The notes beneath the pieces were generated by a model. That model was not told the origin of the DNA and did no database searches. It saw nothing but the letters and a program-made list of their open reading frames with translations. Shown piece after piece: positions 1 through 64,000 of a DNA stretch of 64,000 nucleotides. The translations under genes and the position numbers were made by a program. This DNA is from Terebella lapidaria (taxonomy: Eukaryota; Annelida; Polychaeta; Terebellida; Terebellidae): the NCBI GenBank assembly GCA_949152475.1, contig OX424555.1, positions 12,356,868 through 12,420,867 on the forward strand, read 5' to 3'. How positions within the stretch are numbered: the stretch's first letter is position 1; every line of letters starts with the position of its first letter.

Positions 1-223
1 TAAATCTCAGAACTTTATTTGTGGTAAGGCAAGTGCTGCGAGTCCACGATCGGTAAGCGTGACGGAAATTGGCTGAATTGTGTTTGTCAAAATCGCGTTT
101 ATTTCCATGATATTGCATATTTTCTCGTCGCGCGGGGAATGGCCTTATGTGTAGTAGAATATGTTGTGACAAAAATAGTTTATTGTTTCAACAGTAATAG
201 TTCAATAATAATGAGGCAAAATT

Positions 224-565
224 CATATGTAAAGCATGAGGTGCACATCTTTTAAATTAAATATATTTAGGAATGAATTAATACAAAAAAATGAAACTTG
301 GAATTTTGACATACAGTATGATAATTATCATTTAAAAATTGGAGTGCATTGATTTGACGTAACATGCAGTTGAACAAAACAGCGAAAAGCAAGTCATATG
401 TAAAGCATGAGGTGCACATCTTTTAAATTAAATATATTTAGGAATGAATTAATACGATAAAATGAAACTTGGAATTTTGACATACAGTATGATAATTATC
501 ATTTAAAAATTGGAGTGCATTGATTTGACGTAACATGCAGTTGAACAAAACAGCGAAAAGCAAGT
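224..565. repeat. 171-bp tandem duplication
   Basis: Two head-to-tail copies (224-394 and 395-565) match almost base for base. The visible difference is a few bases in an A-rich run (AATACAAAAAAATG versus AATACGATAAAATG). The unit is AT-rich, has no credible reading frame, and resembles nothing else in the window. The near identity suggests a recent local duplication. Flanks 1-223 and 566-680 hold nothing I can identify. Confidence 0.9.
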
Positions 566-2039
566 CCTGAAAAGGCTCAAGGCCACATGGTCGATCTTCA
601 GACATTCTCATTTGAACTTAAATTTATTTTATTAATTGAGCAATCAAATTGGAGAGAGATTCGTATACATGTATAGAAAATTAGCCCAAAGGCTAAGATA
701 GGTTACCGGACAATATTGGTTTGGCCATGGCAGCATTGGCACGTAACAGACCTTGAGATTTACCAATCAAGGTTCGCAGTGTGAACATATGACCTTGAGA
801 TTTACCAATCAAGGTAATCCGTGTGAACTTCGATGTCACCATTACATGTATGTGTGCGGCATTTGATATTCTATATGTTCATAATACAGTGATCTGGGTG
901 GAATCGTTTAGGCCGCTCAGGTCAATTTACACATTCCGAGTCAGACATTTGGCACTCAAGGTCATCTGACGTCAAGGTCATCATTAGTTGTGCCATATAT
1001 GTCTTCCTATATGTTCATAATGCAAACATAAGTTCCATCTGCAAGCATTTCATCTATAGAGGCAAATCTGGGCATTTTTTGATCCCAAAATGGCTTTTTG
1101 ACCTTTCAAGGTCATCGAAGGTCAAATTCAAGGTCACCACACAAATCGCCATATATGACTTCCCATTTGGAAGTGCCAATTTCTAAGCTGTATCTTCAAG
1201 TGTTCTATGAATACAGTCCTGACAGCTCCCATTATGAAGGAGAAAAGTGCCGACAATTTTTTTCAAAGGGTGAAAACATTTTTTTTGTCTAGAAATGGCC
1301 CAAAATGGATAGTAATGCGATTTGGGGCGAAAAAATATTTTTTTGCCGACTCGTCAAAAATTCATAATGGCCGCCACACGGAGATCGGCGATTCAAGGGC
1401 AACAAAACTTATACACATCACAGAGGTATATAAGAGGAATCTTTTAAAACAAAAATCTCAAAACTGATCAGAGAGTTTTCGAGAAAATACAGACTAGGTG
1501 CATTTTTGAGCATTTTTCGACCCAAAAATGGCTGTTTCGACCTTTCAAGGTCATCCAAGGTCAAATTCAAGGTCACCACACAAGTCGCCATATATGACTT
1601 CCCGTTTGAAAGTGCCAATTCCCAAGCTCTATCTTCAAGCGTTCTACGAGTACAGTCCTGACAGCTCCCATTATGAAGGAAAAAAGTGCCGAAAATTTTC
1701 TCAAAGGGTGAAACTTTTTTTGCCTAGAAATGGCCCAAAATGGATAGTAATGCAATTTGGGGCGAAAAATTTTTTTTCCGCCGACTCGTCAAAAAATCAA
1801 AATGGTCGCCACACGGAGACCGGCGATTCAAGGGCAACAAAACTTATACACATCATGAAGGTACAGAAGGGGAATTTTTTTAAACAACAATATCAAAACT
1901 GATCATACAGTTTTTGAGAAAATGGCTGCCAAAGTTCAAAATTGGCCATTTTTCAACAAAAATGACTGCCATTTTGGAGAAAAGGCGAAAATAAAAAAAA
2001 AATTAGCCCAAGGGCTAGAAAGGTTACCGGACAATATAC

Positions 2040-4440
2040 ATTTTAGATATTAGCCTTTTGTCCAGTGACCTTGAAAATAAAGTCACTGATAAATTCAAGG
2101 TCATGAAATTTTCAACAAATATATCACTTCTAGTATGTCCACAATAAATTCCTAAGCTGTAAAGTCGATAATAAGTGAGACATTAGCCATTCTGTGATGT
2201 GACCTTGAAAATGAGGTCAAAGTTCAAGTTCAAGGTTATGAAAATATTCAGTATATATCATTCCTCTATATTCGCAATTGATTCCTATGCTGTAAATGTA
2301 AGTATCAATCTATTACCACCAATACAATCAGATTTTGATGATGCCAATAAGAAACGTAAAATACTACATTTTGCAATAGAAACAAACAAAGCCCGACCAA
2401 ATAGTTTATCCAAAGACACACTGGCGTCTTCAGGGGCAGACAATGTGTTAAATGTAGTTGTTTCTACTGTACACCAGATGGAATTAGTATACAACTGCCC
2501 AACAACCTATGAAAATAATTTAGAAATCCGAATCTAACCCCATGGAATAGATACATGACAAGTACAAAAGTACCCAATCACAAGCCAGAAGGCTACTGAG
2601 TTGATGGTATCCTCGGGGACAGATTTAACGTCCGCCAGCAGTGACACCGACTCAGTGGTACAAATGTAAGTATCAATCTATTACCACCAACACAATCAAA
2701 TTTTGATGATGCCAATAAGAAAGGTAAAATACATTTTGCAATAGAAACAAAGCCCGACCAAATAGTTTATCCAAAGACACACTGGCGTCATCAGGGGCAG
2801 ATGTAAAGATGATAATAAGCGACATATTAGCCATTTTGTTCTCTGACCTTGAAAATGAGATCAAAGGTCAAATTCTAGATCACCAAAATATTCAGCATAC
2901 ATCATTTCCTATATGTTCACTATGGACCCCTAAGCTGTAAATTTGATAATAAGCGAGATATAAGCCATTTTGTAATCTGACTTTGAAAATAAAATGACTG
3001 ACCTTGAAATTTAGGTCAAAGGTCAAACTCAATATCATTAAAATATTCAGAATATCTCATTTCCTATATGTTCACAATTGATTCCTAAGCTGTAAAGTCG
3101 ATAATAAGCAAGATATTAGCCATTTTGTCCTGTTGAGCTTGAAAATGAGGTCAAAAGTCAAATTCAAGGTCACTAGAATATTCAGCATATATCATTTCCT
3201 ATATGTTCACAATTGATTCCTAAGCTGTAAAGTTGCTAAGAAGCAAGATATTGGCCATTTTGTCCTGTGACCTTGAAAATGAGGTCAAAGATCAAATTCA
3301 AGGTCACGAGAATATTCAGCATATATCATTTCCTATATGTTCACAATTGATTCCTAAGCTGTAAAGTCGATAATAAGCGAGATATTAGCAATTTTGTCCT
3401 GTGACCTTGGAAATGAGGTCAAAGGTCAAATTCAAGGTCACGAGAATATTCAGCATATATCATTTCCTATATGTTCACAATTGATTCCTAAGCTGTAAAG
3501 TCGATAATAAGCGAGATATTAGCAATTTTGTCCTGTGACCTTGGAAATGAGGTCAAAGGTCAAATTCAAGGTCATCAGAATATTCAGCATATATCATTTC
3601 CTATATGTTCACAATTGATTCCTAAGCTGTAAAATCGATAATAAGTGAGATATTAGCCATTTCGGCCTGTGACCTTGAAAATGAGGTCAAAGGTCAAATT
3701 CAAGGTTATCAGAATGTTCGGCATATATCATTTCCTATATGTCCACAATTGATTCCTAAGCTGTAAAGTCGCTAATAAGCAAGATATTGGCCATTTTGTC
3801 CTGTTGACCTTGAAAATGAGGTCAAAAGTCAAATTCAAGGTCACTAGAATATTCAGCATATATCATTTCCTATATGTTCACAATTGATTCCTAAGCTGTA
3901 AAGTCGATAATAAGCAAGATATTAGCAATTTTGTCCTGTGACCTTGGAAATGAGGTCAAAGGTCAAATTCAAGGTCACGAGAATATTCAGCATATATCAT
4001 TTCCTATATGTTCACAATTGATTCCTAAGCTGTAAAGTCGATAATAAGCGAGATATTAGCAATTTTGTCCTGTGACCTTGGAAATGAGGTCAAAGGTCAA
4101 ATTCAAGGTCACGAAAATATTCAGCATATATCCTTTCCTATATGTTCACAATTGATTCCTAAACTGTAAAGTCGATAATAAGCGAGATATTAGCCATTTT
4201 GTTATGTGACCTTGAAAATGAGGTCAAAGGTCAAATTCAAGGTCACGAGAATATTCAGCATATATCATTTCCTATATGTTCACAATTGATTCCTAAGCTG
4301 TAAAGTCGATAATAAGCGAGATATTAGTCATTTTGTACTGTGACCTTGAAAATGAGGTCAAAGGTCAAATTCAAGGTCACGAGAATATTCAGCATATATC
4401 ATTTCCTATATGTCCACAATTCATTCCTAGTCTCTAATTT
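2040..4440 (+). repeat. Tandem array of ~134-bp core monomers rich in AGGTCA
   Basis: About a dozen contiguous copies lie between 2880 and 4430, with more degenerate ones from 2040. Spacing measured between GAATATTCAGCAT blocks is 134 bp (for example 3307 to 3441 to 3575). Each unit runs: TGACCTTG, a short A-rich spacer, AGGTCAAAGGTCA, AATTCAAGGTCA, GAATATTCAGCATATATCA, TTTCCTATATGTTCACAA, TTGATTCCTAAGCTGTAAAG, TCGATAATAAGCGAGATA. Unit-to-unit identity is high, so the array is young or homogenised. The same monomer appears in the other family members at 9.5-10.2, 34.1, 35.8, 47.8, 51.7 and 63.4 kb. Confidence 0.92.
2294..2803 (+). other. Exon-like insert, partly duplicated, inside the core array
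   Basis: Non-core sequence interrupts the array. A ~145-bp block (2294-2440) recurs at 2661-2803, with 220 bp of unrelated sequence between. The middle block has an open stretch of about 35 codons ending in ...SASSDTDSVVQM, directly followed by a consensus splice donor (AAAT then GTAAGTATC, near 2661). The first block reads on to ...SSGADNVLNVVV...HQMEL, a loosely similar peptide. This looks like a captured fragment of a host gene with exon and intron start, later duplicated. I do not recognise the parent gene and cannot prove capture. Confidence 0.45.
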
Positions 4441-5439
4441 CAATATTAAGTGAGATATTAGGCTTAATGTGTCCCATTATAAAGCATAGGAAAATTTAAC
4501 ATGGGAAAGTCACATTTTGGCCGAGTTTGGTCCCAAAATGGCCCACTTCAAGCGATTCAAGGGCAACGAAATTTATACATGTCACAGGGGTACATATGAG
4601 GAGTGTTTTTCATCAATAAGAAAGAAAAGTTACTGAACAGATTTTGAGAAAACGACCGTCAAAGTCCAAAATTGGCCATTTTTCGACGAAAACGGCCGCT
4701 CTAACCTTGAAACCAAGGTCAGAGGTCAAATTCAAGGTCACGACAATATTCAGCATATATCATTTCCTATATGTCCACAATTGATTCATAGTCTCTAATC
4801 TCAATATTAAGTGAGATATTAGGCTTTAATGTGTCCCATTATAAAGCATAGGAGAATTTAACATGGGAAAGTCCCATTTGGGCCGAGTTTGGGCCCAAAA
4901 TGGCCCACTTCGAGCGATTCAAGGGCAACGAAATTTATACATGTCACAGGGGTACATAGGAGGAGTGTCATGCATCAATAAGAAAAAAAGTTACTGAACA
5001 GATTTTGAGAAAACGACCGTCAAAGTCCAAAATTGGCCATTTTTTGACGAAAACGGCCGCCATTTTGAAAAAAATGCGAAAATCAAAAAACTAAAAAAAA
5101 CCTTTCCTGGAAATATTTTTAGGTATTTTTGTGCAAAATTTCAGAAAGATTCGACCGTAAACTTTAAAGATAAAAATGTGAACGGACGACGGACGGACGG
5201 ACGGACGGACGGACGACGGACGCAACGCCACGGCAATAGGTTATCGGACCAAAGGTCCGGTAACCTAAAAACTAAAAAAAACACCTCCCTCTCGAAATAT
5301 TTTTAGGCATGTTTGTGCAAAATTTCGGGAAGATTCGATCGTAATCTTTAAAGATATTAATGTTGACGGGCGACGACGGACGACGACGACGGACGCAACG
5401 CCATGGCAATAGGTTATCGGACCAAAGGTCCGGTAACCT

Positions 5440-6275
5440 GAACTGAGAAATATCTAAATTTTAGCAAAAACACTCCTCATATATAAACGCAAAATCCCTT
5501 CACGTAAATATTTGCTCAACTAAATAAGCTCAACCTAAATTTGAGTGACTTGCGAGCAATCTTAAATGTTTAAACAAGCACATAGAGAACATTATATATC
5601 AATAATTACACGTGTGCTGATGAATGTCATCTCAACAGCACAACTGATGCGACTGTCTGTTTGAAGGAAACTAACAGATATTGTGTAACCGAAGGTATTA
5701 CTACACTGATTTATTTCTTAAATTTAAGTTAATAATAATCATGAATATGTGTATTGTTCCGTGTGAACTCAAATCGAGTATTTCAAAGCAGTGTAAATAG
5801 TGAATTTGTATGACGTGTCTTGTTAGCTATCTGCCACTCCTAGGGCATCATTTCCTTACGATTATACACGTAATATTCATGACTGGATAGTGTGGGTGGC
5901 TCAACGATGCTCATAATTTATATTACTATTTGCATAATACTTTTGCGTACTGCATGTGACCTGTTCCAGTTCAATATTTCAGTGTACATTAATAGGCTAC
6001 TTACTGTCGTATCTGTCAAAATTATACAGAGCTAGAAACTGATTGCTTTCTTAGTCAGCTACTAGTACCAGTTTACGGAGTTCATTCTGGCTGCCTATTG
6101 GAAAGCGTACATACTTCACTAAATCTTTCAAATTTTTAAGGTAATGTTTCATATATTAAAAGGGACCTACATGGGCAAACCAGTAAAGGGGGTTCAAATC
6201 ATACAAAAATAGAAAGAAAGAGAAATTCAAAATTGTAAAAAGATCAATTTGTGGGGACTAGTGATACAAAGAAAA
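5440..6275. other. Intergenic DNA, nothing recognised
   Basis: AT-rich unique-looking sequence without a convincing open frame, repeat or RNA gene. Confidence 0.5.
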
Positions 6276-7623
6276 TTAGCCCAATGGCTAAGATAAGTTA
6301 TTTTGGTTCAAGTACCACAGGTGAGATCTGACATTGAGATCAAGTACTCAAGGTCATCTGAGGTTAAAAACAAGGTCACCAAAAGACTTCCTAAATGCTC
6401 ATAAACATAACCTATCTACAAGCATTTTGTGTATAGAGGCCAATTTACACATTTCATTTCCCCGTGACCTTGAGATTTAGCCTCCAATGTCATCTGAGTT
6501 CAACCTAAAGGTCCCCAAAAGATGCACCATATATTACTTCCTATATGCTTACAATACAAACCTAAACCCTATGTAAAAGCGTTCTTGCCCCATACGGCAA
6601 TTTGTGAATATTGGCCTTTTTAGGCATTTCCAGCCCACAGATTGGACTTTTTCAGCAATTCAAGGCACTATATGAATAATGTCAAGGACCCCAATTAGCA
6701 TGTTCTGAAACAAAAATCTCAAAACTGATCAGACAGTTTTCGAGAAACAACCAAAAACTAAATTTTGAGCTTTATTGGGCCATTTGAGCCATAATTTTGG
6801 GCCTATCAATCGATTCAAGGCACTCCATCTTTAAAAACAATGTCGAGGACCCCAATCAGCATGGTTTGAAACAGAAATCTCAAAAGTGGTCAGTTTTCGA
6901 GAAAACAATTAAAACTGAATTTTGGGCCTTTTTGGGCCATTTGAGCCTAAATTGTAGGCCTATCGATCGATTCAAGGCACTCCATTTTCATATACTATGT
7001 CAAGGACCCAACTTAGCATGTTTTGAAACAAAAATCTCAAAAGTGATCAGACAGTTTTCGAGAAAAGACAGTTCCCCGTTTGAAAGTGCCAATTTCTAAG
7101 CTCTATCTTCAAACGTTCTAGGAGTACAGTTCTGGCAGCTCCAGTTATGAATGAAAAAAGTAGCGAAAATTTTCAAAGGATGAAAATTTTCTTTTGCCTA
7201 GAAATGACGCAAAATGGATAGTGACACGATTTAGGGCCAAAAAAAAAGTTTTTGCCGACCTGTCAAAGATTCAAAATGACCGCCACACGGAGATCGGCGA
7301 TTCAAGGGCAACAAAACTTATACACATCATAAAGGTACATAAGGGGAATCTTTTAAAGCAAAAATCTCAAAACTGTACGAAATCGGGCGATTTTCATCTA
7401 AGAATGGCCGCCATTTTGGAAAAAGTTGCAGAAGTGAAAAATACAATTATCTCCCTCTTGAAATATATGTCTTCCCCCAAAAATCAGCCGAATCAGCCGC
7501 AAGATTCGTCTGTAAACCTTTATAGATAAAAACAAATAAAATGTAACGTTACGGTGTAGACGGCGGTTGCCGGGCGACGGACCAAGCGCCATGCAATTAT
7601 AGGTTATTGGACCTTGGGTAACC
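6276..7623 (+). mobile_element. GGTTACC-family repeat element, diverged copy
   Basis: It starts with TTAGCCCAATGGCTAA, the same end hairpin with one changed base, followed by a decayed AGGTTACC block. It ends with a decayed terminal hairpin (AGGTTATTGGACC...GGTAACC, 7601-7623). The interior shares blocks with 711-2000, for example the stretch around 'CCGCCACACGGAGATCGGCG' and 'GGGCAACAAAACTTATACAC'. It lacks the 134-bp core array, so it represents the array-less form of the family. More substitutions at both ends than in the first copy suggest an older insertion. The open frames at 6797-7529 are repeat artefacts. Confidence 0.75.
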
Positions 7624-9032
7624 AAATAGTTCAATGTTCAGTAAACTAATATCTAACAATACAGTCTGGATTCCGCACTGCACGATATACACGATTGTAC
7701 TATAAAAGTGCATGATATAATAAACGAACAAAACACACAAGCATCTGGGATACTGGGCTCATCACAGACATAAATGAGATTTCATAATATGTTCTATAGC
7801 TTTCGATTGTTCATTCAACTACCTGACCGCAACAGGTAACCAGGTAACATCACGCATACAGGCAGCATCCAGTACATAATGCATGGACGTAAATGGTCTC
7901 TCTATGATACATGGCAATATTAGCTAAATTATACATAGTCGCTCTTCACACACAATAATAATCCGCAGAGTGCACGAACGACGGACAACGACTCCTATGG
8001 ACCCGGTGTAATATTACCAATTGCATGTTTACTCCAATAGATGTAGCAGTGCATGACGTGTCAGCCAATTACTCTATTAGTATTGAACCCAAAAATAGTT
8101 GAAGCGAGGAGCATTTTTCATGTACTGGAAAACACATAATTCATTTTACATTAATATTACTGTAGTGATATTGAGATTACTGGTTAACTCAGCAGAAGTT
8201 ATTAGTTTAGGTATTTTATTGTCCACAATAAAATTATCAAGCTTAGAAACATTTAACATTGTACAAAACGAAACCAAGTCTTGTCCAGTAAAGGTGTAAT
8301 TGATGAACTAAATTTAATTAGTTAGAGCTGAGACTGGATTTATTTATAGTAGATATTTTATGGGGTAATGATGTTGATATTGCTGAATAAGTTGAAATGA
8401 ATTAAGTCTATTAAGTCTATCATATTCCACAATAAAAATACTAGTTAAGGTGAGCAAAATTTATTTTTGGACTAAACAATACAAGGGTTTAATCAAGTAG
8501 ATATTGTACTTTTGTAATTATAATATTGATTTTCACCCACTTACCATGTTATCAATAGTCAAAAGATATCATTGGTAAAAGATATCATCATCATATTGAA
8601 TATATTCAGTCAAGATATTAAATTTGAATCCATATTGCCAACGCCTCATCTCCAACACGGCTACACCCTTGACAACAGGGGTTGTCTACACCATTGACAA
8701 CAGTACCAAAGTAGTGATGTATCAATGATGAGTCGAGACATAGTGGCACCTGAAATGCTAAACAGTCTCGTGTGCGAGTGCACAGGCAGTTGTACCACGG
8801 ACTCTGAGAGCCATGTACTGTTCACTGGAATGTACAGGCCATGACTCAGTGAACACGAACAACAGATATGGTAATACTCAGAATACTGTAATTTCGAAAT
8901 TGTAGTCGGCATTCAAAAATAATATCTTACTATTAAATGGCCTCAGTCTGAATGAATAGCAATATTTTTACCTTAATGTTTACAATGCATCACCTGGGAA
9001 ATACTTGTCGGCATTAACCTGCAGTATTTTTT
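7624..9032. other. Intergenic DNA, nothing recognised
   Basis: AT-rich DNA between two repeat copies. I see no gene, RNA or clear repeat apart from short local redundancies around 8560-8700. Confidence 0.5.
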
Positions 9033-10325
9033 AGGTTACCGGACCTATGGTCCGATAACCTATTGGCGTGGCGTTGCGTCCGTCGTCCGTCGTCCGTCGT
9101 CGTCGTCGTCGTCGTCCGTCGTCGTCGTCCACATTTTTATCTTTTTTGTTTACGGGCGAATTTTTCTGAAATTTTGCACAAAAATACTTAAAAATATTTC
9201 AAGAAGGAGGTATTTTTTAGTTTTTTGATTTTTCAAAATGGCGGCCGTTTTCGACGAAAAATGCCTGATTTTGGACTTTGACGGCCATTTTCTCAAAATC
9301 TGTTCAGTAACTTTTTTTCTTTTTGATACATAAGACTCCTCATATGTACTCCTATGATGTCTATAAATTTCGTTGCGCTTGAATCGCTCGAAGTGGGCCA
9401 TTTTGGCCTAAACTCGGCCCAAATGGGACTTTCCCATGTTAAATTCTCCTATGCTTTATAATGGGACACATTATGCCTAATATCTCACTTGATATTGAGA
9501 TTAGAGACTAGGAATCAATTGTGGACATATAGGAAATAATATATGCTGAATATTCTCGTGACCTTGAATTTGACCTCTGACCTCAGTTTCAAGGTCAGAG
9601 CACAAAATGGCTTATATCTCGCTTATTATCGACTCTACAGCTTAGGAATCAATTGTGGACATATAGGAAATGATATATGCTGAATATTCTGATGACCTTG
9701 AATTTGACTTTCAACCTCATTTTCAAGGTCACAGGACAAAATGGCTAATATCTCGCTTGTTATCGACTTAACAGCTTAGCAATCAATTATTAACATATAG
9801 GAAATGATATATGCAGATTTTTTTTCATGACCTTGAATTTGACCTTTGACCTGATTTTCAAGGTCACAGGACAAACAGGCTAATATCTCACTTATTATCG
9901 ATTTTACAGCTTAGGAATCAATTGTGGACATATAGGAAATGATATATGCTGAATATTCTCGTGACCTTGAATTTGACCTCTGACCTCATTTTCAAGGTCC
10001 AAGGACAAACTGACTCATATCTTGCTCCTCTATTGACTGTATGGCTTGGGAATCAATTGTGGACATGATATAGAAAATGATATACATTGAATATTTTGAT
10101 GACCTTGAATTTGACCTTTGCCCCTTCATTTTCAAGGCCACAGCACAAAATTGCTAATATCTCTCTGATTATTGAATTTACAGCTTAGCAATCAACTGTG
10201 GACATGATATATGCTTAATGTTATATATGCTGAATATTCTCTTGACCCTGAATTCAACCAGTGACCTGGCTAACATCTAAAATATTAAACATTGTCCGGT
10301 AAACTATCTTCGGCCCTTGGCCTAA
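9033..10325 (-). mobile_element. GGTTACC-family repeat element, minus orientation
   Basis: Read on the minus strand it starts with the left-end hairpin (10325 down to 10310) and the decayed AGTTTACCGGACAAT block, and passes through about six diverged core monomers (10260 to 9490). It then runs through the conserved tail (9480 to 9130), a CGACGG/ACGG microsatellite (about 9125 to 9075) and the terminal hairpin with arms on either side of TAT at 9034-9060. Both ends are present, which fixes its extent at about 1.3 kb. AGGTCA half-sites remain in most monomers although the units are diverged. Confidence 0.82.
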
Positions 10326-11609
10326 TTTTTTATGTCTATTCATCGTCGATAAAATCAAAGTACATGGAAATAGACTATTTTTGCAAAATATGCGACGGGT
10401 GCCACTATGGGGCAGGAAATGCTCACTCTTTCCGGAACACCTGATTTCACCTCCTAATGGCCATTTTTGGGGGTTCATGAGTTTCCCTGTCATTTTTGTT
10501 TTCTCTCACTTCGTATGCTTGATATGACTTTCTGTCCCCGGACTATGAGATTGGATAACGGACCCTGTTTTGTTTGTTCGGAATACTTAATACTGGGTAT
10601 TGATTCCACGTGTATTGGTTGCCATTGTGACCTTCAATTGAACAATCTGTCAGTCCTTAACATTTTTTCGTCAATGCCCATTTACATCATTTGTTTTAAG
10701 TATGTTAAATGTAACATACACTTTCATCTCATTGTACTTGCGTGAATTGTCATAATCCCAATATCGTTTTTAATTACACGTACCCCATGACAACCAACTT
10801 ATATTTGTAGCTTAAACTCAAAATATCCATCTCAGATATCTTGATTAATATTTTTTATTGAATTTCATGTTCACAGCTAATAAGTCACAAGTGAAAATGT
10901 TGATATTTGCCAGAAATATTTTATCGCAATGGCAACGGATTCCAAGGTAAAACAATTCCAATCTCATTTTGTGAATTACATGTCATGGTACCAAAATATG
11001 TTTCACAAAGTACGTGACTGAGTTTCTCTCACTCGATGCAGTGATGGTGACTACACTGCTAGGAGACCGCTACTTGGCCGGTAAAGTTCCGTCTGTTTGC
11101 CACATCCTCAGTGACGAAGGGTCTATTGTTTGTGCTTGTCAAATAGAACTATACATACAGTTCCGTCTCTTATTTATATTACACACTTTGTTGAGACCTT
11201 GATATGCATGGATCGTGTACGTGTTTGGACACGAGTAGTGTCACATTACAATCAGACGAATAATACATATATAGGCTTAAATGTATATATATCACACACG
11301 TATTAATACTTCTTCATTCAACACATCGGTATATGTAAAATACCACATATAAAAAATTTGTAGGATATAATGTACATTGCATGTAATAAGATAAACATGG
11401 TTTCAATGAAAACATCCCTCACAGGGTTATAATGGTAATGATAGTTGATTATTATCGTGTACATGAACCATAATGAAGGATCGAAGATCCCATCCTTGTT
11501 GGCACAGCTAGATATCCTGTACCTACGACTAACGGCGACATTATCGTACCAAGTCGCATGGCCCAGTCAGGTTACAAAAACATGGCATGATTTACTTTAC
11601 TAGCTGTAA
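10326..11609. other. Intergenic DNA downstream of the channel gene
   Basis: No supported gene. A tiny start-plus-donor pattern (ATG at 10929 with five further codons, then GTAAAA) could be chance. No clear polyadenylation signal was identified for the channel gene. Confidence 0.4.
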
Positions 11610-13374
11610 TTAATACCTAGTGACAGTGTCGACGTCAGCAAGTTTGCCGTTGTTTTCTGCTGGCCGTCTGACGTTGTTGTCCGGCCGCCGGCCGAACGGT
11701 TCCACTCGAGTGACGTCTGGGAGCTGTTGTTCTTTCTCGTCCAGCTGTCGGCCCCAGCACTGCTCCATGATCAGCGAGAGAAACAGGTCGAAGAACTCGA
11801 TGACGGTGATGAAGGTGAAGCCAATCCATAGGTTCATGATGCCGCCCAGGTTGCCGACGATTCCCTCAATGGTGATGGCCGGTTTGTCCTCGTCTACCCG
11901 GAGCTCGTGGTCGATGGTGACGGACACCTGCAGAAAGTTCTCCTGGATCAGCCTCGTGCTCCTCACCTTGGCCCAAGCCTCGTCGCTGCCGTTGCTCATG
12001 GCGTCATGGATGGCTTGGTCGTAAATCGAGAAAAGCGGCGAAGGTGGCGTTGCCATCACAAACGCGTAGTAGAATCCAAGAATGTATATCTCGTTCGGCC
12101 ATGGGACCTGTTCGATCCATAACAATAATAAAAATAGTGTAAAATAATAAAAATCACACAATGACATAATACACTTTCTTTTTCATACCACACACACACG
12201 TTACCTGGTTCACGGATATAGAGTAAGTGTCCGTTTCACACGATGCGACACAGTTTTCAGTACAAATGGCTTCGGCGTCATCTTTGGCGGTTCTCGAACA
12301 GTTCATGGTGTCGTAGGTCTGCTGCATGTTGATCATACTGAAGTAAGTGCAGTAGTCGTATTTATGCTTAAGTTCTTCAAAGACCAGCTCTGTGGAATCC
12401 AGACAACCACATTTTTGGATCACATGGTTCTGATAACACAGGCTCTTGCAGGCTTTCTCTGTGTAGTTCCAGACGTGCTTAGATCCGGAGGTGTGGTCTC
12501 CAGATACGCCAAGGTCAATCGTCTTAGAACATGAGCCGTATGGTTCAGGTAACAGTATTCTCTTCACTTTTTGTGCCACCACAGAAGCTTCAGTTCCGGG
12601 AGCCACCGTGAATGCGTGGCTCATGTCCGGTGCTGTGCCTTGGGCGTGTAACATCACCTTGACTCCGGTGGCAAAACTCGCGAACGGGGACATCCGATAA
12701 TCAGCGACAAAGCGCAGGTCGATAGCGTTCATGAAAGCCATGACACTAAGTCCCTCCTGGCGTTCACTGTGTACCATCCCGTGACCTTCGGGAGGACGAA
12801 GTGTGTAGCACAGTCCGTTGTCTGGATCGATTGTAGCATTCACCACACAGTCCTTTATTTTTCTCTCTGACTCCCAAATACACTTCCAGATGAACATTTT
12901 GGAGAGTTCCATGAGATCATCATGAGTGTAAGACGAGTGCTTTAGAAATCCGGAAAGTGAGTAGTATTCTGGATCGGTTCCTGCAAAAACCTGTTCCCCG
13001 GAACTTCGGTCCGCCAGAACGGCGTAGAACAATGTCATTATGTACTGGTTATAGGTCAGTTGCCCTGGAATGCCCTCGATCTGTCCTTGGATTCCCCAGC
13101 CAGGTCTATTGAACCACAAGGGATTCATGTTGCATAGAGTGACATCTGGGAACTCAGTGAGTTCCGTCCTCTCAGTACGCTGGCTGAGAGTCTTGGCGTA
13201 GGAGAAGTAGATGGTCCACAGTCCCGAGAGCAGATAGCCTGCCGCACACGCTCCCACGACGAAGGTTATTACCCAGAGCAGTTTGTGTATCTGGGACTTT
13301 GCTCTCATTATGCGGGGCAGACATTTTATCGTGGAATGTTCACAATAAGATTTCATCCGGGATTTCAACCTCAT
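11610..13374 (-). CDS. DEG/ENaC (ASIC-like) sodium channel subunit, two exons
   Basis: Exon 1 is 12205-13374 and exon 2 is 11610-12107, with a 97-bp intron (donor CAG/GTAACG, acceptor AACAG/GTCCC, phase 0). Joined, they give about 555 residues, normal for this family of trimeric, amiloride-class cation channels of the plasma membrane. Order: short cytoplasmic N terminus; TM1 at about 31-54; post-TM1 motif FPDVTLCNMNP (75-85); cysteine-rich extracellular domain (for example ACKSLCYQNHVIQKCGC); the splice join inside the pre-TM2 block NQVPWPNE (around 390); TM2 at about 474-502 with NLGGIMNLWIGFTF; short C-terminal tail. I chose the ATG at 13374 because the frame upstream of it has no other ATG before a stop, and its context (AAG-ATG-A) is good. 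Odd points: the usual His-Gly pair before TM1 reads Lys-Cys (STIKCLPRI), and the GxS filter reads GFT. The ligand is unknown; acid, peptide or mechanical gating are all possible. Confidence 0.92.
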
Positions 13375-14811
13375 CTTGGTTATTCGTTTAGATAACACCG
13401 GATATAAATGACATGCACGTCTTTTTAAAATATTCGACTAAGAAGTGGCTGCATGGTGAGCGTCACTCCCTGAAGCTGATCCTTTGGATGTTTCCAGAAT
13501 ATTGCAGTTCCGTGGAATAGTCACTTCTTGGATAACAAGAATGTACCTGTTGTATATCTAATTGATCATGAGCAAACAGTGACTGCTCGTGGTTAGTCAC
13601 TTGGACAAAACAATTGTTCAGCCGCACACATATATTATTTACACTAAAATAACACCAGCCTGAAAAACCGAGAAGGGTCTGATTCCACGTGATGCAGTGC
13701 CTGTCGTGATAATTATTGCTGCAATAGTGACACCTGAGTTGAAATCGTGAACTTGACAAGAATACGAATATTCATACATAGCGCTGCCTAACTCCTTCGA
13801 AAACAAAATAAGTTGGGAGTAGTAAAGACTGAAGAGTACCGGTACGTTATCCAGCTTAAGGATGACCACGAATCTCCCACGTCCCAGACTAGCTAGCAAC
13901 AATCGACTGAAGATGTTACGTTGTCTTGGAGCAGGGCCGAGGGTAAAGGGCAAGGAGTTCGTAGGTTCTGTCAATTGTCTCTATTGGGAATACAGAAATA
14001 CATTTTCTTTCAGAGCGACGGAGAAAGTGAATGGCAAGGCAATTAATAAAATATGATGTACGGATTTAGTACAAAAGGCCTATGGAAATTATTGCTTTAA
14101 CAGAGTGCTCTTCCGGGTACAGTACTGTATTATAGTGTGGATGTCCTTCTATTTTTCATATGTACGAATAAATAGATATGCTTTCACAGAACACATATCT
14201 AATCGTTGAAATATTATGCTGATTAGGATATCGTCCACACATCTGTATACTCTTCTCCTACTATGTGTTCTATTGCGATGTATTTCGTTGCCATACTATT
14301 GCACTTTCAGTTCGTGATACCCATCAATATTTCAACTCCATGTACTAAGTTACTCGCTATAGGCATTCATGATAACTTTTATTTGAACATCAGTATCTCT
14401 AAATCAACATCGGCGAACCAATGAATTATTGTTCTTCAGAGAAGTCAACATTCACAGTAGAATCTGTCGCTCGTATACCATGGTATCAGTCATACGCGGT
14501 GTACTTCATGGATTTGGATCACCTTTTAAAAACATTTTTTTTAAAAAAAAGGTGAATAAACATTTATAGGAAGGTTTCGAATTTTTTTCCAACAGCGGTA
14601 TTCCAGCCCGAAGAGCGCAAAACGCCTCCAATATCGGTGAATGGTGAAAAACCAATCCGCATAAAATGTCCCATTATTCCTTTCAATCCGTTAAAATAGG
14701 CCTACTAGTATACAGAGTAATTATCCCCTTTTCGCCCAAGGCGCCCGACTGGGTTCGGAGCCAAATATATTGGCGACAGAAATCACAGCGGATGCCCAGC
14801 ACGATGTCGTG
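13375..14811. other. Upstream region of the channel gene
   Basis: No credible exon. A stretch at 13401-13450 (ATATAAATGACATGC...ATATTCGAC...AGTGGCTG) resembles 18048-18100, so the sequence just before the channel start is shared with another locus. The rest looks unique. Confidence 0.45.
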
Positions 14812-16778
14812 TCGCGCTAATAGCGGTGTTTCAGTTTTAACGTCTAAAGATACGTGTATCATATGCGATATCGCCTAACCGAAAAGTACGTATATGGCTC
14901 GCATATGGCAGGAGACCGTATCAAAAATATCGCATCCAAATCGTGCATTATAATGTTTGTAATTAGTGTAAAAAAAACCCCCAAGAACATATTGTACAAC
15001 GCGCACACGGGTTATGGTCCGATGAGTCCTAGTGTGTTGGTCCAGTGTCTCGTCTGTCGGCGTATCATCGATGGTGCATGTTTGAATACAAATGAATGCG
15101 TGTGCAAATAAAATATGTTTTCAATTCCATAACGGCTCGTTCAATTTTTTTGTTGCATAGCCATATCTCTATATGTTTCAATACAATACATGCATCGACT
15201 AATGGGCACTGAATCACTGATGCAGAGAGTAAGTGAGAGTGTTCAGATGTTCAATTATTTAAAAGTTTCAAACGAATGCATGTGAAGTGCGTTATAATCA
15301 TCACTAATTTTACATACATCACTTATGCCCAAGTCAATTAGAACACTGGAATAAATTCCATATTACAAGTTACGGATGTTGTCTTGTTGTTGGCAGTGAC
15401 AAGTTGCTTTCTTGCTATGATCGCACATCTATTCCCACCCCGACATATCGATGCTGGTTAGTACATGAATGTTGTTTTTCTTGAAAAAAAATATGATAAA
15501 TCATAATATACACCCCTTATGTCGTCAATTATTACGTGATGTCATTCATACTCTATATTAATGGGCATTAAATTGCTCAAGGTATATCAGTTCCAAGCGG
15601 GAAATATAATATTTGTATGTAAATTGGTTCTAAAAGGTGAAGTCTCTATGTGACTTCGAGTCAGTATGTACGTAGAATTGTTGGATTTAGGCCATTCCTG
15701 TTTAATTTTCTGTTTCTCGTCCCCGCGCACCTAGCTTTTCACGAAATTTTGAGAGAAAAAACAAACAAAACGAGACGCCATAGGCGACGAACTTGCCGGA
15801 ATTCTGGAGGTCAGAGGTCACATTCAAATTCACCTAAGAACGACCTTTTGATATGCTACAATATGGTTCTGGTTCGAACTCTCTACCACGATCAGTTCTG
15901 GAGTTATGGTCATGTTATTTTTACCTTTTTCTTGACTTTGACCTTGACCTTTTACCTTGGGTCACGAAAATTGTGCATTGCCTGTGCATAGAGCTATAGA
16001 TTATACTTGAATAATTTCATCAGAATCGAGCAAGAATTGTGGACACTATGGTCTTTTAAAATTTTGAAAAAATAGACGTTTATGATGCCACTGTGATGTC
16101 AGTAAACATCACATCTGAAAACTAATGGAAGAGTTAGTATCAGGGGATCAAGACCTTCTATTTGATAGACTACTTTATAGGTTTTTGTCAGTTTGAACTT
16201 CGACCTTGAAGTTTTGCTCATGTGACTTCATTTTTCCGACCAAGCTCAAGGTCAGTCATGAAAATGACATTTACGTCTGATTGCCATATCTCTTCTGAAT
16301 GATATGCTTCAAATTTCATGAGCCTACTGCGATTCAGGCAGATGTTATTACCGAAAACGTGTTTTTCCCGGATTTCGATGACCTTGACTTTGACCTTTGT
16401 ACTTCAATTGGTAAACGTCAATGCTGGTAATATGCATATCAAGTTTCAAGTGATTCTATACAGTATTGACGATGTTATGGCTTTTTGAAATTTCGGAAAT
16501 ATGACGTTTATGACGTCACTGTCACGTCAGTGTACGTCATAGCGCCAAAAATATAGGCAAGTCCAATCGGATTGATTATGATAAACGAGGGTTACAATCA
16601 AGTCAATATTCCGAACTCATTGTCAAGAAATCACGTTGCAAATTTCAAATGCGACGTTTTGATACGACCCCCTGCTATATGCGAGCCATATATACGTACT
16701 TTTGGGTTAGGCGATATATCGCTTATGAGGCACGTATCTTTAGACGTTAAAACAGAAACACCGCTAATACCGCGCAGA
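14812..16778. mobile_element. Long inverted-repeat element with a degenerate GACCTTGAC core
   Basis: The ends are inverted copies about 130 bp long. Left (14812-14940) contains TAGCGGTGTTTCAGTTTTAA, CGTCTAAAGATACGTG and AGTACGTATATGGCTCGCAT; right (16645-16778) contains their complements in reverse order with roughly 80-85% agreement. The 1.7-kb interior has no open transposase frame. Between 15800 and 16560 it holds degenerate units around GACCTTGACTTTGACC, ending in a block TTATGACGTCACTGTCACGT that echoes 16078-16105. Target-site duplication was not identified. It is a non-autonomous DNA-transposon-like or fold-back element. Confidence 0.75.
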
Positions 16779-18256
16779 TATGCCTTAGGAATTCTCAGAA
16801 TTCACCAACGCTGACTTTTTTGGCAGCTATGATTCTAGAAAATGTAGCACATTCTAGCAGCGTGATCAATCATTCGATACGTTGTTGCCCACGTTAATTG
16901 TATTTATTATACATGTATCATATACCCGTTCTACCACAAATACCGCCCAAACAGCTCAGAAATATTGTACTCCACCAAGCGGTTCTCTTGACGTTCATGG
17001 TGTTGTCAATGGAGGAATCAGTTTGCTTCAAAACCACGATACAGATGACATAAAATCGATCGCCCGAGTACGTCCATTAATTCGCCATTCAGTGTCTTCA
17101 ACTTGAAGTTGTTCGCTGATCACGTGGAGATATATATATATATAAAGTCGGATCACAGCAATGAACTCTGATAATAGTGGCCAGAACAACCTGGGTTGAC
17201 ATCGGGCGCACAACTCGCTTAAGGCGTGTCACGCGTGTTTCGCCCGAAGTGCCTAGATCATGGGATCACGTGACAATATTTGACCCAGAAAAGTTACTCT
17301 CGCGTTCACGATCAGAATCCTCACGTGGGCCAGGGTTTGCCGAGTAAAAGTAAATTCCAAAATGGCTACTCCGCCGAAATGAGGCGATCGAGTCGTTCTT
17401 TCAGTGTATTCCAGATATTGACCCACAGTCGGATTTACTTTGACTGCAGTAAACAGTCATCAAAGCAATTGTGTTAATTTTAAGCTACGTTTAATGTTCC
17501 CATGTGAACTTGAAGTTGTGCTGAACAGCAGATATGCTTGTTGACGCGACAAGCATATCATTTTGGGCTAAAACGAGACGTGAAAGGTAACAAGCTATCT
17601 ATATTTTAGTCTGAAATTCCTGTTTAGAAATACATTTCCAATCTCAAAGATCAAGCTAATCATATAATTTCTGCTCGAGCTAATCTTTTGATTTGCAAGC
17701 TACATTTTACTCTCTCACTGGGAATGGACGTCGTTTCCATTGGTTGTCTGTCAAGGGAACGACTTGGCACCTCCTCATGAAACGTTTCTACATTGTGATA
17801 CCAAAAGTTCATGCCTTGGTAGGATTACAAGGTCATTGTTTAAACAACGACTGCAGATGTATTGCCCGACAGAGATGTAGTTCCAACAACCCCATCCAGG
17901 CGTGTAATATTTCAGGTGGTTGCCGTTCCCTTGTGGAATGTCTCTTGCCAAATGCATTTGAAAGAAGTGTAATTAGGTAATGAAATTGCAATTGTTCATT
18001 CGTTCTGGAGTTCACTAATATTTTTTTTGCTATTCTACAATGTTGTTATATAAATGACATGCCTGTCTTTTATAATATTCGACAAAGTGGCTGAGGTCAG
18101 TGGATATGAAAAATACATCTATCGCTGTTTTGAAAGTAACATTTCATTTTGGTAAAAAGTAAGGGAATGTATTTACGACACGTCAAAGATCTAAGTTCGT
18201 GTAACTCTACGTCACAATATGCATAACCACCGAGCAGGATATTTTGTTCAAGTAAA
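16779..18256. other. Intergenic DNA
   Basis: No supported gene. There is a short (TA)n run at about 17132-17147. The segment 18048-18105 resembles the DNA just upstream of the channel gene. Confidence 0.45.
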
Positions 18257-18720
18257 TTAAAGTGGAATAATCGGTTTCTGAAATTCATCATCAATCAATT
18301 GTACGGTATATATATTAAATGATATAGCACCATTACAATCCAAAAAATACGTCCGCACGACCCTGCAGTAAATTGTTTAATCTGCGCTAACATAAACAAA
18401 GACATGAATTTCCCTATATTCTCGTTATTTGTAACACCAAAAACAAATCAAACTGAATATTTGCGGTTCCATCACTATAATATACCATACATATACGTGT
18501 TTCAAGTGATGGGGCTGTGTATTTATCTATATTTTCAGCTATTTTTGTTGATTTTGCATCACTGTATGGAAACTTTTCCGTGCGAAACTATTTTTAAAAT
18601 CCGATTTTCAATGTCAAATTTAGAAAAAATCCTATGCGCATTGGAGCTTTTTTACTTCACAACTGCTCTGTGAACAGTTCTTGAAAACCAGAAAACCAAA
18701 AACCGATTATTCCACTTTAA
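18257..18720. mobile_element. Small TTAA-flanked inverted-repeat element
   Basis: It begins TTAAAGTGGAATAATCGGTT and ends with the exact inverse, ending in CCGATTATTCCACTTTAA. TTAA at both outer ends fits a TTAA target duplication (piggyBac type), giving a ~456-bp element (18261-18716) with inverted repeats of about 17 bp. There is no coding capacity, so it would be a MITE. Confidence 0.75.
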
Positions 18721-19770
18721 GTTGGGCCTACAGAGAATGGCCAGTGTGTTTAAAAATGTCAAAATCCGAGTTTGTACAAATGTTCCTAATTTATTACATC
18801 ATCATCATCATCATGTAATACGAATTCATACCATGGACTTATTGATGAAACGTTTTGTGTTAAATTTAAGTTTTCATACATCTGAATCAAACAGCTGTCA
18901 TTTTCGTGTTTAAGACTAGACACACGTCAATCACACAAGTATTTTGTTATACAAAGGGGACAAGAAACGTGAACTTACATTAGTATAAAATATGCTTGTA
19001 TGATCTGCATAACCACAAATATATAGCAACACTAACTGTTTGGGCTGTATCCCCCTGCTGTCCCTCAACCCTACGTTTGCAAACTCAATTATTTTCATTG
19101 CGAGCAATAATAGGCCAAACTAGTGTTAACTTATTCCGTAATTTATCAATTTGTCACCAAATGTGCATTCTGCTTTTAAGTTATAATCCTGACACAAATG
19201 TAGCAATCACATCATTTAAACTAGGTATTTCGCATTGTTCTAATAAGTTCAGCCCTAAACTCACCGACTGAGATATATTAGGTCTATTGGCGTGCTTCCC
19301 TCACAAGCAAATGTGCAAAATCAATGGGGTTGTCACCCACCATGTCATGGGTATTGTTTGCTATCGATAGGTGCCTAATAGATACACACAAGTTATCAAA
19401 AACAACTGAGAAATGTACATGTATCGCTTTATAATATTTATCACCGATGAGGCAATAATCAGTTTTATACCATGACAAATTGCATACTACCAATATGTGC
19501 ATAATTTTTTTTTAATATATGTTTCTATATGTGTGGTCGTGGCGACGGCAGCGGCACAACGAATGCAAACCCATACGATATGACAAATGGGTTTACCTAG
19601 AAAGCAATAGCTAAAGCTACAAGTCGTTGTGAATATTTGTCGTTGTTGTATAAAAATTAATTTACAAAGGTATGGGTAAATATACTCTCACATAATGGTA
19701 TGCTGAACCAACGATAAACTATTCATGGATATCGGCACACACGCCTATATTGTTCCAATATGTTAAGGTG
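18721..19770. other. Intergenic DNA
   Basis: No gene recognised. A short CAT microsatellite lies at about 18797-18814. Confidence 0.45.
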
Positions 19771-20482
19771 TGATTGCACGTAACTTACCGGTGACTGCAT
19801 TGAGGCACTTTTCCATTGACTTATAATGTGAAAGTAAAGGTAACAAAATCACCAAAACAATACAATCCCCTGACCTAAAACTTGGCTAGCACACACACAA
19901 ATACGTATGGATGATGAACCGAGACATGGTTTCATAAATGATAACACGAAAGCTGTGCAATTTGATGATTAGATAAATCATTTTATACGTTTCACCAAAA
20001 CGAAGATTCGAGTGTTTTGCTTGACCAGCACTGGCTGTTGCATATATTTATTCCTTGTTGTCGTCAAAATAATGAGAATATCTAGGGCTATACTTTCTGT
20101 GAGATGAATACAATGAGCTGAACATTCATAATCCCAAACACCTTGGTGCACCCGAGTGCATATCACCTGTGAGTTTTACTGGCCTCACTAGCTATTTGCT
20201 GCACAGCATAATCCTTTCGCTCGCATTGTTGTGAGTGTATTTTGTAGACTGAGAAATAGGTCGGAAAATGACATATGAAAACGATGAATTTAACAAATTT
20301 AACATTGCTTAGTAAGAAACAGAGTCTCGGTTAATAATCCTTGATGGCTAACAATCAGAAAGGCAAAGTTTCACGTTGGTTGGAAGTGTGTAAATTCATG
20401 AACTTGTTACCTTTATATTTACATTATAAGTGAATGGACAGCTGGTCACTGCCAGGTTCATGACGATCACATGCAATCAATC
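19771..20482. mobile_element. ~0.7-kb inverted-repeat (MITE-like) element
   Basis: The two ends are inverted copies. The left block 19811-19847 (TCCATTGACTTATAATGTG then TAAAGGTAACAA) matches the complement of 20404-20441 with few mismatches, and the outer parts (GATTGCACGT versus complement of ACATGCAATC) match more weakly. The interior has no convincing frame. The target duplication is not resolved. Confidence 0.6.
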
Positions 20483-20562
20483 CTTAATGGTATTAATAAA
20501 ATTAATTACAAGTGATTATACAACATAACTGAACAATATGTACTAAACATCTTCCCTAAACA

Positions 20563-20677
20563 TAACGTAATGACCCAAAATAGCGCCCGAGTGGTTATTA
20601 TTCTCAAAAAGTTTACCCCGGCACCAGAACGAGAGGCGGGTATTCGCAGATCAGCGCTATTTTGGGCCATTATGGTA
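20563..20677. mobile_element. ~115-bp hairpin element
   Basis: The arms (20563-20586, core GACCCAAAATAGCGC) and their inverse (20654-20677, core GCGCTATTTTGGGCC) flank a loop of about 67 bp. The size and structure fit a tiny fold-back MITE just downstream of the RNA polymerase gene, but with one copy here I cannot show mobility. Confidence 0.6.
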
Positions 20678-20984
20678 ACTCACACATACGGTAAGCATCA
20701 CACGCAGTTGCATCGTTACTTCTAAGTTCTAACTATCGTTATCTGTGCTACATAAACAGTACACACATGATATAAACAAGGGAACAGCTATTTTATAGCC
20801 CGTTAATTGCGATCGAATAATGTACACAGCTGTGAATTATAATGGCACATTAGTAAAAAAAAGTCAAGAAAAGTGGTGTACGGTCACCACGAGTGCGATA
20901 TGAGAACAGGTTGCGAAGAAGGTATTTCACCACGAATAAATTCGTCGCGCCAATACCTACATATCAAATTGTATGGCAACAATC

Positions 20985-23900
20985 TCAGATTATGACATCA
21001 CTAATTTTCAAACTAAGTTCCATTATCTGCTCCGTCAGTCTCTTCACATCTTTCTGATAATGCAGCGGTGGCAATGAAATCATACGGATTGTTCCATTTT
21101 TGATCAATTTGAGAGACGTCTCACCAGTTTTCGTGTTTATATCATAATGCTTGATGTCCGACAGGTCCACCCGAACAGCTGCAGTGAAGTAGTCGGATTT
21201 TCTCTGGAACACAGAGTCTGCATATTTGTATGTTCTCAACCTTTTCTGCCGAATAAACTTCACAGTTTTCTCAAATTCAGGTGTTATCTTCAAATTTGGC
21301 AGTACCGGTAGATCAGGTGTGGAATATTCGGAGAACCGCAGAACAGGATTTTTAGGATTTGCAAACCTTGCATACACAGGATCTGACCTATCTGTTATAT
21401 CTCGTCTCGACTGCAGCTGTACACTGATATCGGCCACAGGACTGGCAGGATCGACCAAATTCTGGTGTCTCACATATGATAGAGCACTCCACCTGATGGG
21501 TTTGCATCTTATATGTCTTACGGCAAGTTTCCCATCGTAAATAATTTCCACTTGATGGGAAGTGTTCACGTTACATTTTGGCCCAATTCCATCTTTCACT
21601 AGTACAGTACACACAGTCAGTATGTCCTCCGCACAGAAAACGAATCCCTCTTTCTCCAAAATTGCTTCCAGTCTGGTCAGGTTGGCATTCACTGGTAACA
21701 TGGCAGTTTTTCGTCGCTCGTGACGTGGTACATACGTGGAAGGCATCCTACCCTTTGTTCCCCAAGGTACAGCTTTCTGAGTATGTGTTACAAAATCCTT
21801 GACGCTACAGTTGTCGACTCCCAGTCCCCTGACGTAACATATGAATTTGGCAAATCTGACAATAATCCTCAGCTTTCCCAGGAGTTGAGGGTCGTATGTA
21901 TCTGACAGAAACCTCAGATTTTCCTCCCACGCCCTCAGTTGGGTGGTGAGTTGTATTTCTTCCCGACGTACAGGATTGGCCAGTTTTGGTCGCATTCTGA
22001 AAGAAGGCCTGCCTAGTAAATCCCTTGATTTTTCATAGTTTAGCCTGAGTGCAACATCTTGTGCCAAATCTTCCAGCACAACAATCAAACTGGATCGGGC
22101 GAACCTGAAAACGGATCCATCTCTCAGTTCACAAGCAATCTTCTCAAAATCTTTTATTTGGTCAACCAATCTCTCCAGAGCATACTTGGTACCAAAACCT
22201 TCTATGATGTTAATTGAAGTGTTCTTCACTCGTAGTTGCTTGAATTCAATCGAACACCCAGTGCGCAATTTTAGTGTTTCAGTCACAATTTCGGTGTCAC
22301 TATTCAACATGTTGGTGACGTCTGTCGACAGATTGTATACCCGACGGTATGCCTCAGACTGGGACGTGTGTTCACACACTGCTAATATTCTCACTGTCCC
22401 CGTAATGATAACTAGATGCTGACATTTGGTTAGCAAAACCTGGAGCCGTTGGAAGGTTGCATCAGGTAAATCCCACAGACCACAGTCATCCTGGCACAGA
22501 GATTTCAATTTGGATATCTGTGAGTAATATTGCAGCATTGCATTCAAACCGTTGTCTCGGTCGTCGAGGAAAGGCAGGGCCAATCTCCAGATATGTATGA
22601 GAGAAATATTCTGCAACGACCCAGTGCATGCATTCACCTTAACCCAATTTGCAAAGGTCCAGAACCAATTTTGTTCGGCGACAGAATTTGAAGCAGATAT
22701 TTGATTCAAAAGCTCACACTTTGCTTCGTCGATGACTATTTCAACAGAAACTGTGTTCCCTTTACGTGTCAAAGTTGCCAGTAGCCCATGTTGTAATATG
22801 TGCATCTCTCTCACCATGAGGGGTATGCAGTCACTGTTTTTATCCTGCAGTTCAAGGATACACGCCGATATCCGTGGCAGTAACTTCGTATATCCAGCGT
22901 CTAGAATTATGTACTCTCTCTCATGAGGCAACACGCTCTCTCTGAGATCCACACGATGGATGTGATGCTTTAGTTCACCGACATTGTTCTCTATGATCTC
23001 TATCAGCATATCCACCACATCTCCCTCCATACTTGGCACTTGACTCGTCAGAGAGATGTTAGATTGGGCGTTTGCTGGTTCACCAAACGACGATACCAAA
23101 TTTGTGCTGATGGGGTGTTCTTGCATCCTTCTGGCAATAAAGTCTGCAGCTACCCATGCAAAACTCTTGAATTCTCCATCGTCATAGGCTACACGATGCC
23201 ACGCACATGCCTTCTTCAAACATTCTTGTTCCTCAATTCCTTGGAACTGTGATCTGAACTGCTTGAGAATTGCATGAACCTCTCCTTTGATGATGTTACC
23301 AACTTCGTACACCTCACCTTTCAATAATTTCTTTCCTTTCGTGGAGTGCATCCTGCCAGCTATCAGGTTTGATTCGTCTTCAATCCCGTATCTGTTCAAG
23401 AGTCTCTGCATTTCTGTACGATACTGTGTATATACTCGTCTGGCTTCATCCAATTCTGATTGCTCAGTCTTAACGTCTCTGAAGAGAAGATCCAGTTGTG
23501 TGTTAGCAGTACAGTTCATCGTGTCTTTTAGTGCATCGTGTTGTTCCAGGAGTGCATTGTACATTTGGGAACTTACTCGAAACAACTGCCCCAGAACTTT
23601 ATCTGAACGGTACTGCTTTTGGTCTTGCTTCATCATGAAATCAGGGTACTCTTGAGGTCGCAAATCTGGGTTAACATCGGGAAATTTACCACTTTTGGAA
23701 AAGTCCACTGCTTCGGAATGAATACGGGCCAACTCCAAACACTGCTTGGAAAATATACCTTCCTGTTGTGAATCTGCATGGGCGCGGTGAGCATTCGCGA
23801 TAGGACCAAGGTGATCATGCTGTATGTACTCACTGTAATATCGTATAATGTCCTCTTGATGAGGTGCATGGTCTAACTTTTGATGTTCTTGTTTAGGAAA

Positions 23901-26540
23901 TTCCATGGGCATCTGGTTTTCAGCCCGAGGAATTAGATCTTCATGCCAACACACCCAATACATGTCGCCGTCCAAGTCTGATCCCGACATTTCATCAGTA
24001 TGTGGTCTCTCACTAGTGACTGGAAATACGATGCAATCCTTGATGTGGTTCAACTTCGGATTATCTACAGCAGTGAATTTTCGGACATCACCGGGATGGA
24101 AACATGGACTTTTACACACCACCACATTTTCAGTTACTATTGATGTTTCATTTCCTGGTTGGTCAACTGATTTAGAGTACTGCACGAACACTTCCTCACT
24201 TTTGAGTGTTCGCGATTCGTCAGCAATACCCATAAGTAACCTACCTTTGTCGTTAGGGATAGCTATTTTGGTCTTTTCCTTCAGCATGTACAAGCTGTCC
24301 TCATATCGCACTAACAAAAGCGACTTCCAAAATGGATCTTGAACAAAATCAACCCCTGCTCTGAGCATGGATGTGAAACCATGGATTTCTATCATATGTA
24401 GCTCTTTAGCTGCCACTTCATTGTTTGCAAACATAATTGCAAGGCGTTGTAGTTCATCCTCCAAGAGCTTGAGAAACACCTGCTCAGCAACACCAAGGTC
24501 CGACAATATTGTGATGACTTGATGATTCAAAGTTAGCGGATCTATAATATACAAGTTTCTTCTTGAAACTCATGATTCAGTCTGTTAGTACCGGGGCTTA
24601 AGTATTGCATCAATTAGAGGATCGACGAATACACTAAATTTTGAGTTGCCAAAGATCACCTATGACGTATCTGTCACTACTTCTGTATTTACATTTCGAC
24701 TATACTCACGTGGCCTCGTATATTCGATAACTTCCAGTTGTCGGTGATCGGAGGTGAACTTATGCATGCTGGGTCTGATGCACACTTGTTCCCTTTCCAG
24801 GTCTGGGTTGACAGACAACACTCCTTTGCATCCAGCCAGACGAATTTGGAATGCCGATGGGTTGAATCTCAACTTCAATTTCTTGGATATCTGCAACGAT
24901 ATGATAACACATATCACCAAATATATCTGTACCGAAGAGCTGCAATGAAGTTACTGGTACATGTATGGGACTTCTAGACGTTGGTATGTTTTACTTCACA
25001 TGCATAACAAACTGGTGTACCTGTTTAGCTACGTCTGGTGATATACATCCAACGCCATCGGTGAAACAGTAACCATTGGACATCACGTCAGGGTAATCGA
25101 ATGTGACTGTGTAGTCATCGCTGCTCAAGTCGAGAACATGTTCTGAGGACGAGAAGAACTGACCGAGTCGAGAAACGTAGACTGCTGTACATCGGATCTC
25201 CGACAGATCACCCATCCATTGTCGTATGCTCTCGATAGTGATCTCTGGGTGATCTGCAGTTCTAGCATACATCCAGCCTCCATGGCTGCGCATCTGACTG
25301 TTCGAGCATCCAAGGAACTCGAACTGACGATCATCATATTTCACACCACTGTGAAGGAATTTTCGGATTCTATCTGCCACTTTGGAAAGTGTTTCTGGTA
25401 CCAAGGCCATTATCCTGCCTTCATCTTCATCACGAAATGACACAGAGATAAAATTGTCGGAGCCATATTCTCTCAGTACCCGATTCATTTTGACGTGTTC
25501 TGCTGGCATGTATATTAGTCTTGTAGGAGTCACAATCAGTTTTGGTACTAACACGTAGTTTGGTATGTTGGTACCGTCGTTGAGAGCAGATGTAGGTTGA
25601 CTCATGGCCCCAACCAGCATCTCATCAAATTTGACGAACACGTTTGTGTTACCCATTCCCTGCAAGACGTTGACCAGAGCTTCTTTGTTTTCTGTGATCG
25701 ATTGCATCATGTCCTTGTTCAACTGATCCAATATCTGGTAACCTTTCGCGAGCAGACATTTCATTTCCCATGACGATTTTGGACTTTCAAGTTGAGAGAT
25801 CACATCTCGGCAATTCAAGTCAGCCAGGCAGCAGTGCTCTTGAATTTTTCTGGAGGTCCACCAAATTTGAAAATCACAAGCTTGTAGCTTGTCCAAAAGA
25901 GGACCGATTGTTCGAGAGGCATTTGACACAGCCAACTTGAGCACACTGCACCAACCAAAAGTGTTTGATGAAATTCTTGGAAGTTCCGTTGTTCTTTCCC
26001 AAAATTTTCTCTCGTTTTGCCAGAGGACAGGGGCATAGTCATAATATATGTAGAATGCATAGCAGGCAGGATCTCTTTCGTCAGGTTGAACAACAAACAA
26101 CTTCTTCATGTTGTTGAAAGACAAATCAATTCTGAACTTGAAAGACCTTCTTTCAGATGACAAGGTGACTTTCATCTCCTCACGATAAAAATCGAATGCA
26201 ATTTCCAGCTTTTCTTTGGGTGAACCCTTTAAATTGGCATGTTCGTTGAAAGAGAAAGGGTCGACCATAGCTCCAAGTGCAGCTGCTGTGATATCGAGGT
26301 AAAATCTATCCTGGTGTACCGCATCTTGTGGGTAAAGATTTTCCGCGAGCTGTCTGGGGTGTGATAGCCATAACGGCCGATTTGACTTTGATATTGCGAT
26401 GATTCTTCGAAGTAGTTCTTCATGATGGTCTCCAACCAGCGTGAACGGACACCTGAATGCTCTCAACAAATGCTCACGACCTTCGTCGGATAATTCCTCT
26501 GTCTCTATGCCATGTTCCAAAAGTAGATGTTGAATTGATT
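20985..26540 (-). CDS. Eukaryotic cellular RNA-dependent RNA polymerase (RDR family), 5' end not found
   Basis: Three exons join in frame: 25000-26540, 24710-24890 and 20985-24541, with consensus acceptors and donors GTGAAG and GTGAGT. They encode about 1750 residues. The enzyme copies RNA into double-stranded RNA that feeds Dicer and small-RNA silencing. Family blocks in order (visible numbering): PTRLIYMPAEHVKMNRVLREYG and FISVSFRDEDEGR in exon 1; CFTDGVGCIS just before the first intron; PSAFQIRLAGCKGVLSV and IRPSMHKF in exon 2; LNHQVITILSDLGV, then SPCFHPGDVRKFTAVD, FPVTSERPH and the catalytic SGSDLDGDMYW (aspartates at 762, 764, 766; bases 23964-23978). All catalytic aspartates are present. 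About 990 residues follow the catalytic loop, which is long for the family. The first exon opens at an acceptor (TTTTCAAACAG at 26541) and has no early ATG, so one or more 5' exons lie upstream, unseen. The frame is uninterrupted, so the gene looks functional. Confidence 0.95.
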
Positions 26541-27131
26541 CTGTTTGAAAAGGAAGACCACATTTTTTTCACATGTGGATATCAACTATCGAGGTAAAGT
26601 ACATGTTTCTTCACCTGCTTCAATACTTAATCGACAGTACTAGTATATGAGTCTTCAACTCTGTACTGAAATGATCGCCAGAATAAGGACCTTCAGTATT
26701 CACAAACATATTTTCATGTATTACACATTAATAAATGTATGTATAACATGTCAACACATTATTAACACATTAATAAATGCACATCTAGTATTTCTAGTAC
26801 ACGTACTAGTATGTTTGACATACGATGTGCTCTCTTACCAGCGTTCAGCTGATCCGAACAAAGAATTTTCATCATCCATGTTTGGTGTCTCTCATGCTGA
26901 CCCACCGTCGCCATTGCGCCTTCCCTGTATACAGAAAACACCAATACCAGTACTCATGATAGAATAACGAGATATAAAGCACGTCATGTTTTGTGACGGG
27001 CTGTAATTGTCTACATCCCATGAGAAAATTACGAGATTTTGCTGAATCATAAAATAAAATATTTCCAGTAGCACCCATTGTGTCACAACAACCAGCAGGA
27101 AGAGACGATGATAATGCATCTAACTTCTTGT
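26541..27131. other. Region upstream of the visible polymerase exons
   Basis: It should contain intron and perhaps 5' exons of the polymerase, but no open stretch here matches the family. The open frames at 26762-27168 look like repeat-derived noise. Confidence 0.4.
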
Positions 27132-27434
27132 ATACCGTATTGGTCCTAATAGTAGCACGGCGAGCCAAAGCAAGACCTCCTGCAGCAGCACGCGCAAAAA
27201 TTTGAGGTCAAATTTGAGGTCAAATTTAGGAAAATCACTGAATACTATACCTATAGCCTTCAATCCCCTTTAATATGATTCAAATAACCTAAATATGTGG
27301 ATTGGAACACTCTAAGATCTTATCAGAAAGATATGAAGTGAATTATAAGATTGCAAAAATCGAACATTTTGGGGGTAAAAGAGGGGGGCGCTCTACTATT
27401 AGGGCGCGTGCCACTATTAGGACCAATACGGTAT
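27132..27434. mobile_element. ~300-bp MITE
   Basis: It begins ATACCGTATTGGTCCTAATA and ends with the inverse, TATTAGGACCAATACGGTAT; the terminal inverted repeats extend about 26 bp. The interior includes two head-to-tail copies of TTTGAGGTCAAA (about 27199-27225). No coding capacity. Confidence 0.8.
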
Positions 27435-27549
27435 TGCATATTGTGCGTTTCCTTTGCCCTAAAGCAGGCACCAGAGATACCGGGCAATCCTGGTCCTATC
27501 TCTTCACACGCATCATCGCGTTTATGAGCATGAACCCCAATCAGTCTAT

Positions 27550-27955
27550 TCGCTACGGTGGCTCTGAAGGGACATGTGTGTGAAAAAATATTATCTCGAG
27601 CGCTCGACATATTATCTCGAGCGCTCGAAATAACAAAGCAAGCGCTTGACATAAGATAGCGAGCGCTCAACATATTCATATAGAGCGCTCGACTTCGTCA
27701 TCACGAGCGCTCTACATGGTATTGCGAGCGCTCGGAATATTAAAGCAAGCGCTCGACATAATAAAACGAGCGCTCGAAATAATAAAGCAAGCGCTTGACA
27801 TAATATAGCGAGCGCTCGAAATAGTATTGCGAGCGCTCGAAATGATAAAGCGAGCGCTCGAAATAATAAAGCAAGCGCTTGACATAATATAGCGAGCGCT
27901 CGAAATAATATTGCGAGCGCTCGAAATAATAAAGCAAGCGCTCGACATCATATGC
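27550..27955 (+). repeat. 21-bp palindromic-core tandem array (AGCGCT)
   Basis: About 17 units, each 21 bp, alternate GAGCGCTCGAAATAATAAAGC-like and AAGCGCTTGACATAATATAGC-like forms. Every unit centres on an AGCGCT palindrome. The left flank (GGTGGCTCTGAAGGGACATG then GTGTGTGAAAAAATATTATC) is shared with a second array at 47.1-47.46 kb in the opposite orientation, so this is a dispersed element. The 7-residue protein repeat (ISSARxI) read through it is a by-product of the 21-bp period. Confidence 0.88.
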
Positions 27956-28228
27956 GGCCGATTGACTTTTAACCCACATATAACTGAGAGGCTATACCGC
28001 GTGGCTTACATGGTACATAGGGAAGACACGGAAAGGTACGTCAATTTTAACCTACAGTATTATGATAACAAATCAATAAATCTAACGATTAGTAGGCCTA
28101 TAGTGCGATAGTATATCGTTCAATCTGCAGTATTTATTTAGGGTTTACACTGCACTATAGTTGTCGACTTGGCAAAATTGTTAGTCTTGAAATAATCCCG
28201 CCCCACTCGTACCATCATTTAACAATGG

Positions 28229-28285
28229 AATAAGACTGGAAGAAAGCCACCCCCCCACCCTCACCCCCCCACCCCCACCCCCCTT
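28229..28285. repeat. C-rich low-complexity tract
   Basis: Runs of CCCCCCACCC and CACCCCCACCCCCC. The G-rich complement could form a quadruplex. No gene beside it. Confidence 0.8.
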
Positions 28286-29674
28286 CAACCGTCAACTCCC
28301 CACCCCAAGCCCTTCTGGCACAAATGTTTATGAAAAGGTCAAATGATTTGAATGACACCTTCGAGGGTGAACATTCAATTGAAAGACAATCGCATCATAA
28401 CGTTCGGACACATAATTTAAATCATTATCTGCTTGAAACATCCAAATTATATAGGTTCACGCAAAGGTTCGTCCGCACCAAACTATTATTCCACAATATA
28501 AATTTTTTTTCGTTTTTCAGTCTCTTTTTCAATTGTCTCCGGCATTACATTCCCATAGCCGAAGGACCCGATCAAATTTGCCAATTCTGATTATAACGGG
28601 TGGAAATCCATCATGCTCTTCCGATGGGAGATCATGATTCGGATTGTTTCCTCGATTCCAACCGTTGCACCTCCAGGCCCGTCAGTTGCACCGTATACCT
28701 AGCTTGATTTTAACAGATTTGCCGTCTGAAACTGTGGGGATTAAATCACACTGAATGGTACATATTCTGTGACACAGGGCGTTCCAGGTAAACAGCGGAA
28801 AACAGCGCAAATTCTGGATAACCTTTGTATCAAATCACCAATCTGTTTTGTTACTTATTACCACTCTGTCGGTCAATAGCACTTGTGCTAATGTTGTTGT
28901 TTTGCTCTTGTATCCGACCTTATATAAAATTTTGTCTAATCTTATATTATCGATAACAACAGCGATTCGACCCTTGTAGTTTATTATACTACTTGTAATA
29001 ATACCGTCCCGTAGTAACGTAATACTACTCATCCAAGATATGTCTATTTAACCCGTCTGGTAAGGAATAACGGTTATTGTATCCCTCGAACGAAGGTCGG
29101 TGGATACTTTCTATTTGCGATTGTCGGGCCGCGTTCACCGCCGCAGACACTTTTTTACGAGCGTTCTGAAGGTGACATTTCTAATCGGATTTGGATAAGT
29201 TTTCTGTATGTAGGTCTACACATATTGGGCGAGACCGCAACACCTATCGGTTTTGGCCAATATGGCGGATTGGCGACATGGTTTGCGAGAAAATCAGCTC
29301 ATTCAACACACATAGTTTGCGAGCGTTCTAGGGGTGTTAATTTTCTATGAATCATTGTGATACTGGATTGGCATGTTGAGCAATACTCAAGACACGAAAT
29401 CTCCTAGCTTAGCATTGTGTTTCAGAAAGATGGAACAAGTTGATGGGTTAACTTATTAAAACAGTATCAAATATCCAATTTAAGGTCTATTGTAATTTCT
29501 TTTGGTTGCAATTTGCAAAAAAAATACACTGAATGTGTGTATAAGTGTAGGTCTAGAGCTGATGGATCGTGCAAAATAGATTACTATTACTGAATAAGTA
29601 ATTCTGAATTTCATGTAAGTTGCCCAGAATAAAATAGTTAATGTGGGAGTGCAGTCAGAATGAAAAGTGTTTTT
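28286..29674. other. Intergenic DNA
   Basis: No supported gene or repeat. The open frames are short and lack family features. Confidence 0.4.
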
Positions 29675-30905
29675 ATATTGACACGTGAAAAAGTGCATCG
29701 CATAGATTAAGGCATATTTTACAGAATGCGATTTTCTCAATTTGGTCAAAAGTTATGGTGACATTTGTGTAGAACTTTCCCGCCAAACTCTACACCTAAT
29801 TAAGTATTATAATGACGGAGTATTCATGACGTCATACCAGTACTGTAAGATAATTAGTGACATATAACTCGTCGTATTTGATCTTCTGTTTAAAATTTGA
29901 GTCTTAAGGTAGTCCGCTCCAAACAGTGAGCGAAGGGGGTCAAAGTGTTTTCTAAAATAAATACCTGTATCAACATAATCTAGAGCTTCAAAATGATATA
30001 TTTTATAGAGTAACTGTTCAGCATCATAAAACTGAAAAGAAAATAGGGGGTCACCGTATCCGTTCGCACGGAAAACACGATGCAAGATGTGAATATGGAC
30101 AAAAAAAGGTGCAAAAATGCCAGAATTTAAGTCATTTTAGGTAAATATGTGTGATTTTGATCGAATATGTAGAAGAAACGAGCACGGTGACCCCCTATAT
30201 TCTTTTCAGTATTAGGATGCTGATCATTTACTCTATAAAATAATGTCATTGTGAAGAGATAATATTCATGAAATGATCTTTAAATTTCGACTCTCCGTTA
30301 CCTCACTGTTTGTAGCGGACTACGTTAATAACTATTTTGTCACATTTGCCATTAAACATTATCATAATTTAATTAGGCCTACCTGATTTCGTCACCGAGG
30401 GGACAAGACCCGAAATATTGCATTAGCAACGGTAGTTGCTATGGGCCCAAACTCCCTGAATATGATAATATTTGGTCCAAAAACATTTTAACGGGTACGT
30501 CTTTCATGTAAAAGATGAAATAAACGCCTTATCATCGTGAGGCGTTCTTTAGTTGCGAGTAAAGGTCCCTAGCAACAGCGTTGCTGTGGGCAGTATCTAA
30601 GAGATTGTTGCTATGGCGATGTTCGACGATTTTTCGATGCGACGCCATATAAACGTGACATATGTTATAATATAATACCATTGATAATATGTGTAACGAA
30701 CCCAGCTTTAGCATCCAAATATAACTAATTAAAACAGCTATACTGGTTTGACGTCATGAATACTCATTATAATACATAATTAGGTGTTTAATTTGGCGGG
30801 TAATAACTTGAATAAATCATCATAAATTTGGAACAAATGTATATATCAACATGCTGTAAAAACCGCACTAGTTCACACGATTCACTCTATTCATGTGCCA
30901 AACAT
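29675..30905. mobile_element. Nested inverted-repeat element with an inner fold-back
   Basis: The outer inverted repeats (about 29675-29850 and 30735-30905) share CCGCCAAA...ACACCTAATTA...GTATTATAATGA...GTATTCATGACGTCA. Inside lies a second, independent inverted repeat: 29909-30060 (GTAGTCCGCTCCAAACAGTGAG ... TTTTATAGAGTAA ... AGGGGGTCACCGT) against 30180-30330. Its arms are nearly contiguous, so it could fold into a long hairpin. No protein is encoded. Confidence 0.7.
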
Positions 30906-31162
30906 AACACATTTTCTACTTGGACCAGTCGATGAGGCGAGAAACATTATCATTGGACTAACATGGTTTTCATATTCCAATCACGTGACAAGCTTTTTTT
31001 GGAAAGTATTTACTGGTACATGTAGTGAGAAATAATTTAACGTATATTTTAGTTTTCAGGAGTATTACCGCGTGGTATAAGAATAGTCATGGCGCAGAAC
31101 TTTTAGTACTGATATTGATGAAACACACTGGCCTGGCAGTAATGGTATTTTGTCTTAATTAA

Positions 31163-33253
31163 AGGGGACATGCTACACTGCTAATAAACTTGTATAGAGT
31201 ACTGACATACACTGTAAACAAAGATTAACACTTTCAGATAGAGTGATGAGACCCCTTATATTGTACACAGTTGTTTTTAATTAGGCCAGCACAGCCCAGG
31301 CAGAGCCTGGAGCGCGCCATCTTGTGTACTCTGTCCAGTGACGTCACTGGCTGGGTCAATTCTCAGGCTCCAGACTTTCTCTGGCACACTGCCTAGTGTT
31401 GTTATACATAGTAGCCTATACTCATACTAGCGGCTCTGACCTACACGTTGTCGTAAAGTGAACATCAGTAATGTACGTGATGGATTCATCGGACAATGAA
31501 AGGGAACTTATTGATGAAATTGTTCCGATGAATCCACTAGCTAATGCTTTTGAGCCTGTTATGTTCAGGTGGATAATGCAGGAGACAGTTCTAGTGACAT
31601 ACATGTAGAACAACATGAACATCAGGAGCCCGGGCCTACTGCTACTAACATCAAATCTTGTTGTTGTCAAGAATTGTGGTGCGTAAGAATAGAGAAATGG
31701 GCCTGATTTGTAGAATCGGAGGGGATAATGCAGAAATGGGCCATTAACTACACAAAACCATGTTATTTCAATATATTATTGGTGTAAAGGTATCGTCAGA
31801 AAATTTCAGAACAATACTTGATGCATTTAGCCGCAAAACCTATTTTAATTTCCATCGCTGTTGGCTCATTGGCGTCGGCATTTCTTTGTTAGATGTCCCG
31901 TCATTCACCAGCCTTTGATCGTGTATCTTTGATGTAGGTCATTGTCTCTGTTGCGGCGCATCGCGCATCAGTGAATGTTAGCCTGCTCTGTCACTCAACA
32001 GATGCCATTTTAATCATTATATTTATTTCGTATACAAGTACATAAAAATAAATAAAACCACAGACATAGGCACGCACTTGGGATAATTGTCCAAGTTTTC
32101 TTTTTATCATTTTTCCATTATTGTTAATATGTGTAGGCCTATATTTCATTGCGACCCTGCAGCGACCTGTCAACAGCGAGTAAGTATAAATTTCAGCCTC
32201 ACTGGCCAGCATGGAATTTCAGAATCTGCACAAAAACATCAACTTTTATTCGATGTATATATGTTGCTTCAGTATAAACATATTTAATATACACCGACTA
32301 TGCCATCTGACTCCAAATCAACACAATAGGTTCATTATGAACGGGCATAAACACGATATTAGCCCTGAATAAGTTGTTGAAATTTACTTAATCTCATTCC
32401 AGGTTGAAATTTAACATTGGGTTAGTTTGACAACTTTTTAATTTTTGAGATAGAATTCTGAAATTTGGAGAAAAATTACGGCATGTTACCCAATTGAGAC
32501 ACACAACATCTAAAGTTGATCCGATTATCCCAAACAAAACTAAGGCCAAAAAGCATGATTCACTGAAGGATGAACTTTTTTAGTACAGCAAAGGTATACT
32601 CATTTACATGTATCATTGAAATGTGTACAGCATTGACTATAACCTGATCCAGATATGACAATATGTAAATGACATGTAGGTACAGGAGCATATAGACATG
32701 ATAGATGAGAGAATAAATATGAGAAAAAGTCAGGTGCTATTATTATCTTGTTATGAGACACTTCTCAACTACATGTAGCACTATTCACGGGCAGTGTTAT
32801 TGGGCTGAACTACTTCTCAACTGATGTAATATTCATGACAAACATGGACGTATGGATGATGAAAATGGACACGGTCTTTTGCTTTCTTATAGAAAATATT
32901 TGTGCATCCTGGGAAAATGCAAGGCAACTTGTGCTTTTTCTCCTCATTTTTCTGAAAACCAGAAGCTATCTTGCTATGTGGTACAGTGCTGGGCTAGGCC
33001 CCTACATGTATGTACAGATGCTGGTCTCAGCCTGACCCAGATAATCTAACCCAGCCAGTGACGTCACACAGCATGCTGCACAGCCCAGAAGATTAATGGC
33101 GGCTCCCACGGTCATTAAGACAGTGGCAGCGGGATATTCAAACCCAGATCAAATATCTCACAGGCAGCAAAAAGCCGAACTGCTGGTGGAAATATACTCT
33201 TTGATGATAAATTAACCGTTGTTCTAAATATGTTTTAGTGCTTCACCTCACCT
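31163..33253. mobile_element. 2.09-kb TTAA-target transposon-like insertion (piggyBac-type signature)
   Basis: It is flanked by TTAA on both sides (31159-31162 and 33254-33257), while the homologous empty site in the second duplicate has one TTAA (34952-34955). The ends read AGGGGACATGCTACACT and, inverted, AGGTGAGGTGAAGCACT. Subterminal inverted blocks around GTGACGTCACTGGCTGGGT (about 31339-31357 and the complement near 33049-33067) extend the similarity. A short protein-like stretch (DSSDNERELIDEI, from about 31478) ends without continuing to a transposase, so this copy is non-autonomous. Confidence 0.85.
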
Positions 33254-33361
33254 TTAACATAATTGGGCAACATGGATGATATGGCATCAGGGGGATACAG
33301 CCCGACGACCGACTCATCTAGTCATCAACACTCTCCTTCTGCCCCAGACCCAACAGTGGCC

Positions 33362-33847
33362 GATTCATGCCATAATCAGTCTTTCCCTGAATAATTTTCG
33401 TTGCGAATTGAATTGTGGCGACTGAAATCATTAAATCCGTGACCAGAACGTTTTCGCTGCATCGAAAAGCGTTGTTGCTACGACCAATAGGGGCCTACAT
33501 TTTGCTGCAGCGAGAATAAATACCACCACAGCGATAGTTGCTCTAACTGTGAATATTCGCTGCGCCGATAATTGCAATAATACATAGTTTGTTATCTCTG
33601 AATTGATGTAAGAAAAACTTTCTATTCTCGCCGCGGCAATAATCATTTTTGCTGCAGCGAGGATGTTTTGGTCGCGAGAACAATTTCGCTGCAGCGAAAA
33701 TGATTTTGGTCGCAACGATAATGTTTTTGCCGCATCTCAATGAAAACTTTTTGGTCACGGATCTAATGATTTTCATCTTGATTTCAGTCGTCACAATCAA
33801 ATTCACGACAAAAAAATGTTCAGGAAAAACGCATCATGGCATGAATC
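33362..33847. mobile_element. Inverted-repeat element with repeated GCTGCAGC palindromes (copy 1)
   Basis: The ends are inverted: GATTCATGCCATAATCAGTC on the left, and on the right GCATCATGGCATGAATC. ACTGAAATCA...GATCCGTGACCA lies further in on both sides. Within, the motif CGCTGCAGCGA and variants recur every 30-60 bp. A truncated second left end follows at about 33870. Confidence 0.75.
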
Positions 33848-34094
33848 ACCCACCATAAGTATCCATATATACAGTGGCCGATTCATGCCATAATCAGTTC
33901 TTCCCTGAATATTTCTTCCCTGAATAGAAACCATTAAAGCCGCAAATCAAAAAATCGTTTTTGCCGAGATCAATGCATTTCCGCTGCAGCAAGAATAATT
34001 ACTACCTCGGCGCTAATTGTACAAACTGTGAACATTCGCTGCAGCGTTAAGGGCAATAATATATAGTTTGTTCTCTTTGAGTTAGATATTAATA

Positions 34095-34570
34095 AAGTAG
34101 ATATCAGCCATTTTGTGCTTTGACCTCGAATTTGAGGTCAAAGTTCAAATTCAATGTCATCGGAATCTTCGGCATATATCTTTCCTTATATGTCCACAAT
34201 GAATTCCTAAGCTGTAAAATTGATAATAAGCCAGATATTACACCCTTTTGTGCTCTGACCTTGAAAATGAGGTCAAAGTTCAAATTCAAGGTTCAGCATA
34301 CCGGTATATCATTTTCTGTATGTCCACAATTGATCCCTAAGCTGTAAAGTCGATAATAAGCGATATAAAGTTGAAGGTCATGAGAATATTCGGCATATAT
34401 CATTCCTTATTTTGTTTAATTCCTAATCAGGTGTCTCATTATAAAGCATAGGCCGCCACACGCAGACCCGCGATTCAAGGGCAACGAAACTTACACACGT
34501 CACACATATTCGCCCGTAAACTTTAGAGAAAAATGTAGACGGACGACGACGACGGACGACGGTAACCTAA
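34095..34570 (+). mobile_element. GGTTACC-family fragment (in duplicate copy 1)
   Basis: It contains three diverged core monomers with AGGTCA sites, then the conserved tail (GTCTCATTATAAAGCATAGG), a short CGACGG microsatellite and a terminal GGTAACCT. The left end and much of the tail are missing. Confidence 0.75.
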
Positions 34571-35059
34571 AAAAATAGTCTGAAAGATTTCACTTTTTTC
34601 AGAATAACGCGACTATACAGCCGTTACACCATACTGATAGAATGTCCACCGGAACCAGATTCTCGGTGCGACCAACGCCAACCCCAACCCTCATCCCCTG
34701 TAATAGGTTTTACAAACAATTTATAGGGGATATCCAGTTCCGTATATACAAAAGGGGGATGAATCAAAGAGTCTTTGGGTGAATCTCTATCAATGTTATC
34801 AGCATAACCAGTCCAACTTTTTAAATAATTTAACGTATATTTTAGTTTTCAGGAGTATTACCGCGTGGTATAAAAATAGTCATGGCGCAGAACTTTTAGT
34901 ACTGATATTGATGAAACACACTGGCCTGGCAGTAATGGTATTTTGTCTTAATTAACATAATTGGGCAACATGGATGATATGGCATCAGGGGGATACAGCC
35001 CGACGACCGACTCATCTAGTCATCAACACTCTCCTTCTGCCCCAGACCCAACAGTGGCC

Positions 35060-35545
35060 GATTCATGCCATAATCAGTCTTTCCCTGAATAATTTTCGTT
35101 GCGAATTGAATTGTGGCGACTGAAATCATTAAATCCGTGACCAGAACGTTTTCGCTGCATCGAAAAGCGTTGTTGCTACGACCAATAGGGGCCTACATTT
35201 TGCTGCAGCGAGAATAAATACCACCACAGCGATAGTTGCTCTAACTGTGAATATTCGCTGCGGCGATAATTGCAATAATACATAGTTTGTTATCTCTGAA
35301 TTGATGTAAGAAAAACTTTCCATTCTCGCCGCGGCAATAATCATTTTTGCTGCAGCGAGGATGTTTTGGTCGCGAGAACAATTTCGCTGCAGCGAAAATG
35401 ATTTTGGTCGCAACGATAATGTTTTTGCCGCATCTCAATGAAAACTTTTTGGTCACGGATCTAATGATTTTCATCTTGATTTCAGTCGTCACAATCAAAT
35501 TCACGACAAAAAAATGTTCAGGAAAAACGCATCATGGCATGAATC
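35060..35545. mobile_element. Inverted-repeat element with GCTGCAGC palindromes (copy 2)
   Basis: Same element as 33362-33847, carried in the second duplicate 1698 bp away, with two single-base differences seen. Confidence 0.75.
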
Positions 35546-35792
35546 ACCCACCATAAGTATCCATATATACAGTGGCCGATTCATGCCATAATCAGTTCTT
35601 CCCTGAATATTTCTTCCCTGAATAGAAACCATTAAAGCCGCAAATCAAAAAATCGTTTTTGCCGAGATCAATGCATTTCCGCTGCAGCAAGAATAATTAC
35701 TACCTCGGCGCTAATTGTACAAACTGTGAACATTCGCTGCAGCGATAAGGGCAATAATATATAGTTTGTTCTCTTTGAGTTAGATATTAATA

Positions 35793-36269
35793 AAGTAGAT
35801 ATCAGCCATTTTGTGCTTTGACCTCGAATTTGAGGTCAAAGTTCAAACTCAAGGTCATCGGAATATTCGGCATATATCTTTCCTTATATGTCCACAATGA
35901 ACTCCTAAGCTGTAAAATTGATAATAAGCCAGATATTACACCCTTTTGTGCTCTGACCTTGAAAATGAGGTCAAAGTTCAAATTCAAGGTTCAGCATACC
36001 GGTATATCATTTTCTGTATGTCCACAATTGATCCCTAAGCTGTAAAGTCGATAATAAGCGATATAAAGTTGAAGGTCATGAGAATATTCGGCATATATCA
36101 TTCCTTATTTTGTTTAATTCCTAATCAGGTGTCTCATTATAAAGCATAGGCCGCCACACGCAGACCCGCGATTCAAGGGCAACGAAACTTACACACGTCA
36201 CACATATTCGCCCGTAAACTTTAGAGAAAAATGTAGACGGACGACGACGACGGACGACGGTAACCTAAA
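35793..36269 (+). mobile_element. GGTTACC-family fragment (in duplicate copy 2)
   Basis: Second-copy counterpart of 34095-34570. It differs at a few sites, including a restored AAGGTCA (CTCAAGGTCATC) where copy 1 reads TTCAATGTCATC. Confidence 0.75.
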
Positions 36270-36989
36270 AAAATAGTCTGAAAGATTTCACTTTTTTCAG
36301 AATAACGCGACTATACAGCCGTTACACCATACTGATAGAATGTCCACCGGAACCAGATTCTCGGTGCGACCAACGCCAACCCCCAACCCTCATCCCCTGT
36401 AATAGGTTTTACAAACAATTTATAGGGGATATCCAGTTCCGTATATACAAAAGGGGGATGAATCAAAGAGTCTTTGGGTGAATCTCTATCAATGTTATCA
36501 GCATAACCAGTCCAACTTCCACCTATATCCATTGTAGACGTGATGCGGATATTGACTAGTGAAGGTCACCAATTATTAGCTGATCATTGGGAGAGTTCAC
36601 CTCCAAAGGCCATCCTTGACATTTGGTGTGATACATCACATCATGAGATATATTTGTTGTTTCCAGACAAGTATATATCCCACTTGGAGAACACAGTCTT
36701 AAGAGATATTGGCCAGGTATACAAGGCAAAATCTTGATGAAATTGAACTTGAGAAGCTGGAATTCTTCTTCTTTTTTGGTTTTCTTCCGCCGTTTTCGTT
36801 TCCGCGCGAAAGCAACGTTAATTTGTGGACTTTGTTTTCATGTGATAACTCAAAAAGTCCTCATGCAGGCAGTGGCTGTAAAATTTCACATGGAGGTTTA
36901 TATACCACTAGGTACGAACCCTATTGACTTTGGGATCAATCTGTCAAATGATCTTTGACCAAGAGCTCTAAATGATTTTTGCTGATTCA

Positions 36990-37665
36990 TCCTTGAGGCT
37001 TACTGCATATCTCGTTAACGGTGAGTCGTAGAGCGAAACGGATGTTATTTTTCGGACTCGCGACAACAGACATACATGTCTCAGGGGTATGTTGGTATAT
37101 GTTGGTATAATTTTTTTGCTAGGTCGGCATTTTTTTCATTTCAGTCGATGTCTCAGGACCAGTGTGTCGTAAAGCGAAACGAACGTTAATATCGTACTCG
37201 TGACACTAAGCAAACATGTCTTATTGGTTTGTTGGGTGAACAAAGCCCTCGGCATGATCTTAGGGGTATTTGGTATGAACTTTGACCTTGACCTAAATTT
37301 TTTTGCTGTGTCGACATTTTTCATGTTCGACGTTATTTCGGAACCTGTGCATCGTAGAGCGAAACGGACTTTATTTTCGGGCACGTTGCCCCATAAAGGT
37401 ATGTCTTTTCGGTATTGAGAATAAACTTTGACCTTGACGTGGAATTTCCATTGATATCTCGGAAATGATGAATCATAGAGTGGAAGGGACGTTAATGTCT
37501 GGCTTGTCGCTCTATACCAACATGTCTAAAGGCTATTAGGGACGAACCTTTACCTGAATGTTTTTTTTTCTGAGTCGGCAGTTTTCTTTTTTGTCGATAT
37601 CTCGGAAACGGTATGTCGTAGAAGAAAACAGACGTTATAAACTCTTGGCCCTATACAATCATCTG
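36990..37665 (+). repeat. Degenerate ~145-bp tandem repeat
   Basis: Five divergent units are marked by GTCGTAGAGCGAAACGGATG-like blocks near 37025, 37165, 37350, 37470 and 37615. Each is preceded by a TATCTCGGAAACGG-like block, and two by TTTGACCTTGACC. Copies are only 60-75% alike by eye. It sits just upstream of the HECT gene. Confidence 0.65.
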
Positions 37666-37963
37666 TCCAATCACCTGAAGCAAATATCTCTACACCGAAA
37701 TGCCCCCAAGGCGTCTTTAGGCCTTGACCACCAGTTTAAAATGGATGTTGAAATAGCGCCAGTATATGAAAGTAGTCCAAGTCCCATGCCCTATATTCGT
37801 CATGTGAGGCCCAATAAGACATCCTTCTAGGATTTGACCATTCAACATAGATTCTAAATGGCTTTGTTTATGAACTGTTTTTAAGGGACCCACGATTACC
37901 TAAAAAACAGAAGAGAAAGCGCTTTGATTATTGGTAGTAAGTGATCATAACCTTCTTTGCAGG

Positions 37964-40438
37964 ATGGCAGGCGGCGAAGATTTCTACCAATATATGCGAT
38001 CTCTTGGGATAGAAAACGTCGACCAATTACAGGCTGAAAAGGTTCGTTATTGAATACCTTACCTGCAGATAATATTTCAATTCGCATTGTAGTCGTCGTT
38101 CGTTGATGTGATGTGAACATTGATACTTGTAGAATTGAGAGGGAATTCATCCTTCCAAAGAGTTTAACATATATTTTCACAGCAACAATATAAAATAACA
38201 TGATTTCAGATTGACGAAACAGTTGTGCCTTTGCTGAGCGATGAGGACCTCGCCAAGTACATTCCACAAAAGGGCAATCGGGTTCTGGTTATGGAATTCT
38301 GCCGCAAACAAAACGGACTGGAAGACAAAAAGGCGGGCCTTTCGAAAAAGAAATCAGACCTCCTGAGTAGAATCTCACAGAAAATTGGACTATCAAAAGG
38401 TAAACCCTACCGACGCTCCGATGCAGGTCAACAAAGCAAAGGAAACCCTAAGGAGGACAGAATAGTGGAAATCGGGTGGTGTTCGTACTCTGCTTCGAAG
38501 AGAAGACACGTGCAAGTAAAGAAGACTACAGGTGGCGGAACACGTTATCCTAGGATGCTTAAGACTTCATCCAAACAGGATATCCTTGATGAAGGAAAGG
38601 CGCTATTTTTCCCAAATGGAACCAGTGTCCAGGGTGACGTGGAAGATTTCGACTTTGAAGTTTCTACTGACGTGAAAGGCATTAACCTACTCGACGAGAA
38701 TACTACAATCGGGGATCTGTATACGCAAACTAAGCATCGATATATCAGATTCTATATTTTGACAAAACTCAGGGATTCAAAACCTGATGACGAGGACGTG
38801 GAAGGTAACCTCGATGAAGAACCCACACTCGTAAAATCTGCGCAAGCTATGGACGATGGACATGATAATTCTACATCCAATGACTCAGACATACCGACCC
38901 TGCAGCCGAGGTTCTCTTCACAACTCCAAGAAAAGCAGGTCAATGACGAGTGGAGAGATAATTTGGCTGAAACATTATTAAACGAAGAATTGATGGATAC
39001 AGGTACGCTGACAACAGATGTACCAGTCATGCCCCCCCCCCCCCCCAAGATCATCAAGATGTACCTTTCACTTTCGTGAGCGAGAATGAGACGATCCTTT
39101 CATTCAATCCTGCTGTACAAGATGAAGTCCCGATAACTAGCTGCGTGAGAGAGAATTCGGTGGCAATACAGGCGATCCTGATGGACGGACCATCAGTTAC
39201 ATAAAATGAAGAAGCCGTCACCTACCAAACTGACACTGACCCAGAGGTACAGTTCTACCAGGAAGCATTCGGCCATGACGAAATTCCACTCGACGACACA
39301 CTCCCGATGCAAACCTTAGATATTCAGCTCCACAGAGGACAAGTCCTCACTGAACTAATCAACTTCTTCATGATGCATGATGTCAACCTCCGACAAACAA
39401 AGATCGAAGTCCAAATGATACTGCCGAACGGGAAACATGAGGTTGGCGAAGATCGAGGTGGCATCATGCGTGATGTACTGACAGAGTTTTGGGAATCTTT
39501 CTATATGAAACATACCCAGGGGAATACACTGAAAGTGCCTGTATTATCGCACCGTATGTCCAGTGGCCACTGGAAAGCATGTGCACAAGTTGTCGTTATG
39601 GGTTACTTGCAAGAACATTACTTACCTGTGGAGTTTGCGCCACCCTTCCTGAGACGCGCGATCAATCGCATGCGCGAGGGACACAAAGACCTGGTGGAAA
39701 GCTTCCTCAATTATGTTCCCGAGTATGAGAAAGAAATCCTGTCCGCAGCGATGAATGACTATGAGACCACAGATCACGATGACTTGATAGATACTTTGGA
39801 AGCACACGCAGTACGCACTCTCCCCAACTGTCACAACATTGTCAGTATCCTCGAGGAAATTGCACATAAAGAGCTCATCCAGGTCCCAGCTTTCGTTGCT
39901 GATTGCTGGAGTGAAGTGTTCCATGGAGATCTCCGGCAGGTGATTGGGTCAGAACTGGACAGTATTCTACAGTCGTCGGTGCCATCTGCAAATAAGGTAT
40001 TGAAAATATTGGAGTTTCCGGAGATGAATATTGACCAAGAGAAGTGCAGTGTCTTCCTCAAATCATATCTGAAGTCTTGCTCGAAAGCTACGTTGAAGAA
40101 ATTCCTCAGGTTTTGTACAGGTAAGTTGGAATGTGAGATTGATGATATTTCTCTCATCACTACCGCATTTTTGGTCCTATATTTGATGCACTGTATAAAT
40201 ATAACAGATCCATAATATCACGATGATTTTTATTTGCTTCGCAGGTGCTGATGTTCTGCTATCAAAATCCATTCAGATTCGATTTGTGCCAGCAACATCC
40301 AGCTTTCGCCGATCGCCCGTTTCCCATAGTTGCGGATGTGTGTTAGAGCTACAAGATACTTATGAAAGCATGTTGGAACTTCGTGAAGAGTTTGACTCCA
40401 TATTCCAAGCTGGGGTCTGGGTGATGGACATAGTTTAA
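37964..40438 (+). CDS. SAM-HECT ubiquitin-protein ligase (E3)
   Basis: Exons 37964-38041, 38210-39002, 39245-40120 and 40245-40438 join in frame to about 646 residues. Residues 1-62 resemble a SAM domain (FYQYMRSLGIENVDQLQAEK, LSDEDLAKYIPQKGNR). A middle domain follows, with GGGTRYP and FFPNGTS, then an acidic linker. The C-terminal HECT domain runs from LIN-FFMMHDV through GEDRGGIMRDVLTEFW to the C-lobe FRRSPVSHSCGCVLEL, where the Cys of HSC (TGC at 40331) should accept ubiquitin. HECT enzymes take ubiquitin on this Cys and pass it to a substrate; the substrate here is unknown. The intron ends right before the first ATG, so a 5' UTR exon lies upstream. AATAAA lies at 40698. Odd: reading on past 39002 gives protein-like sequence that fails at a run of 15 C (39032-39046, shifts frame) and TAA at 39202. 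A GT-AG intron 39003-39244 removes both. Confidence 0.88.
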
Positions 40439-40731
40439 GGATTTGATATCCTTCTTATCTGTTTTACTCATATAGTGGAGTTGATTAGTTTAGCAGGAAA
40501 GTATTAAAATAAGTAATATTCAATGAGTGAGTTGTGTCAAGAAATTGACCTAATATATTGTCTTTTTGCATATAGATCTACCAGTTATGTTTGTGAAAGG
40601 TATTTTGTTGCAGCCGTAATCTTCAAACATGTTCCTTATTTCCATGCATTGTCTGCTGTTCTGTTAAATGCCTTTTAACCCTTGCAGATGTTATGAAAAT
40701 AAAATTGATTTGGTACCAGTTTCATCTCTTT

Positions 40732-41716
40732 AGGTTACAGGCCCTATGGTCCGATAACCTATTGCCATCGTGTTGCGTCCGACCGTCCGTCTGTCCATAT
40801 TTTCATGTTTCAAACTTCCTGAAATTCTGCACAGAAATGCCTAAAAATATTTCAAGAGGGAGATATTTCTTAAGTTCTCTCATTTTCGGTTTTTAATCAA
40901 AATGGCGATCAGTTTGATGATAAATGACCAATTTTGGACTTTGATGTTTTTTTCTCGAATCGTGTCCGATCAGTTTCGAGATTTGAAAAAAAAAAAGTTT
41001 CAATATTTTTGTTTCAATAGATTAATCTTATGGACTTCTGTGACATGTACAAATGTCGTTGCCCTTGAGTCGCAGGTCTCCGTTTGGTGGGCATTTTGAA
41101 ATTCTAAGGGGTTGTCGAAAAAAAAAACATTGGGCCAAATCTCAATTCAAGCCATCTCTAGAAAACAAAATTTCACCCTTCCAAAAAAAATTTGGAATTT
41201 TTCGCCACTTTTTCCCTTCATAATGCGAGCTGCCACAACTGCCCAGAACGCCTGATAGAACGGATAGAGATTATATATTGGCTCTTCCAAATGTGAAATC
41301 ACATATGGCGATTTGTGTGGTTACCTTGAATTCGACCTTCGATTCTCTGCAAGGTCAAAACAGCTATTTTGGGACAAAGAAATGCCAAATTTGCCTTTTC
41401 AGATGAAGTGCTTGTGGATCGAGCTATGTTTGCATTATGTAACATATAGGGAGTACATATATGGTACAACTAATGATGACCTTGAGCTTGACCTCGGATA
41501 CCCTTGAGTGCTAAAAAGCTGAGGAAAATGTGTAAATTGGCCTCTACGTCCCAACGGCTTGCCTCTATATATGAACATATAGCTAGAAAATGCACACCCA
41601 ATAGGGACATCGAAGTTCACACAGATAGCCTTGATTAGTAAATCCCATGGTAGTATGTGACCTGTAGTGCTCAAAACCAAAATAGTCCGGTAACCTATTT
41701 AAGCCTTTGGGCTAAT
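40732..41716 (-). mobile_element. GGTTACC-family repeat element, minus orientation
   Basis: Its terminal hairpin end starts at 40732 (AGGTTACAGGCC then GGTCCGATAACC), followed by a decayed ACGG stretch. Its left end (TTAGCCCAAAGGCTTA on the minus strand) closes at 41701-41716. It is an array-less copy like 6276-7623. It begins about 30 bp after the HECT polyadenylation signal. Confidence 0.8.
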
Positions 41717-41718
41717 TT

Positions 41719-42040
41719 TTAGCTTACCGAGCCAGATGGCCCAATAAACTTATGTCGTCAGTTTGCGTACGGTTGTCCGACGTCCGTTATCCGTCTGTGA
41801 CCGAAAATTTCCGGAATCAGCCTGAAGCTTTTTTCTGAAATTTTGTTTCAATGTTCCTTCTGAAAATATCTCAAAGTCGCTTGCTTAAAAAAAGCGGCGA
41901 GGATTTTATTACGGAAAACGTCCAATTTTGGTTTTCGGCGGCCACTTTTTTTCTCTAAAATTTGCGTCCCAAATCAAGTCACTAAATCCATTGAGAAAAT
42001 TTGGGCTTTGAAAATTTCATCAACTTTTTCCTTCCTAACG
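41719..42040 (-). mobile_element. Diverged partial GGTTACC-family end
   Basis: It starts AGCTTACCGAGCCAGATGGC then CCAATAAACTTATG, mirrors the terminal hairpin region, and continues with a degenerate tail. It adjoins the left end of the preceding copy directly. The other end is not seen. Confidence 0.5.
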
Positions 42041-42044
42041 GGAG

Positions 42045-42275
42045 CAGTACACACTACAGTACACACTCCTGTAGTACAAACCCTGTAATGCACACCCCTG
42101 TAGTACAAACCCCTAGAGTGCACACCCCTGTAATACACACCCCTAGAGCACACAGCCATGTGGTACACACCCATAGAGTACACATCCCTATAGTACACAC
42201 CCGTAATGATCCCTAGAGTACACACACCCCTGTAGTACAAACCCTGTAGTACACACCCCTTTAGTACACAAACGG
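42045..42275. repeat. 16-17-bp minisatellite (GTAGTACACACCCCT)
   Basis: About 13 units of GTAGTACACACCCCT, GTAGTACAAACCCCT and CTAGAGCACACA type, with small indels. Open frames through it are artefacts. It lies downstream of the integrase-core gene. Confidence 0.85.
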
Positions 42276-42422
42276 TGTACATTTATCGATCATTCAATTA
42301 GAAACTGAGAATGATTTTATAGATCGTTTTAGTGACCGCTCCACTATAATTTTTATACATGTATAATTTGGTCATACAGCAACACAAATATGTGATTTAT
42401 TCACACTACACGATCAGATACT

Positions 42423-44207
42423 TCACATTAAGGACAGTTGTATCTCCTCTCGAAGTTCTAGATAAAGTTCTGCGGCTCCGAATGGGGTCATTGCTTTTTC
42501 GATGCCCTTTTCCTCAGTTATTAGTGTTGCTAGTTCGGAAATGTCAGCATCTGCGCAAAGTTGAGTAGGGAAGTTGCATTCGGCTTCGCAAGCCCTGACG
42601 TCGTTGCCTTCAATAGGGCAAAGATAGTCCAGTGCGTTGTACAAGTGAGGTGCGTTGTACATGACGACAGGACGTCCGTATGTATTCGAACGGAACCTGT
42701 CGGGTCGGATCCTGTGCGAGTTCCACACGGACACCAATTCATTGAGTTCATTCTGCAAAACATGACACGATCAGTGAAATGAAATATATGGCATCTAGAC
42801 CTGATCACACGATTCTCCAACACCGTGGTTTTATATTTTATAGTGCCTGTGTCAAGTTGCGTTTCATAACCTATCAGATGCGTTTCATAAATGCGAACAT
42901 GGGAATGAACGCGGAAATATCTACATGTACAGAAATTGTCAACAGTGGATGGACGTATCTTCTATCAATAGGGATTTTCAAACTATAGCAGATCACATCA
43001 ACAATTATTAAGCAAAACAAAACTAAATACTCAGATATTGCAAACCCTCGCCTTTAGATTTAATCATTACAGTTTCAGCTGATAACCCCTAATTTTCTAC
43101 CTCAGCCGAAAATAGGGAGGTTTGCTCGTATGACCAGCGGTCATATATATCAAATGATGCAGAATCGGCCATAGAAAAATACAGAAAATGTTGGAAAACT
43201 TCATCTTAATGAGGAGTTATAGCCATTTAAGTGATGTTCACGTGTTCGGTCGCCATTCTGTCAACTCCCTCGATCAGACCATTCTTCTTCCAGCGTGCAC
43301 GTGGACAGCGAGACATAGAAAAAGGAAAACAGACAAAAAACCAACAACAACAAAACAGAGCCCCAGGGCGGGGAAAAGATTGGAAATCACCAACCTTAAT
43401 AACTGTCATGAAACAAAATTGAATGAGATTTTTATCCAAGATGCTGCCAGTAAAGAGTCCATCATCTGCCAGAAACTGGAAGAGGTCCATCCAATACTGG
43501 CCACACTGCTTCCTCAGGGTTCCCCACCAGGACTCAATGCGTTGATTCAGATGACTTGTTCCATACAAAAAAGAAGCATCAGCGTTCTGCCTCAGGAATG
43601 TCTGGAAGATTTCCACGTGGCCATTTTCAGTACCATGGTCGGCTCGCACCCGGACTGGACAACCCCCTAGCGCGTTAATTGCTTGAATATAGTATCCACC
43701 GATGACACTTGGATCATTGTTTGTATAACATGCCTTCAACCATATGATTTGTCTAGAAAAACCATCGATGCAACCATGTATGCATATGCCATATTTTTTC
43801 AATTTATCATATCCATCGATATGCCATATGAAATTCGGTCCTTTGGAAGTATATTTTCTTCGTTTTAAACAGTGTCTTGAACGAAGGTCCACACCTTCAG
43901 GATCCAATTCTTTTAGTATAATACGGATTGTTTCTCTCTTCACGATTAAACCATTCTGCAGGCATTTCAAGTGCATCCACCTGTATCCATGCTGCCGCCC
44001 AGACTGCTGCGTCTCATTGATAATAAAGTCCCAAATGGTTTGCACGTTGGTGAAATTTTTCCTTCTTCTCAAGTTTTGCTTGCGTAAAACTCTCTTCAGG
44101 TGTCTGATACTGACTGTTATTCCGTACTGCTCTTCTAAAACCGCCACAATTTCACCATAATTGAGACCAGAATGAAAGTATTCTGATATTAGTTTGACGT
44201 GATCCAT
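42423..44207 (-). CDS. Integrase-core (DD34E) transposase-like protein, two exons
   Basis: Exons 43395-44207 and 42423-42752 join in phase 0 (donor AAG/GTTGG, acceptor TTTTGCAG/AATG) to about 380 residues. An N-terminal helix-turn-helix-like part (residues 1-60) is followed by a basic linker. The RNase-H-fold core shows FIWHIDGYDKL (D131), VRVRADHGTENG (D190) and NQRIESWWG (E225), so all three catalytic acids are present. After the intron comes the conserved tail NELNELVSVWNSHRIRP ... GRPVVMY ... DYLCPIEGNDV. The start at 44207 follows a strong acceptor (TCTCTCCGTTTCAG), implying a 5' UTR intron; an ATG nine codons upstream is less likely. Proteins like this are scattered in fish, lancelets and molluscs and resemble IS3EU-type DNA transposases. 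I saw no terminal inverted repeats, so it may be a transposon copy or a domesticated gene. The frame is intact. Confidence 0.85.
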
Positions 44208-44497
44208 CGTGTATAATCTGAAACGGAGAGACATACAAATTTATTTGGAACATGGCTATTTCACAGACAGGGTCAGTAATATGTGTGATTGGCAAAAGCC
44301 TTCTCACATGGCATAGAATATTTTTTGATATCGAGAGAAAATCATGGTAGATGAGTAATATTGACAGCGCGGTAAAATAGTAACATAAATATTGATAACA
44401 CGATTAAATTCGTGAGCCCGAAAATACTTTCAAAGACATCGACATTTGTGTCAATGAATCCATGGTAATCTTTTAGATATGCAAAGAGGTGACTGAT

Positions 44498-44756
44498 TAC
44501 GTCCATTTGACAAAATCGCTCCCTCGCGGCGAGAGAGCGATGCGAGGGAGCGAGAGAGCGATACGAGAAAACGAGAGAGCGATGCGAGAGAGCGATACGA
44601 GAGAGCGAGATCCACCTCGCTTCCTCGCATCGTTCTCTTGCTCTCGCTCACTCGCATGTTTCTCTCGCTGTCTCGTTCTTTCGCTGTCTCGCTCTTCCGT
44701 TCTGTTGCTCCCTCGCTCTCTCGTTTCCTCGCTCTGTCGCTCCCTCCTACCCGCAC
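44498..44756 (+). repeat. GAGCGA/TCGCTC fold-back repeat, copy 1
   Basis: The block switches from purine-rich (GCGAGAGAGCGATGCGAGGG) to its inverse (CCTCGCATCGTTCTCTTGCT) at about 44610, so the strand can fold on itself. Its outer edge CGTCCATTTGACAAAATCGC recurs inverted at 46.8 kb. Open frames rich in Arg, Glu and Ser here are simple-sequence artefacts. Confidence 0.8.
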
Positions 44757-46601
44757 GGGCTATTCCCATCCATTCCCTGGACACGCCCCTGTCATACCAG
44801 CTTCATTATACATATAGTAGATATATGCCTAAAACTGGGACATATCAAACGGGTTAAATATACAATTTAGTGGACAATTTCATTCCCAGCTGGTATCCGC
44901 ATATAAAGTGAGATGATCGACCTTCCCTTTCTTCAAATTCTTGATCAACCGGCGCTCTGTTTCGGCAGAGTACACTGTAATTAAGATCCAGAATGACAAT
45001 TGGTTATGATAGAAAATTGTTTGCTCTGACACATCATTTCTTCTTTTGATCTGTGATGATCATTTTGTTCCACTGATAAACTCATCATCATCATTGATTA
45101 TCGTGAAGAAACCTATTTGCCCACTAAACTGAACATGTGCTCCTATGAAACAGATGATATTGATGTGAAATGTACATCATAGTGTCTATTTGTCAGTGAA
45201 TATTAGAAATATTACTGAATGCAAAATTTACATAGGTGATTAAGTTGGTGTGAGACGGATTAAATGGTATGTTTTCAATTGACGAGCAGTATTAAGGAGT
45301 AGTGTACTTTACTTGGACCTGAAAAAGAAGCCCACTAATTCTACTCACCCACTAGATGTATACCATGTTTAATCCGTCTGGCATATTTTTAATCTTCATT
45401 GAATTTAGAAGAAATAGTAACATGCGCTACATGGGCCAGATGTTCCTTGAAATATGAATTTACCAGGTTGTCGGTGTATTGTAAATTGATTAAATGGGAC
45501 AAATCCAATGCGCAATGAAAAGCAACGATTTATAATGTATAATGTATAGATGGTTTGCTACTGCTCAACTCAACACCATTTATCAAAAGAATTTACTGGA
45601 CGGCAACACCTTCAGTGGACGGCAATACAATACCAATCCTATTCTCAAAACAGGATTATGACGTCATCTGCAAAGCATCGATACAATCACCGCCTCCCAT
45701 CCTACTACCACCCAAGGTCCCCTGTCCCTCTCCTACCGCCCCCACCCCCTGTCTCCACATTCGCCCGGTGCAAGCTACCTCATTGGTCATATCACTGTCA
45801 CATGGTAGCGAGCCTTATCCACTCATCAAGCTCTCTGAGGGTATTGGATCGGAGCATCATGCACATTATGTATGTTATTGTGGATGTCCTAGCGAAATCT
45901 AAATGACTGGAATATGTAGAAATATGGTATATATAGGGTATATTCAATAACCAGACGAAATTTTAATATTAATACATACATAACTGAACACAAAATCCTC
46001 ACATATTTTATTCGGATTGAGAAAATTCGTTAAATATCAGTAATTACATGGATACTATGTAACTTCCGATTCCAGAAAGTGATTTGACAGCGATATATTA
46101 TGCCACTTCAATTGTAATTTGTTTTCGTTACAATTCACAAACAAGTTCCATGAATAACGTTCAAAATTTCGAAATATAAATTGCTGACATCAGTTATTGT
46201 GTGCGTTGTGCGAGGGTGTGGACTCGGATTATGCATCTTAATAAATGAAATATGAATCGTTATTTCTGTGGCAAACGTCGTACATGTATGTTTTGCGCTG
46301 TTTAAATTTCATTGAACACGTAGACATTGTTTTGACGACATGGATTAACTGAGACCATTTGACCATGCGCTATTACTGGTATTGGTAGGCTTATATATGA
46401 CAAAACCTAACTGTTAATGCAGCAAAGTTGATGTGACTTTGTTTCGCGCGCACGAAAAATATTATCATGGAAACGAATCAAATTAGGGTCCGAACGAAAA
46501 CAAAAAATACTTCGAGAACGATATCGTGAGAAGGAAGAAATTTTACATAAAAGAATTCAGAAAATTATCGTTACAAGAACGAAGACTTTTATTGTGACCA
46601 G
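44757..46601. other. DNA between two inverted fold-back repeats
   Basis: No gene. A small hairpin lies at about 45253-45380 (AGACGGATTAAA and its inverse TTTAATCCGTCT). A C-rich stretch at 45695-45750 encodes nothing convincing. Confidence 0.45.
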
Positions 46602-46812
46602 TCACCTGAGCGAGGGAACGAGAGAGCAAGATAACGAGGGAGCGAGACAGCGATAGAACGAGAAAACGACGGAGCAAGAGAACGAGAGAACAATGCGAGT
46701 GAGCGAGAGAGAGATGCGAGAGAACGATATCTACCGAGAAAACTCGCATCGCTCTCTCGTTCTCTCGTTTCGCGCTATCGCCGCGAGGGAGCGAGATTGT
46801 CAAATGGACGCT
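46602..46812 (-). repeat. GAGCGA/TCGCTC fold-back repeat, copy 2 (inverted)
   Basis: Same composition and same terminal sequence as 44498-44756, in opposite orientation: it ends CCGCGAGGGAGCGAGATTGT then CAAATGGACG. The pair could be two insertions of one element or the ends of a 2.3-kb one. Confidence 0.8.
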
Positions 46813-46852
46813 ATCAGCCACCATACTGGATGAACACTGATGAGTAATAGGG

Positions 46853-46882
46853 GTGGGTGGGTGGGGGGGGGGGGGGGGGGTA
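46853..46882. repeat. G-run / GGGT microsatellite
   Basis: GGTGGGTGGGTG followed by about 20 G. Low complexity, likely polymorphic. Confidence 0.9.
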
Positions 46883-47117
46883 GATATCCAATACAAGCGT
46901 GAGTGTATACATGTATATTCCCATTGACGATTGAGCATGAATTGGGAAAACAGATATGATTGCTATATCCCTATGTGTAAATGGAAACGGTCAGATACTT
47001 GTCTCAGAATATTCTTTGAAGAACATACTACAAACCGATATCGTACTGAAGTGCCTATGATGTTATAAACTCTTACTGATGTTATAAACGTTCTTGAGAA
47101 CTCAAAAATAAACATTA

Positions 47118-47460
47118 AACTATCACGAGCGCTCGAGTTGAACAAGTTGAGCGCGTGCTTTGTTATGTAGAGCGCGCGAGATAATATGTGAAGCGCCCGA
47201 GATATTATGTCAAGCGCTCGAGATGAACAAGTTGAGCGCTTGCTTTGATATGTAGAGCCCTCGCTATATTATATTGAGCACTCGAGTTAGTTAAGTCGAG
47301 CGCTCTATATGAGTATGTTGAGCGCTCGCTATATTATGTCAAGCGCTTGCTGTGTTATCTCGAGCGCTCGAGATCATAAGTCAAGCGCTCGATATAGTAT
47401 GTCGAGCGCTCGAGATAATATTTTTTCACACACAGGTCCCTTCAGAGCCACCGTAATTCG
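47118..47460 (-). repeat. 21-bp palindromic-core array (AGCGCT), second copy
   Basis: About 14 units with AGCGCTCGAGAT and AGCGCTTGCT cores, more diverged than at 27.6 kb. It ends in GATAATATTTTTTCACACAC then GTCCCTTCAGAGCCACC, the inverse of the left flank of the first array. Confidence 0.85.
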
Positions 47461-47744
47461 CGTCAGTTACTACATGTTTCCCCACGATAAATCATAATGC
47501 AACTCAACATATACATTCAATGTTATCTTTCGACAACAATCAATATAGATAATGAGCAACATGGTTAGCTCAGAGTGTATAGACATATTGGCCAGCGCGT
47601 CGCTGGTTTTCTAAGTTTGGGTAAAGACATACCCACGGAGGGTAGGCATGGACGGCTCCGGTCCTGCTGCTACCACTTGTTTTAAATATGGTCATCTCAA
47701 CAAAAGGATCACAGCACTTTAAAAAATTAGCCATTTCATCCCAT

Positions 47745-48047
47745 TTACCTCAGAAATAAGGTCACTGGTCAAATTCAAACTCACAAGAATATTCAGCATA
47801 CATCATTTCCTATATGTCCACAATTGATTCCTAAGCTGTAAAGTCAATAATAAGCAAGATATAATAAGCCATTTTGTGGTATGACCTTGAAAATAAGGTC
47901 AAAGGTCAAATTGAAGGTCAAAAGAATATTCGACGAATATCATTTCCTATGTGTCCACAATTGATTCCTAGTCTCTAATCTCAATATTAATGAGATATTA
48001 GGCATAATGTGTTCCATTATAAAGCATAGGAGAATTTAACATGGGAA
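47745..48047 (+). mobile_element. GGTTACC-family fragment
   Basis: Two diverged core monomers, one with AGGTCAAAGGTCA (about 47897), and the start of the conserved tail (AGTCTCTAATCTCAATATTA ... CATGGGAAAGTCCCAT). It breaks off abruptly at 48047 into unrelated DNA. Confidence 0.8.
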
Positions 48048-49610
48048 AGTCCCATGTGTATGCTCAAACAAATGCGACGTGTCCAGAAGGTTATCTCTAT
48101 AGAATAGGCCTGCTTCGGAAGCTGAAGGGCTTAGATATTCTTTGGTTGATTCTGGGCGTATTTAAGCTTACTTATCGTTATCTTAAGATCCAAGTATTTA
48201 TTGGGATGAAAGTGACAATTTTCAATCTTTAACACATGATGTTGCAGACATTCCGATTGACAGACCTATCACATCCTATACAACCCCAGAATACAACAAA
48301 ATGTTCCAATTAATCGGGCAATGTGAAGGTATAAAACGTATATTACATTTACATATTATCGCCAAGATAATAATAATTTGACATCCAATTGAGACTCACC
48401 ATCCGCCTCGACAACTCTACTTATTCCATATTGTTGTCTATTTCATCCCAATTTTGAGGGCAAAACCGCATTGGGGGCAGCGATTATCCCCCTCCCATCA
48501 GCCAAAGGATGAAGGGGTTGGGTGGCGTGGAGGTCCTCGCATTAGCACTTTAATCTCAAAGATAAAAATATATACATGATGTTACCGCTGATCATGTCCA
48601 TGTTAAAGCTGCTGCCTTCGAATGCATGCAATATTGTTTTCAAAACCATTTTTTTTTGTTAAACACATCTAATGCAATATAACAAAAGGTGTGCTCAATG
48701 ATTTTGACGATTAAAGTCCGTCCGAGTTGTCTTTTCATCCGTTTCAGTACCCATTTTGTACCAGTTTTGTAAATAAATCATAAACGAAGTGTATCCATCA
48801 AACCCTAATGTAAACATCCCACTCAACATCCTCTATCTCAGTTCTGGAAAATTCTACATCACTTTTGCCACAATAGTCCCATTCATTGATCTAGTCTCAT
48901 TCATTGATCTAGACACACCTTCGTGTACGGGTTGCCACTCTCCTGGGGCTGAACAGTTGTAATGCAAGTGATGTCGGACAGCTCAAGACAACGTTGTTGT
49001 ACTGCAAGAGAATGCAGGGCAATGGTGAAGACATCATCAACTAATATGTCAATTCATCCAATATAGCAGTACCAATATCATAGTACCATGTTCCATCATG
49101 TTCATGTGTTAAGATAGCCAATGAAGATATTCTACATTATTGTTCTCTGTTTGTGATATAAAAAGTATCCCAAGCATGTTGGTGAGTAATGCGTAATGCA
49201 TAAGTGTATGAATAAACTCAAATAACAATATGTTTTTATTTGCTTTCCATCTCAATGAGATGCTGTTATCATTTTAAATTGATATTATATAGCTAGAATA
49301 ACACCAAAAATGGAATCTACATACCAAAATACCCTTGAAAGTAAGTATCACACATCTTTATAGCACAATTAGTTACGAACTTGAATTTTCGGGGTGTGTT
49401 TAGCAGGCATCTTGGATTTCTGTTAATTAACAAAACTAATCAAATCAAGCTCTATTTGTTCAAGGATTTATTGGGATTGCAAATCAGTTAAAGTCTCTAT
49501 CAGAAATATCCAAGCAAGATCCACAATTGAGTCCATAGGGGTGTAAAGGGGGCTATATTCGAGAGATATCTAAATGAATGTGTAGCGTGTACCATGTGTG
49601 CAGGTGTACA
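48048..49610. other. Intergenic DNA
   Basis: No gene or RNA recognised. A short direct repeat (CTCATTCATTGATCTAG) lies near 48880-48915. Confidence 0.4.
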
Positions 49611-49941
49611 TGCATCAAAAGAAATAGCTTGATCGTATTTATTTTGGTCTGAATGGATTCCCTGTATATGAAAACCTAGATATAGACCCCAAAATGAACA
49701 TCCTAGGTTGACTCAGTCCGAAGTTATGGACATTTTAGTGAAAACGTATCTAAATTTGGCGGCCATCTTGGATGCATGCATCAAAAGAAATAGCTTGATT
49801 GTATTTATTTTGGTCTAAATGGATTCCCTGTATATGAAAACCTAGGTATAGACCCCAAAATGAACATCCTAGGTTGACTCAGTCCGAAGTTATGGACATT
49901 TTAGGGAAAAATTATCTAAATTTGGCGGCCATCTTGGATTT
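49611..49941 (+). repeat. 166-bp tandem duplication
   Basis: Two copies, 49611-49776 and 49777-49941, differ at a handful of sites. Each starts TGCATCAAAAGAAATAGCTT and ends GGCGGCCATCTTGGAT. No coding function seen. Confidence 0.9.
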
Positions 49942-51689
49942 ATGGACATATTCATATTATAAATGTTTATTTAACCTCTGTTTTCTCATGTACAATGTAT
50001 AAGGCCCCTACAATGAGCAGCAAAAGGTAACAAACATTTTATTCTGTAGACCTATGCAGCTTAAAGTGAAGCAATCTCAAAATTCGAGATTTCGCGGGGC
50101 GGCCATTTTGAAAACCAATTTTTGCAATGGATGCGCAACCGGAGACATATGTAATGTTTATTAGTATTAAAAAACCTTGAGAAAAAAGTTGGTTTTGGAG
50201 GATCATGGGGGAAGGGGTGCAAAGGGACCCCCCGTACATGCCCGACTAATAGTTTAATTTTAGGAGCTATAGTTCTATCTATCACCATGTAACATTATGC
50301 CAAAAATACCATCGATCCATATCGCGTTATGGATAGATAGATAGATAGATAGATGTTTTATTAGCCCATTTCTGGGAATTTGCCTTGCATTCATCTCAGA
50401 GATACAATTCACATACCTTAAGATTCAGAAATACCCACCATTTTTTTGTGTAGCACAGTAAATATTGCAGCATTGAATATTACTAAATTATTTTTATCAA
50501 ACCCAATATGGGGAAAAAGGACTAGAAATAGCAATTGAGCAAGCAATATTATATTAAAGAAGAATTTTGAAGTATTTAATCAAATTTTAGGATGCCAAAT
50601 GACAAAGTTAAATTACACAATTTTACGCGTCACCGTTCATATAGAAATATACATTAACAAATCTGCTAACTATTTTTCCAACAATTGCCACATACCCAAG
50701 TCTATGAGCCGAGCCTTACTTTTTTAGATTTCCCCCTCAAAACCATACAATGGATTTTTGAAGTTGACTCTGCTGTGAGAACTGAACAACAAATCCATCA
50801 TGGCCACAGGCTCACTTCCAAGGGGACTACTTTTTTAACCCTTGTACACCTATGGAACATTCATTCATTGTCTGGAAGGGGAAGATGTATGACAAATAAG
50901 TTGAATAAGTGAGAACAAGCAGATATACTTTGTTTACAGGAATCTTGTGTGCCACATGCTACAGGCACCTGCCTGGACTGTGTGTGCAGTCATGTGTAAC
51001 ACACCTGCAAGGTGCACACTGCTTTCCTCATGTTCATAGAAGCTCAAATACTAGTACATGATGTGCATGTCAAGAACAAGTCAGTATACTGCTCAAGCTG
51101 TCATATTAATCTGCAATACTGAGGTTAAATACTACTAATAAATAACTGAATACACAACATATTTTCAGAACATATATATTTTTCATTATTAATATTGTAA
51201 ATGGTTCAATTCTGCCATGCCAACACATACAAGAACATGTACAAGTGGAATTTATAAAAGTGATTAATTAAAAATTTTTATTTACAAAATTCAGTAAATT
51301 AATATACCTAGTATTACCTACCAAGCATGAAACACAAGTATTAAAACCATCGTTAATTTAATTCTTGATTACAAGTTGTTTGACATTAGTTTCATTTATT
51401 GAGTCACTTTTATCATAGGCACACACACTTATCCAATTGGTCAGTTCATTCTTTTCTCTATATTAGTTGCCAAGAAAGTGGCTCAAAATAACTGACATAA
51501 AAAATACCACAATTTGTACTTAACCATAATGACAATATGCTAGGTCATGATGCAATCAGGCTGTTTCTCAATAAATGTATTTACCATATATGTTCAATAT
51601 TTCAATAGTTTCCTGTATAATAGAAAAACAGTACTCAAATGCTCATATGAAAATTGTATACTGGAAATTCAATAATGAGAGAGATAATA
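49942..51689. other. Intergenic DNA with a GATA microsatellite
   Basis: (GATA)n at about 50333-50353 is followed by TGTTTTATTAGCCCATTTCT. On the minus strand this reads as a TAATAAAACA-(TCTA)n tail, which could be the 3' end of a non-LTR retroelement or SINE. I cannot identify a body. Nothing else is supported. Confidence 0.4.
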
Positions 51690-52366
51690 ATCATCATGTC
51701 CTGTGACCTTGAAAATCAAATCAAATGTCAAATTAAAGGTCTACAGAATATTCAGCATTTATCATTTGCTGTATGTCAACAATTGATTCCTAAGCTGTAA
51801 AGTCGATAATAAGCGAGATATTAGCCATTTTGTCCTGTGACCTTGAAAATGAGGTCAAAGGTCAAATTCAAGGTCACAAGAATATTCAGCATATATCATT
51901 TCCTATATGTTCACAACTGATTCCTAAGCTGTAAAGTCGATAATAAGCGAGATATTAGCCATTTTGTCCTGTGACCTTGAAAATGAGGTCAAAGGTCAAA
52001 TTCAAGGTCACGACAATATTCAGCATATATCATTTCCTATATGTCCACAATTGATTCCTAGTCTCTAATTTCAATATTAAGTGAGATATTAGGCTTAATG
52101 TGTCCCATTATAAAGCATAGGAGAATTTAACATGGGAAAGTCCCATTTGGGCCGAGTTTGGGCCCAAAATGGCCCACTTCGAGCGATTCAAGGGCAAAGA
52201 AATTTATACATGTCACAGAGGTACATATGAGGAGTGTTATGCATGAATAAGAAAAAGAGTTACTGAACAGATTTTGAGAAAACGACAGCCAAAGTCCAAA
52301 ATTGGCCATTTTTCGACGAAAACGGCCGCCATTTTGAAATAATTGCGAAAATAAAAAAACTAAAAA
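51690..52366 (+). mobile_element. GGTTACC-family core and tail fragment
   Basis: Three core monomers (two with perfect AGGTCAAAGGTCA, at about 51852 and 51987) lead into the conserved tail. The tail stops before the microsatellite and joins directly to the left end of the next copy at 52367. Confidence 0.85.
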
Positions 52367-55300
52367 TTAGCCCAAAGGCTAAGATAGGTTACCGGACAAT
52401 TTTGGTTTGGCCATGGCAGCATTGGCAGGTAACAGAGCTTTTACCAATCAAGGTTCGCAGTGTAAACATATCACCTTGGGATTTACCAATCAAGGTCATC
52501 CGTATGAACTTCGATGTTACCATAACATGTATGTGTGCGGGATTTGATATTCTATATGTTGGGTGGAATCGTTTAGGCCGCTCAGGTCAATTTACACATT
52601 TCAAGTCAGACATTTGGCACTCAAGGTCATCTGACGTCAAGTTCAAGGTCATCATTAGTTGTGCCATATATGTCTTCCTATATGTTCATAATGCAAATAT
52701 GAGCTCTATCTGCAAGCATTTCATCTATAGAGGCCAATCTGGGCATTTTTTTGACCCCAAAATGGCTGTTTTGACCTTTCAAGGTCATCGAAGGTCAAAT
52801 TCAAGGTCACCACACAAGTCGGCATATATGACTTCCCATTTGAAAATGCCAATTTCTGAGCTCTATCTTCAAGCGTTCTATGAGTACAGTCCTGACAGCT
52901 CCCATTATGAAGGAAAAAAGTGCCGAAAATTTTGTCCAAAATTTTTTTCAAAGGGTGAAAAATTTTTTTGGCCTAGAAATGGCCCAAAATGGATAGTAAT
53001 GCTATTTGGGGCGAAAAAATTAGTTTTCGCCGACTCGTCAAAAATTCAAAATGGCCGCCACACGGAGATCGGCGTTTCAAGGGCAACAAAACTTACATAT
53101 CTAGTCTCCCTGTGTCGGCTGATGTTGTTGACCATATATTTGTGTCCGATGTCGTCGACCCTCTGGATGTTCAGCAGATTCAACTGAACGACACCGATGT
53201 GGGCTGTGTTCTACAATGGAAGCTGGATGGGAAGCGACCTTCTGATGAGACCTTGGCCACCAAGTCCAAAGAAGTCAAGCTGTTGAGTCGACAGTGGGAT
53301 TCTCTCCTCGTCATCGATGGGATCCTTTATCGCCAATCCGGAAGTGGTCTCCCAAGGTCGAAACAGATTGTCATTCCGTCCAGTTATCGGGACCATGTGA
53401 TGACCAGCCTACACGAGGAACTTGGACATCCTGGAAGGGACAAGACCATCACCTTAATCAAGCAGCGCTTTTACTGGCCTGGACTAACATCTGATGTTGA
53501 CAACAAAGTCTCCAGATGTCGGCGTTGTCTCTGCCGGAAGTCCCATGGTCAGAAAGCCCCACTAGTACCGATTTTGACAACTCAACCAATGGAATTGGTC
53601 TGCATCGACTACCTTCTCGTGGAACCGTCACATGGCTTCGAACATCTTCTCGTCATCATCGACCATTTCACCAAATTCGCTCGGGTAGTGCCAACACGGA
53701 ATGAGTCGGCGAAAACCACCGCGAAGGCACTCCTGGAGAATTTCATCAACCTCTATGGTTATCCTCGCTCCATCCATTCCGATCAGGGTCGGAATTTCGA
53801 GTCATCGATCATCAAGGAGTTGTGTACTTTAACTGGGATTGCAAAATCCAGAACCACTCCTTATCATCCCATGTGTAACGGAGCCTGCGAGAAGATGAAC
53901 CAGACTTTATTGAAGATGCTCGGGACTCTGCAGAATGAGAAGAAGACAAGGTGGAAGGATTATTTGAGTACGTTGGTCCATGCTTACAACTGTATTCCGC
54001 ATGAGACCACAGGATTCGCTCCATACGAACTCATGTTTGGCAGAGTTCCATCACTTCCGATCGACCAGGAGTTTCAGCTCAGGGGAGAGGGTACAGTCGG
54101 TGACTGTACACAGTACATTCGGGACTTGCGGGAGCGGATCTCCTACTCCCACAAGATGGCTGCGGAGAAGATGGCTCAGAAAGCCTCCACTCTGAAACCA
54201 AGGTGTCGTCCTGCAGCAGTCCTGAATGTCGACGATGAGCTTCTTGTACGGAAGCTTGTGCTGACCGGCAGGAACAAGCTGGCCGATAGATGGGAGGATG
54301 ATGTATATGTCATCTTGGAACAGCCCAACCGGGACATCCCTGTCTATCGTCTAAAACCCAAGCATGGCAAAGGTCGAGTCAGGACACTCCATAGGAATCT
54401 CCTTTTGCCACTTGGTACCGTCAGCTCTGAACATGAGTCTGACCGCCAGTCACTCATTGTTGAGGGGAAGACGTCGAGACCTCCATCTCGTCCACCACCA
54501 TCACCACCGAGATCAGTACCTCCAGCTCGACGACCACCATCGCCACCGAGGTCGACTCCCCCTACAAGGACTCCTCCTCCACCACCTCCAAGTTCCGGGA
54601 GTGAGGACCAACTATGTGTTGAGTCCAGTGATTCCGACGATCAGACTGTGAAGACGTCATCTTCCTCTGACGGCAATGCTTCCGTTCGACGGTCCAAGCG
54701 CCGGAGGAAGCCACCTGACCGTCTTCAGCCTGCTATGTTCCAGCAGGAAGCGTCGGTTTCATTCAACGACAAGTCTCGGTTCATTCTCCAACTGGTGGAT
54801 CGAATGTTTCCTTGAGGCGTCGCTCTTGAATATGAAATTGAATTGGACCACCGATTTGGAAACCGTCTAGAATCTTCGACTACGGATAACGGACATTGAT
54901 TTGTCAGCCTGGATTTATTTGTTTATTTATTTTGTGATCCTTGCATGAGGCTTACACTTCTTTCCATTTTCATTCCAGATTCATTTCTTTCCATCTCCAT
55001 TTCAGTTTGTCATCCTAAATGTCGGGACGACATTTTTCATTCGGGGGAAGCATGTGATAGGATCACCCAACCGCACATTTTAAATGACACCTCCCCATTT
55101 AGCGTGACGCTTCATGTCGGTGTTTCCCCCTAGCAACTTCGCGCTGTTGCACAAACAAACGACGCAGTTCGCCATTTGGGAGTGACCGGACAACATCGTT
55201 GCTTAAGTTTAGATCCAAAATCTGACTTTCACCGGTCCTCCCATCTTACAGCAACACGGAAATCAGCTGCCGGTAAGTGGAATCAACATCATCGTCTGAT

Positions 55301-57161
55301 TATCTGTGTATTTTGTTCATATTCCCAATTCGAAGTTAGGATTCTTGTCTTTGTTGTCGAAGCCAGTTTCCCGCCATTTGCCGATTATCGCTCGGCCTTT
55401 GTTTACATTAAGTTCTCGATAACTGATCCATAGGTAATTCCCATTTAAACATCTAAACCTAAAACAACATTCAAACATCAATAGCGATTACAATTCAGGT
55501 AAACAGATTTAAACCAGAACCGTCATGGTTGCGTTATGATCATCCAGTGTTTCAATCGTCATCAATCATCTGCACTGTGTGTATAATTGTGATTCTTTTA
55601 TCCAGGTTGTGGGCTTGACACCTTTTATCGACCATCGGCCGTTTACCCCCTCGGCATATTTTAACATCACCAGGGGTAAGATCTCGTTTGGGTTCATTCA
55701 TATGTATTTATTCTTTCATCCCTTTGAGTCATATTTCATACTTATTAGTTATCATTCATATTTTGTTATGCATTAGTTATATGCATGTAGTTTGGTCATT
55801 TGGTTTGTCATTTCACCATTTGTATATATTCATATCAAGTCATTGTATATATTTATTAATATCGTTACAGGGTAAATTTGATAGACAATAAACCCGTCAA
55901 ACTCCCGATGTGTCTTGATGCGCTAATTACAACACAACCCTGAAACACATGTCACAGAGGTATATAAGAGGAATCTTTTTAAGCAAAAATCTCAAAACTG
56001 ATCAGACAGTTTTTGAGAAAATACAGACCAGGTGCAAATTTGAGCATTTTTCGACCCAAAAATGGCTGTTTTGACCTTTCAAGGTCATCCAAGGTCAAAT
56101 TCAAGGTCACCACACAAGTCGCCATATATGACTTTCCATTTGAAAGTGCCAATTTCTAAGCTCTATCTTCAAGCGTTCTATGAGTACAGTCCGGACAGCT
56201 CCCATTATGAAGGAAAAAAGTGCCGAAAATTTTCTAAGTCCAAAATTTTTTTCAAAGGGTGAAAAAAAATTTTTGCCCTAGAAATGGCCCAAAATGGATA
56301 GTAATGCGATTTGGGGCGAAAAATTTTTTTTTCGCCGACCCGCCAAAAATTCAAAATGGCCGCCACACGGAAACCGGCGAATTTAGGGCAACCAAACTTA
56401 TACACATCACAGAGGTATATGAGGGGAATCTTTTGAAACCAAAAACTCAAAACTGATCAGACAGTTTTTGAGAAAATGGCCGTCAAAGTCCAAAATTGAG
56501 CGTTTTTCGACAAAAACGGCCGCCATTTTGAAAAAAATGCGAAAATCAAAAAACAAAAAAATACCTCCTTCTCAAAATATTTTTAGGCATTTTTGTGCAA
56601 AATTTCAGAAAGATTCGATTGCTAACTTTAAAGATAAAAATGTTAACGCCGGACGGACGGACGGACGGGTGAACGGCCAGGCGTTACGGGCGGACCCAAT
56701 GTTAAATTTCCTATCTTAACTTTCCCCATAAGTCCTGAAAAAATCCCCATAAGACCGCACTTTCGGCTTAAACTGTGGTTGTGGGGCGTTTTCAGCTTTA
56801 TTCCCCCTAAGAAATCCCCATAACTCCGTTCCGTTTGCCCGGCTAGACGGACGGACGGACGACGGACGCAACGCCATGCCAATAGGTTATCGGACCAAAG
56901 GTCCGGTAACCTAAAAATACCTCCCTCTCGAAATATTTTTAGGCATTTTTGTGCAAAATTTCAGAAAGATTCGATTGTAAACTTTAAAGATAAAAATGTA
57001 GACGGACGATGACGGACGCCGACGGACGACGACGGACGACGACGGACGACGGACGCAACGCCACGGCAATAGGTTATCGGACCAAAGGTCCGGTAACCTG
57101 AAAATGTGGACGGACGGCGCCGACGCTGACGACGACGCGGACCATAGGTCCGGTAACCTAA
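52367..57161 (+). mobile_element. GGTTACC-family element carrying a nested LTR retroelement
   Basis: The left end TTAGCCCAAAGGCTAAGATA then GGTTACCGGAC (52367-52393) and the variable region match 681-1420 closely. The sequence is interrupted near 53095 and resumes at 55948 at the matching place (GTCACAGAGGTATATAAGAG). After the tail there are three successive terminal segments: one ends at 56913 (preceded by an unusual block with CCCCATAA repeats), the next at about 57100, the last at 57161, each closed by GGTCCGGTAACCT. The 134-bp core array is absent. Confidence 0.85.
53096..55947 (+). mobile_element. Ty3/Gypsy-like LTR retrotransposon, partial copy (fossil)
   Basis: The 3' part of an LTR element nested in a GGTTACC-family repeat. 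Parts seen: an integrase region (zinc-binding HHCC-type block, RNase-H-fold core, basic and proline-rich C-terminal tail; about 53.1-54.8 kb), a polypurine tract near 55042, and a 3' LTR of about 895 bp (55053-55947, TG...CA). No gag, protease, reverse transcriptase or 5' LTR is present, so the element is broken. The integrase region reads open over about 1.7 kb, and the host repeat flanking it is itself well preserved, so insertion looks fairly recent. Confidence 0.85.
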
Positions 57162-57389
57162 AAACATTGTCATTCAATTCAGCCTGTTTGCAAAAGTTCA
57201 TGCAACTGCTGGAGGCATACCATCCCAGGTCCAAACATGATATTGTCAGGCATTACATGGAAATACAAACTCTCCACATGATATCTAAACCAGATGATAA
57301 TGTTCACATCTCGGTATGCAAGCCACATTATATCTATGTAAATTAGTACTCACAGTATATCTGCAGCACAGAGTAGGTCTTTTAGCACA

Positions 57390-58170
57390 TACATGTATCG
57401 ACTTGCCAATACCACACGTGCCCTCGTTAATCCTCACTAGTTTTGCGAGCGTCAGCTGGCTAAAACTGGCTGAAGCTAGTTGACTGGAGCCGACCACAAT
57501 AAACCCGCCTCAAAATTTTACCTAACTCGTTTACGCTCGCGTAAACCCGTTTGCAATTATGTCCGCGCGTTTTTGCTAGCCAACATTTTCAAAGCTCGTT
57601 TTCGCTAGCATGAAATCTGTCGGCGAGCGTAAGTGCGCCGAAGCCAGTTTGCAAAACCACGTCTTCATGATTCAGTCTTTTGACCATCGATAAATAGGAT
57701 TCTTCATTCTGTTTTAGTCGTATTAGTTTCAACTTTTTTTATTGAGAAAACTTCTTGTGACCAGTCAGTCCATGACATCAAGCAAACTCGAAACCGGAAG
57801 TGACGTATTTCACAGCCTAATTGAAGGTCAAGGCCATTTATATGCGCATAAAACAGACTGGTGTCTTGTGGGAAATTCAGAGCCCAAATGCTTTTCTTCG
57901 AGTCAAACGCGCTTACAAATGTGTCACTTCATAAAAACGGGCCGAAGAGAGTTTTGAAATTACTGGCGAGTTTAAGCTCGCTGGCCTGTGAGTCCGCGGG
58001 TTTGTGCGCGTTATGACTTCGCCAAGAAATATCTAGCGAGCGGGAGCGCGCCGACTCCATTGTCAGCCAGCTTTTGCTAGCCGACGAAAAAACGCAAAAT
58101 TGATTAGCGAGCCGGCTGGTGAGGATTAACGAGAGCACGTGTGTATGTCCAATTTGGGTAGATACACATG
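57390..58170. mobile_element. ~0.75-kb inverted-repeat element
   Basis: The left end contains CACGTGCCCTCGTTAATCCT then CACTAGTTTTGCGAGC; the right end contains its inverse (GGTGAGGATTAACGAGAGCA then CGTGTG). Pairing continues inward for about 100 bp around GTCAGCTGGCTAAAA. The interior is rich in GCTCGC words. No protein seen. Confidence 0.7.
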
Positions 58171-61100
58171 ACACAGTTTTCTTCGTCGCTTCGGAGACGA
58201 TGTTGCTAGTCAGACCCACAATTTCAATCTCTGTAGCAGCACACACTTATCCAGCTAGTGAGTATATCCAACTGGGGATCCACTTCATGTGGCACCAATC
58301 AAACAGCTAAATCACATCACAGTGATTAGCTGTTATCAACATCATCAATAATACGGGTAAAACACGTAGCAACACATCCATAATATCCATTCTGTCATCT
58401 GGTGACAGAATCTGTAATCTGGTGCTCTGGTGATTGCATGTGTTCACATGGCATGATGCAAGATGCAGGATTTAGAGACGTGGGTGGGGTTCATTGTCCT
58501 TTGGGGGGCTGAACACCCCCCTTCCCCTAATTGTCATGTGGTAGAGGCCTGCAAATAAAAAAGTAAAGTGAACATGTAATTTGTGAAATATTCATAAGTA
58601 AATTTTGGGTGTACAGTATGCTAGACTGGGTACATGTAGGATTGAAACCTGCAACCTCTGGCATGCCAGTGGAATATTGACACACAATTTTGACACACAA
58701 AACTTGACACACAATTTAAGTAGTGGCGGAATGACTGAAGTAGGAACCAATTATTCGTGTCATGGGAATCAAACCGAACAGGTACTCGTCTGTGATATTA
58801 GATAATTAGTTAGAAAGTTTTGGCTGTTTTCTATGCTGGTACTATGTTGTAGGAACTAAGTATCGGAAATAACGAGAAGTACAGTTAATTTCAACAGCAT
58901 TTTCCATGGAGTCGATGAAGCTGTTGTAGTTTAATGTCAATATTTCATGACACATTTCGGGCCAATTTTTTGTCCATAACGAATGTTCAAATAGTGAAAT
59001 ATGAACCGAATAATAGCAATTTTGGATGCATCAACGAATGATCCCTAAGTACTAGTTCTGGAAATAAATTTAAGACATACTAGTACCAGTAGATGGTCTA
59101 CCCATATACTGTATGGTACTAATTCCGCAGCGTAACAGTCCTGTCTCAGAGATAGGACTAGTATGGTACCGGCAATTTAAATTATCAACAACATGTTCAT
59201 TATTCAGTTCCTGTGCTTTTCTGTGTAAACAGACCGCCTGTCCTAATCAGTATCAATAATAAACAAACACTGTTTGTTGGTATAAAAAATAAACAAATAC
59301 TAACCTGTTGCACTGGCCAAAATGTGTGCATGTCCCTGAGTTGACAGACCAAATTCTACAAATGGCTGGCATCGGACCTTCCCATGTGCCGGACATGGCA
59401 AATGATAGGGTTAACCACACACGTGACCCGCATATCAGTGTTGTTTACATGCTGGTCAGCTGTTGATGCACATGGGCTTGCATGTGATTTTTGTGACAAA
59501 TGTTTACTTCCGATCGGTTCCGAGTCGGATTGAAGGGCAAAGCACATGTGTCCTGGAATGGGTTGCGTACGTGATATATTCACCTGCAGACGTTGACAGT
59601 TGTTGGATCGTTGTAACTCATTGGCGTATAACATTCCTGTATGTAAATCAGTCATTTTGGACTAGCTCAAGTGTTTTGAATGACAACAGTGCCTCAAAAC
59701 TTTTTTGTTGTTTGGGAAATTCCTGGAAACATTCAATGCGCCATCTGGCGAATAGAAGTCCTGAGTCATTCGTTGCCCAATTACGTGTGCGGCAGCAATG
59801 CAAATAGTCCCAGATTATTCGGTATTGTGGCATTGAAGAAATGTTATTTATCTGTGTATTACTTGAATTTACTTAGAGCATCTCCATTACAGCTCGAAAA
59901 GTCGATTATTATACTATTATTATTCCTGTTATAATGAGGCACCGATCAGCTGTTGGGATGTGTAATGATACAATGACGTATCATCTTGATCACGTGATTT
60001 AGGAATACAAACATGCCGTTTTGCCAAAACTGTTTTGAAATGTTATCATTTGGATTGTGTTTTTACAACAAAATAACTTAACAACTGTTGTAATGGATAT
60101 GTACAGATGAAGAATACATCCCAAGGATTAATAGTAAGTGCCACAAACTATGCATTGTCGCCTATTTCAATGCAGATTTGTTACAGCAATGTTGCCCCCA
60201 AAACGTGCTGAAAATGAAAAATGGCGGTTTTCTTGAAAATGCAGTGAGAACGATGACAATTTCTCACGTACCTATAGAGAAAGTAAAAAATGTAAGGCTC
60301 GGCTCGAATATTACACAGATATAACTTTCTAAACACTGAGGTCCCTAGGGACCTGTCTTCACTCAGTTTGAGAACCGCTACGCGTAAAATTGGGTTTTGA
60401 TCCGGATGGATCCAGACCCACATGGGTTACCAACATATTTTTTAAATGTTGAGAACTGACTAATCTGCTACCACAACCTGAAATTTTAGACCTAGTATTA
60501 CTCAATAATTCATAACAAATGACTCCTTTTTGGTGCGGTTCTGCCCTGAGCAAAAAATGGCTTCCAAGATGGTGGGTCTCACTGCATCTTAAATAACATT
60601 ACATTACATCGGTATACATTCAACACATCACACTGTTATATACATGGACGGAATTAGGCACAAAAGACAATCTGTAGCGACGAGTTCTACACACTGGGGC
60701 CCGGAGGTCTACGCCTCCCTGATGGCAACATGGCATAGTGTTGATGCAGTGGATGATCTATGGAACGTCATGGATATCATATCACAGGCCGCATGGGCCT
60801 GGTCCTACAAGATTATTGAGCAGGCATATATATTTGTGTATTCATTCCGGGCCTCTGATACATGACATTTTTCGGAAAGTGTTGCGAGCTGTCGAGCAAT
60901 TTGACACGTATATTGTCTATGGTTAATATGATATGAAACCGAAACCTGGGATTTTCACAGCTCCCGATTTAGGAAACTGGCCCAGAGCCAGACGCAATTT
61001 CGGTGTTATTGATTTTCACAATGACTGGTGTTGAAAATAAATCGCAGCACTGTGAGTGTATATCAACATGCATGATCATTTGCCTTGGAACTGCAACATG

Positions 61101-62118
61101 ATGCCGGTGGATATATATCATTGATCTATCAGACCGAGGCTGAATCTATAGCCAGTATTAGCCATGCAACGACAGTATAGGCTACAACCAGATAGACTGT
61201 CTAGCCCTAAAATAACCTTTGAATGTCTTCATTGATGACACTGTATTTATAGATGTCAACAGAGGAAACTTTCATCTGTTGACGTTTATGAATAGATTCT
61301 CTCATCAATAAAAAACAATCAGGTGTCATTTTTACGTAAATTATATCCGTGACTGATAGAGTCCGGCAGACTTCCAACTAAAACTTACCAATATCATCCA
61401 ACATCAGAGCAACTAGAATTTTAGGCCTTTCTAAACGAATAAGGCCCTAATCACTGCTGATGTTACTCCTCCAGTAACCAATGTATGAATGGCACATTTC
61501 CTCGCTAGTCTCGGGTAATATTATCCAGGAAACCGAGCGAATGGTTTCACTTCCTGGAATTGACATGAACTTGCACTGCTGACAGATGTTACGATAGAAA
61601 GTGTTTTGTGACGCACAGTGATACATACTTTGCTTTATAATCGATTGTTTAGGATTTTTCAATTTATTTACACGTACTGTGCGTGACTGTTTAAGAGATG
61701 ATGATTCTAAATCTACACTCCGTGATGAATATGTATACAAAATGGCAATTAGTTCCAGGAACACCACTAGTACGGAAAGATGCGACTTAGTACGTATCGA
61801 AACCGGTTGACACGTGAGTGTCTGATGCATCGGGAAATGTACCTAAAGGAGTCAATCGTCATTAAAACTGGTGCTAATCTTCGCCTGGTCAGAAGTCATT
61901 TCACAAAAGTGATACTTTTTTTTTATATATGAAAAAACACTCTCAAAAACGTTCATGTCATACGAAGTCCAATATCTCAAATGGTCGACAAATTATTAAG
62001 TTTATAAGTCCCATACATAAACGGTATCGCTTCGAAACAGTGCTCAAGCGACCAACAGGCCATCGCTCGTTTTCACGAAAGGCGGCGCTCCAGCACCCGT
62101 CTTTCACACAATTCGTCC
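58171..62118. other. Intergenic DNA with possible SINE relics
   Basis: Two stretches resemble RNA polymerase III B boxes of tRNA-derived SINEs on the minus strand: GGATTGAAACCTGCAACC (58641-58658) and GGGAATCAAACCG (58762-58774). No A box was paired with them. The remainder (to 62118) shows no supported gene. Confidence 0.3.
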
Positions 62119-62133
62119 TTTGCATTCTGGGAT
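62119..62133. promoter_or_regulatory. ZNF143/THAP11-like promoter motif
   Basis: The complement reads TATCCCAGAATGCAA, matching the TCCCAGAATGC core known from many metazoan housekeeping promoters. It sits about 20-35 bp before the ATG at 62152. Similarity only; binding is not shown. Confidence 0.35.
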
Positions 62134-62151
62134 ACCGAAAATAGTTCCAAC

Positions 62152-62322
62152 ATGGATGCCTCTATGAATCGAAATAAATTTGAATGTTTGGGATATTTTG
62201 TTACTGACAGGACATATTGTCGAAAACTATACAATTTTTTAAGAGATTGTGATAGAATAACTCCAGTAGCGGTGTCCGTGGCAATCTTTAGTGCCTCTGA
62301 AAAATCCATGGCTGAGTCATGA
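62152..62322 (+). CDS. Possible small ORF or first exon, unknown function
   Basis: A 56-residue frame begins MDASMNRNKFECLGYFVTDR and ends SASEKSMAES. It is soluble-looking, with three cysteines and no signal peptide. Support comes from a promoter-like motif just upstream, a good start context (AACATGG) and a balanced composition. I recognise no family. A 3' splice partner was not found, and the antisense frame over the same bases is longer, so this is tentative. Confidence 0.25.
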   Translation: MDASMNRNKFECLGYFVTDRTYCRKLYNFLRDCDRITPVAVSVAIFSASEKSMAES

Positions 62323-62536
62323 CTGTCGGGTCGACCCCTGGCCAGCCCTGGGTCGACCCATGCAAAACAAGAAAGCACGTGCTCGTGTTTACAAAACGCG
62401 CATTAATACGGACTATTTTGTTACCGCGCATTGACACTGTCCCCTGATTCAGGGGACCAGAGAATCGGTTATTACAAAGACGGGTGCTTCAGATTGCCGT
62501 CTGGTGGACAAAACGGCCATCGCTTGAACACCTGTT

Positions 62537-62710
62537 GAACCCACAAATGTGGAACGCCCACAAATGTTAAAACGAATTTTGTAGATCACCCACAATTGTG
62601 AAAAGGTCTTCACCCACAAATGTGAAAAAAGCTCTACCCACAAATGTAAAAAAAAATTCCAACCACAAATGGGAAAACGGTTTTGTCATTCGCCCACCAA
62701 TGTGAAAATG
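62537..62710. repeat. CCCACAAATGTGAAAA minisatellite
   Basis: Seven copies of CCCACAAATGTGAAAA or close variants start near 62539, 62555, 62586, 62613, 62636, 62661 and 62692, with spacers of variable length. No gene overlaps it. Confidence 0.85.
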
Positions 62711-62749
62711 TAATACAACATTGGGTTTAATATGAGAAATGTATTTTTT

Positions 62750-63600
62750 ACGTTACCGTCCCTATGGTCTGATAACCTATTGTCCTGGCATTGCGTCTAT
62801 CGTCTGTCAGTCGTCCGTCCACATTTTTAGGTTACCGGCCCTATGGCCATTGCCGCTTCATTGCGTCAATCAGCGTCGTCCATTGTCGTCATCCGTTACA
62901 TTTTAGGTTACCGGGCCATTGGTCTGATAACCTATTGCCGTGGCATTGCGTCTGTTGTCCGCGGTTGTCCATCATCGTCCGCGGTCGTCTGTCTACATTT
63001 TTATCTTTAAAGTTCACGGGCGAATCTTTCTAAAATTTTGCACAAAAATGCCTAAAAATATTTCAAGAGGGAGGTTTTTCTTTTTCGCATTTTTGCCAAA
63101 CTGGCGGCCATTTTTGTCGAAAAACAGTCAAATTTTTCTGGCCATTTTCTAAAAACAGTCTGTCCAGATTTTAGATTTTTGTTTGAAAAGATTCCCCTTG
63201 TATATCGTTGCCCTTGAATTGCCAGTATGCGTGTGGCGGCCATTCGATTTTTTCGACATGTCCCATATTGCACTTTTTCGTGCTTTACAAATTTTCCTGT
63301 GCTTTATAATGGTACACATTATTCTTAATATCTCACATAATATTGAAATTAGAGATTAGGAATTAATTGTGGAGATATAGGAAATGATATATGCCAAATA
63401 TCCTTATGACATTGAACTTGAACTTTGAACATATTTTAAGGTCACAGCACAAAATGGTTAATATCTCGCTTATTATCGACTTTTCAGCTTAGAAATCATT
63501 GTGAATAAATAGGAATTGATGTATGCCGAACATTTTTGATGACCTTGAATTTGACCTTTGAACTCATTTTCAAGGTCAATGCACAAAATGGGTAATATAA
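62750..63600 (-). mobile_element. GGTTACC-family element with three successive terminal segments
   Basis: On the plus strand three terminal segments follow one another (near 62752, 62829 and 62904). Each starts with GTTACCG plus a decayed hairpin and a decayed GTCGTCCGTC stretch. The conserved tail (63000-63350) and two to three core monomers (63350-63595) follow. The copy stops at about 63600 in mid-monomer. Confidence 0.8.
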
Positions 63601-64000
63601 TAACGGAGGTGTCAACAACAAATGAAAGTACCACGCAAAAGAATATCATTATGTTAGTCTATCTGCTAAGTCCCTTTGCTGGCACTGTGGTGATACTGGA
63701 TGCACTAACGATCGTTAGTGCATCCCGCAATGGCCGACAGTAAACACGATCAGTTTGGTTTTTAACCGTATTCTATCAAATGACAGGTCCATTTGTGATA
63801 AATGGACACTCTGAAGGTAGCTTAGTGTTTTGGTCAAAGACATGCGTAGTTATTTCAAGCAGATCACGCTTCTTTGTTTAGATATGTTGAGGAAAAGAAT
63901 TAGCGATAAGGTTCACCAACGACAAAAGTGAGATTCCCTAACGATATAGGCCTAATACGTGTATATTGTAATACGTCAATATCATACACCATTGTGAATT
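63601..64000. other. Window end with a 28-bp perfect palindrome
   Basis: A perfect loop-free palindrome centred on ACGATCGT spans 63698-63725 (half-arm GGATGCACTAACGA). No gene recognised. Confidence 0.6.

Follow-up and report, generated by a model that had tools for sequence, protein, structure and literature searches.

The dense clusters of nuclear-receptor half-sites that recur in the genome of the polychaete Terebella lapidaria are likely, in our judgement, to be inherited transposon sequence which happens to make an excellent candidate receptor target, and which has spread as the central tandem repeat of a HINE. The anatomy of the element, its copy number and the concentration of receptor sites within repeats were observed directly, and are described below beginning with the window, by which we mean the whole 64,000-nucleotide stretch analysed (assembly GCA_949152475.1, contig OX424555.1, positions 12,356,868 to 12,420,867 of the forward strand).

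Anatomy of the carrier element and its arrays in the window

A sequence-only reading of the window had described the 134-bp repeat at 2040-4440 as mobile, and this is borne out: judged by its anatomy, the array is inside a HINE-type non-autonomous Helentron. On the minus strand the order of parts is a 5' subterminal inverted repeat (subTIR), an inverted repeat complementary to it, a microsatellite, central tandem repeats, a 3' subTIR and a palindrome. In several copies one terminus carries the subTIR AGGTTACCGGAC and the opposite terminus GTCCGGTAACCT; the inverted repeat complementary to the 5' subTIR takes the form of a hairpin, GGTTATCGGACC AAA GGTCCGGTAACC; the microsatellite and central tandem repeats are represented by an ACGG run at 5182-5222 and by the 134-bp array; and the palindrome near the 3' end, TTAGCCCAAGGGCTAA, adjoins the subTIR. 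The flanks of the array are TTAGCCCAAGGGCTAA-GATAGGTTACCGGACAA on the left and (ACGG)n...AATAGGTTATCGGACCAAAGGTCCGGTAACCTA on the right, although some of the arrays examined for ends did not have both ends inside the fetched stretch. The 14-bp end motif AGGTTACCGGACAA occurs in 15,564 exact copies in the genome. The features of the window are as follows.

1063 to 1649, plus strand: two B-type units (435-bp period) with ER4-DR4-DR6 half-sites, belonging to the outer element
2003 to 5267, minus strand: HINE-type non-autonomous Helentron (by anatomy) with the 134-bp array; left end TTAGCCCAAGGGCTA and TTACCGGACAA, right-end hairpin GGTTATCGGACCAAAGGTCCGGTAACC, the canonical 5' end lying on the right; a B-type element at about 681-5440 encloses it
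2003 to 2017, minus strand: 3' palindrome TTAGCCCAAGGGCTA
2021 to 2034, minus strand: 3' subterminal inverted repeat AGGTTACCGGACAA
2045 to 2287, plus strand: two 134-bp units, the first part of the array
2802 to 4429, plus strand: main 134-bp array, 12 units matched, with eight perfect DR1 at 3013-4367
4671 to 4789, plus strand: further partial 134-bp unit, having a DR1 with G spacer at 4716
5182 to 5222, plus strand: ACGG microsatellite beside the right end
5235 to 5267, minus strand: 5' subTIR and complementary inverted repeat, AATAGGTTATCGGACC AAA GGTCCGGTAACCTA
9509 to 10271, minus strand: second 134-bp array, in an inverted HINE copy with ends near 9030 and 10305
34090 to 36108, plus strand: a 1.3-kb duplication with old 134-bp units, which lack a perfect DR1, in its first copy (34090-34410) and its second (35788-36108)
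37025 to 37612, minus strand: degenerate array of the 147-bp (E) unit
47725 to 47970, plus strand: two 134-bp units, one with a DR1 at 47896
51661 to 52060, plus strand: three 134-bp units, two with a DR1 (51852, 51986), in an element interrupted near 52366 by a B-type element ending near 56913
63357 to 63598, minus strand: two 134-bp units without DR1

Two nested HINE pairs are present, one at 681-5440 (an A-type element, carrying the 134-bp unit, within a B-type element) and one at 51661-57101 (B within A), both in A-runs. For the B-type element that interrupts an A-type element at about 52366-56913, an uninterrupted equivalent near 5094 places the insertion in an A-run; this nested case is the one that bears on T-run insertion without target duplication, and the run would mask any short duplication. 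After its second unit the 134-bp array is split, at 2288-2801, by a stretch that has an internal repeat (ATGTAAGTATCAATCTATTACCACCAA...) and the look of inserted foreign DNA. The window also contains, at 27597-27953 and 47164-47421, two arrays whose 21-bp unit includes the palindrome CGAGCGCTCG. Across the genome there are at least 150 scored matches to the Helitron_like_N domain, many of them in frames open for more than 2,000 amino acids; they are found on contigs C1-C17 and on small contigs, several with identical score, and the open frames and identical scores together suggest recent Helitron or Helentron activity.

The window holds 12 perfect DR1 sites (AGGTCAAAGGTCA), where dinucleotide shuffles lead us to expect 0.01. 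Eight are within 3013-4367, the number that the sequence-only reading had given for the array, and those it had placed at 47.9, 51.85 and 51.99 kb are at 47896, 51852 and 51986, so that only the site at 9840 on the minus strand had been overlooked. Its further claim, that each 134-bp monomer holds three motifs within about 40 bp, was accurate as to distance (39 bp in the 134-bp consensus) and too strong as to 'each': the consensus carries all three, but among the 14 monomers matched in 2040-4440 we found TGACCTTG in 13, a perfect DR1 in 8, TCAAGGTCA in 10 and all three in 6. The consensus block is TGACCTTGAAAATGAGGTCAAAGGTCAAATTCAAGGTCA, with the half-sites spaced as ER8, DR1 and DR6, and the consensus half-site arrangement of a nuclear-receptor response element is present both in the window and in the genome counts. 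The duplication at 34090-36108, of at least 1.3 kb and with old 134-bp units inside both copies, is 99.4% identical over 1318 bp; its second copy does retain a site lost from the first, as had been claimed (TCAAGGTCA against TCAATGTCA), and this single difference says nothing about selection.

Concentration of receptor sites in repeats across the genome

Exact counts on both strands of the 761.6-Mb assembly (438 contigs), with the reversed pattern as control, returned 59,461 perfect DR1 AGGTCAAAGGTCA against 49, 364,916 copies of TCAAGGTCA against 5,590, and 18,648 of AGGTCANNNNAGGTCA against 239. The module of the 134-bp unit (family A), AGGTCAAAGGTCAAATTCAAGGTCA, occurs 29,323 times and AAGGTCAAGGTCAAAGGTCATCC, from the 147-bp unit, 2,577 times, neither having a single reversed match. 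The base composition of a 200-kb sample predicts about 23 perfect DR1 in the genome, and chance is ruled out as the source of their abundance by the 59,461 matches against 49 for the reversed pattern. The module has no match in viral contigs; a 19-base piece of it has 14 matches in prokaryote contigs, where the best match to the unit has E=0.0068.

The distribution of these sites was assessed in 20 arbitrarily placed 10-kb loci, taken at round coordinates on contigs C1-C9 and amounting to 198,946 bases. Families A (134 bp), B (about 435-455 bp) and E (147 bp) cover 8,006 of these bases (4.0%) and contain all 13 of the DR1 with any spacer base (AGGTCANAGGTCA), 76 of the 88 copies of TCAAGGTCA (TCAAGGTCA) and 150 of the 239 AGGTCA hexamers, although the family masks derive from unit models in which the half-sites are included, and the E cut-offs (as high as 0.01 or 0.001) were lenient, with the result that a few 'inside' sites may be counted on account of the sites themselves. 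Outside the three families AGGTCA is at random frequency in this sample, with 89 in 190,940 bases, or 4.7 per 10 kb against 4.65 calculated from base composition. When the window is added (264 kb in all), 28 of 29 DR1 with any spacer lie inside the families, which answers for this sample the question of how DR1 is divided between the inside and the outside of the repeats. AGGTCA is absent from the consensus of the other tandem repeats sampled, for example a 332-bp unit, possibly a classical satellite, of which some 30 copies fill positions 1-10000 of one locus (L016, C2:7000001-7010000).

DR1 is an established binding site of HNF4 and COUP-TF, as TCAAGGTCA is of NR5A and ERR. The genome has 65 matches to the zf-C4 domain, many of them part-domains; five complete or near-complete domains were fetched, four of which were readable by pattern. 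One is closest to HNF4-alpha (E=1.9e-41) and one to COUP-TF1 (E=1.5e-44), while for a third the best match is RXR-alpha (1.1e-31), with NR2C2 and NR5A2 close behind. Since HNF4-like and COUP-TF-like domains are encoded by the host, cognate receptors exist and binding is possible; we infer that receptors may bind the arrays.

Half-site conservation and alternative explanations

The main rival explanation, which we regard as unlikely, is that the transposon itself depends on the half-sites as working parts. Receptors of NR5A, ERR, HNF4 or COUP type would bind the array in the germ line or early embryo, binding would open chromatin and permit transcription or excision, and units keeping their half-sites would spread best. 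There is a precedent in the mouse 2-cell embryo, where, according to an extract of the published account, 73.6% of NR5A2 peaks overlap SINE B1/Alu (PMC12848575). To measure variation among monomers we used those with at least 105 aligned bases (134-bp unit; 110 for its first consensus) or 110 (147-bp unit). Loci beyond the 20 arbitrary ones were picked at DR1, module, 147-bp-module or DR4 matches on C1, a choice that could favour intact half-sites, and rows repeating other loci were dropped (L002, L006, L007, L037-L040 and the part of L008 overlapping L005).

Among 176 A monomers from 20 loci, substitution at half-sites is 0.050, while the 91 other positions outside CpG stand at 0.087; after matching for base the difference is 0.050 (interval 0.044-0.058 by bootstrap over loci), and a permutation stratified by base gives p=0.0036. 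As 117 of these came from 13 motif-chosen loci, the test was repeated on the other 59, drawn from the window and the arbitrary loci (7 loci), with a similar outcome (0.056 vs 0.091, p=0.015); the 28 monomers of the arbitrary loci alone (6 loci) gave 0.052 at half-sites and 0.094 at other positions (p=0.018). The ratio of shared to private variants is likewise lower at half-sites, at 6/31 vs 41/73 in the 176 monomers (p=0.026) and, with shared taken as present in at least three loci, 6/49 vs 35/98 in the 59 (p=0.020), but this deficit vanishes in the arbitrary loci alone (2/24 vs 13/73, p=0.51). The proportion of columns that have a shared variant is not significantly different at half-sites and at other positions (6/30 vs 32/91, p=0.17). 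The higher variation at other positions comes mostly from a few hypervariable columns, the medians being 0.040 and 0.057. At consensus positions 40, 43, 83, 84, 86 and 117 a fraction of 0.33-0.49 of the monomers differs from the consensus, and five of these six columns are near the edges of the half-site block. Other blocks of the 134-bp unit are as conserved as the half-sites, whose intact hexamers rank 4, 28, 32 and 37 among 104 windows.

The claim that half-sites equal or exceed the remainder of the unit in conservation therefore holds for the 134-bp unit and fails for the 147-bp unit, in which, across 79 monomers from 9 loci, they vary more than other positions (0.095 vs 0.061); only 8 of these monomers came from outside motif-chosen loci, too few to repeat the test. 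A lack of better conservation at half-sites was among the outcomes that the sequence-only reading had named as refuting its interpretation, and it is what the 147-bp family shows. Even in the 134-bp family the advantage is slight, since 5 of the 134 rotations of the half-site mask, including the true placement, are at least as conserved, a figure that rises to 16 of 134 for the 59 monomers of the window and arbitrary loci. Half-sites of the 147-bp unit are also richer in columns with a shared variant (9/21 vs 8/95, p=0.0004). Selection tolerating changes of the form RGKTCA was considered and rejected, as the shared variants do not agree on any one pattern. In the 147-bp unit a change of A to G at position 1 and one of G to T at position 3, both large, are of that form; of the five listed in AGGTCA of the 134-bp unit one is (G to T), while G is replaced by A in three. 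We read the evidence of constraint as real but modest in one family, with none for a general rule. The 147-bp family, lacking superior half-site conservation, counts for an origin as inherited transposon sequence, while the modestly better conservation and lower shared/private ratio in the 134-bp family count against it.

The spacer of DR1 bears on the same question. In the otherwise exact A module the spacer is G in 13,401 copies and A in 29,323 genome-wide, a freedom that speaks for working parts; but one linker base varies no more than the half-sites do, and indeed less (G in 225 copies, compared with 768 for a base within a half-site), and a single amplified subfamily may account for the spacer-G form. 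The spacer position is also missing from about 7% of A monomers, which turns DR1 into DR0.

Families A, B and a third family, C, can be aligned downstream of the half-sites and are therefore related. When they were located by this downstream flank, leaving the half-sites unused, and AGGTCA was scored up to 45 bp upstream, it was present at 173 of 185 places for A, 31 of 33 for B and 15 of 19 for C, a retention that speaks for working parts. The arrangement differs, with DR1 at 94/185, 0/33 and 0/19 places and DR4 at 0/185, 26/33 and 4/19 respectively (excluded were matches whose start lay past seed position 14, anchors having under 70 bases upstream, and a twentieth C row, mis-sliced at the edge of locus L030). 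The family consensuses, built from 184 of the 185 rows of A, all 33 of B and 18 of the 20 of C, are 82-88% identical at half-sites and 66-74% elsewhere, a difference too slight to help that explanation (p=0.16, 0.049 and 0.43). The 147-bp unit E has its half-sites as DR0 and DR1, and by eye no sequence alignable with A was seen outside them. That two units which look unrelated both carry DR1 is poorly explained by chance origin, and so counts against the reading we prefer and in favour of working parts.

A broader version of the same idea, which we think improbable, is that several transposon families separately kept or acquired AGGTCA clusters because receptor binding in the germ line or early embryo licenses their activity; Helentron carriage applies at least to the 134- and ~450-bp units. 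If this were true, rolling-circle transposons would form a hormone- or stage-responsive system and would be the source of most receptor sites in the genome.

Co-option by the host, whether of some copies as enhancers or of the arrays as a receptor-titrating sink, is more doubtful again. Some 365,000 TCAAGGTCA and 59,000 DR1 sites, and a host that encodes HNF4-like and COUP-TF-like domains, would suit it, and a sink has been discussed for Alu-borne HNF4 sites in an extract of that work (PMC3252374), but many units have lost their sites, with a perfect pair of the second and third half-sites in 98 of 176 A monomers and all four half-sites in 67. To a role in DNA structure, in which the arms TGACCTTGAA and TTCAAGGTCA would form a hairpin, or TTGTCCTGTGACCT of the unit would pair with the element end, in the service of replication or transposition, we assign an equally low probability: the consensus has ten-base perfect arms, and the unit's 12/14 match to the reversed subTIR was equalled by 5 of 5000 shuffles, but that match was noticed post hoc, the 147-bp consensus module has direct half-sites only, and a hairpin constraint on the arms is rejected because among 176 monomers they do not covary (two paired and three unpaired double changes, where independence predicts 2.98; of the single changes, 97 disrupt a pair and 43 preserve one). 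The match in question aligns TTGTCCTGTGACCT, at A consensus positions 36-49, with the reversed element end TTGTCCGGTAACCT, and suggests, post hoc as it is, that the A unit may derive from the element's own subterminal repeat.

Spread of the sites and comparison with known systems

Under our preferred reading, that of inherited transposon sequence, the non-autonomous Helentron would have moved by rolling-circle transposition, as its HINE anatomy indicates, with transposition proteins probably supplied in trans and the 134-bp unit carried along at each move, while unequal exchange or replication slippage may have lengthened the arrays. As the ancestral unit would have had four AGGTCA half-sites (ER8, DR1, DR6), each burst of transposition would have multiplied them, until nearly all DR1, to judge from the sample, lay within these repeats. 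Youth or homogenisation of the copies is probably the main reason why the half-sites have survived, and where copies are in open chromatin HNF4, COUP-TF, NR5A or ERR would probably bind opportunistically.

Repeat-borne receptor sites (Alu-DR2, Alu-HNF4) and HINEs carrying tandem repeats are both already known; of receptor sites in mollusc or Helitron repeats or HINEs we found no report among the open-access papers searched, as judged from titles and abstract openings. The ISX element of Drosophila is a Helitron. The published systems compared here are represented by extracts of the papers cited, except where a main text is named. ISX resembles the present element as a transposon that disperses protein-binding sites (PMC4384637). 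Cg_HINE of Crassostrea gigas has subTIR, complementary inverted repeat, microsatellite, central tandem repeats mostly of 140-180 bp and palindrome (PMC7492417), and the likeness extends to the order of these parts and to the presence of several repeat families on related ends. Cg_HINE inserts into oligo-T without target duplication, for which we have one A-run case in which the run masks a short duplication; the likeness is one of architecture, monomer sequences not being part of the comparison, and the extract, unlike our description, mentions no receptor half-sites (PMC7492417). The main text of another paper on oyster satellites has 0 occurrences of nuclear receptor, of transcription factor and of binding site (PMC8268682). 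DINE-1/Helentrons are similar, again by architecture, in their subTIRs and palindrome, central repeats and T-rich insertion, and differ from the present element in that receptor sites are unmentioned in the extract (PMC4067079).

The repeat-borne receptor sites compared here are in SINEs. Alu-borne DR2 makes a mobile repeat the source of about 90% of one class of receptor motif genome-wide (108,582 DR2), the sites having arisen largely via CpG deamination and binding having been established by ChIP; here the carrier is a DNA transposon, the sites are in tandem arrays, DR1 is in the unit consensus and the evidence is sequence (PMC1785376). Alu-borne HNF4-alpha sites likewise place receptor sites in a high-copy repeat, with binding and transactivation demonstrated there and, in our case, motifs to set beside them (PMC3252374). 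SINE B1 in mouse embryos carries the NR5A2 motif TCAAGGCCA, one base from TCAAGGTCA; occupancy and function were measured in that system, a SINE rather than a Helentron, and it is an example of wide occupancy of a receptor site carried by a repeat (PMC12848575, extract).

If receptors bind even part of the arrays, the receptor cistrome of this animal would be largely transposon sequence, and a search for receptor targets by motif in genomes of this kind would for the most part pick out a transposon. With some 365,000 TCAAGGTCA sites, the genome offers a clear test system in which to ask if sites carried by repeats are put to use, are ignored or serve as a sink, most of the TCAAGGTCA sites (76 of 88 in the sample) being in families with differing half-site spacing.
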